64,000 bases of DNA from Bacteroidota bacterium (GTDB lineage: Bacteria > Bacteroidota > Bacteroidia > Bacteroidales > JAAUTT01), in the NCBI GenBank assembly GCA_030706405.1, contig JAUZOO010000010.1:124001-188000 (forward strand), in the 5' to 3' direction. Position 1 is the first letter of the stretch; each line of letters begins with the position of its first letter. The notes beneath the pieces are model-generated. The model did not search any database. It was not told where the DNA came from and worked only from the letters and a program-made list of their open reading frames with translations. The position numbers and the translations under genes were made by a program. This document shows positions 1 through 64,000 of this stretch, one piece after another.

Positions 1-49
1 ATGGCCGGATAACTTGTGCAGGAAATTACTTAACTGACCCAAAAACTAT

Positions 50-360
50 AATCCTGCTATTGGGATTTAAGATAATTTTGAAAGAAACTCATTTCCCAAG
101 TTTGGGATTTTAGATAAATTTAAAATGAACACTTATCCCAAATAGCGAATTCGAGTTTTTTCTTTGTGGAACGATAATCCCAAATGTCGGATAAGTGTTT
201 TTTCAAAGTTTTTGTAAAATCCCAACTGGCGGATTGGGCAAAATTCATCAGAAAACCATAATCCCAAATGGCGGATAAGTGCTTTTTGTTTGTTAATCTG
301 AAATCCGACACTTGGGATAATCGATTTTTTATGCATAATGTCTTATCCCAAACGGGCAAT
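50..360. repeat. Degenerate tandem array, 42-nt period, about 8 units
   Basis: The TCC(C) core recurs at positions 53, 95, 137, 179, 221, 263, 305 and 347, i.e. every 42 nt; best units are ATAATCCCAAATG(T/G)CGGATAAGTG at 174-197 and 258-281. Confidence 0.8.
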
Positions 361-688
361 CGGTCTATTAATATCCAGCTGGCTATAAAAACGATCCGGA
401 TTGTGTTCCCTTCAAACTAAAACATCGGCATACCCGCGAGGTTTGTCATTTCTCACCTTCACATTGTTCGTTCGTCAGAATTTGGTTAGTTTAAACGTGT
501 TAATAATTGGCATAACCTTACTGTTTTCAATAATAGTCTCCTCCGACCAATAAAGTTTAGCGAAAGATTTTACAAAAAAAATCTTTTTCCCGATAGGGTA
601 AATCCTTCTTAAGAAATCATAATAACAGAAGCAGAAATACAGATTCTGTTCAACCCCGGGATACGCATTAAACTTAAAAACTTAAGCC

Positions 689-1966
689 ATGAAAACACAT
701 AATAACATTTTCGCACTAATAGCTGCTTGCTTGATGGTGGCTCTCTTTACAGCATATTTTAATCCGGTTATGGCAGGCGACGACCAATTCTCTGTAATAC
801 GCGGAAAACTGGTTGATCAGGCAAACAAAAAACCACTGATGTTTGCCAATATCTATCTCGATAATACCGGCATCGGAACAGTATCGAACGGCGAAGGGGA
901 ATTTATTCTCAAAGTGCCCGTCGATGAGCAAAACCATCCGATAAAAGTCTCCTACATGGGGTATCGGTCGCAGTCTTTCAACTTTAACGACCTCTCCCGC
1001 GATTACAACGTTATTCCAATGGAGCTGGAGGCAATTAATATTAAAGAAGTAATTGTACGGACGAACGACCCGATTTCGCTGATACGTGGAGTTATTAAAA
1101 ATATTCCCGAAAATTATGGACGGACACCTTATGTAGGCACAGCATTTTATCGCGAATCGGCCATGCAAAACCGCCAATACGTGGGCGTTGCCGAGGCTAT
1201 CCTTTCCATTTACAAATCGGATTATGGCAACGAAATGGCCGAAGATCGTATCAAAGTATTTAAAGGTCGCAAAAGTCAGGATGTAAAACGAATGGATACG
1301 CTCGTGTTTAAACTTCAGGGAGGGCATTACGTAGCTACACTGCTTGACTTAGCCAAAAGTCCCGAAACGTTTATGCTCGAAAAATTCTTCCACGTTTACA
1401 ACTATCAACCCGTTACCACCACTAACATTGAAGGCCGCGAAACCTATGTAATCGATTTTGCTCAACGTAAAGAAATAGACGATGCTTTTTATACCGGGCG
1501 GTTATATATCGATGTAAATACACTGGCAATCAAGAAAGCAGAATTCTCTATCAGTCCGTACGGGTTAAAATTTGCCGACCAATACCTGGTAAAGAAAAGG
1601 CCGATAGGATATTCTGTTAAAACAACAAGCGGCCATTACATGGTTGATTACCGCGAAATAAACGGAAAATGGATGTTAAACCACGTGCGATACGAAGTAA
1701 AATTTAAGGTCGATAAAAAACGACTGTTTTCGTTCAGCAAAACATATACTTCAACCGTCGATTTGGCTATGACCGACAAAGATACCGTGAACGTTGCCAA
1801 ATTTAAACTCCGTGAAAGCGTAAAACCCAATGATGTATTCATCGACCATGTGAGCAGTTTTTACGACGAAGATTTTTGGGGCAGCTATAATATTATTAAA
1901 CCCGAGGAACCTATTGAAGCAGCCATTGAACGGATAGGCAAACGCCTGCAGAAATATCAGAAATAA
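689..1966 (+). CDS. Carboxypeptidase-like regulatory domain (CarboxypepD_reg-like) protein, probably exported
   Basis: ORF with N-terminal signal-like segment and GKLVDQANKKPLMFANIYLDNTGIGTVSNGEGEFILKVP, a typical Bacteroidetes CarbopepD_reg-like beta-sandwich. Confidence 0.75.
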   Translation: MKTHNNIFALIAACLMVALFTAYFNPVMAGDDQFSVIRGKLVDQANKKPLMFANIYLDNTGIGTVSNGEGEFILKVPVDEQNHPIKVSYMGYRSQSFNFNDLSRDYNVIPMELEAINIKEVIVRTNDPISLIRGVIKNIPENYGRTPYVGTAFYRESAMQNRQYVGVAEAILSIYKSDYGNEMAEDRIKVFKGRKSQDVKRMDTLVFKLQGGHYVATLLDLAKSPETFMLEKFFHVYNYQPVTTTNIEGRETYVIDFAQRKEIDDAFYTGRLYIDVNTLAIKKAEFSISPYGLKFADQYLVKKRPIGYSVKTTSGHYMVDYREINGKWMLNHVRYEVKFKVDKKRLFSFSKTYTSTVDLAMTDKDTVNVAKFKLRESVKPNDVFIDHVSSFYDEDFWGSYNIIKPEEPIEAAIERIGKRLQKYQK

Positions 1967-2011
1967 TTTTTTTCATAGTTCGTTAGTTTTGTGAGGTTAG
2001 TAGATTAGCAA

Positions 2012-2040
2012 AACACCGGGATTGGGGTCCCGGTGTTTTT
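2012..2040. terminator. Hairpin terminator between convergent genes
   Basis: AACACCGGG (2012-2020) / CCCGGTGTT (2029-2037) followed by T-run. Confidence 0.8.
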
Positions 2041-2044
2041 TTAT

Positions 2045-2770
2045 TTAGCTTCTTAATTCGAAATTCTTTCCAAGATAAACCCTTCGTACCTGCTCGTCTT
2101 CGGCGAGGTCCTGGGCAGTTCCGGCTTTTAGAATGTCCCCTTCGAACAACAGGTAAGCCCGGTCGGTTATCGAAAGCGTTTCATGTACATTATGGTCGGT
2201 AATCAAAATACCAATATTCTTTTCCTTCAGTTTGCCAACAATCGACTGAATATCCTCAACGGCGATAGGGTCAACACCAGCAAAGGGCTCATCGAGTAAT
2301 ATAAATTTGGGATTAATGGCCAATGCACGGGCAATCTCGGTACGTCGGCGTTCTCCACCCGATAATTGGTAGCCAAAGCTTTTGCGAATTTTATTCAGAC
2401 CAAATTCCTGTAACAACGATTCAACACGCTCGTGCTGTTCTTGTTTGCTAAGGGTTGTCATTTCCAAAACCGAAAGGATATTATCCTCTACCGAAAGCTT
2501 ACGGAATACACTGGCTTCCTGAGCCAGATATCCAATGCCTTTTTGAGCGCGACGATAAACAGGTTCTTTCGTAATATCTTCGTCGTCAAGATAAATGTGC
2601 CCCTCGTTTGGAGTGATAAGCCCTACAATCATATAAAACGAAGTTGTTTTACCGGCACCGTTAGGACCAAGCAATCCAACAATTTCTCCCTGATTAACCT
2701 CTACGGAAACTCCTTTTACAACAACTCTGGAACGGTAACGTTTTACAAGATTTTCGGTACGTAGCTTCAC
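2045..2770 (-). CDS. lptB: LPS export ABC transporter ATP-binding protein LptB
   Basis: [17 protein letters not shown] Walker [16 protein letters not shown] signature, [12 protein letters not shown] Walker B; LptB-like throughout. Confidence 0.92.
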
Positions 2771-2932
2771 GGCAATAAATTTAAATGATTACTTGGCGTT
2801 ACGTTTGCTAACTATAAAATGCTTATTTTAAGCATACAAACGTCTTTGTTATTATTTTATTTTCAAGGCACAAATATAACGATTAACCATAAAGTTATTC
2901 GGAATAAAATGACCTTAAGATTTAACTTCCTT

Positions 2933-3745
2933 TTAATTCTTCTGTGCGTTTCTTCTGCGTGTTACAATCGCTGAAATGACGATACTTACCTCATAGAGCA
3001 ATATCAATGGGATGCTCACTAAAATTTGGCTAAATACGTCGGGTGGGGTAATAACCGCAGCCACTACAAGGATAACAATTATGGCATGACGACGGTACTT
3101 TCGCATAAACTGTGGCGACATTATTCCAATCTTACTAAGAAAATACGCCAGAATTGGCAGCTCAAATATCAGTCCACTGGCCAGGGTTACCGAAGCTATG
3201 GTCGAGAAATAAGAGGTTAGGTTTATCTGATTTTCAATTTGAGAGCTAACTGCGTAGGAACCGAGAAAATGTACCGAAAATGGCACAATCATGTAATAAC
3301 CAAACAAAATTCCCAACAAAAACAGTGATGAAATGGCAAATACGGCACCGCGTGCATGATTCCGCTCATTACTGTGCAGGGCCGGAGCAACAAAGCTCCA
3401 GAACTCCCGGATTACAAATGGCGAAGCAATAATTAAACCGGCAATCACCGACACCATCATGTCGGTGGAGAACTGACCCGACATATCAATATTTATCAGT
3501 TTGAGCGGCTTAGAGTTTATGCACAGGCTCGATGTATGAAGCAATCCACCAAGTTTGCAAAGCAACCGGTTACTAATAAAGTCGGGGTTTTTGGGAGTAA
3601 GTAAAATATAGTCGAATATATACCTGCTATAAACAAAAGCCAAGGTTGCAAACACTACAATTGCCAAGGCTGAACGTATGATATGCCACCTCAGTTCTTC
3701 GAGATGCTCAAGAAACGTCATCTCCGACGCAGAATCCTTCTTCAT
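2933..3745 (-). CDS. tatC: Sec-independent translocase TatC
   Basis: MTFLEHLEELRWHIIRS N-terminus and multi-TM pattern typical of TatC. Confidence 0.92.
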   Translation of the reverse strand: MKKDSASEMTFLEHLEELRWHIIRSALAIVVFATLAFVYSRYIFDYILLTPKNPDFISNRLLCKLGGLLHTSSLCINSKPLKLINIDMSGQFSTDMMVSVIAGLIIASPFVIREFWSFVAPALHSNERNHARGAVFAISSLFLLGILFGYYMIVPFSVHFLGSYAVSSQIENQINLTSYFSTIASVTLASGLIFELPILAYFLSKIGIMSPQFMRKYRRHAIIVILVVAAVITPPDVFSQILVSIPLILLYEVSIVISAIVTRRRNAQKN

Positions 3746-4043
3746 AAGAAAATTTTAAAAAATCTTGTTTATCCGCCAAATTTTAACATACTTTGAATTC
3801 CCTAAAAACTCCTAAAGTCAGATTGTCCGTTTGTTTTTGGTAACAAAATTATTTTTGAGCTTAGAGCCTGCCAATTCAAAAAATTGTATAAATTTAAGTG
3901 CAAATGTATTTAAATTTTGTTCCCAATCTTGGCAAATATTCAAACTAAACATTTAGAAAATCAAATTAACTATATTTGCATTGACCGCGAACAAAGAGCT
4001 TAATTCAAGCCTTTAGTTAAAATAACGTAAGAATAATAATTAA

Positions 4044-6236
4044 ATGAGATCTGGGATAGATATTTCATTAACTGAACATCTTAAAAAGCATTTTGGATTC
4101 ACTTCATTTAAAGGAAACCAGGAAGCCATTATCAATAATGTTTTGGCCGGAAATGACGGCTTTGTTTTGATGCCTACCGGAGGAGGAAAATCACTTTGTT
4201 ACCAGTTGCCGGCCTTAATCATGGAAGGTACGGCAATTATTATATCTCCCCTGATAGCCCTGATGAAAAATCAGGTGGATGCTATGCGTAGCTTCAGTAC
4301 CGACGACATGGTTGCTCATTTTCTTAACTCTTCGCTTTCTAAAGCTCAAATTACCAAAGTTAAAGAAGATGTGATGGATGGCCGTACCAAGATGCTCTAC
4401 GTTGCCCCCGAATCGCTCACAAAAGAGGAAAATATACAATTTCTTAAACAGATTAAAATTTCGTTTTATGCCGTAGACGAAGCTCACTGCATCTCAGAAT
4501 GGGGGCACGACTTTCGTCCTGAATACCGTCGTATTCGTCCTATCATCAACGAGATAGGCTCGGCGCCCATTATTGCGTTAACGGCCACGGCTACACCCAA
4601 GGTTCAGCACGATATTCAGAAAAATTTGAATATGCTTGAAGCTACTGTTTTCAAGTCGTCATTCAACAGACATAACCTGTATTACGAGGTACGCCCGAAG
4701 ATTAACGCCACCAAGGAAATTATCAAATACATCAAAAATAACTGTGGGAAATCAGGTATTATCTATTGCCTGAGTCGTAAAAAAGTAGAAGAACTAGCCG
4801 AAATACTGCGTGTTAATGGCATTAAAGCCCTTGCTTACCATGCCGGAATGGACGCCAATACCAGAGCCGACAACCAGGATAAATTCCTTATGGAAGACTG
4901 CGATGTAATCGTTGCTACAATTGCTTTCGGGATGGGTATCGACAAGCCCGATGTTCGCTACGTTATCCATTACGACATGCCTAAAAGCCTTGAAGGTTAT
5001 TACCAGGAAACTGGCCGTGCCGGTCGCGATGGTGGCGAAGGTAACTGCATTGCATTTTACAGTTACAAGGACATTCAGAAACTCGAGAAGTTTATGCAGG
5101 GTAAACCAGTTGCCGAGCAGGAAATCGGACGCCACCTGTTGCTCGAAACTACTGCCTATGCAGAATCGGCTCTGTGTCGCCGTAGAACGCTTCTGCACTA
5201 TTTCGGAGAAGATTATCCGGATGTAAATTGTGAAACTTGCGATAACTGTCGTTTCCCGAAAACACAGTTCGAGGGTCAGGAATATGTGGAACAGGTTCTT
5301 GATGCTATTCTTGCTGTAAAAGAAAAATTTAAATCAGACCATATCGCCAATATTCTGGCCGGAAACCTTGACAGTGCTATCAAGTCGTACAAACATCATA
5401 AGCTTGAAATTTTCGGCACGGGAAGCGAAAAAGATAACAAATTTTGGAATTCGGTAATTCGCCAGGCATTGGTGGCTCACTTTATTCAAAAAGACATTGA
5501 AAATTATGGATTATTGGGATTAACACCCCTGGGGCACGAATATCTGGAACATCCCCATCCCATTACACTTTACGAAGATCACCATTATGCCGATGAAGAG
5601 GATGAAGAAGGCGGAATGGGAGGAGGAAAAACCAGCACGGTTGACACCGAGTTGTTTAATATCCTGAAAGATTTGCGTAAAAAAATGTCGAAGCAGAAAA
5701 GTCTTCCGCCATTTGTTATTTTTCAGGATCCGTCGCTTGAGGATATGTCTATCCAGTACCCTATTACCATGGAGGAACTCCAGAATATCGTTGGGGTAGG
5801 AGCTGGGAAAGCTCAGCGGTATGGCAAGGAATTCCTTGAGTTGATTAAGGCTTATGTCGAGGAAAAGGAGATTATCCGTCCGCAGGACATGGTCGTAAAA
5901 TCAGTGGTGAATAAGTCGGGGATGAAAGTATATATCATTCAGGCTATTGACCGTAAAATGTCGCTCGACGATATTTGCAATGCGAAAAATCTGTCGATGG
6001 GCGACTTGCTTAACGAAATCGAAGCAATCGTAAACTCCGGGACCAAGCTTAACCTCGATTATTATATTGATGAAGTTTTAGATGAGGAACATCAAGACGA
6101 AGTGTTCGATTACTTCCGCGAAGAAGCCGAATCCGAATCAATAGAAGAAGCTTTAAAGGTTCTTGGCGACGACGAATACAGCGAAGAAGAAATTCGCTTA
6201 ATGCGTATAAAGTTTATCTCCGAAATGGGGAATTAA
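4044..6236 (+). CDS. recQ: ATP-dependent DNA helicase RecQ
   Basis: MPTGGGKSLCYQLPAL, DEAHCISEWGHDFRPEY, QETGRAGRDG, RQC Cys residues, HRDC-like C-terminus. Confidence 0.95.
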   Translation: MRSGIDISLTEHLKKHFGFTSFKGNQEAIINNVLAGNDGFVLMPTGGGKSLCYQLPALIMEGTAIIISPLIALMKNQVDAMRSFSTDDMVAHFLNSSLSKAQITKVKEDVMDGRTKMLYVAPESLTKEENIQFLKQIKISFYAVDEAHCISEWGHDFRPEYRRIRPIINEIGSAPIIALTATATPKVQHDIQKNLNMLEATVFKSSFNRHNLYYEVRPKINATKEIIKYIKNNCGKSGIIYCLSRKKVEELAEILRVNGIKALAYHAGMDANTRADNQDKFLMEDCDVIVATIAFGMGIDKPDVRYVIHYDMPKSLEGYYQETGRAGRDGGEGNCIAFYSYKDIQKLEKFMQGKPVAEQEIGRHLLLETTAYAESALCRRRTLLHYFGEDYPDVNCETCDNCRFPKTQFEGQEYVEQVLDAILAVKEKFKSDHIANILAGNLDSAIKSYKHHKLEIFGTGSEKDNKFWNSVIRQALVAHFIQKDIENYGLLGLTPLGHEYLEHPHPITLYEDHHYADEEDEEGGMGGGKTSTVDTELFNILKDLRKKMSKQKSLPPFVIFQDPSLEDMSIQYPITMEELQNIVGVGAGKAQRYGKEFLELIKAYVEEKEIIRPQDMVVKSVVNKSGMKVYIIQAIDRKMSLDDICNAKNLSMGDLLNEIEAIVNSGTKLNLDYYIDEVLDEEHQDEVFDYFREEAESESIEEALKVLGDDEYSEEEIRLMRIKFISEMGN

Positions 6237-6264
6237 TCTTCTTCTGATAAAGCACGAATTGAAC

Positions 6265-6310
6265 GAATACCAATGTCTAAATCACAAAAAAGCGTTGGTA
6301 TTCTTTTTTT
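6265..6310. terminator. Hairpin terminator downstream of recQ
   Basis: GAATACCAA (6265-6273) / TTGGTATTC (6295-6303) then T-run. Confidence 0.65.
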
Positions 6311-6335
6311 TGTGATAAATCAATGATTGACCTTT

Positions 6336-7526
6336 CTATTCCATCTTTGTGTCAAATCCATCTCTAAGTCCATTGCCCAGAAAGTTAAATGCCAAGACCA
6401 TCAGCATTATGGCAAAGCCGGGAAGAATGGCTAAATATGCCTGGTCAAGAATGATATAGCCATAATGGTCTTTAATCATATTTCCCCATGAAGGTACCGG
6501 TGGCTGAACTCCAACTCCAAGAAAGCTTAACCCAGCCTCCATCAATATAGCTGATGCAAAATTTGCTGCTGAAATAATTACCACTGGCCCTATTATATTC
6601 GGCAGTATATGCCTGAAGATGATACGGAAATCGCCAAAACCCAATGCCCGGGCTGCTTCTACAAATTCCTTTTCCCGAAAGCTGAGAACCTGGCCTCTAA
6701 CCACACGAGCCACTTCCACCCACATGGTGAGCCCCACGGCAACAAATACCTGCCAAAAGCCTTTCCCCAATACCAATGTAATTGACAATACCATTAATAA
6801 TGTAGGGATTGACCAAACAACGTTTATAAGCCATGAGATAAATACATCCGTTCGGTCACGGTAATAACCAGCCACAACGCCAAGCCATATACCGATTATA
6901 AGTGAAATGAAAACTGAAATAAACCCTACGGAGAACGAAACTCGGGTTCCGATTATCAGGCGGCTGAACATATCGCGACCAAACCGGTCGGTACCTAAAA
7001 GAAATGTCCGGGTTACAATCTGTTTATCAACAATGGTTTTTATAAGTTCCGCTTTGGAAATAGTGATTATACGACCTTCCGCGTCCTTAAACCTAAAATT
7101 GTCTTTGGTGGTTTTTACAACAGGCACAGACTTATCCACAGGGAATACAACATCTACAAGGTGAAATCGGGATTCAAAAGGTTCGTCGCCCTTTCCCGAT
7201 GAATATTCGTTTAAAATTAGAGAATCGCCCTGAATTTTGAATGAATCTATAGGAATACATTGATATTGAGTTTCTCTACCCAGTAACATGGTATGAAAAA
7301 AGGACGAACTTTCAATATTCTGATGTTTTCGAATAAGTGCAATCTTTGCCTTAAACATTGGTGGCTTGGCTGCAATGGAAAGCATTTGATTGTTCGAAAA
7401 TGGCGTAGAGTCAGGGGTTATAAGATATCCCAACAGGGCTATAAAAAATGATAGCAAGATAAAAATGGCCCCGGCAATCGAAAGCTTATTATGCTTAAAC
7501 CTGTTCCAAAAAAGAGAATTTTCCAT
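6336..7526 (-). CDS. Peptide/nickel-type ABC transporter permease (DppC/OppC-like)
   Basis: BPD_transp_1 core with EAARALGFGDFRIIFRHILPNI and C-terminal GNGLRDGFDTKME. Confidence 0.88.
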   Translation of the reverse strand: MENSLFWNRFKHNKLSIAGAIFILLSFFIALLGYLITPDSTPFSNNQMLSIAAKPPMFKAKIALIRKHQNIESSSFFHTMLLGRETQYQCIPIDSFKIQGDSLILNEYSSGKGDEPFESRFHLVDVVFPVDKSVPVVKTTKDNFRFKDAEGRIITISKAELIKTIVDKQIVTRTFLLGTDRFGRDMFSRLIIGTRVSFSVGFISVFISLIIGIWLGVVAGYYRDRTDVFISWLINVVWSIPTLLMVLSITLVLGKGFWQVFVAVGLTMWVEVARVVRGQVLSFREKEFVEAARALGFGDFRIIFRHILPNIIGPVVIISAANFASAILMEAGLSFLGVGVQPPVPSWGNMIKDHYGYIILDQAYLAILPGFAIMLMVLAFNFLGNGLRDGFDTKME

Positions 7527-7537
7527 TTACGCTTGAA

Positions 7538-8848
7538 TTACCCGATAATCATCCCCATTAAACACGCCGAAAGCAACGATACCAATGTGCCGGCTATCAA
7601 CGCTTTAAATCCGAGCTCCGAAACCATGTTTCGTTTACCCGGTGCCAGGGAGCCAATACATCCGATTTGGATGCCGATGGAGGCAAAATTAGCAAAACCC
7701 GACAAAAAGTAAGTAGCCATAATCACCGATTTCTGCTGCGTAAAAGCCCCGGCAGCCTTCAATGACGAGAGGTTTATGTATCCGATAAATTCGGTAAGCA
7801 TTACTTTTTCGCCCAGCAAACGCCCGGTAGTAACCATATCGGCGGGACAGATACCAATAACCCACATAACCGGGGCAAAGCAGTATCCGAGAATAAATTG
7901 CAACGATAACTCCTGGTAACGGCCTCCGGTAATTGAAGCAATATAACTATTCAGATGTGTCCAGTAACCGATTTTAAGGGCGATAAAATTGAACATCGCC
8001 ACAAAAGCAACAAATACAATGAGCATGGCCCCCACATTAATGGTAAGCTTTAATCCATCGCCGGTTCCGTTGAAAATAGCCCCAAGGACATTGGTTTCGC
8101 TCCGGGATTTTTCGAGATAAAGTTCACGGTCAAACTCTCCCGTATGCGGAATAAGAATTTTAGCAATCACAATTGCTCCGGGAGCAGCCATTACAGATGC
8201 CGCAATAAGATGCTTGGCGAAAATTAATTGCTGTACAGGGTCATTTCCTCCCAAAAAGCCGATATAGGCGGCGAGTACCGTGCCAGCAAGCATCGACATT
8301 CCCGCAACCATAACCTGGAATATTTCGGGGCGCGACATTTTTTCGAGGTAAGACTTGATGAGAAGTGGAGATTCACTCTGTCCGAGAAATATATTAGCCG
8401 AAGTAGCCAGGCTTTCAGGGCCCGAGATGGACATTAGTCGCTGCAACAGCCTTGCCAGTAATTTAACGACCCACTGAATAATACCATAATAATATAATGC
8501 ACCTGTAAGTGCCCCAATAAAAATAATAGCCGGAAGTATCTGAAATGCAAAGATGATGCCTACTTTATCGCTGTTTACAAGTTCGCCGAACAGAAAGCGG
8601 GAACCTTCTTTAGAGAAATTGATGACACTGATAAACAACCGGCCTATGAACTCAAATAATTTATAGAATGCCGGAACATAAATTACCCCTAACCCTAACA
8701 TTAACTGAGCCGCCAACCCTGTAAAGACAACTCTCCACGATATAGCTTTCCGATTTTCGCTCAACAAATAGCATATGCCAATAATAAAAGCAATGCCAAC
8801 CGTGCCCCGCAGGACACCCAATACCGGTAAGTATTCGGCCTGTGCCAT
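7538..8848 (-). CDS. NupC-like concentrative nucleoside transporter
   Basis: GQSESPLLIKSYLEKMSRPEIFQVMVAGMSMLAGTVLAAYIGF and GFANFASIGIQIG, CNT family motifs. Confidence 0.9.
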   Translation of the reverse strand: MAQAEYLPVLGVLRGTVGIAFIIGICYLLSENRKAISWRVVFTGLAAQLMLGLGVIYVPAFYKLFEFIGRLFISVINFSKEGSRFLFGELVNSDKVGIIFAFQILPAIIFIGALTGALYYYGIIQWVVKLLARLLQRLMSISGPESLATSANIFLGQSESPLLIKSYLEKMSRPEIFQVMVAGMSMLAGTVLAAYIGFLGGNDPVQQLIFAKHLIAASVMAAPGAIVIAKILIPHTGEFDRELYLEKSRSETNVLGAIFNGTGDGLKLTINVGAMLIVFVAFVAMFNFIALKIGYWTHLNSYIASITGGRYQELSLQFILGYCFAPVMWVIGICPADMVTTGRLLGEKVMLTEFIGYINLSSLKAAGAFTQQKSVIMATYFLSGFANFASIGIQIGCIGSLAPGKRNMVSELGFKALIAGTLVSLLSACLMGMIIG

Positions 8849-9447
8849 TATTTGGCCCGGCGGTTTATTTCATCACGGATTATTGAGGCCCGTTCATAGT
8901 TTTCTTTCGAAATAGCTTCGCTTAAAAGATCCTTTAGTTCATCTATATCAAGCTCTTTCAATTCGTCGTTCTCGGGCTGAACAATCTCGGGTTTGGCCTC
9001 ATCTCCTTCGGCTTTGTGTCCATGAACGTCATTCTCAAAATCAATAACAATGCCAGCTTTGGCAATAATATCTTCGGTAGTGAAAATAGGACATTTAAAA
9101 CGTAAGGCAAGCGCTATGGAATCAGACGTGCGAGCATCAATAGAAATACGGGTCTGGCCATTATCACATATTAATTTTGAAAAGAATACGCCTTCTTCCA
9201 GTTTATAAATGTTAACCTCGATAAGGGTGATTTTAAATGCTGTGGCAAAGTTCACAAATAAATCATGAGTCAGGGGGCGGGGTGGTTTTAGTCCTTCCAA
9301 TTGAATTGCAATAGCTTGAGCTTCAAATCCTCCAACAATAATAGGTACTCTTCGTTGCCCGTTTTCTTCGCTTAAAACCAAGGCATAAGCTCCCGATTGG
9401 GTTTGACTATATGAAATACCTAAAACATTAAGCCTAATCTTATTCAC
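8848..9447 (-). CDS. Bifunctional nuclease family protein (DUF151) with C-terminal UVR-like motif
   Basis: VPIIVGGFEAQAIAIQLEGLKPPRPLTHDL and ARTSDSIALALRFKCPIFTTEDI; C-terminal LLSEAISKENYERASIIRDEINRR. Stop overlaps the nupC-like start at 8848. Confidence 0.85.
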   Translation of the reverse strand: MNKIRLNVLGISYSQTQSGAYALVLSEENGQRRVPIIVGGFEAQAIAIQLEGLKPPRPLTHDLFVNFATAFKITLIEVNIYKLEEGVFFSKLICDNGQTRISIDARTSDSIALALRFKCPIFTTEDIIAKAGIVIDFENDVHGHKAEGDEAKPEIVQPENDELKELDIDELKDLLSEAISKENYERASIIRDEINRRAK

Positions 9448-9635
9448 GCGAGAATTTCATTTAGAATTTATATCGAACACAAATATAATGAAATCAACAA
9501 AACTTTTAGTAAATATAATATAATGTCGTTTTGACAAAAACGACGGAGTGCATTTACATTCGAAGAAACCTCTCCGGCACAAAAAAGTTTAAATCACATT
9601 GAAATACAATTCCTAATAAAATTCATTATAAAATG

Positions 9636-9666
9636 TTTGTACTTGATTGAAAGTTTTATATTTTTG
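9636..9666 (+). promoter_or_regulatory. Bacteroidetes-type promoter for rplU
   Basis: TTTG at 9636-9639, 19-nt spacer, TATTTTTG (TAnnTTTG) at 9659-9666, 34 nt upstream of the rplU start. Confidence 0.6.
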
Positions 9667-9700
9667 CAGTCCATTTTGTAAATAAAGAAAAACAAATAAA

Positions 9701-10012
9701 ATGTACGCAATAGTTGACATCGCAGGCCAACAATTTAAGGTAGAAAAAGACCAGAAAGTTTTTGTTCACCGCTTGGAAGCCGAAGAAGGAGCAAATGTAT
9801 CGTTTAACCAAGTTCTGTTGGTTGATAACGACGGAGACGTTAAAGTTGGCGTTCCCACAGTAGACGGGGCTATTATCTCCGCTAAAGTACTGGCCCACGT
9901 TCGTGGTGACAAAGTATTGGTTTTCAAAAAGAAAAGAAGAAAAGGTTATCAAAAACTGAGCGGTCACCGTCAGGATTTAACCCAGATTCAAGTAGAAGAT
10001 ATCAAAGCTTAA
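9701..10012 (+). CDS. rplU: 50S ribosomal protein L21
   Basis: [22 protein letters not shown]...[15 protein letters not shown]. Confidence 0.97.
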
Positions 10013-10043
10013 GGTTCAACGGATTTTTTAAAAATATTCAAAC

Positions 10044-10310
10044 ATGGCACACAAAAAAGGTGCGGGTAGTTCCCGTAACGGTAGAGAGTCGGAAAGTAAA
10101 CGACTTGGTATCAAATTATTCGGCGGTCAGGGTGCTAAAGCCGGAGCTATTATCGTACGTCAAAGAGGTACTGTACACAATCCGGGCTTAAATGTAGGTA
10201 TTGGCAAAGACCACACCTTATTTGCACTGGTTAACGGCACTGTAGAATTCAGAAGAAAAACTAACAACAAATCGTACGTTTCGGTTGTTCCTTTTGCAGT
10301 TGCAGAATAA
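10044..10310 (+). CDS. rpmA: 50S ribosomal protein L27
   Basis: [29 protein letters not shown]...IIVRQRGT. Confidence 0.97.
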
Positions 10311-10334
10311 CAGAACACGGTTTTTTTGATATTG

Positions 10335-10390
10335 TCTCCTGTACAATTACTATCTTTAGGTGGTAAATGGTACAGGAGATTTTTATTTTT
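10335..10390 (+). terminator. Terminator after rplU-rpmA
   Basis: TCTCCTGTAC (10335-10344) / GTACAGGAGA (10370-10379) followed by TTTTTATTTTT. Confidence 0.7.
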
Positions 10391-10448
10391 GCGATTTAAC
10401 GAACCTGAGTCGGGAACTTTACCATCCTGATTCGAACAACCTAAAAAT

Positions 10449-11723
10449 ATGCTTACGGTTAAATTCATCGAAGAAAACACAGATTACGTTATTGAACGGT
10501 TAGCTGTAAAACGGTTCAATGGCACAGAAATCATCGGTCAAATTCTTGATCTCGACAAAAAACGCCGGCAATTACAAAACCGCAACGACAATATTTTGGC
10601 GGAAATGAACAGCATTGCCAAAGAAATCGGGATACTTTACAAATCGGGGAAAGCTCAGGAAGCCGAGGCTGCCAAGCAAAGAACCGCATTGTTGAAAGAA
10701 GAAACGAAACAACATAGTGCCGAACTTGACGAAACCGAAAAGCAGGTAAAAGAACTATTGGTACAGGTTCCTAACCTTCCACATATTTCCGTGCCCAGGG
10801 GTAACGGGGCCGAAGACAACGAAACTGTTCGTACCGGAGGCCAGATGCCAGAGCTCAGTGCCGATGCCGTTCCTCACTGGGATTTAGCTAAGAAATACGA
10901 CATAATCGACTTCGAACTTGGCAACAAAATCACCGGAGCCGGATTTCCTGTTTATAAGGGGAAAGGATCAAAGCTTCAGCGTGCGCTTATAAACTTCTTC
11001 CTTGATGAAGGCGAAAAGGCCGGCTACAAAGAATACATGCCTCCGCTTATGGTCAACGAAGACTCGGGCTATGGCACGGGTCAGCTTCCCGATAAGGAAG
11101 GCCAGATGTATCATGCTACACTCGATAATTATTACCTGATACCAACCGCCGAAGTGCCGGTAACCAATATTTGGCGCGATGTTATCGTTAATGCATCTGA
11201 ATTCCCTATTAAAGCTACGGCTTACACGCCATGTTTCCGCCGCGAAGCAGGTTCGTATGGTAAAGATGTTCGCGGGTTGAACCGTCTTCACCAGTTTGAT
11301 AAAGTAGAAATTGTTCAGATTCAGCATCCATCCAAATCGTACGAGACTCTTGAAGAAATGGTAGCCCACGTGGAAGGCCTCGTGAAAAAACTTGAACTTC
11401 CATACCGCATTTTGCGCCTCTGCGGTGGTGATATGAGTTTTACCTCGGCCCTCACTTTCGACTTTGAAGTATATGCCGCCGCTCAGCAACGCTGGTTGGA
11501 AGTAAGCTCGGTTTCGAACTTCGAATCGTTCCAGGCTAACCGTCTTAAACTCAGATACCGCGACGAGGTGGAAAAGAAAACCAACCTTGCCCACACCCTT
11601 AACGGTAGTGCATTGGCATTGCCTCGCATAGTTGCTGCTCTGCTCGAAAATAATCAAACCGAAAAAGGTATTAAAATTCCTGCGGCTTTGGTTCCTTATA
11701 CCAGATTTGAATATATCGACTAA
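10449..11723 (+). CDS. serS: Seryl-tRNA synthetase
   Basis: Class II motifs: TPCFRREAGSYGKDVRGLNRLHQFDKVE, NGSALALPRIVAALLEN. Confidence 0.96.
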   Translation: MLTVKFIEENTDYVIERLAVKRFNGTEIIGQILDLDKKRRQLQNRNDNILAEMNSIAKEIGILYKSGKAQEAEAAKQRTALLKEETKQHSAELDETEKQVKELLVQVPNLPHISVPRGNGAEDNETVRTGGQMPELSADAVPHWDLAKKYDIIDFELGNKITGAGFPVYKGKGSKLQRALINFFLDEGEKAGYKEYMPPLMVNEDSGYGTGQLPDKEGQMYHATLDNYYLIPTAEVPVTNIWRDVIVNASEFPIKATAYTPCFRREAGSYGKDVRGLNRLHQFDKVEIVQIQHPSKSYETLEEMVAHVEGLVKKLELPYRILRLCGGDMSFTSALTFDFEVYAAAQQRWLEVSSVSNFESFQANRLKLRYRDEVEKKTNLAHTLNGSALALPRIVAALLENNQTEKGIKIPAALVPYTRFEYID

Positions 11724-11742
11724 TCAATCAATTATTTATATT

Positions 11743-11778
11743 AAAAAGCTCCTGAAAAATCAGGGGCTTTTTGTTTTT
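11743..11778 (+). terminator. Terminator after serS
   Basis: AAAAGCTCCTGA / TCAGGGGCTTTT (one G-U pair) followed by T-rich tract. Confidence 0.75.
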
Positions 11779-11918
11779 AGCCCTTTCCTGATAATTTTTT
11801 AAAAATTTAAATTTGGCATATTTGTTGTTTTAGAAGGGCTTTCATTTAACTCCGTTATAGATTCGATTACGGTAATTGAGTGTTGAAAATCAGTGTAAAA
11901 CATTTTAAAAACTAAACT

Positions 11919-12401
11919 ATGAAAAAGCAAAGAGTATTTTTATTGCTGGTATTATCTTTCTTTACCGGCAAATTATTTTCTCAAACAATAGAAAGTTTTG
12001 AAGAAACAGCTAAAAAGAGCAATGCTATATTGTTCGAAGATACGGCCCTTAAGGTGAAACCAAAATTGGCTGATAGAAAGGTTTATGACAAGTGGATTAA
12101 GGATAATAACAAGAAGTATCAGGATTTTTCGCAGATTGCCATGGGCGAGCCCATTTCTGTTACTGTAGCAATTCTTCTTGATGAGCAGGGAAATATTGTT
12201 GCTTCAGCAATATCAAAGAGTGTAGGTTTTGGGTTTGACGAAGAAGCCTTGCGTCTGATAAAAGAAAATCCTAATAGATGGAATCCCGGAATGCTAAAAG
12301 GGAAGCCTGTTCCTGTTGAACTTCGGTATCAGATTGATTTTATAAATAATAGCAATTTTTTTGCCACAAAAAATAATAAAAAGATTTTCAAACAATATTA
12401 G
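11919..12401 (+). CDS. Small exported protein with TonB C-terminal-like domain
   Basis: Signal peptide MKKQRVFLLLVLSFFTGKLFSQ; DEQGNIVASAISKSVGFGFDEEALRLIKENPNRWNPGMLKGKPVPVELRYQIDF matches the TonB C-terminal pattern. Confidence 0.65.
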   Translation: MKKQRVFLLLVLSFFTGKLFSQTIESFEETAKKSNAILFEDTALKVKPKLADRKVYDKWIKDNNKKYQDFSQIAMGEPISVTVAILLDEQGNIVASAISKSVGFGFDEEALRLIKENPNRWNPGMLKGKPVPVELRYQIDFINNSNFFATKNNKKIFKQY

Positions 12402-12524
12402 TCATCTTCTATAAAGAAGGGAGCAAATGAGGAGACGTATCTTATTTTTTATTTAACGAACCTCTTGTTTTTTTAAAAATTAATTTCTTCTTTTGCTGAC
12501 ATAAATCATTTTCGAAACAAACAA

Positions 12525-12596
12525 ATGAACAATATATCTCTGAATAGAAATTGGTGGTGGCGTCTACTTTATTCCATAAGCCGGAATGAGGAGTAG
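12525..12596 (+). CDS. trpL: trp operon leader peptide, 23 aa: MNNISLNRNWWWRLLYSISRNEE
   Basis: Manually translated; three consecutive Trp codons (12552-12560), stop at 12594-12596, terminator at 12632-12660, trpE at 12702. Not in the supplied ORF track (too short). Confidence 0.8.
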   Translation: MNNISLNRNWWWRLLYSISRNEE

Positions 12597-12631
12597 CCCC
12601 GTGTTTCTATCCCAGAAAAGATAAAATACAG

Positions 12632-12660
12632 AAGCTCGCCGATACCGGCGGGCTTTTTTT
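12632..12660 (+). terminator. Attenuator terminator of the trp operon
   Basis: AAGCTCGCCG-ATAC-CGGCGGGCTT 10-bp stem (one G-U) continuing into TTTTTTT. Confidence 0.8.
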
Positions 12661-12701
12661 GTTTTTGCACTAAAAATTTAATAACGATAATAATTTGCAT
12701 T

Positions 12702-14105
12702 ATGGCGTTCAAATTTAAAACCAACACTAAAAAGGTACTTGCCGACACCCTTACTCCGGTGAGCATCTATCTGAAATTACGCGATATGTATCCCGGAGCC
12801 TTTTTACTCGAAAGCTCCGACTATCATGGCAATGAAAACAGCTTTTCGTTCGTTTGCCTTAATCCGATTGCTTCCATTGTAGTTGACAATTATCAGGTTA
12901 CATGTTCTTATCCTGATAATTCAACCACTAGCCAAGCCATCGCCAAACCCGCCGATTTCTCGGCAGCCATGAAGACCTTCATGCAAAGTTTCGACACCTG
13001 CGAGAATGGCGAGAAACTTCCTGTAAACGGTTTGTTTGGCTATTCTTCATACGATGCCGTTAAATACTTCGAAACCCTTAAACTTTCGGCTCCGCAAAAC
13101 GAAGCTTACAAGATTCCCGATGTCTGTTATCAGTACTTTAAGTATGTGATTGCCATCAACCACTTTAAGAACGTTATGTACATTATCGAAAATCTTACTG
13201 AAGGAGAAAATAGCGAGTGCGACCGCATTGAGCGACTGCTTTATACCATGAATCTTACGACAGGTCGTTTTTCGTGTGCTGACACCGAAACGTCCAACAT
13301 CACCGATGAGGAATATCGGCAGATGGTAACCTGCGGAAAAGAAGCCTGCTATCGTGGTAATGTTTTTCAGATTGTGCTGGCCCGTCAGTTTGCTCGTCAA
13401 TACAATGGCGATGACTTTAATGTGTATCGGGCTTTACGCTCTATAAATCCTTCTCCATACTTGTTTTATTTCGATTTTAAAGATTACCGTATCTTTGGTT
13501 CTTCGCCAGAGGTTCAGATAAAGATTAAAGACGGGAAAGCTAATATTAACCCTATTGCCGGAACTGCCAAACGCACCGGCGATGACGAAAAGGACAAGGA
13601 ATTGGCCCGTCAGCTTGCCGCCGATCCCAAGGAAAACGCAGAACACGTGATGCTCGTCGATTTGGCCCGTAACGATCTGAGCCGCTATGGAACAGGGGTT
13701 AGCGTCGAGAGTTTCCGCGAAGTGCAGTTTTATTCGCACGTCCTTCACCTGGTATCGACCGTATCGGCAAAACTTAACGATCAGTCGGGGGCGGTGGATA
13801 TGTACATGGCAACATTCCCGGCTGGTACACTTTCGGGGGCACCTAAGTATAAAGCCATGGAACTGATTGACGGCATCGAAAACCAATCGCGTGGATATTA
13901 TGGTGGAGCCATCGGATACATCGGATTCGACGGGACTTTGAACCATGCCATCATGATACGCACGTTCCTAAGCAAGAACCACACGCTTTATTGTCAGGCC
14001 GGAGCAGGGATTGTGGCTGCATCAAACGAAGAGAGCGAACTTCAGGAGGTAAATAACAAACTCGGAGCTTTGAAAAAAGCTTTTGAACTGGCTAAAGAGC
14101 TTTAA
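12702..14105 (+). CDS. trpE: Anthranilate synthase component I
   Basis: Chorismate-binding motifs INPIAGTAKRTG, AEHVMLVDLARNDL, PAGTLSGAPKYKAMELID. Confidence 0.95.
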   Translation: MAFKFKTNTKKVLADTLTPVSIYLKLRDMYPGAFLLESSDYHGNENSFSFVCLNPIASIVVDNYQVTCSYPDNSTTSQAIAKPADFSAAMKTFMQSFDTCENGEKLPVNGLFGYSSYDAVKYFETLKLSAPQNEAYKIPDVCYQYFKYVIAINHFKNVMYIIENLTEGENSECDRIERLLYTMNLTTGRFSCADTETSNITDEEYRQMVTCGKEACYRGNVFQIVLARQFARQYNGDDFNVYRALRSINPSPYLFYFDFKDYRIFGSSPEVQIKIKDGKANINPIAGTAKRTGDDEKDKELARQLAADPKENAEHVMLVDLARNDLSRYGTGVSVESFREVQFYSHVLHLVSTVSAKLNDQSGAVDMYMATFPAGTLSGAPKYKAMELIDGIENQSRGYYGGAIGYIGFDGTLNHAIMIRTFLSKNHTLYCQAGAGIVAASNEESELQEVNNKLGALKKAFELAKEL

Positions 14106-14155
14106 TTAGACGACGGTCTGCGGTCTATCGACTCAAAACATTAAAACAAAACATC

Positions 14156-14731
14156 ATGAAAAATAAGATATTAGTCATCGACAATTACGATTCGTTTGTA
14201 TATAACCTTGTTCATTATATTGAAAAAATTACGGGCGAGAGACCCGATGTTTACCGCAATGACGAGATAAGCATCGAAGATGTTGGCAAGTACGATAAAA
14301 TTCTGTTATCGCCCGGTCCCGGTGTGCCTTCGGAAGCAGGAATTATTCTCGATGTAATTCGAAAATATTCCCCAACGCACAGTATCTTTGGTGTTTGTCT
14401 CGGTCATCAGGCTATTGGCGAAGCTTTCGGCGGACAGCTGACAAACCTTGATACGGTTTATCACGGAATCGCTTCCAAAATACAGGTGTTGACTCCCGGC
14501 GACCCGCTCTATAAAGGTATTCCTGCAGAGTTCAACGTGGGGCGTTACCATTCGTGGGTTGTGTCGCGTGAAGGTTTACCCGATTGCTTTACCATCACCA
14601 CCGAAGACGAAAGCGGTATGATTATGGGCATTAGTCATAAACAATACAACGTCCGCGGGGTGCAGTTTCATCCCGAATCAGTTCTCACCGAACATGGAAT
14701 GAAGATGGTTGAAAACTGGTTAGCAATTTGA
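14156..14731 (+). CDS. trpG: Anthranilate synthase component II (glutamine amidotransferase)
   Basis: LLSPGPGVPSEAGI, FGVCLGHQAIGEAFGG, VQFHPESVLTEHG. Confidence 0.95.
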   Translation: MKNKILVIDNYDSFVYNLVHYIEKITGERPDVYRNDEISIEDVGKYDKILLSPGPGVPSEAGIILDVIRKYSPTHSIFGVCLGHQAIGEAFGGQLTNLDTVYHGIASKIQVLTPGDPLYKGIPAEFNVGRYHSWVVSREGLPDCFTITTEDESGMIMGISHKQYNVRGVQFHPESVLTEHGMKMVENWLAI

Positions 14732-14822
14732 TAGTTTGCCAATAAATTAATGTGACAATTTGCCAATGGGCAATGAGTTATTTGGAGTCAGTCTTGGCTC
14801 TAGGTTCTAATTAATTAAAACA

Positions 14823-15812
14823 ATGAAAGAAACCCTTTCTTATTTATTTGAAGGCAATATTTTGTCTCAACAAAACGCTAAAGATGTGCTTACCGATATT
14901 GCCTCCGGCAAATTCTCGGAAGCTGAAATTGCTTCATTTTTTACCGTTTACCGAATGCGTAAGATTACGGCGCAGGAAATACTTGGTTTCCGTGAGGCCA
15001 TGATTAGCGTTGCGGTTCCCGTTGAGATGGACGGATTCACAACTATCGACCTTTGCGGTACTGGTGGCGATGGGAAGAACACGTTTAACATCTCTACCCT
15101 TTCGTCTTTTGTGTTGGCCGGGGCTGGTGCAAAAGTGGTGAAACACGGCAACTACGGGCTTTCATCACCTTGTGGGTCGTCCAATATTATGGAATATTTC
15201 GGGTATCAATTTAGCACCGATAACAATAAGTTAAGGAAGGAAATGGAAGAATGCGGCATCTGCTACCTTCATGCACCTATCTTCCATCCGGCTATGAAGT
15301 ATGTGGCTCCGGTACGCAAAGCTTTAAAGGTGAAAACTTTTTTTAATATGCTGGGACCCATGACTAATCCGGCCCGTCCGCAGGCGCAGTTTGTGGGTGT
15401 TTTCAGCACCGAGGTACAAAAAATGTATGCCGAAGTATTGCAACTCGCTGGCATTCGCCATGGGATAGTACATAGCTTGGATGGTTATGATGAGATTTCG
15501 TTAACCGGAGAATTTTGTGTTGCCGGTCATGGCAAGGAGACAACGTACACTCCCGAATCGCTGGGATTAATACGCGTGAATCCGGGGGAACTTCACGGAG
15601 GTGATACTATCGACGAAGCTGCTGACATTTTTCTTTCCGTACTCGAAGGCAAGGGAACTAAAGTGCAAACGGAAGTTGTGGTTGCCAATTCGGCCTTTGC
15701 CCTGTCGTGCTATTTCCCCGATAAATCTATCCCCGACTGCATTGCCATGGCCCGGGAATCATTATCTAGTGGTAAAGCGTTGCAAGTGTTTAAAAAATTA
15801 TTGAATAAGTAA
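14823..15812 (+). CDS. trpD: Anthranilate phosphoribosyltransferase
   Basis: DLCGTGGDGKNTFNISTLSSFVLAGAGAKVVKHGN, LGPMTNPARP. Confidence 0.95.
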   Translation: MKETLSYLFEGNILSQQNAKDVLTDIASGKFSEAEIASFFTVYRMRKITAQEILGFREAMISVAVPVEMDGFTTIDLCGTGGDGKNTFNISTLSSFVLAGAGAKVVKHGNYGLSSPCGSSNIMEYFGYQFSTDNNKLRKEMEECGICYLHAPIFHPAMKYVAPVRKALKVKTFFNMLGPMTNPARPQAQFVGVFSTEVQKMYAEVLQLAGIRHGIVHSLDGYDEISLTGEFCVAGHGKETTYTPESLGLIRVNPGELHGGDTIDEAADIFLSVLEGKGTKVQTEVVVANSAFALSCYFPDKSIPDCIAMARESLSSGKALQVFKKLLNK

Positions 15813-15815
15813 GCC

Positions 15816-16598
15816 ATGACTATTCTCGACAAAATTATTGCCGAAAAATATAACGAAGTAAAAGTCCAAAAGGCGATTGTTTCAATTTCAGAACTTGAAA
15901 AGAAAGACGCATTTAAGCGTACCTGCATTTCGCTGAAAGAATCGCTTACGCATCCCGGCTCGTCGGGCATCATTGCGGAGTTTAAACGTAAATCGCCGTC
16001 CAAAGGCTTTATCAACAGTAATGTTGCTGTTGAAGATGTGACCTCCGGTTACGCCAAAGCTGGTGCTGCCGGGCTTTCCGTACTTACCGACCGTCAGTTT
16101 TTTGGGGGCTCTTTGGTTGATTTGGTCGCAGCCCGTGGTGTTAACTCCATTCCAATTTTGCGTAAAGATTTTATGGTTGACGAATACCAGATTATCGAGG
16201 CTAAAGCCATGGGTGCCGACGTCATCCTGCTCATTGCCGCCTCGCTCGACCTTCCGTTGATTAAAAGGCTGGCATCTTGCGCTAAATCGCTTGGATTGGA
16301 AATTCTCTTCGAAATTCACGCTCAGGAAGAACTCGAAAAAATCGTGGATGAGGTGGACATGGTGGGTGTAAATAACCGTAATCTCAAGGATTTCCATGTC
16401 GATTTGGAGCATTCGTTAAAATTGGCGGCACAGCTTCCCGATAAATTCGTGAAAGTGTCGGAAAGCGGCATCGACAATCCCGACACCATTAAATACCTGC
16501 GTTCGTTCGGGTTTAAAGGTTTTCTGATCGGCGAAAACTTTATGAAACAACCTAACCCGGGCTATGCCTGCGGGGAGTTTATAAAACAGATGATTTAG
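15816..16598 (+). CDS. trpC: Indole-3-glycerol phosphate synthase
   Basis: IIAEFKRKSPSKGFIN, LRKDFMVDEYQI, VGVNNRNLKDFHVD, VSESGI. Confidence 0.95.
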   Translation: MTILDKIIAEKYNEVKVQKAIVSISELEKKDAFKRTCISLKESLTHPGSSGIIAEFKRKSPSKGFINSNVAVEDVTSGYAKAGAAGLSVLTDRQFFGGSLVDLVAARGVNSIPILRKDFMVDEYQIIEAKAMGADVILLIAASLDLPLIKRLASCAKSLGLEILFEIHAQEELEKIVDEVDMVGVNNRNLKDFHVDLEHSLKLAAQLPDKFVKVSESGIDNPDTIKYLRSFGFKGFLIGENFMKQPNPGYACGEFIKQMI

Positions 16599-16662
16599 CT
16601 GTAAACCGTTAGCCTTTGGCTATTAGCGAAAGACCAACGGCTTACAGCCAATAGCTTATACC

Positions 16663-17271
16663 ATGCTTATAAAAGTTTGCGGAATGCGCGATAGCGCTAA
16701 TATACAACAGGTAGCCGCCTTGCAGCCCGACTGGATGGGTTTTATCTTTTATCCCAAATCGAAGCGTTATGTGGGAAAGGAATTTGTTCATCCATGTGTG
16801 CCCGGCATAAAAACTGTGGCGGTATTTGTGGACGAAGAGCCCGGCAAAGTTCGCGACATTATTAACGATAACAGGTTCGACTTTGCCCAGCTGCACGGCG
16901 ACGAGTCTCCGGTTTATTGTCAAAAAATAAAAGAATACGGAATCCATGTCATTAAAGCCTTTGGAATTCATGAAGGATTTAACTGGCAAAAATTGAAACA
17001 ATATCAGGATGTTTGCGATTATTTTCTGTTCGACACCAGTACTGCTGATTATGGTGGGAGTGGGCAGAAGTTTGACTGGAGTATCCTCGGAAATTACAGG
17101 TTATCGAAACCTTTCCTGCTAAGCGGAGGTATTGGTCCCGATGATGCGGCTGAAATTCAAACCATAAAACATTCTGCTTTGGCCGGAATTGATCTGAACA
17201 GCAAGTTCGAAACTGCCCCGGCATTAAAAGATGTAGAGAAATTGAGAATATTTTTAACAGAGTTGAGATAG
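16663..17271 (+). CDS. trpF: Phosphoribosylanthranilate isomerase
   Basis: MLIKVCGMRDSANIQQV, FAQLHGDESP, LLSGGIGPDDA, AGIDLNSKFE. Confidence 0.93.
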   Translation: MLIKVCGMRDSANIQQVAALQPDWMGFIFYPKSKRYVGKEFVHPCVPGIKTVAVFVDEEPGKVRDIINDNRFDFAQLHGDESPVYCQKIKEYGIHVIKAFGIHEGFNWQKLKQYQDVCDYFLFDTSTADYGGSGQKFDWSILGNYRLSKPFLLSGGIGPDDAAEIQTIKHSALAGIDLNSKFETAPALKDVEKLRIFLTELR

Positions 17272-17302
17272 CTAATTCCCAACGCCCAATTACACATAAG
17301 AT

Positions 17303-18484
17303 ATGAAACATTCACCTGACGAAAGAGGTTTTTTCGGAAAGTTCGGCGGAGCTTACATCCCCGAAATGCTTCAGGCTAATATTGAAGAGCTGAGAGAAAA
17401 CTATCTCCGGATAATGAACAGCGAAAACTTTCAGCAACAGTTTCACAAACTGATGAAAGATTACGTGGGACGGCCTTCGCCCCTGTATTATGCTTCGCGT
17501 CTTTCGCAACATTACGGAACCAATATTTACCTAAAACGAGAAGACCTGAACCATACCGGTTCGCATAAAGTTAACAACACCATCGGACAGATTTTGCTGG
17601 CCAAGGAACTGGGCAAGAGCCGCATCATTGCCGAAACCGGCGCCGGGCAACATGGTGTGGCAACCGCTACCGTTTGTGCACTGATGGGCCTGCAATGTGT
17701 GGTTTACATGGGCGAAACCGATGTGAAACGTCAGATGCCCAATGTACTTCGCATGCAAATGCTTGGAGCTACCGTTGTACCTGCCATGAGCGGTAACCGT
17801 ACCCTCAAGGATGCCGGTAACGAAGCGCTTCGCGATTGGATCAGCAACCCGGTTGACACCTATTACCTGATAGGTTCGGTGGTTGGCCCGCATCCGTTCC
17901 CCGACATGGTGGCGCGTTTCCAGTCCATCATTTCCGAAGAGATACGTTGGCAGTTAAAAGAGCAGACCGGCAACGGACTGCCCGATTATGTGCTGGCTTG
18001 TATTGGCGGCGGAAGCAATGCTATGGGCGCTTTCTATCATTTTATTGAAGACCCTTCTGTTAAATTGGTGGCTGTTGAAGCGGCTGGTTTAGGCGTAGAT
18101 TCCGGCGAAACTGCGGCATCCATTGCCAAGGGTACCGAGGGGGTTATTCAGGGAGCCCGTACCATGCTCATGCAAACCGACGATGGACAAATTATTGAGC
18201 CGTATTCCATTTCAGCTGGTCTCGACTATCCCGGCATTGGCCCTGCACACGCCCATTTGCACGATATTGGACGCGAAATTGTGATTGACGCTACCGATAA
18301 GGAAGCGCTCGATGCGGCCTTTCAGCTTACCCGCCTCGAAGGCATTATCCCGGCACTCGAATCGGCTCACGCACTGGCCGGATTGGCTAAAATGAAGTTT
18401 AAATCCGACGATGTGGTGGTGGTCAATATATCCGGCCGCGGCGACAAGGATATGGACACTTATATTAAGTATATGAGTAAATAG
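17303..18484 (+). CDS. trpB: Tryptophan synthase beta subunit
   Basis: GRPSPLYYASRLSQHYGTNIYLKREDLNHTGSHKVNNTIGQ, ETGAGQHGVATAT, GGGSNAMG. Confidence 0.97.
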   Translation: MKHSPDERGFFGKFGGAYIPEMLQANIEELRENYLRIMNSENFQQQFHKLMKDYVGRPSPLYYASRLSQHYGTNIYLKREDLNHTGSHKVNNTIGQILLAKELGKSRIIAETGAGQHGVATATVCALMGLQCVVYMGETDVKRQMPNVLRMQMLGATVVPAMSGNRTLKDAGNEALRDWISNPVDTYYLIGSVVGPHPFPDMVARFQSIISEEIRWQLKEQTGNGLPDYVLACIGGGSNAMGAFYHFIEDPSVKLVAVEAAGLGVDSGETAASIAKGTEGVIQGARTMLMQTDDGQIIEPYSISAGLDYPGIGPAHAHLHDIGREIVIDATDKEALDAAFQLTRLEGIIPALESAHALAGLAKMKFKSDDVVVVNISGRGDKDMDTYIKYMSK

Positions 18485-18539
18485 AACCAAGTATTAAGAA
18501 CCTAGAGCAAGATTGCCTTGAATTTAAAAAAAGAAAACA

Positions 18540-19313
18540 ATGAACCGCATAGATACATTATTTCAGCAGAAGAAAAATAACGTCCTGTCCGTTTACTTTA
18601 CGGCAGGACATCCGGAGCTGAACAGCACGGCTTCTATTTTGGGCGAACTGGAAGCTTCGGGCGTGGAGATGGTCGAAATAGGGATGCCTTTTTCCGATCC
18701 TTTGGCCGATGGTCCGGTAATTCAGGATAGCAGCTCTAAAGCATTAAAAAATGGGATGACCCTCAAACTGCTGTTCGACCAGTTAAAAGATATTCGCAAA
18801 GATGTTAAGATCCCGTTACTGCTCATGGGGTATATTAACCCGGTGCTTCAGTACGGTGTCGAAAACTTTTGTAAGAAATGTCGCGAAACCGGCATCGATG
18901 GCGTAATACTTCCCGACCTTCCGATGGATATTTATGAAGAATCGTTCCGTAAATGTTTTGAGGACAACGGCGTTCACTTCATCTTTTTAATAACCCCGCA
19001 AACCAGCGACGAGCGCATCCGAATGATCGACAGCATCAGCGGAGGATTTATCTACATGGTATCGTCGGCAGCAACAACCGGGGCGAAGAGCACCATTGCC
19101 GAAAAGCAGATCGAATATTTTAACCGGGTTAAAGCCCTTAACCTGAAAAATCCGTTGGTGATCGGTTTTGGCATCTCTAATCACGAGACTTTTGCCAGTG
19201 CCTGTCGGTATGCCAACGGCGCCATCATTGGCAGTGCTTTTGTAAAAATGCTCGATAAAGCCACCGATATGAAATCGGATATCCGGAAATTTGTGAAGGA
19301 AGTTTTGGGATAA
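18540..19313 (+). CDS. trpA: Tryptophan synthase alpha subunit
   Basis: VEIGMPFSDPLADGPVIQDSSSKALKNG, GVILPDLPMD, GFGISNHE. Confidence 0.96.
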   Translation: MNRIDTLFQQKKNNVLSVYFTAGHPELNSTASILGELEASGVEMVEIGMPFSDPLADGPVIQDSSSKALKNGMTLKLLFDQLKDIRKDVKIPLLLMGYINPVLQYGVENFCKKCRETGIDGVILPDLPMDIYEESFRKCFEDNGVHFIFLITPQTSDERIRMIDSISGGFIYMVSSAATTGAKSTIAEKQIEYFNRVKALNLKNPLVIGFGISNHETFASACRYANGAIIGSAFVKMLDKATDMKSDIRKFVKEVLG

Positions 19314-19392
19314 AAATGGCTGTTAATACCCTCCTTTTTAATGAGGGGGTGGTTTCTTTATCAATTTGATACTATTTCAATAATCTTCTAAG

Positions 19393-19419
19393 TTCGGCGG
19401 AGGCTTTGTCTCCGCCGAA
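19393..19419. terminator. Hairpin between convergent trpA and EamA genes
   Basis: TTCGGCGGAG (19393-19402) / CTCCGCCGAA (19410-19419) perfect 10-bp stem. Confidence 0.6.
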
Positions 19420-19433
19420 ATATTTATAGGCGG

Positions 19434-20372
19434 TTATATCCGGTATCCTTCCTTAATTTTTTTAAATGAAGGAAATGAAAATTGAAACGAAATGTTTTGG
19501 GTAACAATGTAAACTCCGGAGAACACGAGCGCTACAGCAATTCCTTTCATAACCCCGAAAGTATCCATTCCCCAGATGAGGGAAAGCACCGAAGCTACTA
19601 CCGGTTGAAGGTAATTGTACATACTCACTTCGGTTGGGCGAAGGTTACGCTGACCTATCGGGATTAACAAATAACCCAGGAAAGTGCCGGCCAGCACGAT
19701 AAAGGCAATGTCAAAATAAACAGGGGTTGGCAACAACGAATAATTAATTGTTGTGAGCTGATTGAACGATAGCGGCAAACAGAATAACGAAGCAAAGGTA
19801 AACATCCATTTCATCAGCGTTACCGGCGAATATTTACCGATAAGTCCCTTAAACCATACCAGATAAATGGTAAAGCTAAACTGTGCTAATAAGCAAAGAA
19901 GGTCGCCCCAAACACTGCTGGACCTTGAACCCGAATGATGCCCGCTTACAATTAACAGCAATGCCCCCGAAGCCCCAAAGGTTATACCGACAATCTTTTT
20001 CCATGTGATGGCTTCTTTAAGGTAGAAGGCTGAGACAATCATGGTGATGATCGGCAGAGTAGTGGTGATGATGGACGCATCGATGGGGGATGTGAGGGAA
20101 ACTCCTTTAATGAACGATACCTGATTGAAAACAATGGCAAAGATTGATGCCAAGGCAAGCATTAACATGTCGCGGCGTTCAACGGACTCTCGTTTTACAA
20201 ACAGCGAAGCAATCCAGAAGGTGATGGCTCCCCCGGTAATCCGGAAGGTGGTGAGCGCCAAAGGACTTACATCGCTGTTTAACAATACTGCTTTGGAAAG
20301 GGGCGACAGAAAACCCCACGCAAAATTAGCCACCAGCATCGCTACGTGGCCTCGATATGTTTCTTTTTTCAT
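19434..20372 (-). CDS. EamA/DMT family transporter
   Basis: Two 5-TM EamA repeats; FAWGFLSPLSKAVL, ALTTFRITGGAITFW. Confidence 0.88.
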   Translation of the reverse strand: MKKETYRGHVAMLVANFAWGFLSPLSKAVLLNSDVSPLALTTFRITGGAITFWIASLFVKRESVERRDMLMLALASIFAIVFNQVSFIKGVSLTSPIDASIITTTLPIITMIVSAFYLKEAITWKKIVGITFGASGALLLIVSGHHSGSRSSSVWGDLLCLLAQFSFTIYLVWFKGLIGKYSPVTLMKWMFTFASLFCLPLSFNQLTTINYSLLPTPVYFDIAFIVLAGTFLGYLLIPIGQRNLRPTEVSMYNYLQPVVASVLSLIWGMDTFGVMKGIAVALVFSGVYIVTQNISFQFSFPSFKKIKEGYRI

Positions 20373-20485
20373 TGCTAACTAAACTAAAACCGGCGCAAAA
20401 GTACAGCATTATATCTAACGGAAACCGGAAATATTTGTTCAATTTAGTTGTAGGGAATTGGCCTTTAGCTATTAGATATCTTTCT

Positions 20486-20505
20486 CCCTCCCCGAAAGGG
20501 GAGGG
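20486..20505. repeat. G/C-rich palindrome
   Basis: CCCTCCCC-GAAA-GGGGAGGG perfect hairpin. Confidence 0.7.
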
Positions 20506-20517
20506 ACGGGGTGGGGC

Positions 20518-21372
20518 TTACTCTTCCGGCTCGTAATGAACCTGCACCTCGCAACGCGGCACCTTCTTACAAATTTCCCGCTCCACCATGTCCGATATGG
20601 CGTGTGCCTGCCGCAGACTGATTTCCGGGTCGAGGTGGATGGTGACGTTTACAAACGTGTCGGCACCGGAGTTGCGCACTTTTAAATCGTGAAAATATTT
20701 GACTTCGGGAATGTCGTTCAGTGTCGAAGCAATCTGGTTGATGAGGGATGCCGGAGCCCTGTCGAGTAGTACATCAACAGCACGGCGTCCGAGTTTATAC
20801 GACACAAACAGCACGATAAGGGCCACGCCAAGGGCAGCCACCGAGTCGGCAAAGTACCAACCAAAATTGGCACATACAAGTCCGAACAGAACAACGGTGG
20901 AACTCCAGATATCGGTCGAAAAATGCAGAGCATCGGCCTCTAATGCCTGGCTGTTATGCTTTATGGCAACTTTGTACAGTGCCCGCGAGCGTGTAAAATC
21001 GACTACAATGGATGTGACAACCACCACATAACTCCAAACTGACACTTCAATATGGGTATGCCCGGAGGTAAGGCGGCCAATGGCTTCGGAGATAATCCAC
21101 ACGCAGGTTATGAGCAACAGGATGGTTTCGACCAGTGCCGAGAAATTCTCGATTTTCCCGTGTCCGAAATTATGGTCGCTGTCAGCCGGTTTATCGGATA
21201 TGCGTACCGAGAAATAGGTGATAACCGCCGCCACCAGGTCGAGACCGGAATGCAGCGCTTCGGCCAGAATACCCAAACTGCTCGTCAACAGTCCAATGAT
21301 GAGTTTAAAGCTGGTTAGAAATATGGCTGCCAGCACCGAAAAACCGGCAACTTTTCTCTTTTCTTTCGACAT
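20518..21372 (-). CDS. Cation diffusion facilitator family transporter
   Basis: LGILAEALHSGLDLVAAVITYFSVRISDKPADSDHNFGHGKIENFSALVE. Confidence 0.92.
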   Translation of the reverse strand: MSKEKRKVAGFSVLAAIFLTSFKLIIGLLTSSLGILAEALHSGLDLVAAVITYFSVRISDKPADSDHNFGHGKIENFSALVETILLLITCVWIISEAIGRLTSGHTHIEVSVWSYVVVVTSIVVDFTRSRALYKVAIKHNSQALEADALHFSTDIWSSTVVLFGLVCANFGWYFADSVAALGVALIVLFVSYKLGRRAVDVLLDRAPASLINQIASTLNDIPEVKYFHDLKVRNSGADTFVNVTIHLDPEISLRQAHAISDMVEREICKKVPRCEVQVHYEPEE

Positions 21373-21410
21373 GAATTTGTGAATTTAAAGATTCAAAGAT
21401 TCCGTATTTA

Positions 21411-21506
21411 ACCTCCCCAACCCCTCCTTGAAAAGGAGGGGATTCTCCCCTTCTCAAGGGGAGACGCAGAGGGGTTTTAGAGTCCCCCTTGGGGGATTTA
21501 GGGGGC
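21411..21506. repeat. Cluster of palindromic intergenic elements
   Basis: CCCCTCCTTGAAAAGGAGGGG, TCTCCCCTTCTCAAGGGGAGA and CCCCCTTGGGGG in succession. Confidence 0.7.
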
Positions 21507-21511
21507 TGGTA

Positions 21512-22000
21512 TTAAATCGCCAGTTTATTAATGCTCCCCTCGTGTTCCAACAGCCATTGTTTACGCCAGAGCCCACCGGCATAACCCGTCAGGTCGCCAT
21601 TGTTTCCAACCACGCGGTGGCAGGGAATGATAATCCAGAGCGGGTTGCGTCCGTTGGCTGTACCCACAGCCCGTACCGAAAGCTTTGAGCCAAGACGTAT
21701 CGCCAACTGAAGGTACGAAATAGTGGTTCCGTAAGGTATTTTTAAAAGTTCCTCCCAAACTTTATGCTGGAAGCCCGTTCCTTCAAAATCCAGCGGCAGA
21801 TCAAACTGTTTTCGCTGTTTGGCAAAGTATTCCGTGAGTTGACGCTTGGCCTCGGCAACAAGCGGATTATCTTCAGATTGGCCGGGAATATCGGCAGTTT
21901 CCTCCAGAATGGTTACAGACACTAACCCCTTATTAGAAGCATTAATTTCGACATTTCCGAGAGGGCTTTGAAGATATCCGGTATAAATAGAATCGGTCAT
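21512..22000 (-). CDS. ogt: Methylated-DNA-[protein]-cysteine S-methyltransferase
   Basis: IIPCHRVVGNNGDLTGYAGGLWRKQWLLEHE active-site motif. Confidence 0.93.
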   Translation of the reverse strand: MTDSIYTGYLQSPLGNVEINASNKGLVSVTILEETADIPGQSEDNPLVAEAKRQLTEYFAKQRKQFDLPLDFEGTGFQHKVWEELLKIPYGTTISYLQLAIRLGSKLSVRAVGTANGRNPLWIIIPCHRVVGNNGDLTGYAGGLWRKQWLLEHEGSINKLAI

Positions 22001-22131
22001 AGGAATCGGGGATTTTGTGTATAATTACAAAATGTTTGAGGCTCGGGAGCTTTTTAATGAAGGTATTAATGTAGTATTTTCGTCCCAATAATAAACAATA
22101 ATCAATCATAAATAATCAATTATCCAGGATT

Positions 22132-22467
22132 ATGGCAGTATTAAAATTTGATGAAGTAAAAGCAACAACCGTTCGCGAAGGGGTTGACCGGAAGCTTATC
22201 CATACCAATAACCTGATGTCGGTAGTGATCGATTTCACCAATGGCCCGTGGGCTGAGCCTGAGCCGACACACTCGCACGTTCACGAACAAATTTCGTATG
22301 TGGCTTCGGGCGAGATTATTTTTGTATGCGAAGGCGAGCCCAACCAACGCCTCAAAGCCGGAGATATGTTCAGCGTACCTTCCGGAAAGCAGCACGGCAT
22401 TCAGCTTCTAACACCAACGGCGCGGCTGGTGGATAATTTTAACCCAATACGGGCGGAGTTCTTGTAA
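22132..22467 (+). CDS. Small cupin domain protein
   Basis: THSHVHEQISYVASGEIIFVCEGEPNQRLKAGDMFSVPSGKQHGIQ cupin motif. Confidence 0.88.
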   Translation: MAVLKFDEVKATTVREGVDRKLIHTNNLMSVVIDFTNGPWAEPEPTHSHVHEQISYVASGEIIFVCEGEPNQRLKAGDMFSVPSGKQHGIQLLTPTARLVDNFNPIRAEFL

Positions 22468-22476
22468 ACGCAAAGG

Positions 22477-22519
22477 CGCAGAGGCGCAAAGATGAAAATT
22501 TAATCTTTGCGCCTCTGCG
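22477..22519. terminator. 17-bp perfect inverted repeat between convergent genes
   Basis: CGCAGAGGCGCAAAGAT (22477-22493) / ATCTTTGCGCCTCTGCG (22503-22519). Confidence 0.7.
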
Positions 22520-22539
22520 TTCAATTTCAAGTCAAATAT

Positions 22540-23079
22540 TTATGGCTTTGTTTGAAGTGCGCTGATAGCCAACATGGCAACGTTTCTTTTGATTGCTGTA
22601 GAGCTGTATGTTGCCCCGGAAACAGCATCAACATCGAGTTGTGCAGCTTCTTTTAACGTTTTGCCGTTCCATGTGTCCAAGAACCCTTTAGCTTTGACTT
22701 TATTGATATAGCCAGGGGTTTCTTTATTTTCCAATAAAAATAGTTTCTTAATTATTTTATTCTTGTCAAGGATTAAAACGACAGGTGTTGGGCCTTTATA
22801 TCCAATAATATCTTTGGAAAGCGGACGGCTCGACAATGCATAACCGTCTAATTTCCCTTTTGCGTTTTTTATTACATGCCAAATGGTATTTCCTTCCGAA
22901 ACTGAAGCTGCATCAGTAAATACTGTTTTTACCATTTCCAGGGCCGACAAAACCGCCTCCGGCTGTGGGCCTCTCATAGCAAGATCATGATGTTGTGCCG
23001 ATACTGTATTGGTTTTTAATACTAATGAAATGGCTAAGACAAGGACTGTTACGATAAATTTATTTTTTCCAGTGTTCAT
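22540..23079 (-). CDS. FMN-binding domain protein (RnfG/NqrC-like), exported
   Basis: MNTGKNKFIVTVLVLAISLVLKTNTVSAQ signal; KAAQLDVDAVSGATYSSTAIKRNV contains the SGAT flavinylation-type motif. Start moved from 23118 to the internal Met. Confidence 0.8.
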   Translation of the reverse strand: MNTGKNKFIVTVLVLAISLVLKTNTVSAQHHDLAMRGPQPEAVLSALEMVKTVFTDAASVSEGNTIWHVIKNAKGKLDGYALSSRPLSKDIIGYKGPTPVVLILDKNKIIKKLFLLENKETPGYINKVKAKGFLDTWNGKTLKEAAQLDVDAVSGATYSSTAIKRNVAMLAISALQTKP

Positions 23080-23187
23080 AATAAACTGTTTTTGATATTC
23101 AACTTTAGAAATAGACACGAGGAAAATTAAATACTTGCGTTGGTAGCTTGAAAATATAAAAAGTCTTTAGCCAAACTGAGGAGAATG

Positions 23188-23251
23188 AATTCCCTGCGGC
23201 AAGAAAAAAATTCTGTGCGCAGGAAAATATAATTCCCTGCGCACAGAATTT
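23188..23251. repeat. Compound palindromic intergenic element
   Basis: AAATTCTGTGCGCAGG (23208-23223) / CCTGCGCACAGAATTT (23236-23251) perfect 16-bp arms; additional direct near-copy AATTCCCTGCGGCAAGAA starting about 23189. Confidence 0.75.
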
Positions 23252-23355
23252 AAAACTCCTAGTGTGGAAATTATTTTCCGTAAGCACGGAATTGAAAAGG
23301 GCTGTTCTTTGGTTGGTAGATGGTTTTTTTCTCCGCGTCTTTGTGGTGAGCCCTT

Positions 23356-26300
23356 TTAAAACAAGCTCAACTGTGTATCGTCCGGCTTGGCTTTTTTCTT
23401 CTCGCGAAGGGTGAATTCAAACAGGTTTTGTTCGATGTTGTCCAGAAAAGGGCTACGGGGCAGTTGCAGCTCACGGTTGTGTAGCCTGCGTTTGAGCGCG
23501 TGCGATAGGTACAGGTATTTCGAAGCCCGTGTCATGCCTACGTACAACAACCGCTTTTCTTCGTCTATATCGGGATTTTCGAAGTATAACGAGTAGGGGA
23601 GAAGGCCGTCCTCGCAACCGGGGATGAAAACGCAGCCAAACTCGAGCCCTTTGGAGGCGTGTATGGTCATTAGCGACACACGTTCTGCTTTTGCCTCCCA
23701 GGTATCGACGCCGCTGCCCAGTTTTATGTGTTGAAGAAAAGCCTGCCCGTCGTTTCCAAAAGCTTCTGCTATCCCTAAAAGTTTCTGAATTTGTGCGTGA
23801 TGTTTCTCTCCATCCACATCGGGAAGTTTGGCGATGATCTGCTCCAGCTTTTCTTTCACCGGCAAGTCGTTTGGAATAGCAGCAAACAAGGCGATGTTTA
23901 TCGTTTTTTGTTTGAGCAGGATATCTGTTAGCCCTTTTTCTGCGGAAACGAGATGGGCAAAGATGTCGAGAGCCGTTTTTAGCGGGCCTTGCGCGAAAGT
24001 AGATTCGCGACCTGTTACCTGGTACGGGATGTTGCGTTCGGCGAAAACTGTTTCGATGGCTTCCATCTGTGCGCGGGTGCGGCAAAGCACGGCAAAATCC
24101 GAAAGGCTCACCAAATCGCTGTCGGTATCGGTTTGCAGGCCGCGATCCATCGAGTGAAATTGCAACCCGCCCATAAGACTGTCGATGGTTTTAGCCATGA
24201 ACTCGGCTTCGGCCCTATCGGACGGATGGGTGTCGATACGCAGCTTTAGCCCGCGCGATGTGCCTTTGAGCGAATCATCGGCGGTGAGGTTTAATACCTG
24301 CGTGGATGCCATGAGGATGCGGTCGGTACAACGATAACTTTTTTTCAGGCGGAACAGTCGGGCATCAGGAAAATCGTCGGTAAAGCGACGGATGAATTCC
24401 ACGTCCGAGCCGCGGAAGCCGTAAATGGCCTGGTTGGGATCGCCAATCACGAAGAGGTTGCCGTTATTTTCGGGCAAAAGAAGTTTAACCAAATGATATT
24501 GCCCATGGTTGATGTCCTGGTACTCGTCGATCATAATCCATTTAAAACGCTCGTGGTAAGCTGCGGCAATCCCGGGCGAAGTTTTCAGGATAAAATAAGG
24601 AAGATAGATGAGGTCGTCGAGGTGGAAAGCATTGGCGTCAGTTAATGCCTTTTGGTATTTTTTAAAGATATGTCGGAGCTCCGGGTCGGCGATAGCATCG
24701 GTTTCCTGGAGGTTTTGTTTTACCAAAGATATATCGTCGGACAGTTTGCGGCATTCGCGGTCTTTAGCGCCGGTAAGTTGCCGTAAAAGGGCAATGCGTT
24801 CGTCATCGCCGGCCAGCATAAAAACTTCGGAGCGTCCGGTTTGAGCGAGGTTGTCTTTCAATATTTGTAAGCCTAGGGCATGGAATGTTGCCACCGTAAT
24901 CTTTTCGGAAGCAGCCTTGTCGATTGTCTTTTCGATACGCTCGCGGATTTCGCCGGCAGCTTTGTTGGTAAAGGTAACGGCCAGAATGGTTGCCGGGTCG
25001 GCACCGTAATGGTCGATGAGACAGGCGATGCGCGAGGTGAGTACGCGGGTTTTACCGGTTCCGGGACCGGCCAGTACCAGCGCAGGGCCTTCGTGGTGCA
25101 TCACGGCTTGTTTCTGCTCGGCATTAAACGAGGCCAGCCAGTTCTTTGTGTCCTTTTCTTCGGGTTCTTCGGGTTCTCCGTCGAGGGCATAGTGTTGTTC
25201 GATGAGGCTTCGGTATTCGGCCAGGTCGAAATTCAATAGTTTGCGTTTGGGAACGATGGTTTCGGGAGTTGCCATGTCGGCAAAAAGTTTTTCGCCAGCT
25301 TCGAATTGTTTGGCTTCGCCGGATTGGAATACGCGTATCACGCCATATTCTCCGTCAAAACCTTCCTTAATAATGATCTGTCCGTTGCGCATGCGCCGGA
25401 TGGCTTCGGCTAAAAAGGGACCTCCTTCAGATTTAATGACTTCCAAATCTTTAAAAAGGAGGATATCGAATTCGGTGCCCAGTTTCTGGATGAGGTTGAA
25501 ATAGAGCTGTTGTACTTTCTTGGAGTTTTCGCCTGAGCCTACAATCTCGGAAAGGATTTCGGGCAGGGGAATGATGGAATGGAAATCGCGACGGTTGGGG
25601 CGCAGGGAAATGTCGGTACGGTCGGAGAGCTGGGCGATGCGGCTGGCCACGCCAACTACCACGCGGCGCCCGCAAACAGGGCAAACGGCACGGTTACGGA
25701 GTGTTTCTACGGGATTAAAGCAAACCCCGCATTTGCGGTGACCGTCGTAATGGTATTTTCCTTCCTGCGGAAACATGTCGATGGTACCGAGAAAGGTTTC
25801 TCCATTAGCCTGTTTTATGGCATTAAAAACGGAATCGTAGGAATAATCGCAATTGAAAACATTGGCATTTCGGCCAATGCGATCGGGCGAGTGGGCATCG
25901 GAATTGGAAAGCATGGTAAAGCGATCGAGCTGGCTGCACATCCAGTTGAGTGCCGGGTCTGTTGAAAGTCCGGTTTCCACGGCATGAATGTGGGAGATGA
26001 GGTCGTCGAAACAATCGTCGATTAAGTCAAAGCCGCCTTTTTCGCCAAGTACGGAAAACCAAGGTGTCCAGATATGGGCGGGGACGAAGAAGATGTCGGG
26101 AGAACAGTTTAAGGCCAGTTCGAGCAGATTTCGCGAGTCGAACCCGAGGATAGGGCGGCCATCGGAAGTGATGTTTCCAATCTTGGCAAGTTCCTGCTGC
26201 ATCTTTTCAACAACCTCAAACGATGGGGCATACAACAGGTTATGAACCTTACGGACTTTGTTGTTTTTCTTGTAAATACTCGAAATCTCGGACGATAGCA

Positions 26301-26565
26301 CAAAACGTACTTCGCGGTCTTCGACCTCGGGATTGGTGAACGGAAGTTTTATCCGCAACTCCGGCCGCAGCTTGAACAATCCGGGTTCGGCAGGGATAAG
26401 CTTCTCGCGAAGCTCTTTGGTCCATCCCGGATGGGTAAAGTCGCCCGTACCCATTAGCCCTACGCCTTTGATGCGAGCCCAGTAATCGAGGTGCTCCGGG
26501 TCGAGTTGCTTGCTGGTGGCCAGCGAAAAGTGGGAATGTATGTGAAAATCGGCGATGAATTGCAT
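23356..26565 (-). CDS. Fusion protein: N-terminal PHP/EndoQ-like nuclease domain + C-terminal UvrD/PcrA-type helicase
   Basis: DFHIHSHFSLATSKQLD (PHP HxH), MGTGDFTHPGW, CGVCFNPVET...CPVCGRR Zn-binding pairs, then LVLAGPGTGKTRVLTSRIA, DEYQDINHGQY, MTIHASKGLEFGCVFIPGCEDGLLPY, EEKRLLYVGMTRA. Confidence 0.88.
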   Translation of the reverse strand: MQFIADFHIHSHFSLATSKQLDPEHLDYWARIKGVGLMGTGDFTHPGWTKELREKLIPAEPGLFKLRPELRIKLPFTNPEVEDREVRFVLSSEISSIYKKNNKVRKVHNLLYAPSFEVVEKMQQELAKIGNITSDGRPILGFDSRNLLELALNCSPDIFFVPAHIWTPWFSVLGEKGGFDLIDDCFDDLISHIHAVETGLSTDPALNWMCSQLDRFTMLSNSDAHSPDRIGRNANVFNCDYSYDSVFNAIKQANGETFLGTIDMFPQEGKYHYDGHRKCGVCFNPVETLRNRAVCPVCGRRVVVGVASRIAQLSDRTDISLRPNRRDFHSIIPLPEILSEIVGSGENSKKVQQLYFNLIQKLGTEFDILLFKDLEVIKSEGGPFLAEAIRRMRNGQIIIKEGFDGEYGVIRVFQSGEAKQFEAGEKLFADMATPETIVPKRKLLNFDLAEYRSLIEQHYALDGEPEEPEEKDTKNWLASFNAEQKQAVMHHEGPALVLAGPGTGKTRVLTSRIACLIDHYGADPATILAVTFTNKAAGEIRERIEKTIDKAASEKITVATFHALGLQILKDNLAQTGRSEVFMLAGDDERIALLRQLTGAKDRECRKLSDDISLVKQNLQETDAIADPELRHIFKKYQKALTDANAFHLDDLIYLPYFILKTSPGIAAAYHERFKWIMIDEYQDINHGQYHLVKLLLPENNGNLFVIGDPNQAIYGFRGSDVEFIRRFTDDFPDARLFRLKKSYRCTDRILMASTQVLNLTADDSLKGTSRGLKLRIDTHPSDRAEAEFMAKTIDSLMGGLQFHSMDRGLQTDTDSDLVSLSDFAVLCRTRAQMEAIETVFAERNIPYQVTGRESTFAQGPLKTALDIFAHLVSAEKGLTDILLKQKTINIALFAAIPNDLPVKEKLEQIIAKLPDVDGEKHHAQIQKLLGIAEAFGNDGQAFLQHIKLGSGVDTWEAKAERVSLMTIHASKGLEFGCVFIPGCEDGLLPYSLYFENPDIDEEKRLLYVGMTRASKYLYLSHALKRRLHNRELQLPRSPFLDNIEQNLFEFTLREKKKAKPDDTQLSLF

Positions 26566-26651
26566 TTAAAGAAGGTTTAAAAGTTACAGGGTTCAAAGGT
26601 TAAAAGCCTCGCTTTGTCACTTAATTACGTAATTTTCTAATCACATTAAGG

Positions 26652-27239
26652 TTAGACCGCTGCGCTGTTAATGGCCGATGAATCCCAGTCTGCCGAATTT
26701 ATTACGGCATCGGGAAGCTTTTCGGGCGAGTCGATGATCGTCCATATCTGGCGGTGCATGTCGCGCATAAAATTTTGAGCAATCATCTGTTCGAAAAACT
26801 GGAGTAAAGGGTTAAAAAAACCATTAATATTCATGATGATGATGGGTTGGGTAAAACGCCCGAGCTGTTTAAGGGTGATGACTTCGAGCAGTTCTTCGAG
26901 CGTACCCACACCGCCGGGCAAAGCGACTACCGCATCCACGTTCTCAACCATACGTTTTTTGCGTTCGCGCATATCTTCAACCACAATCATTTCCGAAACT
27001 TCTTCGTGAGCCCATTCCATGGCCATCATAAAATCGGGGATGATGCCGGTAATCTTGCCATTGCCTTTCACCATGCGGTCGGCCAGGGCTCCCATCAAAC
27101 CAACGGCCCCTCCACCGTATAGCACGTGGATTTTATGGTTTAGGCATACCTCTGCCAAATCACGGGCAGCCTGCATGTACTGTTGGTCCACCCGACTACT
27201 TGATGCGCAGAAAACGCAAAGGGTTTTGAGTTCTTTCAT
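26652..27239 (-). CDS. TIGR00730/LOG family Rossmann-fold protein
   Basis: VLYGGGAVGLMGALAD and ALPGGVGTLEELLEVIT motifs. Confidence 0.92.
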   Translation of the reverse strand: MKELKTLCVFCASSSRVDQQYMQAARDLAEVCLNHKIHVLYGGGAVGLMGALADRMVKGNGKITGIIPDFMMAMEWAHEEVSEMIVVEDMRERKKRMVENVDAVVALPGGVGTLEELLEVITLKQLGRFTQPIIIMNINGFFNPLLQFFEQMIAQNFMRDMHRQIWTIIDSPEKLPDAVINSADWDSSAINSAAV

Positions 27240-27287
27240 GGTTTGGGTATTGGTCGATAGACTAGCTGACTATCGTCTATCTATACT

Positions 27288-27318
27288 AAAAAAGCCGTCG
27301 GGTTAGGACAGCTTTTTT
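27288..27318 (-). terminator. Terminator downstream of thioredoxin gene
   Basis: AAAAAAGCCGTC ... GACAGCTTTTTT imperfect hairpin with A/T flanks. Confidence 0.5.
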
Positions 27319-27336
27319 TATGTATGTTGTTGGAAA

Positions 27337-27654
27337 TTATAAAAGTGCTTCGAGTTTGTTAACCAGTACGCTTTTAGGCACAGCGCCAACTTGTTTGTCA
27401 ACAATTTCACCACCTTTAAAGAACAGGATGGTAGGGATATTACGGATTCCGAATTTAGCGGAAACTTCGGGATTGCTGTCTACATCGAGTTTGGTTACTA
27501 CGGCGCGGCCTTCATAGTCGGCACCGATTTCTTTTACCAATGGTCCAACCATTCGGCAAGGGCCACACCATTCGGCCCAAAAATCTACTATTACGGGTTT
27601 GTCCGATTTGAGAACTACGTCGTCAAAATTGGCATCTGTTACATCTATAATCAT
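27337..27654 (-). CDS. trxA: Thioredoxin
   Basis: VDFWAEWCGPCRMVGPLVKEI active site. Confidence 0.96.
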   Translation of the reverse strand: MIIDVTDANFDDVVLKSDKPVIVDFWAEWCGPCRMVGPLVKEIGADYEGRAVVTKLDVDSNPEVSAKFGIRNIPTILFFKGGEIVDKQVGAVPKSVLVNKLEALL

Positions 27655-27953
27655 ACGATATCGTTTTTAGTTACTGTTTTGGTAATGAACTTTCAGGCAC
27701 AAGTAGGGATGATTTCTGTGCTGATGACCAAAAATAAACAAATTTTTTAAAAGAATGTTTTCTAATTCTCTACTGAAGTATTTTAAATGTAAAACTATTT
27801 TTAGATTTTAATAATCTTATAATTAACTGTTTGTGTAAATTTTAATATTTTTTCAGGAATTGATTAAACCTTTGGCCAGGGTGTGTATCTAAACAGGCAA
27901 AACACAACATTTAGAGAGAACAAAAACTAAATCTCATTTAAAATTTAAAGTGT

Positions 27954-28964
27954 ATGAAAAGAAAACTCTATTATCCGGTTGCCGCAATTCTTTTTAGCGG
28001 GTTACTTTATGTAGGATGTTCAAAGAACCTCGACACCCCGGGAAGTGGTGTGAGTGCTTCGGGAATTACCACTACAGATGCTGTTATTGTTCAGAATGCA
28101 GAGTCGCAGGAAGCTGTTAACGACAAAGTTGAGCAAAGTATTGACAATACGTCCGATGCTGTTGAGTCGAACAAATTTACAGGTACAACTTTAAAATCAG
28201 GTAGTATAGGTTACTCTCTGGCTATTGATCATCCAACTACCGATACTGCAAAAATTACCTTTCCAAAGGTTGTTACCATTGTTTATAACAATTCAGATAC
28301 GATTAATGGCGAACATACCAGCATGACAGGTACCGTTATTATTACAGTTGATACTATTCCTGTAGGAACAAAATCGTACTGGAGAAATCACGTAAAACGC
28401 ACCATTCAATTCCAAAACCTGACTGTAACTACCGACAGCTCGAAGTTTGTATTTAATGGAACCCGTGTTATGTATCGGTTATCTTCAAAAGTTAAACAAA
28501 GTAGCGATTTGAAACTTCGTGCCGAAGCTATTGATTCTATTTCTTCGAATTATACCTTGAACGTAACTTCGGGTACTACCTCTAAAACGGTTACACGCAT
28601 TGCTCATAAAACCCGCGATGCTATTGCTCATTTCGTAAGAGCAACCACTACCAGCAGATGGACTTCGGATATCAAAAGCGATACCATTAAAATTACCGGA
28701 GCAGTTACTGGTGTAAACAGTAATGGAGTTTCGTACAGCCGCGTAATTACAACGCCTATTGTTATCGTGTTCAAACAAAGTTGGCCGTATAATCAGGTTA
28801 TTGCATCGGGTGTAATAACTTATACCGTTGGTACCAGCACTCCGTTTATCATTACGTATACCGGACTTGATGGATTTAACACGAATGTCAGCATCAGTCG
28901 CGATGGAAAAGTCAAGTTATTTCAACGCAGATGTGGGCGAAAGATGGGATCAGGCATGTTTTAA
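27954..28964 (+). CDS. Putative lipoprotein, uncharacterised
   Basis: Lipobox-like SGLLYVGCSKN at the N-terminus; beta-rich body. C-terminus may be frameshifted (see findings). Confidence 0.65.
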   Translation: MKRKLYYPVAAILFSGLLYVGCSKNLDTPGSGVSASGITTTDAVIVQNAESQEAVNDKVEQSIDNTSDAVESNKFTGTTLKSGSIGYSLAIDHPTTDTAKITFPKVVTIVYNNSDTINGEHTSMTGTVIITVDTIPVGTKSYWRNHVKRTIQFQNLTVTTDSSKFVFNGTRVMYRLSSKVKQSSDLKLRAEAIDSISSNYTLNVTSGTTSKTVTRIAHKTRDAIAHFVRATTTSRWTSDIKSDTIKITGAVTGVNSNGVSYSRVITTPIVIVFKQSWPYNQVIASGVITYTVGTSTPFIITYTGLDGFNTNVSISRDGKVKLFQRRCGRKMGSGMF

Positions 28965-28981
28965 ATGATTGATTATAAATA

Positions 28982-29018
28982 AAAAGCCCCTTCATAATTT
29001 TTTAATGAAGGGGCTTTT
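28982..29018. terminator. Bidirectional terminator between convergent genes
   Basis: AAAAGCCCCTTCAT (28982-28995) / ATGAAGGGGCTTTT (29005-29018). Confidence 0.85.
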
Positions 29019-29042
29019 CATTTATTTATAGTCCATTAACTA

Positions 29043-30554
29043 TCAAAGTCTCAAACGTCCCGATAATACCCAAGGGCTTACCGATGCCGGACGGATTGAC
29101 TTGATGTTATATTGCGTATTGTCTTCCTCGCCCAAAGCGGCAACAGCACCGGCAATTACAGCGGCAATTGCGGCATCGTCTTTCTTTTCGGCTGGTTTTT
29201 CAGGTTCAGGGAAGCCGTCTCTGCGTAGTTTGAAGTAAGCTTCGGCAACCTGAGGAAGAAGTGCATACGACAGAACATCTTCGTCCTGTTGCTGGTATTC
29301 TTTCATTTTGGCCCGGGTAGCTTCAAGCTCGGGAGCTATCAAATCGGCAGGGCGGCAGGTAATCGGCTGCTCATCACCCAAAATCAGTTTAGTGATTTCG
29401 GCAGGGATTGGTGCCGGAGTTTTGCCGTATTCGCCTTTAACCAAAGCTTTCGATTCTTTAGGAACCATTTTGTAGCGTTCGCCCATGAGCACGTTTAGTA
29501 CGGCCTGAGTTCCTACAATTTGGCTGGTAGGAGTCACCAACGGCGGATAACCAAAGTCTTCGCGTACCCGGGGAACTTCTTTTAAAACTTCTTCGTATTT
29601 ATCGGCAGCATTGGATTGTTTGAGCTGCGATACAAGGTTCGAAAGCATACCTCCGGGAACCTGGTAAATGAGCGCATTAACATCAACTCCCAAAACTTTT
29701 TGATCGAGAAGTCCTGATTTGATATACTCTTCGCGTAAAGGTCTGAAATATTCGGCGATTTCGCTCAGTTTAGCGAGATCGAGACCGGTATCATATTCAG
29801 TACCTTGAAGAGATGCTACCAGCGATTCGGTTGGAGGCTGTGAAGTTCCCATCGACATTGGTGAGATAGCGCAGTCAACACTGGTAATGCCGGCTTCTAT
29901 GGCTTTTAAGTAAGTCAGGGAGGCTGTTCCGCTGGTATAATGCGAGTGAAGTGCCAACGGAATATTAACGGCTTCGCGGATGGCTTTCACCAGGTCGTAA
30001 GCAGCGTAAGGCAGCAAAAGACCTGCCATGTCCTTGATACAGATAGAGTCAGCACCCATCGATTCAAGCCTTTTAGCATCGGCTACGAACAGGTCGAGCG
30101 AATGTACGGGGCTGGTGGTATAGCAAACGGTAGCCTGGGCATGTCCACCTTCTTTTTTACAGGCTTTAATAGCTGTTTCGATATTGCGGGGGTCGTTGAG
30201 GGCATCGAAGATACGGATGATATCCATACCGTTAGCAACGGCTTTCTGAACGAAATATTCCACAACATCGTCGGCATAATGCTTATAGCCTAAGAGGTTT
30301 TGGCCTCTTAAAAGCATCTGTAAAGGGGTCTTTTTTGCTTTGGCCTTGATAGCCCGCAGCCTGTGCCAAGGGTCTTCGTTGAGGAAACGCAGACAGGCAT
30401 CGAAAGTTGCACCGCCCCAGGCTTCAAGAGAATGATACCCAATATCATCGAGCTTGTCAATGATAGGAAGCATATCCTCTAACCTCATACGGGTTGCTAT
30501 CAGCGATTGATGGGCATCCCGTAATACGGTTTCGGTTATTTTAACTTTAGCCAT
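29043..30554 (-). CDS. oadA: Oxaloacetate decarboxylase alpha / pyruvate carboxylase subunit B-like carboxyltransferase
   Basis: ETVLRDAHQSLIATRMRLEDMLPI, GGATFDACLRFLNEDPWHRLRA, LHSHYTSG. Confidence 0.88.
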   Translation of the reverse strand: MAKVKITETVLRDAHQSLIATRMRLEDMLPIIDKLDDIGYHSLEAWGGATFDACLRFLNEDPWHRLRAIKAKAKKTPLQMLLRGQNLLGYKHYADDVVEYFVQKAVANGMDIIRIFDALNDPRNIETAIKACKKEGGHAQATVCYTTSPVHSLDLFVADAKRLESMGADSICIKDMAGLLLPYAAYDLVKAIREAVNIPLALHSHYTSGTASLTYLKAIEAGITSVDCAISPMSMGTSQPPTESLVASLQGTEYDTGLDLAKLSEIAEYFRPLREEYIKSGLLDQKVLGVDVNALIYQVPGGMLSNLVSQLKQSNAADKYEEVLKEVPRVREDFGYPPLVTPTSQIVGTQAVLNVLMGERYKMVPKESKALVKGEYGKTPAPIPAEITKLILGDEQPITCRPADLIAPELEATRAKMKEYQQQDEDVLSYALLPQVAEAYFKLRRDGFPEPEKPAEKKDDAAIAAVIAGAVAALGEEDNTQYNIKSIRPASVSPWVLSGRLRL

Positions 30555-30577
30555 TTTTTAAGATTTTTGATTGATGG

Positions 30578-30955
30578 TTATCCGAGAACTACAAGAACTT
30601 GGCCAGCAGTAACAGCTTGACCTTGTGTTACCTGAATTTCAATAACTTTACCATCTGCAGGGGCAGTAATATCGTTTTCCATTTTCATGGCTTCGAGAAT
30701 CAATAACGATTGACCGCGTTTTACAGTATCGCCAACGTTTGCTTTGATTTTTAAAATATTGCCGGGCATAGGTGAGGTAACCTTGGAGGTTGGGCCAGAT
30801 GTAGCGGCAGCTTTTGAAGCTTTGGGAGCTGGAGCGGGTGCAGCGGCTGGTTTAGGAGCTGGAGCTGCTACCGGAGCTGAGCTTGATCCACCTTTTACTT
30901 CTTCTACTTCAACCTCGTATTGTTGGTCGTTAACCTTAATTAAAAACTTTCTCAT
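30578..30955 (-). CDS. Biotin carboxyl carrier protein
   Basis: Ala/Pro-rich linker then biotinyl domain with EAMKMEN. Confidence 0.92.
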   Translation of the reverse strand: MRKFLIKVNDQQYEVEVEEVKGGSSSAPVAAPAPKPAAAPAPAPKASKAAATSGPTSKVTSPMPGNILKIKANVGDTVKRGQSLLILEAMKMENDITAPADGKVIEIQVTQGQAVTAGQVLVVLG

Positions 30956-31116
30956 GTTACTTTTTTATTTAAATTTTTTGAATGTATGTAATTTTATTGT
31001 GAATCAGTTCACAGTTCAAAAATAGCATTTTAAATTTCCAAAACATAAAATTATAATTATAAAATCTAAATAACTTTTTGTTTTGTAAGATTTTGTAAAT
31101 CAGGGATTTTAAATAA

Positions 31117-31159
31117 AAAAACGAAAGCCGGTCTGTGATAAAAGCCGGCTTTCGTTTTT
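31117..31159. terminator. Hairpin terminator between the ars operon and the biotin carrier gene
   Basis: AAAACGAAAGCCGG / CCGGCTTTCGTTTT with flanking A/T tracts. Confidence 0.75.
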
Positions 31160-31200
31160 AATATTTTTTCTTTTGTTATAAGGTTCCCAAAACAAACCTT

Positions 31201-32241
31201 TTAGTTTTCAAAGAAACGTCGTTTGAAATACAGGGCCACGTTTACCAGTCCTATTAAAACGGGCACCTCTACCAAAGGCCCGATAACCGTTGCAAAAGCT
31301 ACCTGCGAATTGATGCCGAATACCGCTACCGCTACAGCTATGGCCAGTTCGAAATCGTTACTTCCGGCAGTAAATGCGAGGGTTGTCGATTTTTCGTAAT
31401 TGGCTCCCATCCATTTGGCTGCAAAGAAGGTGGTAAAAAACATGAGGGCGAAATATATCGAATAAGGTATTGCAACACTTACCACATCGAGAGGTAGCTC
31501 AATGATTTTTTCGCCTTTCAGGGAAAACATTACAAAAATGGTAAAGAGCAATGCAATTGGTGTTAACCATGACACTTTGGGGATGAATTGTTTAAAATAC
31601 CAATCGTCGCCCTTTAGCTGCCGCAGGATAAGGCTCGACAGCAATCCGGCAGCAAAGGGAATTCCCAGGTAAATCAGTACCGTGGAAGCTATCTCGGCAA
31701 TAGATACGCTAACAACGGCTCCGCTTAAACCGAATAACGGAGGTAAAAAGGTGATGAAAACATAGGCGTAAACTGAGTAAAGAAAAACCTGAAATAAGGC
31801 GTTAAACGCTACTAATCCGGCAGCCAGTTCGGAGTCGCCTTTGGCAAGGTCGTTCCAAACCAATACCATGGCAATGCAGCGAGCCAATCCGACCAAAATA
31901 ACTCCAACCATCAGTTCGGGCCGATTATGCAGAAATGCGATGGCTAAAAGAAACATTACCAGAGGACCGATAATCCAGTTTTGAGTTAGAGAAAGCGAAA
32001 GCAGTTTTACGTTTTTGAAAACCAAAGGCAATTTCTCGTATTTTACCTTGGCCAGAGGCGGAAACATCATCAATATTAGCCCGATGGCTATTGGAATATT
32101 GGTAGTTCCCGAACTTAACGAATTCCAGAAATCCGAAATGCCGGGCGAAGTATAGCCAATGAGTACCCCAGCAAACATGGCGAGAAATATCCATAGCGTG
32201 AGGAAACGGTCAAAGAATGAAAGTTGTTTTGCTGTTCCCAT
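31201..32241 (-). CDS. acr3: ACR3 family arsenite efflux transporter
   Basis: [34 protein letters not shown] and [24 protein letters not shown]; start set to [10 protein letters not shown] because the upstream extension overlaps a palindrome. Confidence 0.92.
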
Positions 32242-32295
32242 GAATAGAAGATAAAAATATTTAGTACAGAGTATTGTTATATAAAATAAGTGCCA

Positions 32296-32347
32296 GCGCT
32301 CGTTTGTAATGTTACGCCACGGCAAGGCACGCATTACAAATGAGCGC
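32296..32347. repeat. REP-like palindrome between arsM and acr3
   Basis: GCGCTCGTTTGTAATG (32296-32311) / CATTACAAATGAGCGC (32332-32347), one G-T position; each side bordered by GCCAGC-type sequence. Confidence 0.7.
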
Positions 32348-32389
32348 CAGCATCTGTTAAGTCAACGGCATTGAATTAGTAACTGTTAA

Positions 32390-33202
32390 TTATCTGGCTG
32401 GTTTTTCGGCATACACGGTGATGCTGAATATGCCTGCCCCGGACTTTTTGAATGCGTCCAGTTCCTGTTGGCTCAGATAATTCATTAGTATTTCGTCGGG
32501 GACACTAATGAGTTTTTCTTTTTGTACATTGATATTTATCAACCCTTTGTCGGTCATAATTTTAAGGTAATCGTCTTTTTGAATAGCTCCCGAAACGCAA
32601 CCTGCATACATTTCAGCAGCTTCCCGAAGTCCTTTGGGTAAATCGCCGCGCAGTACCACGTCCGAAACCGATAGGTGAGCACCGGGTTTGAGCACACGAA
32701 ATATCTCTCCAAAAGCCTTTTCTTTATCGGGAACAAGGTTTAAAACGCAGTTACTGATGATAACATCGGCAGTGCTATCGGAAACGGGCATGTTTTCGAT
32801 GTCGCCCAAGCGGAATTCCACGTTGGTAAAGCCAAGCTTTTGGGCATTGGCGCGGGCTTTTTCAATCATGGCCTCAGTCATGTCGATGCCAATAACGTTG
32901 CCACTTTCGCCAACTAAAGCACGAGCAACAAAGCAGTCGTTTCCGGCTCCAGAGCCCAGGTCGATAACGGTGTTGTCTTTTGTTATCCGGGCAAATTCGG
33001 TAGGAATACCGCAGCCTAAACCTAAATCGGCATCGGGGTTGTAGCCTTCGAGCTGACTGTAATTTTCACTAAAGATGCTATAATCAACCGACGAACAACA
33101 TCCTGTAGCCCCGCAACACGATGATTCGTTTTTACCTTTAGACTGGCTGGCTATTTCGCCGTATTTTTCTTTTACAATAAGTTTTAAATCAGAGGAATTC
33201 AT
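32390..33202 (-). CDS. arsM: Arsenite methyltransferase
   Basis: SSCCGATGCCSS, LGLGCGIPTEFA, VIDLGSGAGNDCFVARALVG SAM motif. Confidence 0.9.
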   Translation of the reverse strand: MNSSDLKLIVKEKYGEIASQSKGKNESSCCGATGCCSSVDYSIFSENYSQLEGYNPDADLGLGCGIPTEFARITKDNTVIDLGSGAGNDCFVARALVGESGNVIGIDMTEAMIEKARANAQKLGFTNVEFRLGDIENMPVSDSTADVIISNCVLNLVPDKEKAFGEIFRVLKPGAHLSVSDVVLRGDLPKGLREAAEMYAGCVSGAIQKDDYLKIMTDKGLININVQKEKLISVPDEILMNYLSQQELDAFKKSGAGIFSITVYAEKPAR

Positions 33203-33624
33203 AATTGAGGTTCTATTTGTTCAACATAAAGTTTGTAGAATTCTGTTTTTATCTCGTCGCGTACACGGATGAACTCGCTCCAGATAAATTCGTCGGTTCC
33301 GGTGGCGTGCGATGGGTCGTCGAAGCCGATATGCAGGCGGTGTTTTACTTTTCCGATGAATGCAGGACACGCTTCGTTAGCTCCGCCACATACGGTAATC
33401 ACGTAATCCCATTCATCGTTCAGGTATTTTTCTACCGAATCGGAGGTGTGATGACTGATGTCAATGCCTGCATCTTTCATTGCTGCGACGGCTTTTTCGT
33501 TGAGTTTTCCCGAAGCCTGCGTGCCGGCCGAGCAAACGGTGATGTTCGGGTCGAACGACTGTAAAAAGCCGTGGGCCATCTGGCTGCGGCAACTGTTTCC
33601 TGTACAAAGAATTAATACTTTCAT
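33199..33624 (-). CDS. arsC: Arsenate reductase, low-MW phosphatase family
   Basis: VLILCTGNSCRSQMAHGFL P-loop; 4-nt overlap with arsM start. Confidence 0.92.
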   Translation of the reverse strand: MKVLILCTGNSCRSQMAHGFLQSFDPNITVCSAGTQASGKLNEKAVAAMKDAGIDISHHTSDSVEKYLNDEWDYVITVCGGANEACPAFIGKVKHRLHIGFDDPSHATGTDEFIWSEFIRVRDEIKTEFYKLYVEQIEPQL

Positions 33625-33633
33625 TTTTGAATA

Positions 33634-33972
33634 TTATTTGCAGTTGGTTCCACAATTATTGTCGATTGAGGTCATATCCTTAAAGAAGTCGTCGAACATC
33701 TGCTTGTATTTTACAAGGGTCGAGTTGCAAAGACAATAGTTGATTTTCAGGCCGTCAATTTCGCCATGGATTAGCCCTACTTCCTTCAGATCCTTTAAAT
33801 GTTGCGATACAGTGCTGCGACTAAGCGGCAAACTGTCGGAAATATCGCCGGAGATACAGGTCTTTGTCTCGGCCAGGTATTTTAGGATAGCCAATCGCGC
33901 CGGGTGCGAGATTACTTTGGTGAATTTTGCCAGTTCCTGAAGTTCGGTACTGAATACTTCTGCTTTTATCAT
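33634..33972 (-). CDS. arsR: ArsR family metalloregulator
   Basis: SHPARLAILKYLAETKTCISGDISDSLPLSRSTVSQHLKDLKEVGLIHGE wHTH; Cys residues. Confidence 0.93.
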   Translation of the reverse strand: MIKAEVFSTELQELAKFTKVISHPARLAILKYLAETKTCISGDISDSLPLSRSTVSQHLKDLKEVGLIHGEIDGLKINYCLCNSTLVKYKQMFDDFFKDMTSIDNNCGTNCK

Positions 33973-33983
33973 ACGTTATGTTT

Positions 33984-34005
33984 TATGTCGTAAAAATACG
34001 ACATA
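33984..34005. promoter_or_regulatory. Putative ArsR operator
   Basis: TATGTCGTA-AAAA-TACGACATA perfect 9-bp palindrome, 12 nt upstream of the arsR start. Confidence 0.7.
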
Positions 34006-34123
34006 GTTTAATGAAAAGAAACTTTTTGAGGATTAAATTAACGTTAAATGTGGATATTTGTAGGTAATATACTGTTATTTAAAGAGTAACGACTGCAAAA
34101 TATAAGTTGCAGATCATCAATTG

Positions 34124-34573
34124 TCAATCGTTCTTTATTTCATCGAGCATATTGTACAGTATACCCGCAGTTTCGGCAATAACTTTCCGGCAAATGATCT
34201 TGTGGTGTTTCCGTTCCGTAACATCGGCTTCGGTGGCGTGTTTTTTCAGGAGTTCGAAACAATTACTTGTATCAAAGATTTCTTCGACCTTTTGGTTTAG
34301 TTCGCGTACCTTTTTGTACGACAGTAGTTTGGTGTCCATGTCTTTGGGATTGGTATTCCCGTATTTCAGACCCAGAATCATGAAACTTCCGGTAACGGCG
34401 CCGCATTTTTGGCGCAAGCGACCCATTCCTCCGCCAAATGTTGAGGAGATAAGTTTGGCCGTATTTTCGTCGAGGTTAAACTGTGGGGCAAAGGCCAAAA
34501 CGATGGACTGGGAACAGGCATAGCCTTCGTCGAAAAAGGCTAAGGCCTTGTCTATAGCTTTTTGTTTTTGCAT
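34124..34573 (-). CDS. C_GCAxxG_C_C family protein (redox-type)
   Basis: YACSQSIVLAF, FGGGMGRLRQKCGAVTGSFMILGL; start set to MQKQKAID. Confidence 0.88.
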   Translation of the reverse strand: MQKQKAIDKALAFFDEGYACSQSIVLAFAPQFNLDENTAKLISSTFGGGMGRLRQKCGAVTGSFMILGLKYGNTNPKDMDTKLLSYKKVRELNQKVEEIFDTSNCFELLKKHATEADVTERKHHKIICRKVIAETAGILYNMLDEIKND

Positions 34574-34586
34574 GGTGTAAAAGAAA

Positions 34587-34632
34587 AGACACAAAGTGTC
34601 GAAGATGATTAATTCTTCGCGTCTTTGTGTCT
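34587..34632. terminator. Inverted repeat downstream of the GGGtGRT gene
   Basis: AGACACAAAG (34587-34596) / CTTTGTGTCT (34623-34632), inner CGAAGA/TCTTCG. Confidence 0.6.
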
Positions 34633-34656
34633 TTGTGTTTATTCTTTAAAAAAGAA

Positions 34657-35649
34657 TTAAGCTTGCGAAATAGCAACAGCTACAGCAACAGAAGCTCCTA
34701 CCATCGGGTTGTTACCCATACCGATCAAGCCCATCATTTCTACGTGAGCAGGTACCGAAGATGAACCTGCGAACTGAGCGTCGGAGTGCATACGGCCCAT
34801 GGTGTCGGTCATACCGTAAGAAGCAGGACCAGCAGCCATGTTGTCTGGGTGAAGGGTACGACCTGTACCGCCACCAGAAGCTACCGAGAAGTATTTCTTA
34901 CCTTGTTCGATACATTCTTTTTTGTATGTACCAGCAACAGGGTGTTGGAAACGGGTTGGGTTGGTTGAGTTACCGGTGATGGAAACGTCAACACCTTCTT
35001 TGTGAAGGATAGCAACACCTTCGCGAACGTCGTTGGCACCATAGCAGTTAACTTTGGCCTTTTCACCATTCGAGTAAGCGATACGTTTTACTTCGTTAAC
35101 TTCGCCAGTAGCATAGTCAAACTGAGTTTGAACATAGGTAAAACCGTTGATACGGGCAATGATTTGAGCTGCATCTTTACCTAATCCGTTAAGGATAACA
35201 CGTAAAGGTTCTTTACGAACGCGGTTAGCCGATTTTGCTAATCCGATAGCACCTTCGGCAGCAGCAAACGATTCGTGACCAGCGAGGAAAGCGAAACATT
35301 TGGTTTCTTCGCGAAGCAACATGGCAGCGAGGTTACCGTGACCCAAACCAACCTTACGGTCGTCGGCAACAGAACCCGGGATACAGAAAGCCTGTAAACC
35401 TTCGCCTAAAGTAGCTGCGATATCAGCTGCATTGGTCTGACCTTTTTTAATGGCAATAGCACCACCTACGATATAAGCCCACATAGCGTTTTCGAAGGCG
35501 ATAGGCTGAATATCTTTTACAATTTTGTAAACATCAACACCTTTGTCGTCGCAAATTTTCTTTGCTTCTTCAATTGATGCAATTCCGTACGAGTTAAGTA
35601 CTTTATTGATTTGGTTGATACGTCTGTCGTAACTTTCAAATAATGGCAT
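34657..35649 (-). CDS. GGGtGRT family protein
   Basis: Contains VASGGGTGRTLHPDNMAAGPASYGMTDTMGRMHSDAQFAGSSSVPAHVEMMGLIGMGNNPMVGAS. Confidence 0.9.
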   Translation of the reverse strand: MPLFESYDRRINQINKVLNSYGIASIEEAKKICDDKGVDVYKIVKDIQPIAFENAMWAYIVGGAIAIKKGQTNAADIAATLGEGLQAFCIPGSVADDRKVGLGHGNLAAMLLREETKCFAFLAGHESFAAAEGAIGLAKSANRVRKEPLRVILNGLGKDAAQIIARINGFTYVQTQFDYATGEVNEVKRIAYSNGEKAKVNCYGANDVREGVAILHKEGVDVSITGNSTNPTRFQHPVAGTYKKECIEQGKKYFSVASGGGTGRTLHPDNMAAGPASYGMTDTMGRMHSDAQFAGSSSVPAHVEMMGLIGMGNNPMVGASVAVAVAISQA

Positions 35650-35661
35650 ATCTGGTTTCTC

Positions 35662-36354
35662 CTATTCTTTACGTGGGTCAATAATTTTCACTGCATCTTC
35701 GATACGTCCGTATTTGCCTGAAGCTTTTTTCAATGCTTCGTTAGCATCAGTACCGGCTTTAATCATGTCCATCATGCGGCCAAGGCTAACAAATTCGTAA
35801 CCGATGATTTGGTTTTCTGCATCCAAACCGATTTTGGTGATGTAACCTTCGGCCATTTCGAGGTAACGAGGACCTTTAGCTACAGTACCATACAAAGTAC
35901 CGGTAACACCGCGCAAACCTTTTCCTAAGTCTTCGAGACCAGCTCCGATAGGCAGACCGCCTTCAGAGAATGCAGTTTGGGTACGTCCGTAAACGATTTG
36001 CAGGAATAATTCGCGCATTGCAGTGTTGATAGCGTCGCAAACGAGGTCGGTATTTAAAGCTTCGAGGATGGTTTTGCCTGGGAGGATTTCGGAAGCCATA
36101 GCAGCAGAGTGAGTCATACCGGTGCAACCAATAGTTTCAACCAATGCTTCCTGAATAACACCTTCTTTAACATTCAAAGTAAGTTTGCAAGCACCCTGCT
36201 GAGGAGCGCACCAACCTACACCGTGGGTTAACCCCGAAATGTCTTTTACTTCTTTTGCCTTAACCCATCTTCCTTCTTCGGGAATTGGAGCAGGGCCATG
36301 ATTTGCACCTTGAGCGACGCAGATCATACCTTCAACTTCGTGTGTAAAACTCAT
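35662..36354 (-). CDS. NifU-like iron-sulfur cluster scaffold-type protein
   Basis: ALVETIGCTGMTHSAAMASEILPGKTILEAL resembles the NifU_N-type Cys region; 12 nt from the GGGtGRT gene. Confidence 0.72.
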   Translation of the reverse strand: MSFTHEVEGMICVAQGANHGPAPIPEEGRWVKAKEVKDISGLTHGVGWCAPQQGACKLTLNVKEGVIQEALVETIGCTGMTHSAAMASEILPGKTILEALNTDLVCDAINTAMRELFLQIVYGRTQTAFSEGGLPIGAGLEDLGKGLRGVTGTLYGTVAKGPRYLEMAEGYITKIGLDAENQIIGYEFVSLGRMMDMIKAGTDANEALKKASGKYGRIEDAVKIIDPRKE

Positions 36355-36773
36355 ATGTCCTAATTTTTGATTTGAATTTTATTTTTCAGGGGACAAATAT
36401 AGTCATTACCTGAATTGTAACCCAAAAATTTAGGGGGTAAGAACAAGGTTATTATCAGATTTTTAATTCATAAATTTAATATTCACGGGTATTACGACTA
36501 ATTTTTATAAATGGAATAAGATGAGAATCGTTGCACAGGTACAAAAATATTGGATTGCGAGGTGAGCTTAGTTTCATTGAAATGGTGATGCATATCACTT
36601 ATTTTTCTGATAAAAATTTCGATTTGAGTTAGTTAAAATGAAAAATAGTATATAATTTTAAGATACAAGTCTCAGAAAAGAGGGAGAGTCAATTTTTCCT
36701 CATAGATGTTGGAACCAATTTTACTAAAGATAAGTGTTTAAATAAAAGTAGTTTAACTTTAAATAAAAGTGTT

Positions 36774-36980
36774 ATGATAAAAAATGAGATTGGAGTGACC
36801 GCAGTTAACATTAGTAATTTACTCGACACTTGCCGCGAATTACCCGTGTCCGACATCGGAACCTTGTTGAAACAGGAAGAAGAACACGTGTTTATAGCTC
36901 TTGGTTGGCTTGCCAGGGAGAAAAAGGTCTTTTTCTTTAAAGAAACAAACGACGTAATGAAGGTTTGTTTAATTGAATGA
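36774..36980 (+). CDS. Winged helix-turn-helix small protein (DUF2582-like), copy A
   Basis: 68 aa; VFIALGWLAREKKVFFFKE...MKVCLIE; paralogue at 59642-59848. Confidence 0.82.
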   Translation: MIKNEIGVTAVNISNLLDTCRELPVSDIGTLLKQEEEHVFIALGWLAREKKVFFFKETNDVMKVCLIE

Positions 36981-37027
36981 TTTTTAAAAACAAATAAGGG
37001 TAATTAATTTATATTTTGTTTGTTACG

Positions 37028-37075
37028 GCCCTGCGAATGTTATGATAAAAAACATAATATTCGTGGGGCTGTTTG
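37028..37075 (+). terminator. Terminator after winged-helix copy A
   Basis: GCCCTGCGAATGTTATG / CATAATATTCGTGGGGC stem then TGTTTGTTTT. Confidence 0.75.
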
Positions 37076-37270
37076 TTTTAAGATGAATGGCAGAAGCTTT
37101 ATCAATCAGCCCGGTAATTCGGGGCTATTCTTTAGCTTGTGAGTATTAATTATTTTTAGATATTTGTATCGACTACATCCGGAATATATTCTATTGGCGC
37201 ATATTTAACTTTGTACTCATACCTTTATTATAAATGCCGGGAACTATTAACTAACTGAAAATCTAAAGGA

Positions 37271-40200
37271 ATGAAAGGGTTTAAAGCCTGTCAATACCTT
37301 ATATTTTGTCTGGTATTTGTTGGAATGTGTGCGGGAGCTGTGGAGGCCCAGGTTTCCGATATGGGCTCCGACATGAGGTTTAAATCTGTTTCGTCTCGAT
37401 TGGGCTTATCGTCGGTGTTTTGTATGGCGCAGGACGAAAACGGGTTTATCTGGATGGGGACTCGCGACGGATTAAACCGATTCGACGGGTACGATTTGAT
37501 GACTTTTAAATACGATCCCTCTAATCCCAATAGCATTAGTAATAATGAGATAACCTGCATTTTTGCCGATCCTAATGGCCTATTATGGATAGGAACCCGT
37601 GGCGGTGGAGTAAACCTTCTTGACCGCCGAACAAACCGCATTTACCGTTTTTTAAATATTTCGAAGGAGAATATTGTCCGCAACATTTTTAAATCGCGAA
37701 ATGGTACGCTGTGGATAGGCACTTCGAACGGTCTTGTTAAAGTGATTTCTGATTTACACAATCAGAAATTTGAATTTGAGAATGTGTCTGTCCGTGGAAA
37801 ATTTAGATCTGCTTACGGAACAACTATTAACCCGCGAAAAACCGAAATATCGGTGGTATCAATTAATGAGTTGTCGCCCGATAAGTTGTTAATTGGAACA
37901 GAACAAGGTTTCTATACTTATAATCCCAAAGTCAAGCAGTTTAGAAGTGTTGATTTAGGTGCAGATTATGTGACTATTGTGACTTCTATTCTGGTTGATG
38001 CCAAACAAAATGTCTGGCTGGGAACCTTTGAAGGCTTATTGAAGCTAGTCACTAAACCCGGCGGCAGATTCGATATTACTTCGTATAATAATCATCAACG
38101 AGGAGAACGTTATATCCGCTCAAACCGCATAGAGTCCGTTGTTTCTGATCCTTTTGGAAATATATGGGCGGGTTCACGTGGTGCCGGGTTGATAAAAATA
38201 ACAGGGAGTGGCAAAACTTTCGTTTTTCAGAATGATGCACTGGATTACCAAAGCCTGAACGATAATATTGTCAATTCGTTGCTTGTTGACAGAACCGGTG
38301 TTTTATGGATTGGAACCGAAAGTCACGGGTGTAGCATGGTTGACTTGTATAACAAAAGGTTCAGTCACCTACGCAGCATTCCTAATCGTTTCGGGAGCCT
38401 TGGCGGGAGTCTTGTTACTGCAATTTCGGGAAATTTAACGAATAGGGTATGGGTAGGAACTACTGAAGGAGGTTTGGATAAGCTTACTTTTTCCAAAGGA
38501 ACTTATAAAATAGACCATTTCCCTTCGATAAAAGTTACCCCGACATTGTCCAGCAACGAAATAATCTCTCTTTTAGAAGACAGGGATCATACGCTTTGGA
38601 TAGGAACTACCGCCAATTATATAACCCGGTACGACGAACGAGGTGGTTTTAAAAGTTATCCGTCTAACGGGTACGTTTTTTCAATTTATCAGGATAAGGC
38701 TAACCGAATATGGTTTGGAACCTGGGGGCAGGGACTAGGGCTTATCGATAAAAATAGCGGACAGATAAGTCGTATCAGCAATGAGATGGGAAATCGTCAT
38801 TCGCTAAGTAGTGATATGGTACTCGCTATTTTCGACGATGACTATGGGAACTTGTGGGTTGGAACTAAAGGTGGTGGCGTAAATATTTGTCCATCTAATG
38901 AGTTGGCACGGGGTAACGGAAATTTTATTTCGTTTAAGAGTCAAAGTCTGTCGGAAGGAAGTATTAGTCATAACGATGTGTATTGTATTACCCGCGATAG
39001 TCGGGGTATAATCTGGATTGGAACCGGTGGGGGACTTAATAAGGTAATTCCCCTTAATAATCAATCCATTGGCGAAGCTGTCCGAAAAAAGAATGTCAGT
39101 TTTAAAGCCTATTCCGAAAAAGACGGGTTGCCCAATGGTGTGATATATAGTGTTTTGGAAGATCGACAAGGCAATTTATGGCTAAGTACCAACAATGGAC
39201 TCTGTGTATTCGACCCGCGCACTGAAAAAGTTAAGAATTATTTTGATAACGATGGACTTCTGGCCAACCAATTTCATTCCAACGCTTATTTTAAAGATGC
39301 CGGAGGATTCATGTATTTCGGTGGAGTTAACGGGCTTACCTATTTTAATCCCGATAGTATAAAGAATAATCCTTTTGCCCCACAAACCCAAATTACCGGG
39401 CTAAAGATTTTCAATCAGGCAATTATGCCGGGCGATAAACATAACGGCAGAATCGTTTTGAATACCGACATTGCCAATGCCAAAGAAATTATCCTTTCGT
39501 ATAGAGACAAAGAGTTAACCTTTGAGTTTTCGGCAATGCACTATGCCAATTCCCAGAAAATTCATTATGCATACCGTTTGGTAGGGTTTAACGATAAGTG
39601 GCAGGAAACCAAAAGCAACGACCGCTCGGTAACCTACACCAACCTCGATCATGGCACTTATGTTTTACAGGTAAAAGCAACCAATAACGATGGTGTTTGG
39701 AGCGAAAAACCCGACGAACTCGTCATTACCATATTACCCCCTTTTTGGCAAAGTCCTTGGTTTAGTATTGTTTATATACTGCTTATTGCGGGAGGTTTGT
39801 ACCTGTTCCGGAAATACTCGCTGATTGCCGTGAAGGAAAAAAACCGGCTGCTCATCGAACAGCTCGAGCATAAAAAGCAGACGGAGATTGCCGAAGCAAA
39901 GATGCGTTTCTTCACAAATATCTCCCACGAAATCCGGACCCCGCTCACGCTTATTTACGATCCGCTGGAAAGGGTACTGGCACAGGGCGAACTGGACCCG
40001 AATTCAAGACAGCACCTCACGCTGATGTCGAAGAATGTTAATAGACTGCTCTCGCTTGTAAATCAATTGCTTCAATTTCAGAAGATTGATATGGGATTTG
40101 TGTCGCTAAAAGTTTCTGAAGTTAGCCTGATGCCATTTTTGCGTGAAGTAGCAGGAAATTTTGCACAGAAAATAAGCCTTAAAAACGTCTCATTGGCGAT

Positions 40201-41536
40201 CGATACCTTTTCGGAACAGATTTCGCTATGGTTTGATAGTGAGTTTATGACAACCGTTTTTTATAACCTGTTATCCAACGCTATAAAGTTTACCCCCGAG
40301 GGCGGACAGATTTCTATAAAATTAACTCCTTACCAGGGCAATTTTGATGTAGGGTTTATTTCCGGGCTCCGGCAACGTATTTTTTCTTCTAAAGTTAAAG
40401 AACAAAACTGGATAGCCATCGAAATTGCCGATACCGGGAAAGGCATATCCCGACGGGAAATATCGCGTATTTTCAATCGTTTTTATCAGGTTAATGAACC
40501 ATCAATGTATCATCATGCCGGTTCGGGAATAGGGCTTTCGCTGGTTAAAGAATATGTGGAGCTGCACAAAGGGCATATTGAGGTGAGCAGTCTTCCGGGA
40601 GCGGGGAGCCGGTTTACGGTTTATCTGCCAGTAGGCAAAAAGCATTTCAGGCCCGACCAGATTATTAGTAAGGCCAAGCCCAGAGTTTCGGGAGAAGACT
40701 ATAATATTCCCGACGACGAGACTGAAATGAACGGAGCAGACGAAACCTCAATGGTTGGCCCCGAAAAATCGGTTGAAGCCCCGTTGTTACTCATTATCGA
40801 AGATGACCACGAGTTAGCCGCTTATCTGCAGAATTACTTTGGCGAAACCTATCAGGTAATCACTGTTTTCGACGGGAAAAAAGGTATGGCCAGGGCTCAG
40901 GAATCGTCGCCCGACCTTGTAATTTCGGATGTTATGTTGCCAGGAGCTACAGGGATTGAAATTTGCAATTATCTGAAATCGAACATCGAAACCAGCCATA
41001 TCCCGGTTATATTGCTTACCGCAAAGGCCGCCGAAGATGATATGATTTCCGGGTACGAGGGAGGCGCCGATAGTTATATGACCAAACCGTTTAATATCAA
41101 GGTGCTTGCAGCTCAGGTAAAAAGCCTTATCGAAACGCGTAACCAGTTAAAACACAGTTTCAGTAAAAAGGTGGTACTGAAGCCCAGTGATTTGGCAATA
41201 ACTTCGCTGGACGAGCAATTCCTTCAGCGGTTAATGGATATTTCAAATGCACATCTTTCTGATAATGATTTTGATGTGTCGGGATTGGTGGAGGCAATGA
41301 ACATGAGTCATACGGCAATTCTTAAAAAGATAAAAGCCCTTACCGGCCTTTCGTTGGTCGATTTTATCAAGAGTCTGCGTTTGAAAAAAGCTGCGCAAAT
41401 ACTTCAAAAAGAGAAATATCCGATAGCCGAAGTGGGCTATATGGTAGGTTTTTCCGATCCCAAATACTTTAGCAAATGTTTTATTAAAGAGTTTGGAAAG
41501 ACGCCTACCGAGTATGGAAACGAATTTCGAAATTGA
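37271..41536 (+). CDS. Hybrid two-component system sensor/regulator (HTCS)
   Basis: Reg_prop beta-propeller repeats (LWIGTRGGG-type), Y_Y_Y domain, FFTNISHEIRTPLTLIYDPLERV HisKA, HATPase, REC (VISDVMLPGATGIEICNYLKS), AraC HTH. Confidence 0.95.
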   Translation: MKGFKACQYLIFCLVFVGMCAGAVEAQVSDMGSDMRFKSVSSRLGLSSVFCMAQDENGFIWMGTRDGLNRFDGYDLMTFKYDPSNPNSISNNEITCIFADPNGLLWIGTRGGGVNLLDRRTNRIYRFLNISKENIVRNIFKSRNGTLWIGTSNGLVKVISDLHNQKFEFENVSVRGKFRSAYGTTINPRKTEISVVSINELSPDKLLIGTEQGFYTYNPKVKQFRSVDLGADYVTIVTSILVDAKQNVWLGTFEGLLKLVTKPGGRFDITSYNNHQRGERYIRSNRIESVVSDPFGNIWAGSRGAGLIKITGSGKTFVFQNDALDYQSLNDNIVNSLLVDRTGVLWIGTESHGCSMVDLYNKRFSHLRSIPNRFGSLGGSLVTAISGNLTNRVWVGTTEGGLDKLTFSKGTYKIDHFPSIKVTPTLSSNEIISLLEDRDHTLWIGTTANYITRYDERGGFKSYPSNGYVFSIYQDKANRIWFGTWGQGLGLIDKNSGQISRISNEMGNRHSLSSDMVLAIFDDDYGNLWVGTKGGGVNICPSNELARGNGNFISFKSQSLSEGSISHNDVYCITRDSRGIIWIGTGGGLNKVIPLNNQSIGEAVRKKNVSFKAYSEKDGLPNGVIYSVLEDRQGNLWLSTNNGLCVFDPRTEKVKNYFDNDGLLANQFHSNAYFKDAGGFMYFGGVNGLTYFNPDSIKNNPFAPQTQITGLKIFNQAIMPGDKHNGRIVLNTDIANAKEIILSYRDKELTFEFSAMHYANSQKIHYAYRLVGFNDKWQETKSNDRSVTYTNLDHGTYVLQVKATNNDGVWSEKPDELVITILPPFWQSPWFSIVYILLIAGGLYLFRKYSLIAVKEKNRLLIEQLEHKKQTEIAEAKMRFFTNISHEIRTPLTLIYDPLERVLAQGELDPNSRQHLTLMSKNVNRLLSLVNQLLQFQKIDMGFVSLKVSEVSLMPFLREVAGNFAQKISLKNVSLAIDTFSEQISLWFDSEFMTTVFYNLLSNAIKFTPEGGQISIKLTPYQGNFDVGFISGLRQRIFSSKVKEQNWIAIEIADTGKGISRREISRIFNRFYQVNEPSMYHHAGSGIGLSLVKEYVELHKGHIEVSSLPGAGSRFTVYLPVGKKHFRPDQIISKAKPRVSGEDYNIPDDETEMNGADETSMVGPEKSVEAPLLLIIEDDHELAAYLQNYFGETYQVITVFDGKKGMARAQESSPDLVISDVMLPGATGIEICNYLKSNIETSHIPVILLTAKAAEDDMISGYEGGADSYMTKPFNIKVLAAQVKSLIETRNQLKHSFSKKVVLKPSDLAITSLDEQFLQRLMDISNAHLSDNDFDVSGLVEAMNMSHTAILKKIKALTGLSLVDFIKSLRLKKAAQILQKEKYPIAEVGYMVGFSDPKYFSKCFIKEFGKTPTEYGNEFRN

Positions 41537-41640
41537 GTTTTGAGAGAAGTTTTGGTACCTATCTTATTTTTAGTATTTTGAAGTACATTAATTTCGGCTT
41601 TCGCCGGAATGACAGTCAATTGTAATACTTCTTATATCTG

Positions 41641-41667
41641 GCGGAGCTTATAACTCCGCTTTTTTTG
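41641..41667 (+). terminator. Terminator after HTCS
   Basis: GCGGAG-CTTATAA-CTCCGC followed by TTTTTTTT. Confidence 0.75.
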
Positions 41668-41910
41668 TTGTGTCACGGCCACTCCTGCAATTACTTTATT
41701 TTTAATCTACACAAGCTCGTTAAAAGCAAATCGGTACGAATTGTTCCTTCCTGACAGGTGTGATAAATTTATTTTTTAGGTAGTAAAGTTTGGTAATCGT
41801 TTTTAAATCTATTTGTTATAAGCTTAAATTTCCCTTCCAAAAAAGTGGTTAGTTTAATTTTTTACCCCCAATTAAACGATTTTTTCTCCCCTTGAGCAAT
41901 CGCATACGAC

Positions 41911-41918
41911 TAATTTTG
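41911..41918 (+). promoter_or_regulatory. Candidate -7 element of the PUL structural operon
   Basis: TAATTTTG matches TAnnTTTG; a TTG lies at 41892-41894, but the 16-nt spacer is shorter than the usual ~19. Confidence 0.4.
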
Positions 41919-41921
41919 GAT

Positions 41922-42032
41922 ATGAAAATGGAGAAAAGACAATCTGTCCACCTAATGATTTTGCAACTACTAACTGCCTTAATTATCATTCTTGGGGTTT
42001 TAGCCTTGCTTAGTTTTTGGGGAATTTTGTAA
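41922..42032 (+). CDS. Putative 36-aa single-TM small membrane protein
   Basis: ATG..TAA translates to MKMEKRQSVHLMILQLLTALIIILGVLALLSFWGIL; not in the supplied ORF track. Confidence 0.4.
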   Translation: MKMEKRQSVHLMILQLLTALIIILGVLALLSFWGIL

Positions 42033-42092
42033 AACCCGGGTAAAACAGGTACTATTAATAACGGCTAATTATATATTATAAATAACCACAAC

Positions 42093-44273
42093 ATGAAACT
42101 ACCAAGATTAAGCCTATTTCTTATTTTATTTTTATGGCTTACCAGTGTCCAGGCTCAAGTAACGCCGGTTTATTTAGACCCTTCCCAACCGGTTGAAACT
42201 CGTGCTCGCGACCTGGTTTCGAAGATGACCCTCCAGGAAAAAGTTTTTCAGTTGATGAACGAAACTCCGGCGATTCCCCGCCTTAATATTCCTGCATACG
42301 ACTGGTGGAACGAATGTCTCCACGGAGTTGCCCGTTCCGGCGTAGCTACCGTATTTCCACAGGCTATCGGACTAGGCGCCACCTTCGACCCCGACCTTAT
42401 TTTTCGCGTAGGTACAGCGGTTTCCGACGAAGCTCGTGCCATGTACAATGCCTTTATCGACAACGGTTATCATCTTAAATATGGCGGACTGACTTTTTGG
42501 ACTCCGAACATCAATATTTTTCGCGATCCACGTTGGGGCAGGGGACAGGAAACTTATGGAGAAGACCCTTTCCTTACAGCATCAATGGGCGTAGCTTTGG
42601 TAAAAGGACTTCAGGGTAACGACCCCAACTACTTAAAAGTTGCAGCCTGTGCCAAGCACTTTGCAGTACACAGCGGACCCGAAAGGCTTCGGCACGAGTT
42701 TAACGTCAAACCTACTGATAAAGATTTGAACGAGACTTACCTTCCAGCATTCAAAGCCCTTGTAGATGCGGGTGTGGAAGCTGTAATGTGTGCTTACAAC
42801 CGTACCAACGACCAACCGTGCTGCTCAAACAATTATCTTATAAATGATGTATTGCGAGGCAAGTGGGGATTTAAAGGACATATCGTAAGCGATTGCGGCG
42901 CTATCGGCGATTTTTTTCAGGGACATAAAGTTACCAGCAGTATTGAAGGAGCAGCAACAATGGCCCTGCAGCATGGGGTAAACCTTAACTGCGGCGACGA
43001 ATATGCTACCCTGGCCGAAGCTGTTAAAAAAGGAACGGTTGACGAAAAGCTTATCGATAACACGCTGGTAACGCTACTTAAAACTCGTTTTAAACTGGGC
43101 ATGTTCGACCCAAAGGAAAAATGCCCGTACAATAGCATCAAAGCCGATGTAATTAACAGTCCCGAACACCGTCAGCTGGCACGCGAAGCAGCTTTAAAAT
43201 CGATGGTTCTTCTTAAAAATAATGGAGCATTGCCATTGAAGAATAATCTTCCGCGCTACTATGTTACCGGGCCTAATGCCACCAGTATTGAAGTATTACT
43301 TGGCAACTATTATGGTGTAAATAATAATCTATCGACTATTCTCGAAGGACTTGCATCACACGTTGGCCCCGGAAGTCAGCTCCAGTATAAGCCCGGATGC
43401 CTTGCTGATCGCGATAATATTAACCCCATCGACTGGACAACCTCCGAAGTTAAAGCTTCCGATGCAACCATTGTGGTACTTGGATTATCGGGCTATCTTG
43501 AAGGCGAAGAAGGCGAATCATTGGCTTCTGCTCATTTTGGCGACCGTCTGGATTACAATATCCCCAAAAATCAGGTCGACTTTCTCCGCAATCTCCGTAA
43601 AAATACTACCAAGCCTATTATTGTTGTAGTAACCGGAGGCAGCCCGATGAATCTTAGTGAAGTACATGAACTGGCCGATGCCGTTCTGCTGGCATGGTAT
43701 CCGGGCGAAGAAGGTGGAAACGCCGTTGCCGACATCATTTTTGGTAAAGTGTCCCCATCCGGAAAACTACCGGTAACCTTCCCTAAATCGCTCGACCAAC
43801 TTCCGGCTTACGAGGATTATAACATGACAGGCCGTACCTACCGTTATATGACCGCCGAACCTATGTACCCCTTTGGCTATGGTTTGAGCTACGGACGGTT
43901 TGAATATTCCGGGCTAAAAGTTTCGTCTAATAAAATAAAGAAAAACCAGTCACTGAGCGCTGAAGTTACTGTTACCAATACCGGGAAATCAGTTTCAGAT
44001 GAAGTGGTACAGCTTTATATCACCAGACCGGGGGCTAACAATCCGCTGTATTCATTGAAATCGGTTAAACGAATCAGCCTGAACCCGGGCGAATCCACAC
44101 AGGTAACATTCCCGATAACTCCCGAAATGCTTAGCGTTGTTAACGAAGTCGGTCAACAGGTATTATTGCCCGGAGACGTCAAGATCTGGGTGGGCGGTTC
44201 TCTTCCCGGTAAACGGAGTGAAGAACTCGGAATGCCCCAAGCCCAGAACATAACGGTGAATGTTTTGAAGTAA
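42093..44273 (+). CDS. GH3 family beta-glycosidase, likely beta-xylosidase
   Basis: WWNECLHGVARSGVATVFPQAIGLGATFD, AACAKHFAVHSGPE, HIVSDCGAIGDF nucleophile region, C-terminal Fn3-like domain. Confidence 0.92.
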   Translation: MKLPRLSLFLILFLWLTSVQAQVTPVYLDPSQPVETRARDLVSKMTLQEKVFQLMNETPAIPRLNIPAYDWWNECLHGVARSGVATVFPQAIGLGATFDPDLIFRVGTAVSDEARAMYNAFIDNGYHLKYGGLTFWTPNINIFRDPRWGRGQETYGEDPFLTASMGVALVKGLQGNDPNYLKVAACAKHFAVHSGPERLRHEFNVKPTDKDLNETYLPAFKALVDAGVEAVMCAYNRTNDQPCCSNNYLINDVLRGKWGFKGHIVSDCGAIGDFFQGHKVTSSIEGAATMALQHGVNLNCGDEYATLAEAVKKGTVDEKLIDNTLVTLLKTRFKLGMFDPKEKCPYNSIKADVINSPEHRQLAREAALKSMVLLKNNGALPLKNNLPRYYVTGPNATSIEVLLGNYYGVNNNLSTILEGLASHVGPGSQLQYKPGCLADRDNINPIDWTTSEVKASDATIVVLGLSGYLEGEEGESLASAHFGDRLDYNIPKNQVDFLRNLRKNTTKPIIVVVTGGSPMNLSEVHELADAVLLAWYPGEEGGNAVADIIFGKVSPSGKLPVTFPKSLDQLPAYEDYNMTGRTYRYMTAEPMYPFGYGLSYGRFEYSGLKVSSNKIKKNQSLSAEVTVTNTGKSVSDEVVQLYITRPGANNPLYSLKSVKRISLNPGESTQVTFPITPEMLSVVNEVGQQVLLPGDVKIWVGGSLPGKRSEELGMPQAQNITVNVLK

Positions 44274-44458
44274 CGAAGAAGCAAACCGTTGAATATTGAA
44301 ACATCAAACCATCATAACTCTAAAAAACTAACTAAAACTTAACCAGCCTATGACATAGCAGTATTACCACCGAATAGTATTCTGCTTCTGACAAAGCAGT
44401 GGAAACGTTGAATAAATAAACAGGAATAACATACATTTACTTTAAACCACTAACTTTT

Positions 44459-47400
44459 ATGAAAAAAAACAATTTATGGAAGAGTAAGGTGAACACTTAT
44501 CCGGGAGCCCCAAATGTAACGCTTCGGTTTTTGTCCCTTTCTTTAATAGTCGGGCTACTATGCTTTAACACCTTTAACACCAGTGCAGCCAGTCTTAAAG
44601 CTGCCACAGGAAACTCTATCTGTGCCAAACAAGCACAAAAAATTACAGGAAAAGTTACTGATGCTTCCACAGGCGAAGGTCTTCCGGGAGTAAGCGTAAT
44701 TATTGCAGGGACTACCTCTGGAGCATCTACCGATATTAACGGTAATTACCAGGTTGAAGTACCCAATGCATCTGCAAAATTGTCTTTTTCGTTTATCGGC
44801 TACACAACTCAGGTGGTTGAGGTTTCCGGAAAAAGCGTAATCAATATTCAGTTGGCCAGCGAATCCAAAAAACTTGAAGAAGTAGTGGTTGTTGGTTATG
44901 GAACTCAAAAAAAGAGTGACGTTACCGGAGCTACCGTACGGGTGGATGAAAAAGCCCTTCGCGAAATACCTGCCGTCAATATGCAGGAAGCCCTTCAAGG
45001 ACGTGCTGCAGGGGTAGAAATTCAAAGAATTGGAACCCAGCCGGGAGCCGGAGCTCAAATCCGCATTCGTGGAGAGCGTTCTATCCTTGGCTCAAACGAT
45101 CCTCTTATCGTTCTGGATGGAATTCCTTTTGAAGGCAACATCAATGACATCAACCAAAATGATATTGAGTCGGTTGTGGCTCTAAAAGATGCTTCTGCTA
45201 CGGCTATTTACGGGTCCAGAGGTGCTAACGGGGTTATCCTTGTTTCCACTAAGAGAGGAAAAGCGGGAACTACTAAGTTTTCATACGTTGGATACTATGG
45301 TGTTAGTTCTGTAGCACGCAAATATCCCGTATATAACGCGCAGGAATATCGTGCTATGCGAGATATATCGCCTTATACACAGGGTTATATGGCTGCAGAA
45401 TTACAATCAATAGCTAATGGTACAAGTACCAACTGGCAAGACCTGATGTACCAAAATGGATATACCACCAACCATACGTTAACCGCTTCAGGGGGAAATG
45501 AATACAACCAATTTTCAATTGGGGGCGATTACCTAAAACAAACTACCGTATTACCGGGTCAGGATTTTGCGCGCTATGCCTTACGTGCTACCGGAGATTT
45601 TAAAGTAGGTCAGAAATTTAAAATTGGGTTAAATACGATGAACTCAGTAACGGTAAACAATGGGTCTCAATTTAACAACCCAATGTTCCCTATAATTTCG
45701 TTAAGTCCCTTGGAACCTGCATATAATGCTGATGGAACAATAAACAGAACTCCGGCAGGTAACCCCGATGAGACAGCTTCTCAATACAGCCCGTTACTGT
45801 TAAAAAATAACAACAATAACTGGGTTGACAAAGTTCGCCGGCTTCACACATTTAACAGCTTATACGCTGAATACGAAATTATAAGAGGGCTGAAATACCG
45901 TATGAATGTAGGACTCGATTTTCGTCAACAGGAAAATGACCAATTTCAGGGAGCAGACAGCTATTTCCGTCCAGGGAAAGGGAATACAGCAAGCGTTAAC
46001 AATACCGAAGGATGGGGCTATACCGTTGAAAACCTGCTTACTTTTGAAAGAACTTTTGCTCAAAAACACAGAGTTTCATTTACCGGATTATATAGCAGAC
46101 AGGAAGACCATACTCACAATACTTACATAAGCAAAGACTCCATTGATGCTGATTTTATAGAGTACTTCAACCTGGGGCAGTCGAATCAATCAACAAGTAA
46201 CCTGCCAAACTATAGTGGGGGCGAGAGTTCGTGGGGATTGATCTCCTACATGGCCCGTGTAAACTATGCTTATGACGATAAATACCTTCTTACAGTTACA
46301 GGTCGTATGGACGGCTCGTCGAGATTAGCAGAAGGGCATAAATGGCATCGGTATCCGGCGGTATCTGTGGGTTGGAATATCAGCAAGGAAGCTTTTATGC
46401 AAAATATAAAAGAGATATCAAGCTTAAAACTTCGGGCCGGTTGGGGCGAAACATCAAACCAGGCAGTATCTCCGTATGCTTCGCTGGGCGGGCTGTCTAA
46501 TTCTATAAGTACGAATGGAGTAAACCAACCTGTAAAGTATAATTACGGAACAAAGGTGGTAAGCGGATACTACGTAGCTTCTATCAAGAATCCCACACTC
46601 GATTGGGAATATACCCGTACTGTAAATGTTGGTTTGGATTTTGGAATCTTAAATAACCGCATTACCGGTAGTGTTGAAGTATATAAAGCTAAGACTCATG
46701 GAATTCTGTATAGCCAGAGTCTTCCGGCTTCTTCCGGAATCCCCAATTCGTACAATACCAATATTGGTAAAATGGAGAACAAAGGGTTAGAAATTACAAT
46801 TTCTTCTACCAATATCTCAACTCATGGCTTTACCTGGAGTACCGATCTTAACTTTTTCCTTAACCGTAATAAGTTAGTAAGTCTGCAATCCGGATTTACA
46901 AAAAATATTAGCAATCAGTTGTTTGTAGGCCAGCCATTAACAGCTATTTACGATTATAATAAATTAGGAATTTGGCAAACCAGTGAAGCTGCCGAGGCTG
47001 CAAAATATGGACAGTTGCCGGGACAAATCAAAGTGGAAGACCTTAACCACGATGGTGTCATTGATCCGGATAACGACCGAAAAATTATCGGTTCCAGCGA
47101 AGCCAAATGGCAGGGAGGTATGACCAACCGGTTTTCTTACAAGGGTTTTGACTTTTCATTTGTTCTTTATACCCGTATGGGCGGAACTTTGATTAGCGGG
47201 GTACACATGCCTCAAGCCGCTTACTTAACCATGTTGAACGGCGTAAGGAATGGTTTGAAAGTAAATTATTGGACTCCAACCAATCCAACTAACGATTTTC
47301 CTATGCCATCAGCTACAATTACCCCTCCTAAAGCCACAACAGCTGCCTCTACTTTAGCTTATTATGATGCCAGCTTTGTAAAAGTAAGGAGTATTAATTT

Positions 47401-47656
47401 TGGTTACACCCTTCCCAAGTCGCTTCTATCTAAATTCAAAATTGAAACGATTCGATTCTATGTGACCGCACAAAATCCATTCCTTCTTTATTCTCCCTAT
47501 GTAAAAAAGGGTGGGGTCGATCCGGAACCTACCGGAACAGGCACCAATGGCTTTGTTAACAGCACAGGAGGAAACATTTCGTCGCGTGCCCTGACCATTG
47601 CAGCTGCAACGCCTCCTCTTAAATCATTTCTCTTTGGGGTGAACCTAAATTTCTAA
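44459..47656 (+). CDS. SusC/RagA family TonB-dependent outer membrane receptor
   Basis: CarboxypepD_reg repeat (GLPGVSVIIAGTTSGASTDINGNYQVEVP), EVVVVGYGTQKKSDVTGA, NDIESVVALKDASATAIYGSRGANGVILVSTKRG. Confidence 0.96.
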   Translation: MKKNNLWKSKVNTYPGAPNVTLRFLSLSLIVGLLCFNTFNTSAASLKAATGNSICAKQAQKITGKVTDASTGEGLPGVSVIIAGTTSGASTDINGNYQVEVPNASAKLSFSFIGYTTQVVEVSGKSVINIQLASESKKLEEVVVVGYGTQKKSDVTGATVRVDEKALREIPAVNMQEALQGRAAGVEIQRIGTQPGAGAQIRIRGERSILGSNDPLIVLDGIPFEGNINDINQNDIESVVALKDASATAIYGSRGANGVILVSTKRGKAGTTKFSYVGYYGVSSVARKYPVYNAQEYRAMRDISPYTQGYMAAELQSIANGTSTNWQDLMYQNGYTTNHTLTASGGNEYNQFSIGGDYLKQTTVLPGQDFARYALRATGDFKVGQKFKIGLNTMNSVTVNNGSQFNNPMFPIISLSPLEPAYNADGTINRTPAGNPDETASQYSPLLLKNNNNNWVDKVRRLHTFNSLYAEYEIIRGLKYRMNVGLDFRQQENDQFQGADSYFRPGKGNTASVNNTEGWGYTVENLLTFERTFAQKHRVSFTGLYSRQEDHTHNTYISKDSIDADFIEYFNLGQSNQSTSNLPNYSGGESSWGLISYMARVNYAYDDKYLLTVTGRMDGSSRLAEGHKWHRYPAVSVGWNISKEAFMQNIKEISSLKLRAGWGETSNQAVSPYASLGGLSNSISTNGVNQPVKYNYGTKVVSGYYVASIKNPTLDWEYTRTVNVGLDFGILNNRITGSVEVYKAKTHGILYSQSLPASSGIPNSYNTNIGKMENKGLEITISSTNISTHGFTWSTDLNFFLNRNKLVSLQSGFTKNISNQLFVGQPLTAIYDYNKLGIWQTSEAAEAAKYGQLPGQIKVEDLNHDGVIDPDNDRKIIGSSEAKWQGGMTNRFSYKGFDFSFVLYTRMGGTLISGVHMPQAAYLTMLNGVRNGLKVNYWTPTNPTNDFPMPSATITPPKATTAASTLAYYDASFVKVRSINFGYTLPKSLLSKFKIETIRFYVTAQNPFLLYSPYVKKGGVDPEPTGTGTNGFVNSTGGNISSRALTIAAATPPLKSFLFGVNLNF

Positions 47657-47665
47657 TCTTAAAAA

Positions 47666-49510
47666 ATGTACGATATGAAAATTAAAAATAAAATATCAGC
47701 CACATTTATAGCTGTCATCACTTTAGCGACATTAGTCGCAGGGTGCAGCAACGATATATTGACTGAATCACCTTATACCAGTTTTACTACCGAATATTTT
47801 AAAACTGCCGACGGGCTGCAAAATGGCGTCAATGCAGTTTATGCAGGTATGCGATACGACTATGGCCCTATGGGGGCTCTCGACATCTCAAATGTAGGAA
47901 CGGATGAGTGGTCTTTTGGAGACCAGGGGCTCTCTGGCGATGTTTTCCAGGAAGGTACTTACATTACGACAAGTTCCGACGGCGCAATTCTTACTGCATG
48001 GAATCGAAATTACTGGCACATTAATCTTTGCAATGCTATTCTTCAATACGCACCAGGGGTATCGATGAGCGAATCCGATAAGACTACTGCAATGGCTGAA
48101 GCCCACTATTTAAGGGCTCACCTTTATATGTGTCTTGTTGAACAATTCGGGGCAGTTCCGCTGAACCTTGGAGCTGGCGATTTGCAATTTAACACTAACC
48201 CGTCAAGCGAATTTTTTAGATTGCCGGTTAACGACGTCCTTATTAAAGATTATAAGGCAATCATTTCAGATTTGATCTATGCCAGCCAAAACCTTCCGGA
48301 TAAGAGACCTGTGGCTGCCTTCAAACTCTCGAAAGCTGCCGCCCTGCATTTACTTGCCAGAGCCTACCTTTTCCGTGGATATTCATCCGTTGCAAAAGTT
48401 TCTACCGACTTTGACAGTGCCTATTTCTATGCTAAAAAGTTGATTGATAACAGAGCTACTTATGGCTGCGATCTGCTTCAGGATTATGGCGATGTCCATA
48501 AAGTTGGCAACGATTATAACCAGGAAGTTCTCTATTCAGTAGAGCGGTTGTCTCAAAACAATTCAGCGAATGAATACCAGGCTCCCAGCTCCGACTTTGC
48601 CAATAAGGTTAATATTGCCAATAACATGTTTAACTGTAATTACCAGCAACCTACGTTTAAAAACTCCAGTATTGGTTGTATTGATGGACGCCCCCTTCAA
48701 TATGGACGTCCGTTGCGTCGCTACTGCCCCACTAAATGGCTATTAGATACAGCATTCGCTGAAAAGGCAAATGACAGTCGGTTTGACAATAGTTTTCGTA
48801 CGGTATGGCTGGCAGCCTCAGTTAATGCTTCCGGGACATCGGCGTACACCACCTATGTAAATAACCTGACATCCCTTGGACTGGCAATTGGCGATACTGC
48901 TATCGTATTATGCCCAACAGTAGATGCTTACAACGCACGTGTAGCGTATGCCAATGCTAAAAATAAGCGATATGCAATTTATGGGCCGAACCAGTTCTAT
49001 AATCATGGGTACAACCAATTGAGCAATTTGGTTTTCCCGAATCTGAAAAAATACGACGACCCTAATCGTGCTAATTTCCAGGATGTTTCTGGCCGTCCCT
49101 TTATTGTTAGTAAATTATCTGAGACCTATCTGATTGCTGCTGAAGCTGCTTTGCAGGCAGGACATCCGGCCGATGCGGTTCCATTACTCAACACTATTAG
49201 GGAAAGAGCAGCTTACCGGCCTGGGTTATCGGCAACCGACCTTGCAGCCCGGAAGCTCGCTATGGATATTGATGTTTCGAAAGTTACCCTCGATTTTATT
49301 ATGGACGAGCGTACCCGTGAACTTTGCGGAGAAAGCAAGCGCTGGCCCGATTTGGCGGTAAGAGGATTATTGGTACGCCGTGTAAAAGCGCATAACCCGG
49401 ATGGGGCTACTAACGTCAAGGATTTTCATATGTTGAAACCTATTCCTTTGACCCAACTCGATGCTATTTCAGATCCTGATAAGGCAAAATATCAGAATCC
49501 CGGATATTAA
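47666..49510 (+). CDS. SusD/RagB family nutrient-binding outer membrane lipoprotein
   Basis: Lipoprotein LVAGCSND; AEAHYLRAHLYMCLVEQFGAVPL; FIMDERTRELCGESKRWPDLAVRGLL. Confidence 0.95.
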   Translation: MYDMKIKNKISATFIAVITLATLVAGCSNDILTESPYTSFTTEYFKTADGLQNGVNAVYAGMRYDYGPMGALDISNVGTDEWSFGDQGLSGDVFQEGTYITTSSDGAILTAWNRNYWHINLCNAILQYAPGVSMSESDKTTAMAEAHYLRAHLYMCLVEQFGAVPLNLGAGDLQFNTNPSSEFFRLPVNDVLIKDYKAIISDLIYASQNLPDKRPVAAFKLSKAAALHLLARAYLFRGYSSVAKVSTDFDSAYFYAKKLIDNRATYGCDLLQDYGDVHKVGNDYNQEVLYSVERLSQNNSANEYQAPSSDFANKVNIANNMFNCNYQQPTFKNSSIGCIDGRPLQYGRPLRRYCPTKWLLDTAFAEKANDSRFDNSFRTVWLAASVNASGTSAYTTYVNNLTSLGLAIGDTAIVLCPTVDAYNARVAYANAKNKRYAIYGPNQFYNHGYNQLSNLVFPNLKKYDDPNRANFQDVSGRPFIVSKLSETYLIAAEAALQAGHPADAVPLLNTIRERAAYRPGLSATDLAARKLAMDIDVSKVTLDFIMDERTRELCGESKRWPDLAVRGLLVRRVKAHNPDGATNVKDFHMLKPIPLTQLDAISDPDKAKYQNPGY

Positions 49511-49545
49511 TTAATTGCAAAAGAACGATTTGTAAAACACAACAG

Positions 49546-49587
49546 GATTACGAAACCCTGTTACGAAAGCTTCTGGGTTTCGTAATC
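49546..49587 (+). terminator. 13-bp perfect hairpin between susD-like and GH10 genes
   Basis: GATTACGAAACCC (49546-49558) / GGGTTTCGTAATC (49575-49587), weak T tract. Confidence 0.55.
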
Positions 49588-49605
49588 TTCAAATAAAAAT
49601 ACAAC

Positions 49606-51225
49606 ATGATGAAAACAAAATTATTTGTTCCGATCATATTTCTTGGCCTGCTAGCCAATTTCTCATCCTGTGTTAAGCAGGATGCTGTAAATGTTTTGGC
49701 TGAAGGGAATTTTGCTGATACTACGGGTACGCTAAAAGGCAACTCTTCATTTCCAATTGGCTTTGGCATCGATTATACTCCATTTTTAAATAATGCTAGG
49801 TACAAAACTATAGTAGCCAGAGAAGGAAGTTCCGTAACCTTCGGGTATCATATGAAACACGGTGCTTTGGTTCAAAACGATGGATCTATTGACTTTACCA
49901 AAGCCGATGCTTTATATAATGCAGCAACTGCTGCCGGTCTTGAAGTTTATGGCCATACATTGGGATGGCACTCGAACCAGAATGCGACTTACCTGAAAAA
50001 TTATGCCAAAATTGTTATACCGGCATCTACAGAGCTCTTGTCAAATCCTGGGTTTGAAACCACTAACAGTTCGTTGTTTGCTAATTGGTCTGTTTTGAAT
50101 ACCAGTCTCGGAACTTTCTCAGCAGCTACAGGGGCTAATGTACACGCTGGCAGTTACGCTTTAAAATGCGCAGTAACAACAGCCGGCAGCAGCTGGAAAA
50201 TGCAAATTTTAAGTGATGCGGCATCTGTCTCGTCTAGTAAAACCTATACCGTATCGTTTTTCATTAAAGCAGATGCAGCCACAACAATCCAGTTTGAACT
50301 TAGAAATAACGATGCTTCTTCAACGGTTCAATATGTAGGAAGCCAGAATGTATCCACCGGGTGGAGTCAGATTACCTACAATTACACACCCAAGAACACT
50401 ACCTTAGCTATTGCATTTGACCTTGGAGCCACTGCCACCAATTATTACATTGATGATGTAAGTATCAAAGAAGCTGTTACAGCTCCATCCGGAGCTCAGG
50501 TTGCAGCCCTATTGGATGCAGCGTTGAACGATTTCATTACCAAAACCGTTACCCATTATAAAGGGGAAGTTAAGGCTTGGGATGTAATCAACGAAATTTT
50601 GGCCGACAATGGAGCCATTCGTAACAACAGTAATACCGACACAAAACCTGCTGATGTGTTGGTTTGGTCAAACTACCTGGGTAAAAGTTTTGGTGTAAAA
50701 GCGTTTACTTATGCCCATGCCGCCGACCCAAGTGCTTTGTTATTTATTAACGATTATGCACTGGAATCCAACAATGCTAAGGTCGACTCTCTGGTTGCCT
50801 ACGTAAATTACCTTAAAGCTAACGGAGTTCAGGTTGATGGTATTGGAACCCAAATGCACATCAATATCAACACTTCTTATGCCGGTATTGATAATGCATT
50901 CCAAAAACTGGCAGCAACAGGCCTGAAGGTGCGTATTTCGGAATTGGATGTTTGTGCCAATCCATTAGCAAAGCCCAATTTTCTTACTGCTTATACAAAA
51001 TATGCTTATGATTATCAAGCTAATATGTATAAATATGTTGTTGATTCTTACATAAAAAATGTACCGGCAGCCCAAAGGTATGGAGTGACCATTTGGGGTG
51101 TTGACGATCCGGAAAGTTGGATTATTGTTAGTCAGGGAAAGGTTGATGCTCCGTTGCTTTTTGACAAGAATTTTGCTAAAAAGCCTGCTTATTCAGGAGT
51201 ATTAAAGGCTCTTCAAGCTAAATAA
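49606..51225 (+). CDS. GH10 endo-1,4-beta-xylanase with internal carbohydrate-binding-like insert
   Basis: Lipoprotein signal FSSCVK; GH10 halves ...VYGHTLGWHSNQ and VKAWDVINEILADNG ... RISELDVCANPL ... TIWGVDDPESW; CBM-like block between them. Confidence 0.92.
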   Translation: MMKTKLFVPIIFLGLLANFSSCVKQDAVNVLAEGNFADTTGTLKGNSSFPIGFGIDYTPFLNNARYKTIVAREGSSVTFGYHMKHGALVQNDGSIDFTKADALYNAATAAGLEVYGHTLGWHSNQNATYLKNYAKIVIPASTELLSNPGFETTNSSLFANWSVLNTSLGTFSAATGANVHAGSYALKCAVTTAGSSWKMQILSDAASVSSSKTYTVSFFIKADAATTIQFELRNNDASSTVQYVGSQNVSTGWSQITYNYTPKNTTLAIAFDLGATATNYYIDDVSIKEAVTAPSGAQVAALLDAALNDFITKTVTHYKGEVKAWDVINEILADNGAIRNNSNTDTKPADVLVWSNYLGKSFGVKAFTYAHAADPSALLFINDYALESNNAKVDSLVAYVNYLKANGVQVDGIGTQMHININTSYAGIDNAFQKLAATGLKVRISELDVCANPLAKPNFLTAYTKYAYDYQANMYKYVVDSYIKNVPAAQRYGVTIWGVDDPESWIIVSQGKVDAPLLFDKNFAKKPAYSGVLKALQAK

Positions 51226-51270
51226 GTGAATCATTTCATAGTAGTTGTAATTAGTTTTCATTTGTAAGCT

Positions 51271-51299
51271 GCTGCCCGGTGAAAAGCCGGGCAGCTTTA
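51271..51299 (+). terminator. Hairpin downstream of GH10
   Basis: GCTGCCCGG (51271-51279) / CCGGGCAGC (51287-51295) then TTTAAA. Confidence 0.6.
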
Positions 51300-51398
51300 A
51301 ACGGATTATTATGTACTAATAATCCGTTTATTCTATCACCTTCTTCTGTTTTATGCCCCGAGACTTATTCTTCAAAATCAAATTTAAATTATGGGTTT

Positions 51399-53069
51399 AT
51401 GCAAATAATTAAAAACGTTTTTGCCAGACTGCTTCAATACATCTCAATTAGCTGCATTATATGTACTTTACTTTCCGCATCAGGATATAGCCAAAATATT
51501 CAGGAAGGATCTGTGCCCAAACTTGTCAAACAAGGCATTTCCACTCAATTAATCGTTAAAGGCAAGCCTTTTCTCATGCTTGCGGGGGAACTTGGCAATT
51601 CCAACGCATCAAGCCTTGATTATCTGAAGTTATTGTGGCCCAAACTCTCCAAGATGAACTTAAACACCGTGCTAGCTCCGGTTTATTGGGAATTCATTGA
51701 ACCAACTGAAGGTAAATTCGACTTTGCTTTGGTGGACGGTTTGATTGAACAGGCCCGGAACAATCAAATGCACTTGGTTTTACTATGGTTTGGTTCGTGG
51801 AAAAATAGCATGTCGTGCTACACCCCGCTTTGGGTAAAGAAAAACCAAAGCCGCTTTCCACGCATCAAAACTAAAGCTGGCATTACCCGCGAGATACTTT
51901 CGCCTTTTAGTGAAGAAAACCTGAAAGCGGACATCCGTGCATTTTCGGCTTTAATGAAACATATCAAAGATATTGATGAAAAAGAAAATACGGTGCTGAT
52001 GGTGCAGGTAGAGAACGAGATAGGACTGAAACCCGATGCTCGTGATTATAGTACTCTGGCTGAAAAGGTTTACCAGAATGAGGTACCTGCCGAAGTTATC
52101 AAACTGCTTAAAACTAAAAGAGAAAGTCTTAACCCTGCTTTACGAAAACTTTGGGAAGATGCTGGTGCCAAGGAATCCGGTTCTTGGGCAGAAGTTTTAG
52201 GCACAGGCCTTTATGCCGAAGATATGTTTATGGCATGGTACTATGCTCGTTATATCAATAAGGTGGCAGAGGCCGGAAAAGCTATCTATCCTTTGCCCAT
52301 GTACGTAAATGCTGAGCTTAATCGTCCGGAGCGGAAACCTGGTGAATACTCCAGTGGCGCGCCATTGCCTCATTCAATGGATATTTGGAAGCATGCTACA
52401 CCATCCATCGATATCATGTCTCCCGATATTTACGATCCGGATTTTATCGGTTGGACTCAAAAATATGATCAGCCCGGCAATCCATTATTTATACCCGAAG
52501 CTACATTAAACCCGCAAACTGCGGTTAATGCTATTTATGCCATAGCTCAACACAAGGCATTAGGATTCAGTCCTTTTGCAATAGAAAATGCGGATAGCAC
52601 TTGTTCGGCACTTATGGCCGGAAGTTATCAGCTGCTTAACCAATTAAAGGATCTAATTCTTTCCAAACAAAACGAAAATATAATGGCTGCGGCTCTTCTT
52701 GACAAGGATAATCCGCGGAAACAGGCCAAGATTGGTAAATACATGTTCGAATTTGCTCACGATTACACTTTTAAATGGTCGGCCGGAGCCAAGAAAACCG
52801 GGCCATGGCCAGTTACCGGAGGGATGGTCATTCAGATTGCGCCCGATGAATTCTATGTTGTTGGGAACGGAATCATCGTAACCTTTAGTCCGGCACAAGC
52901 AAATGGAGAACTTGTTGGCATTGGCTATGTCGAAGAGGGCAAACTCATAAACGGACGCTGGATACCCGGCAGACGTTTAAATGGCGATGAAGATCACCAA
53001 GGACAACATGTTCGCATTGTAGAAAGTGGAATTGATATTCAGCGGGTGAAACTGTACAACTACCAATAA
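51399..53069 (+). CDS. GH35-like/DUF5597 glycosidase
   Basis: MLAGELGNSNASSLDYLKLLWPKLSKMNLNTVLAPVYWEFIEPTEGKFDF; QVENEIGL; start set to MQIIKNVFARLL with signal peptide. Confidence 0.85.
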   Translation: MQIIKNVFARLLQYISISCIICTLLSASGYSQNIQEGSVPKLVKQGISTQLIVKGKPFLMLAGELGNSNASSLDYLKLLWPKLSKMNLNTVLAPVYWEFIEPTEGKFDFALVDGLIEQARNNQMHLVLLWFGSWKNSMSCYTPLWVKKNQSRFPRIKTKAGITREILSPFSEENLKADIRAFSALMKHIKDIDEKENTVLMVQVENEIGLKPDARDYSTLAEKVYQNEVPAEVIKLLKTKRESLNPALRKLWEDAGAKESGSWAEVLGTGLYAEDMFMAWYYARYINKVAEAGKAIYPLPMYVNAELNRPERKPGEYSSGAPLPHSMDIWKHATPSIDIMSPDIYDPDFIGWTQKYDQPGNPLFIPEATLNPQTAVNAIYAIAQHKALGFSPFAIENADSTCSALMAGSYQLLNQLKDLILSKQNENIMAAALLDKDNPRKQAKIGKYMFEFAHDYTFKWSAGAKKTGPWPVTGGMVIQIAPDEFYVVGNGIIVTFSPAQANGELVGIGYVEEGKLINGRWIPGRRLNGDEDHQGQHVRIVESGIDIQRVKLYNYQ

Positions 53070-53097
53070 GTTAAATAGAAGTTTTGCAGGATAAAAT

Positions 53098-53352
53098 ATG
53101 ATGAGATTTACCCTCTTCCTCCTGTTTGTTTTTTTGTGCTTTACCGCTGTTAGCGGACAAGCCCAGCGGATCATTTCGTCAGATTATAATACCGAGTGCG
53201 GTAAACTCTGCAAAGTATTTAAGGAATGCAAATCGTCGGCGCTGATTCGTAATCTTACTCTTTATTTTGTGGAACGCTATGGTATGGATGAGGTCAAAAC
53301 TTGGTATTTCGAGGTATAGAATGAACCGGATATCACGGCCTTCTCCGGTTCG
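53098..53352 (+). pseudogene. GH39 beta-xylosidase remnant (internal deletion plus nonsense codon)
   Basis: Signal peptide then RIISSDYNTECGKLCKVFKEC (GH39 N-terminus-like) joined to LYFVERYGMDEVKTWYFEV-TAG-NEPDITAFSGS; intact GH39 proteins read ...YFEVWNEP. Confidence 0.75.
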
Positions 53353-53393
53353 TGACAACGATGTTTACCTAATAACATTAACATTAACATTCA

Positions 53394-55337
53394 ATGAACA
53401 CATTAATCAAACTAAGTAGGCTTTTCGTTTTTGTATTTCTTTTTCCTATAGTCGTTTTCGGTCAGGTGAAATTGCCAAAACTTGTTAGCGACGGCATGGT
53501 TTTACAGCGTAACGCAGAGGTGAAAATTTGGGGTTGGGCTTCGGCTAATGAGGCAGTTACCGTTTCGTTTAATGGCTTGGTTTATAAAACCGTGGCCAAT
53601 ACAAATGGCGATTGGATGGTTAAACTTCCCAGACAGAAGGCTGGCGGCCCATATTCTATGACAATAACTGCCAGCAACACCCTTACCCTGAAAGATATTA
53701 TGGTGGGCGACGTCTGGGTTTGTTCCGGTCAGTCGAACATGGAACTTCCGATGTATCGGGTGCGTCCTCTTTACGAAAAAGAAATTGCAGAGGCAAAAAA
53801 CAGCAATATCCGCTATTTTAATGTGCCTCAGACATATAATTTCAACCAACCACAAAAGGATTTGCCTTACGGGAAGTGGGTTACGGCCGATCCTCAGAGC
53901 GTACTCAGCTTTTCTGCCGTGGGATATTTCTTTGCCAGCGAACTTTACCAGAAGTATCACATTCCCATCGGGTTGATTAATACAAGTCTTGGAGGCTCTC
54001 CGGCCGAAGCCTGGGTTAGTGAAGATGCCCTGAAAGCATTTCCCGACTATTGGAAAGAAGCTCAGCGATTTAAAGACACTTCCGTAATCATCGGTCTCGA
54101 AAACGACTATAAAACCAAGTCTACAGCCTGGTTCCGGCAGTTACAGCAAAACGACGATGGATATAAGGACCCGCAGAATCCTTGGTATTCAACATCTGTA
54201 TCTACTTCCGACTGGAATATGATGAAGGTTCCCGGCTACTGGTCGGCTACGGAAATTGGCAATTCAGGCGGCGTGGTATGGTTTCGTCGCGAAATTGATA
54301 TCCCTGCTTCAATGACTGGTTGTCCGGCTAAGTTAAACCTTGGTCGCATTGTCGATGCTGATTCGGTATTCATCAATGGAGTGTTTGCTGCAACCACCAG
54401 TTATCAGTATCCGCCGAGATGGTATAACCTTCCGGCCGGGATGTTTAAACCCGGTAAAAACATTATTACAGTTCGCATTATCAGTCCTAATAGTGCAGGC
54501 GGATTCGTCCCCGATAAGAAATACTTTCTTTCGGCTAACGGAGAATCCATCGATTTAACCGGTACCTGGCAATACCGTTTGGGAACCAAAATGGGACCAG
54601 CTCCAAACCAACCGTTTGTACGCTGGAAACCGCTTGGCTTGTACAATGCCATGATTGAGCCTCTTATCAATTATCGGATAAAAGGAGTTATTTGGTATCA
54701 GGGAGAGGCTAATACTTGGAAATCAAAAGAATATCAAAAATTATTTCCTGCCATGATTGAAAACTGGCGCGATAAATGGGGGCAGGGCAACTTTCCTTTT
54801 TTGTTTGTACAACTAGCCAATTTTATGGAGCCTAAAAATCAACCATCTGAAAGCAACTGGGCCTTGTTGCGCGAGTCGCAGCTTAAAACTTTATCCGTTC
54901 CCAACACAGCCATGGCAGTAACTATTGACCTTGGCGAATGGAACGACATTCATCCCCTCAACAAAAAAGATGTAGGCAAACGTCTTGCTTTTGCTGCTCA
55001 AAAAATGGCTTATGACGATAGTAAAATCGTGTATTCCGGACCGTTGTATGTTGGCATGAAGGTGGCAGACAATAAAATTATCCTTTCGTTTAAAAATACG
55101 GGCAGCGGATTGGTGACTAAAAGTGGCGGCGAGCTTAAATACTTCGCCATTGCCGGAGCCGACAAAAAATTTGTTTTTGCCAAAGCCATAATCCGGAACA
55201 ATACGGTTGAGGTGTGGAGCGATAGCGTTCCTCATCCGGTAGCCGTCCGTTATGCCTGGGCAGATAATCCTGAAGGCGCAAATCTTTATAACAGGGAAGG
55301 CTTGCCAGCTTCTCCTTTCAGAACGGATGAATGGTAG
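53394..55337 (+). CDS. Sialate O-acetylesterase-like (SASA/SGNH) carbohydrate esterase, probable acetyl-xylan esterase
   Basis: VWVCSGQSNMELPMYR, GLINTSLGGSPAEAWVS, GVIWYQGEANTW, DIHPLNKKDVGKRLA; beta-sandwich insert. Confidence 0.88.
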   Translation: MNTLIKLSRLFVFVFLFPIVVFGQVKLPKLVSDGMVLQRNAEVKIWGWASANEAVTVSFNGLVYKTVANTNGDWMVKLPRQKAGGPYSMTITASNTLTLKDIMVGDVWVCSGQSNMELPMYRVRPLYEKEIAEAKNSNIRYFNVPQTYNFNQPQKDLPYGKWVTADPQSVLSFSAVGYFFASELYQKYHIPIGLINTSLGGSPAEAWVSEDALKAFPDYWKEAQRFKDTSVIIGLENDYKTKSTAWFRQLQQNDDGYKDPQNPWYSTSVSTSDWNMMKVPGYWSATEIGNSGGVVWFRREIDIPASMTGCPAKLNLGRIVDADSVFINGVFAATTSYQYPPRWYNLPAGMFKPGKNIITVRIISPNSAGGFVPDKKYFLSANGESIDLTGTWQYRLGTKMGPAPNQPFVRWKPLGLYNAMIEPLINYRIKGVIWYQGEANTWKSKEYQKLFPAMIENWRDKWGQGNFPFLFVQLANFMEPKNQPSESNWALLRESQLKTLSVPNTAMAVTIDLGEWNDIHPLNKKDVGKRLAFAAQKMAYDDSKIVYSGPLYVGMKVADNKIILSFKNTGSGLVTKSGGELKYFAIAGADKKFVFAKAIIRNNTVEVWSDSVPHPVAVRYAWADNPEGANLYNREGLPASPFRTDEW

Positions 55338-55398
55338 GAAGTTACAGTTTTCAGTCTGAAAACTTCCAGCCCAATTGACAATATTAAACTTGTACCTT

Positions 55399-56535
55399 AT
55401 GGAAAAGAAATTCAACGTAGAAGGACTTCGAAATAGAAGGACGTTCTGGCTTTTGATTGTCGGAACCGTTTTGTTGGGAAATGTTAACATTGGGCAGGCT
55501 CAGAAAAAACAACCGGCTGCCAAGGTTCAAACCGAAAAGGGGCTGAAAGATTATTATCAGAATTATTTTCCCATAGGCGTTGCTGTTTCGGGTCGAAACC
55601 TGACTGGCCCGGATGCTAAATTGATACTTGCCCAGTTTAACAGCGTAACGCCCGAAAATTGTATGAAGATGGAGGTTATCCACCCCGAAGAAAATCGGTA
55701 CAACTGGACCGAAGCTGATAAGATTGTCAACTTTGCACAGGCACATGGGTTGAAGGTGCGTGGGCATAACCTCTGCTGGCACGAGCAGAACCCCAAGTGG
55801 TTGTTTAAGGATTCGAAAGGCAACCTGGTAACCAAAAGCGTGTTGTTGAACCGTTTGAAAGACCACATTTTTAAAGTTGTTGGCCAGTACAAAGGTCGTA
55901 TTTATGCTTGGGACGTGATTAACGAGGCCATTGACGACAGTGCTCAGAACTTTATCCGTAAATCGGAATGGTATAAAATATGCGGCGAGGAATATATCGC
56001 CAAAGCCTTTGAATATGCTCATCAGGCCGATCCTAAAGCATTGCTGTTTTATAATGATTACAACACCGAACGTCCCGAAAAAGTAGAACGGATTTACATG
56101 TTGCTCAAGCGACTAGTCGATGCCAAAGTTCCTATTTATGGAGTTGGTTTACAAGGGCACTGGTCAATATTTGAACCTTCGGAGAAGGAACTGCGCGATG
56201 CCATTGCCAAATATTCATCGCTGGGGTTGACGGTTCAGTTTACCGAACTGGATATGTCCATTTATCCGTGGGAGAAACTCAAACGCGAACGCCGGCAGGG
56301 AGAATCAGATGTTTTGACTCCCGAGCTGGAGCAGAAACAAATCGATCAATATAAGATGATTTTCAAGGTGTTCCGCGATTATAAGGATGTGATTACCGGC
56401 GTAACCTTTTGGAACGTTTCCGACAAACATTCCTGGCTCGATGAATACCCGGTTATGGGGCGCAAAAATTATCCATTACTTTTCGACCAGAAACGTAAAC
56501 CCAAAAAAGCATTTTGGGAAGTGGTGAAATTTTAA
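55399..56535 (+). CDS. GH10 endo-1,4-beta-xylanase
   Basis: RGHNLCWHEQNPKW, YAWDVINEAIDD, VQFTELDMSIYPW, TFWNVSDKHSWLDEYP; start set to MEKKFNVE. Confidence 0.93.
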   Translation: MEKKFNVEGLRNRRTFWLLIVGTVLLGNVNIGQAQKKQPAAKVQTEKGLKDYYQNYFPIGVAVSGRNLTGPDAKLILAQFNSVTPENCMKMEVIHPEENRYNWTEADKIVNFAQAHGLKVRGHNLCWHEQNPKWLFKDSKGNLVTKSVLLNRLKDHIFKVVGQYKGRIYAWDVINEAIDDSAQNFIRKSEWYKICGEEYIAKAFEYAHQADPKALLFYNDYNTERPEKVERIYMLLKRLVDAKVPIYGVGLQGHWSIFEPSEKELRDAIAKYSSLGLTVQFTELDMSIYPWEKLKRERRQGESDVLTPELEQKQIDQYKMIFKVFRDYKDVITGVTFWNVSDKHSWLDEYPVMGRKNYPLLFDQKRKPKKAFWEVVKF

Positions 56536-56620
56536 CTTTAATTAAACCAAAGTCACAGCGTAATTTCTGTACTTTGTGATTTAAGCATATATTTTGTTTC
56601 AGCATTCCAATCCTCTAACT

Positions 56621-59590
56621 ATGAATAAAAAGAATTTTGGATACAAGCTATCTGTTATTATCCTGTTGGTTTGTTCCAGTATTCCCGTAATGGCGAGTAT
56701 CGACACAACTACGTACATCTCCGATCAAAATGTACCAGAGGGATTTGCAATTTCAGTGAATGGGCAGTCTGCACCGTTGTTTGCCAACGCTGGCGATTAT
56801 CCGGGCGTGATTCGTGTTTTGGGCGATTTAAAAAAGGATATTGTCAGCGTTACCAACAGTGAACCAAAACTTTGCATCGATACATTGCCTGTTTCAAAAA
56901 ATATAGTGGTGGTCGGGACGCTGGGTAAAAGTCCGGTTATCGACAAATTAGTGAAAGATGGGAAACTTGATGTTACCGGAATTTCGGGTAAATGGGAAGC
57001 ATTTATGATACAAGTGGTTGAAAATCCGTTTCCCGGAACCGATAAAGCCCTTGTCGTGGTTGGAAGTGACAAACGCGGTACGATCTATGGCATTTACGAC
57101 ATTTCAACAAAAATAGGAGTATCGCCCTGGTACTGGTGGGCCGACGTGCCGGTAAGGCATAAAGATGCCCTATTTGTGAAACCCGGCAAATACCTGCAAG
57201 GCTCGCCATCGGTCAAATATCGTGGTATTTTTCTTAATGACGAATGGCCCAACCTTACCAACTGGGTAACTGAAAAATTCGGAACGGTAAATCCATCAGT
57301 CAATCCGCCCATCCCGAAAGGAATTGCCAATTATAACAGCTTATTTTATAGTAAGATATTTGAGTTGATTTTGCGTTTAAAAGGAAATTACCTCTGGCCG
57401 GCCATGTGGAACAATGCCTTTAACGAAGATGATCCTGAAAATCCTCGTCTTGCCAACGAGTATGGCATTGTGATGGGAACTTCGCATCAGGAACCCATGC
57501 TCCGCGCCCAAAAGGAGTGGGATAGACGTTATCACGATTCTTTGGGTAGCTGGAATTATGCCAAACATCCACAGGTGTTGGAAAATTTTTGGCGCGAGGG
57601 CATCCGTCGCAATAAAAATTACGAAAGCATCCTGACTATCGGGCTTCGCGGAGCAAACGATACAGAGATGGCGCCCGGCGGACCCGAGGCCAACAAAGCG
57701 CTGCTCGAAAAAATCGTAGATAGGCAACGCAAAATTATATCCGAAGAAATAAATCCCGACGTAACCAAAGTGCCGCAGTTGTGGTGTTTGTATAAAGAAG
57801 TTCAGGAATTTTATAATTCCGGAATGCGCGTCCCCGACGATGTTACCTTGCTGTGGGCCGAAGATAACTGGGGCAATGTGCGTCGTTTGCCCACGACCGA
57901 AGAACGTCTCCGACCGGGAGGCGCAGGTGTTTACTATCATTTTGACTATCACGGTAGTCCACGGAATTATCAGTGGTTAAACACCAGTCCGCTGGCAAAA
58001 ATATGGGATCAGATGTCGCTTTCCAAACAATATGGAGCCGACCGGGTTTGGATCGTGAATATGGGCCATTTCAGGGGCTATGAGCTCCCGCTCGAATATT
58101 TTATGGATCTGGCCTGGAAAACGAACCAATGGACAAGCAATAACATCAATGAGTACACCCGGTTATGGGCAAAACGTGAGTTTGGAGAGACTTATGCCCC
58201 GGAGATTGCTAATATTCTGTCTAAATATACCAAATACAACGGGCGCCGTAAGCCAGAGTTGCTGACACCGAACACGTACAGTCTGGTCAATTATCAGGAA
58301 GCGGAAACGTATGTAGCAGAATATAAAGTATTGGCATTAAAGGCCGAAGAAATTGGTAATAAACTTCCAAAATCTATGAGCGATGCGTATTTTCACCTTG
58401 TACTTTTCCCGGTTAAAGCAAGTGCGTTGGTCAATGAGTTATATCTGGCTGCCGGTAAAAATAAACTTTATGCCCAGCAAGGCCGAGCCTCGGCAAACGA
58501 TTTTGCTGCCGAAACCCGGCGTCTTTTTTCGACCGATACCAGCCTGATGAGTTATTATAACCACGTTTATGCCGATGGTCGCTGGAATCACTTCATGGAT
58601 CAGACGCATCTCGGATATATCTCCTGGAATGATCCTCCGGTGAACAGCCTTCGGGCTATTAAGCTCGTCGAAAAGGAGGTCCCGACAGAAGCGTCCATGG
58701 GGATATCCGTTGAAGGTTCTGAATATGCATGGCCGGAAAACACCTCGCAGGCTGTTCTTCCTGTCTTTGACGTATTTTCGGCTAAAAGACATTATATCGA
58801 TATATTTAATAAAGGCAGTAAACCCTTTGACTTTAAAGTTTTTGCCAGTAAGCCGTGGATTTTGATTAGCGAGGCCAAAGGATCGGTTGAAAAGGATAAG
58901 CGATTATGGATTAGCATCAATTGGGGTAAAGCTCCTAAAGGTAAATTCGAAGGATTGATAAAAATAAGCGGAACCGGTAACAACATTGCAATTATGGTAG
59001 AAGCTGTTAATCCGGTTCAGGTTACCCGACAGAACCTTAACGACTTTGTTGAAACTGAAGGTTATGTTTCGATGGAAGCTGAACATTTTAGCGCTAAAAC
59101 CGAAGCAGGGGAAAACGCATGGGTAAGAATTGAAGATTACGGACATACCCTTTCGGGGATGAGGGCTACGGCCCCTGCCAATGCTCCGGAAGCTGTTCCC
59201 GGCAAGGATTCTCCCTGCCTCGAATACCGGATGTACCTGTTTAATTCCGGCAACGTGAAAGTTAAAACAACCTTTGGACCGGTGATGAATTTTATGCCTA
59301 ACCGGCCAATTCGCTATGCTGTATCGTTCGACGACGAAGCTCCACAGATCATCACGCTAGTTTCGGGTAACTATGTGGTACAAAATAGTAACAACGACTG
59401 GTCAAAAGCCGTGTCGGACAATGCCCGTTTAGCAATTTCAAAGCATAACCTCAATAAATCCGGCTATCATACGCTGAAAATTTGGATGATCGATCCGGGC
59501 GTGGTACTCCAAAAAATTGTAGTTGATCTTGGAGGAGTAAAACCGAGTTACCTGGGTCCTCCCGAAAGTTTTTTCAGAATGGCAAAATGA
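56621..59590 (+). CDS. GH115 family alpha-glucuronidase
   Basis: LKGNYLWPAMWNNAFNEDDPENPRLANEYGIVMGTSHQEPMLRAQKEWDRRY; WAEDNWGNVRRLPT; start set to MNKKNFGYKL. Confidence 0.92.
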   Translation: MNKKNFGYKLSVIILLVCSSIPVMASIDTTTYISDQNVPEGFAISVNGQSAPLFANAGDYPGVIRVLGDLKKDIVSVTNSEPKLCIDTLPVSKNIVVVGTLGKSPVIDKLVKDGKLDVTGISGKWEAFMIQVVENPFPGTDKALVVVGSDKRGTIYGIYDISTKIGVSPWYWWADVPVRHKDALFVKPGKYLQGSPSVKYRGIFLNDEWPNLTNWVTEKFGTVNPSVNPPIPKGIANYNSLFYSKIFELILRLKGNYLWPAMWNNAFNEDDPENPRLANEYGIVMGTSHQEPMLRAQKEWDRRYHDSLGSWNYAKHPQVLENFWREGIRRNKNYESILTIGLRGANDTEMAPGGPEANKALLEKIVDRQRKIISEEINPDVTKVPQLWCLYKEVQEFYNSGMRVPDDVTLLWAEDNWGNVRRLPTTEERLRPGGAGVYYHFDYHGSPRNYQWLNTSPLAKIWDQMSLSKQYGADRVWIVNMGHFRGYELPLEYFMDLAWKTNQWTSNNINEYTRLWAKREFGETYAPEIANILSKYTKYNGRRKPELLTPNTYSLVNYQEAETYVAEYKVLALKAEEIGNKLPKSMSDAYFHLVLFPVKASALVNELYLAAGKNKLYAQQGRASANDFAAETRRLFSTDTSLMSYYNHVYADGRWNHFMDQTHLGYISWNDPPVNSLRAIKLVEKEVPTEASMGISVEGSEYAWPENTSQAVLPVFDVFSAKRHYIDIFNKGSKPFDFKVFASKPWILISEAKGSVEKDKRLWISINWGKAPKGKFEGLIKISGTGNNIAIMVEAVNPVQVTRQNLNDFVETEGYVSMEAEHFSAKTEAGENAWVRIEDYGHTLSGMRATAPANAPEAVPGKDSPCLEYRMYLFNSGNVKVKTTFGPVMNFMPNRPIRYAVSFDDEAPQIITLVSGNYVVQNSNNDWSKAVSDNARLAISKHNLNKSGYHTLKIWMIDPGVVLQKIVVDLGGVKPSYLGPPESFFRMAK

Positions 59591-59641
59591 AAAATTAAAA
59601 GTGACGTTACTTAGTAAAACGATATAGTAAAGGGAAAATAT

Positions 59642-59848
59642 ATGATTAAAAGAGACATCTCAAAAGTATCGAATGACATTTGCGCTTTGCTCAATTCATA
59701 TTACGAACTGCCAATATCCGATATCGGTAGTTTTCTTAAAGTAGATGACGAACAGGTTTTCATAGCCCTTGGTTGGTTGGCCAGAGATCGAAAAATATTC
59801 TTCTTTGAAGAAGATGAGAATATTATGAAAGTTTGTTTAATTGAATGA
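59642..59848 (+). CDS. Winged helix-turn-helix small protein (DUF2582-like), copy B
   Basis: 68 aa paralogue of 36774-36980 (about 39/68 identical by eye). Confidence 0.82.
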   Translation: MIKRDISKVSNDICALLNSYYELPISDIGSFLKVDDEQVFIALGWLARDRKIFFFEEDENIMKVCLIE

Positions 59849-59855
59849 TTAACCA

Positions 59856-61115
59856 TTACCACAGCTTGAGCTGTCCGTACGTTTTGTCTTTTTTCTTCTC
59901 GTTCACCTGTTCGGTAAAAAGCCGTCGCAGTCCTTCCGGCTTTAGTTCGTTGATGGTTGGCGAAGCAAGCTCATTACAGGTGATAAAATAGCGGGCACGT
60001 TTCATTACCACACCCATTTTCTGTAATTGCCACGAGCTTACTCGTCCATACCTTCGGGCACTGATAATGAGCTGTGCCGACTTTACGCCTACGCCCGGAA
60101 TTCGTAAAATCATCTCGTAATCAGCTTTATTTACATCGATGGGGAAAAGCCACGGATTTCGCAGGGCATAGCTCAGTTTGGGATCGAGTTCCAGATCGAG
60201 GTCGGGATGCGTATCGTTAACAATTTCATCTACACGAAACTGATAAAACCGTAATAACCAATCAGCCTGATACAACCGGTTTTCCCGAACCAGTGGAGGC
60301 GTCGTCAGTGCCGGAAGTCGTTTATCATAGCTGTTTACTGGGATAAATCCCGAATAATACACCCGTTTTAATTGTTGTTTTTGATAAAGTCCGGAGGCAA
60401 GATCCAGAATTTGGCGGTCATTATCGGAAGTGGCGCCGATAATCAGCTGGGTACTTTGTCCGGCAGGAGAAAAACGCGGCGATGAACGATATTTACGCCG
60501 CTCTTCCTTGTTTTCGAGAATTCCCTGACGGATGATGCCCATTGGTTGCAGCACGGTCGAATAATCTTTGTCCGGGGCCAGCATCTTTAAATTTTGTTCC
60601 GTCGGAATTTCTATATTTACACTGAGTCGGTCGGCATACAGTCCGGCTTCGCGAATGAGTTCCGGACTTGCGCCGGGAATGCTCTTCAAATGAATGTACC
60701 CGTTGTATTTATGCACCGTGCGGAGTTCGCGGGCAATCTTTGTAAGCATTGCCTGGGTATGGTCGGGCGATTTAACCACGCCGGAGCTGAGAAACAATCC
60801 TTCAATATAGTTACGACGATAAAATTCGATGGTAAGCTCCACAATCTCGGAAGGGCTTAATGCTGTACGCTGGATGTCGTTACTGCGGCGATTTACGCAA
60901 TAAGCACAGTCATATTGACAATAATTGGTAAGCATTATTTTTAGCAGCGAAACACAACGTCCGTCCTCGGCAAAGCTGTGGCAAATGCCCCATGCCGAAG
61001 CGTTGCCAATACCTTTCCCGGAGTTGGGGCGGTTAGTTCCGCTCGATGAGCATGACACATCGTACTTTGCGGCATTGGCCAGTATCTTTAGCTTTTCGAG
61101 GGTGTTGGCATTCAT
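59856..61115 (-). CDS. Putative DNA modification/repair radical SAM protein (TIGR03916-like)
   Basis: LKIMLTNYCQYDCAYCVNRRSND CxxxCxxC cluster, LSSGVVKSPDHTQ, IPGVGVKSAQLIISARR HhH. Confidence 0.9.
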   Translation of the reverse strand: MNANTLEKLKILANAAKYDVSCSSSGTNRPNSGKGIGNASAWGICHSFAEDGRCVSLLKIMLTNYCQYDCAYCVNRRSNDIQRTALSPSEIVELTIEFYRRNYIEGLFLSSGVVKSPDHTQAMLTKIARELRTVHKYNGYIHLKSIPGASPELIREAGLYADRLSVNIEIPTEQNLKMLAPDKDYSTVLQPMGIIRQGILENKEERRKYRSSPRFSPAGQSTQLIIGATSDNDRQILDLASGLYQKQQLKRVYYSGFIPVNSYDKRLPALTTPPLVRENRLYQADWLLRFYQFRVDEIVNDTHPDLDLELDPKLSYALRNPWLFPIDVNKADYEMILRIPGVGVKSAQLIISARRYGRVSSWQLQKMGVVMKRARYFITCNELASPTINELKPEGLRRLFTEQVNEKKKDKTYGQLKLW

Positions 61116-61168
61116 GGGTTAATTGTGTTTCTTTGCTGCAAATTTCATTGTCAAAAATACTAATATTT

Positions 61169-61194
61169 TTAGCAATTGTAATTATATTTGCTAA
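61169..61194. promoter_or_regulatory. Putative operator/promoter of the XRE/S24 gene
   Basis: TTAGCAA (61169-61175) / TTGCTAA (61188-61194) inverted repeat overlapping TATATTTG (61183-61190), a TAnnTTTG -7 match. Confidence 0.5.
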
Positions 61195-61204
61195 TAAATT
61201 TATC

Positions 61205-61987
61205 ATGAATAACCTTATCGCATCCAATATAAGACATCTCCGTAAGGTGAAGGGACTAACGCAAGACCAGCTTGCCGATAAGATTGGCGTAAACCGCGCT
61301 ATGATAGGCTCCTACGAGGAAGGTCGCGCCGTACCCAAGCTTCCGGTTATGCAAAATATATCGCATTATTTCGGAATTAGCATAGACTTGTTGATAAACA
61401 ATGATTTGAGTAATATTCCAGACGGAGGCGATTCACTGCCCATTGATGCGAAAGGAGCTAATTTACGGGTAGTCTCCACCATTGTGGACAGGGATGATAA
61501 CGAGCTTATTACGCTTGTCCCGGCCAAAGCATCGGCGGGGTATCTCAATGGTTATGCCGATCCGGATTATGTTGACACGTTGCCCCGCTTTTCGTTACCT
61601 TTTCAGGAACTGGCTAAAGAGCGTACGTACCGGGCTTTTCAGATTAATGGCGATAGCATGGATCCGATTCCTTCGGGTGCGTATATTATCACCGAATATG
61701 TTCAGGATTGGCACGATATTAAAGACGGAAAGACTTATGTGTTGGTAACCCGCGATGAAGGTGTGGTTTATAAACGTGTGTTTTTGCATCCGAGCGGAGA
61801 GCTGTATTTAAAATCGGATAATCCCCAATACGAAACGTATAGCGTTCATCTTAACCGGATGCTTGAAGTATGGAAGGCCGTGGGGTATATTTGCACGAAA
61901 CTCCCCGAGCCTGATGCTGTGAGCCTTAGTAAATTATCGGCAATTGTGATGGAGATGAAACGGGAGATGGACGAGTTGAAGAGATGA
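61205..61987 (+). CDS. XRE family regulator with S24/LexA-like peptidase domain
   Basis: HTH IRHLRKVKGLTQDQLADKIGVNRAMIGSYEEGR; ASAGY cleavage-type site; INGDSMDPIPSGAYI (Ser) and VVYKRV (Lys). Start corrected from 61046. Confidence 0.9.
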   Translation: MNNLIASNIRHLRKVKGLTQDQLADKIGVNRAMIGSYEEGRAVPKLPVMQNISHYFGISIDLLINNDLSNIPDGGDSLPIDAKGANLRVVSTIVDRDDNELITLVPAKASAGYLNGYADPDYVDTLPRFSLPFQELAKERTYRAFQINGDSMDPIPSGAYIITEYVQDWHDIKDGKTYVLVTRDEGVVYKRVFLHPSGELYLKSDNPQYETYSVHLNRMLEVWKAVGYICTKLPEPDAVSLSKLSAIVMEMKREMDELKR

Positions 61988-61993
61988 GCGCAG

Positions 61994-62064
61994 TTGTCAT
62001 TCCGGGCTTGTCCTGGAATCCTTTTCAAAAAAGACAAGGATTCCGGCCTGCGCCGGAATGACAA
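61994..62064. repeat. REP-like nested palindrome between convergent genes
   Basis: TTGTCATTCCGGGCTTGTCCTGGAATCCTT / AAGGATTCCGGCCTGCGCCGGAATGACAA; second half is itself ATTCCGGC-CTGC-GCCGGAAT. Confidence 0.75.
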
Positions 62065-62073
62065 TTGATGAGG

Positions 62074-63747
62074 CTATTTTAAAACAACACCGGCCTTAAC
62101 ATCGCCTTCAACTACAAAATTGTGAGATGTAAGTTCGGTTCCAATCTTTTTAAGATTAACTTTTTCGGTTTCTTTACCCGAAACTTTTATGAATTTTCCG
62201 GGGCCTTTGCCTGTAATATTTTCCAGATCAACGTTTTTGCTATTGTTAATGGCAGCAATGTCTCCTTTCGAAATTTCAAGGTTTACGTTTTTCAAGTGTA
62301 TGTCCTGACCTTCAATGCAAGATAATCCGGTTGTCGCTTTAATTGAAATGTTTTCGAGGTTTATGTTGCGGATATACATTTCGGGCAAACCTTGCAGAAA
62401 AATGGCCCGTTGAGCTCCGTTGCACGAGATATTCTTTACATAAAGGTTGCGGAACTGGGGAGTTCCTTCGTTGACTGCCGGAAATTTATCAGTTGGCGCG
62501 GGCTTTTCCGTTTGTTTTTCGTCGGCTTCCGGAACCGGTGAAGTTCCGCCATAGTACATGTCGAAACCTATGGCATCGGCAGGTATGTTAATCATCGAAA
62601 TGTCTGAAATATAGATGTTTTCTACGATTCCACCACGTCCGCGGGTAGTTTTAAAACGTAACCCGATGTCGGTACCAAGAAATGTACAATTGGAAACGTA
62701 CAGGTTACGCACGCCACCCGACATTTCGCTGCCAATAACAAATCCGCCATGACCGTGATAAACCTCACAATTGCTGATGACAAACAATTCGGTAGGCTTA
62801 TTGCGTTTTCGGCCTTCTTCGTTTTTGCCCGATTTGATGCAAAGTGCATCGTCACCAACATCGAAAGTGCAGTTGGTTACGGTTCCAATGCGGCACGATT
62901 CAATGTCGATACCATCGCCATTCTGGGCATACCACGGGTTGGAAACATTGACGTTACGCATGGTAAAATGTTCGCACATGAGCGGATGAACGCACCAACT
63001 CGGAGAATTTTGAAATGTAACGCCGTCGAGCAGTACATTTTTGCAACCTACCAGTCCAATCATCACCGGACGTAGAAAGTCCTTGATAGCTTCGTAATCT
63101 TCTATTTTAGCATTAGGGCCGAGGTAGCCGGCTTCCTGGGTGTTGTATCCTTTCAACGATTTTTCGCTGGGGTACCAGGTGTTTCCACTTTTATCAACAA
63201 CTCCGCCCGATTTTATAAGGTTAGTCCATTGCGTTTGAGTGAGCTTCGATTTTTTTACCGGACGCCATGCATCGCCGGCTCCATTGATAACACCACCTCC
63301 GGTTATGGCAATATTCTCGGCATTTTCGGCGCTTACGGGTGCCTGACAACGAACGGTTCTTAAGCCTTCGAAATACGAATTGACCAGCGGATAATCGTTG
63401 ATATCACGGCTGAAAAGAACAAGCGCTCCCTTAACTAAATGCAGGTTTACATTGCTTCTTAGTACAATGGGTCCGGTAACCCATAGTCCGGAGGGAATGT
63501 AAACTACACCTCCTCCATTTTTGGCGCAGGCCTCAATAGCGTTGTTTATTGCTTTTGTGTTTAGCGTAATGCCGTCATTGATAGCTCCAAATTTTTTGAT
63601 ATTAAATGTATCTGTTTTAAAAACAGGCACATTTACCTGGGGCATTTCAAAGGGAAGTTTCTCTGCAATATTCTGAGCCGTACAGCTAAAAGCAATGCTG
63701 ACGGTTAGCACGAACGAAGCTAGCCCAACTTTTTTTTTCCTATTCAT
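62074..63747 (-). CDS. GH28 family (polygalacturonase-like) glycosidase
   Basis: FGAINDGITLNTKAINNAIEACAKNGGGVVYIPSG; QNGDGIDIESCRIGTVTNCTFDVGDDALCIKSGKN; GHGGFVIGSEMSGG. Confidence 0.92.
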   Translation of the reverse strand: MNRKKKVGLASFVLTVSIAFSCTAQNIAEKLPFEMPQVNVPVFKTDTFNIKKFGAINDGITLNTKAINNAIEACAKNGGGVVYIPSGLWVTGPIVLRSNVNLHLVKGALVLFSRDINDYPLVNSYFEGLRTVRCQAPVSAENAENIAITGGGVINGAGDAWRPVKKSKLTQTQWTNLIKSGGVVDKSGNTWYPSEKSLKGYNTQEAGYLGPNAKIEDYEAIKDFLRPVMIGLVGCKNVLLDGVTFQNSPSWCVHPLMCEHFTMRNVNVSNPWYAQNGDGIDIESCRIGTVTNCTFDVGDDALCIKSGKNEEGRKRNKPTELFVISNCEVYHGHGGFVIGSEMSGGVRNLYVSNCTFLGTDIGLRFKTTRGRGGIVENIYISDISMINIPADAIGFDMYYGGTSPVPEADEKQTEKPAPTDKFPAVNEGTPQFRNLYVKNISCNGAQRAIFLQGLPEMYIRNINLENISIKATTGLSCIEGQDIHLKNVNLEISKGDIAAINNSKNVDLENITGKGPGKFIKVSGKETEKVNLKKIGTELTSHNFVVEGDVKAGVVLK

Positions 63748-63942
63748 CCTTCTTAAATTATTGTTTGTACTAGTATAGTTTCGGCAGGCTCTGCAATTTT
63801 CTTGCCAGATACTGCGCCATGATTTGTCTGTCAGAATGCAAAACTACAATAATTGGAGTTTATACCAAGTGCTGCAAGATGCTGAATCTGAATGTTTACA
63901 ACGAAAACTCATTAAGAGAGTTGCTGTAAAATTGTCTTCGAA

Positions 63943-64000
63943 TTATCTTTCTTTTTCCGGATTCCATCCATTTAAAACTTTTTCGATGGAATAATCTGCA
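63943..64000 (-). CDS. Possible 3' end of a truncated CDS at the window edge
   Basis: Reverse-strand frame reads ...ADYSIEKVLNGWNPEKER-stop; too short to identify. Confidence 0.3.
   Translation of the reverse strand, partial: ADYSIEKVLNGWNPEKER

Follow-up and report, generated by a model that had tools for sequence, protein, structure and literature searches.

The trp operon of the window (the whole 64,000-nt stretch of Bacteroidota DNA analysed here) is preceded by an element that, on its sequence, we take to be real and very probably functional. From sequence and modelled folding we read it with high confidence as a ribosome-mediated (leader-peptide) transcription attenuator of that operon. 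The observations in hand are its anatomy, its conservation, the species-specific complementarity of its 1:2 and 2:3 helices, its spacing and a simulated flip of the fold; from these we infer the transcription start, translation of the leader, stalling in vivo, termination and the response to tryptophan. The kind of element is already known. The additions are a mapped antiterminator, a spacing rule and a range that has been under-counted.

The original prediction placed a 23-aa ORF with three consecutive Trp codons 105 nt before trpE, with AAGCCGG at 12578-12584 and CCGGC at 12645-12649, and all of this agrees base for base with the sequence (TAG stop of the leader at 12594-12596, ATG of trpE at 12702; Table 1). 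It also called a terminator followed by a T-run, which is present, although the stem measures 11 bp and not the 10 bp proposed: positions 12631-12641 pair with 12646-12656 around the loop 12642-12645 (-18.9 kcal/mol), with T7 at 12654-12660. This is the sole terminator-like site in 12300-12800, where shuffles lead one to expect 0.3, and the fold of 12500-12710 has z = -3.9. Within the 1:2 hairpin the Trp codons lie in the 5' arm and the antiterminator strand near the loop. The gene upstream ends 123 nt before the leader. Downstream the operon order is trpEGDCFBA, the genes after trpE filling 14156..19313. The trpE product scored 436.8 bits against TIGR00564, below the curated cut-off of 517.7, so the gene is named by best match and operon context. 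The window holds two marks of the mechanistic class, a short ORF with consecutive Trp codons upstream of a trp operon and, following it, an intrinsic terminator ahead of the first structural gene; a further mark, an exclusive antiterminator that is free only during a stall at the Trp codons, was found by comparison and simulation, and is weak in same-genus relatives.

Table 1. Features of the trp leader region and operon, in window positions.
Feature	Positions	Strand	Basis or remark
Upstream gene	11919-12401		weak TonB C-terminal match
Sub-threshold match to Rfam RF01692 Bacteroid-trp	12505..12640	+	whole model 1-131
Match to covariance model R1	12513..12658	+	67.4 bits
trp leader peptide ORF, 23 aa, MNNISLNRNWWWRLLYSISRNEE*	12525..12596	+	W-rich leader in 98/109 Bacteroidota loci
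1:2 (pause / anti-antiterminator) hairpin	12535..12623	+	folds and species-specific pairing of arms
Three regulatory Trp codons, UGG UGG UGG	12552..12560	+	sequence read; runs kept in relatives
Antiterminator 5' strand (region 2), GCCGGAATGAGGAGT	12580..12594	+	duplex of -16.2 kcal/mol with 12634-12649
Intrinsic terminator, 11-bp stem, 4-nt loop, then T7	12631..12660	+	folding; stem conservation in Bacteroidales
Antiterminator 3' strand (region 3)	12634..12649	+	terminator upper 5' arm, loop and top of 3' arm
trpE, first gene of operon	12702..14105	+	NCBIfam TIGR00564 trpE_most, best match
trpG	14156-14731	+	trpG/pabA subfamily, above curated cut-off
trpD	14823-15812	+	above curated cut-off
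trpC	15816-16598	+	above curated cut-off
trpF	16663-17271	+	best match
trpB	17303-18484	+	above curated cut-off
trpA	18540-19313	+	above curated cut-off

In the mechanism that we propose, transcription would begin upstream of the leader, and a ribosome would translate the leader behind RNA polymerase. With charged tRNA-Trp scarce, the ribosome would stall on UGG UGG UGG, its footprint opening the 1:2 hairpin and ending before GCCGGAAUGAGGAGU (12580-12594); this freed strand would pair with 12634-12649 before the 3' arm of the terminator is complete, allowing read-through into trpEGDCFBA. With tryptophan plentiful, the ribosome would reach the stop (12594-12596) and cover 12580-12594, leaving the 11-bp terminator to form and transcription to end at the U-run. 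With no ribosome at all, the 1:2 hairpin would sequester 12580-12594, and the terminator would be expected to form as well.

Loci for comparison were gathered by a TrpE search of related genomes and of a genome collection (n = 109). A W-rich leader and a terminator precede the first trp gene in 98 of them (strand-corrected), a count that, since the loci were picked by TrpE similarity, is not a phylum-wide frequency. The first gene behind the element is trpE, or trpB in trpB-first operons such as that of Paludibacter, and some loci that seemingly lack the element are trpB-first operons carrying it before trpB. Two leader-terminator elements are present in 14 of the 98 loci. Among the 11 loci with no valid match, L028, L053 and L062 break off upstream, and L029 and L030 are weak matches that are probably not TrpE. 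L102, which RF01692 matches, has a WWW leader whose start codon is other than ATG, and L017 has its trpB-upstream stretch outside the sequence compared. L026, L071, L092 and L096 remain with no valid leader-terminator match. L071 (Microscillaceae) has a trp-type terminator before trpE, and a Trp-run leader was not found there by the criteria used. The original prediction depended on Trp run and terminator being kept in close relatives, and both are kept in all three readable same-genus relatives (L002, L003, L007; a fourth is cut off).

The Trp codons of 108 distinct elements form a run of three in 80 cases, of two in 17 and of four in two, and are separated in nine. Across 30 aligned Bacteroidales, 96.3% of terminator-stem cells are paired, and both partners vary in 9 of the 12 pairs (0/500 shuffles). 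Outside the Trp run the leader peptides have little in common and vary in length, which argues against a TnaC-type sensor, in which the nascent peptide, not codon decoding, would stall the ribosome at abundant free tryptophan. Such a sensor would likewise be a Trp-rich peptide ahead of a terminator, but by stalling at high tryptophan it would induce a biosynthetic operon at the wrong moment, and we regard this explanation as very unlikely.

Conservation also decides whether the hairpin does no more than end the transcript of the upstream gene (11919-12401) and the WWW ORF is a chance frame. Intergenic terminators are common, and the TGGTGGTGG run alone is not rare, occurring 70 times in the 4.93-Mb genome against 53 for the reversed pattern. 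However, 230 nt separate the hairpin from the upstream stop codon, an interval that holds the leader, and across the phylum trpE or trpB is accompanied by leader, spacing and hairpin as a set. Moreover, the covariance model R1, which we built from 30 Bacteroidales relatives with the window and its genus excluded, has the window element as its sole match in the source genome (67.4 bits, E = 1.8e-12), and it did not match any of seven other TGGTGGTGG sites from that genome. The conservation refutes a mere upstream-gene terminator in practice, and we give that idea hardly any credence next to an attenuator.

Taken by itself, the GCCGG:CCGGC helix of the window is at chance level (1536 of 5000 shuffles reach its score, and 205 of 5000 do so at the right position too), so its weight comes from cross-species comparison. 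We used an alignment-free swap test, in which in-silico hybridisation matched the leader segment that follows the Trp codons with the terminator apex of its own or of another species. The stop-proximal leader bound its own apex at -14.75 kcal/mol versus -11.41 kcal/mol for swapped apices (z -8.6, 0/20000), and 37 dissimilar elements gave -13.8 versus -9.6 kcal/mol (z -8.9, 0/20000). Control segments upstream and downstream had no own-partner effect in this test. The 1:2 arms also pair species-specifically, with z of -12.4 for 108 elements and -7.8 for the 37 dissimilar ones. Matched changes between the antiterminator strands of different species include UCGUGA/UCACGA, ACCGUGAG/CUCACGGU, GCUAUGUUAAGCG/CGCUUAACAUAGC and GUGAACAG/CUGUUCAC. 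An early window duplex of -22 kcal/mol was dropped, as it had been inflated by U-run pairing, and the target was from then on the apex only.

At fixed alignment columns, 75% of antiterminator cells are paired versus 26-48% when the helix is slid, and covariation there has no excess over shuffles, probably because the position of the helix shifts among species; the claim of a 2:3 antiterminator accordingly rests on the swap test. The covariation check put forward with the original prediction thus came out positive for the terminator and negative for the antiterminator at fixed columns; for the antiterminator, the alignment-free swapping of partners supplied the positive result. Comparison of ~110 elements supports both the mechanism first proposed and its GCCGG antiterminator strand past the Trp codons.

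The antiterminator keeps its distance from the Trp codons. In a sliding scan, the 2:3 signal is strongest (z -16) for the segment 12-26 nt beyond the last Trp codon. The distance from that codon to the start of the helix is 18 nt (IQR 17-19), and the standard deviation of the start is 3.0 nt measured from this codon versus 9.0 nt from the stop codon; region 2 of the window, beginning 19 nt past the last Trp codon, fits this spacing. The leading edge of a stalled ribosome lies ~10 nt past the A-site codon. A ribosome with the last Trp codon in its A site would leave the antiterminator strand free, and one a few codons beyond would cover it. The tight spacing is as expected if the leading edge of the stalled ribosome sets the position, and the rule can be seen as a direct footprint of that ribosome.

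This spacing also bears on direct sensing of Trp-tRNA or tryptophan by the RNA, as in a T-box or riboswitch, with the small ORF incidental. Riboswitches too look like a structured leader followed by a terminator, but the conserved core here is the UGG run, from which the position of the antiterminator is fixed. T-box or riboswitch families gave no match at threshold in the window, nor any among the sub-threshold matches in the region. Direct sensing is accordingly a highly improbable account of the element.

To simulate switching by a ribosome, we deleted from the window RNA the part that the ribosome would cover, ended the transcript at 12649-12651 and folded what was left. The probability of the antiterminator was 0.93-0.97 with the ribosome stalled at UGG3, and ~0 with no ribosome or with the ribosome at the stop; the original prediction had anticipated the outcomes for the stalled ribosome and for the one at the stop. 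Stalls at UGG1 or UGG2 gave mostly a terminator-sparing hairpin, with the terminator still favoured, so the clean flip came from UGG3 only, and the outcome in the window depends on the footprint edge assumed. Averaged over 108 elements, the terminator stem had a probability of 0.05-0.09 with a stalled ribosome, 0.89 with one at the stop and 0.80 when untranslated; 99 of the 108, the window included, switched. After transcription of the full terminator, this fold is favoured at equilibrium whatever the state, which means that switching, as in E. coli, has to be kinetic.

The same-genus L002, L003 and L007 did not switch in simulation, and their 2:3 helix is weak or not detectable (L007 -12.3, L003 -8.5, L002 -4.6 kcal/mol). 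In L002 and L003 the WWW leader and terminator are present and a convincing 2:3 antiterminator helix was not found. That combination favours a balance of transcription and translation, in which a ribosome anywhere in the leader would suffice and the 2:3 helix has been lost or replaced in the genus. In the window, however, the helix occupies the canonical position and makes the simulated fold flip, and we think such a balance unlikely to be the explanation; attenuation through a stall at the Trp codons is the reading that we prefer.

The Bacteroidetes -7 promoter motif is TAnnTTTG. Of 108 elements, 44 carry it in the 80 nt ahead of the leader, where shuffles give 6.7 ± 2.6, and most of these motifs stand 21-29 nt from the leader ATG. 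In the window, neither this 80-nt stretch nor the gap from leader to trpE contains a perfect TAnnTTTG. The original prediction named a transcription start downstream of 12596 as a result that would count against it; such a start is not indicated, as the promoter-like -7 motifs of relatives lie upstream of the leader.

Several other leader-terminator arrangements were noticed. In the window's own genome, hisG has upstream (L136; G000:C12, reverse complement) tandem His leaders, MNKHFAYGHHGIHHSMNCR then MTFNHNIEHHHGHLNHCD, each with a terminator; tandem His pairs are also found in L140 and L148. Upstream of ilvD (L138; G000:C3) is a branched-chain (Ile/Leu/Val) leader, MSIYSRIISLVVVVLVKRLPG, then a terminator, and similar leaders occur in most relatives scanned. 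Upstream of PDT (pheA; L137; G000:C20, reverse complement) is a Phe/Tyr-rich leader, ...NFFGFWFYFFYTLKCFRD, then a terminator, a type kept in the same-genus L182, L183 and L184. These His, Phe and Ilv arrangements of the source genome are kept in many relatives. Their 2:3 complementarity is species-specific, at z of -7.1 (His), -5.0 (Phe) and -5.3 (Ilv) in small samples selected for having leader and terminator. Leader-family Rfam models gave no match at threshold on the His, Ilv and Phe elements (18 loci scanned).

Trp leaders can also come in series. Prolixibacteraceae-type loci (L035, L036, L038-L045, L050, L052) have a second W-rich leader upstream of the WWW attenuator, at about -400 to -230 from trpE, with its own terminator. 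Its peptides are IWLPWWGLLT, IWLWWWGLLT or IWLWWGNTFLC, and its antiterminator has matched changes such as TTAGGAG/CTCCTAA, CAGGAG/CTCCTG and GTAAGGAG/CTTCTTAC. L046 and L047 keep the second-leader sequence, its terminator being absent. Two WWW leaders and two terminators stand in series before trpE in L006 and L094.

We think it reasonably likely that Bacteroidota control their amino-acid operons (Trp, His, Ile/Leu/Val and Phe) by a general programme of leader-peptide attenuation, with own terminators and kept in relatives, in which some lineages stack two attenuators, RF01692 is the flavobacterial Trp part, and the Trp antiterminator lies one ribosome footprint past the last regulatory codon. 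Our literature searches did not find a paper on His, Ilv or Phe leader attenuators of Bacteroidetes; the survey by Lopatovskaya et al. (2010, Mol Biol 44:128; cited in PMC4833913), outside the coverage of these searches, reportedly treats attenuation across bacteria and may include Bacteroidetes. From the sequences compared, trp attenuation appears near-universal among the sampled Bacteroidota trp loci and not a proteobacterial speciality, which would imply that transcription and translation in Bacteroidota are coupled closely enough for attenuation.

The original prediction suggested that a Bacteroidetes case would be worth documenting, but the kind is already on record. Bacteroid-trp (RF01692, 'Bacteroidete tryptophan peptide leader RNA') is listed in Bacteroidetes as cis-regulatory and not a riboswitch (Weinberg et al. 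2010, PMC2864571), and it has been read as a Trp attenuator in Flavobacterium psychrophilum (PMC6414381). It resembles the window element in standing before the trp operon, in the same phylum, with the same order of features. Against the window RF01692 scored 40.2 bits (E 0.002), under its gathering cut-off of 49 and so short of formal membership. It matches the WWW-leader element in 17 of 20 Flavobacteriales loci tested and, at the curated cut-off, in none of 20 Bacteroidales loci tested; it is over the cut-off in 15 of 197 Bacteroidota genomes, all in one family. R1 matches 40 of the 197 genomes, the same-genus copies, and ten RF01692-found loci (L111-L120) at 65-85 bits, placing these under one shared model with the window. 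Since R1 joins the window and the RF01692-found loci, they form one family for which the curated model is too narrow; with ~100 species compared, the Rfam catalogue misses most Bacteroidales copies. The RF01692 model spans leader and 1:2 hairpin and stops within the 5' arm of the terminator, and hence is without the terminator stem and the antiterminator. The catalogued family now gains a mapped antiterminator and a spacing rule relative to the Trp codons.

Further afield, the actinobacterial trp leaders (Seliverstov et al. 2005, PMC1262725) are a case of amino-acid genes outside Proteobacteria being controlled by leader-peptide attenuation, in a different phylum and likened to ours by mechanism. 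The trpL of E. coli and Salmonella (RF00513, Trp_leader) works alike, with tandem Trp codons in 1:2, a 2:3 antiterminator and a 3:4 terminator. RF00513 scored 20.7 bits against the window, below its cut-off of 41, so that the likeness to trpL is in mode of action and not membership by sequence. Unlike in trpL, region 2 in the window forms pairs with the terminator apex on both arms and in the loop.
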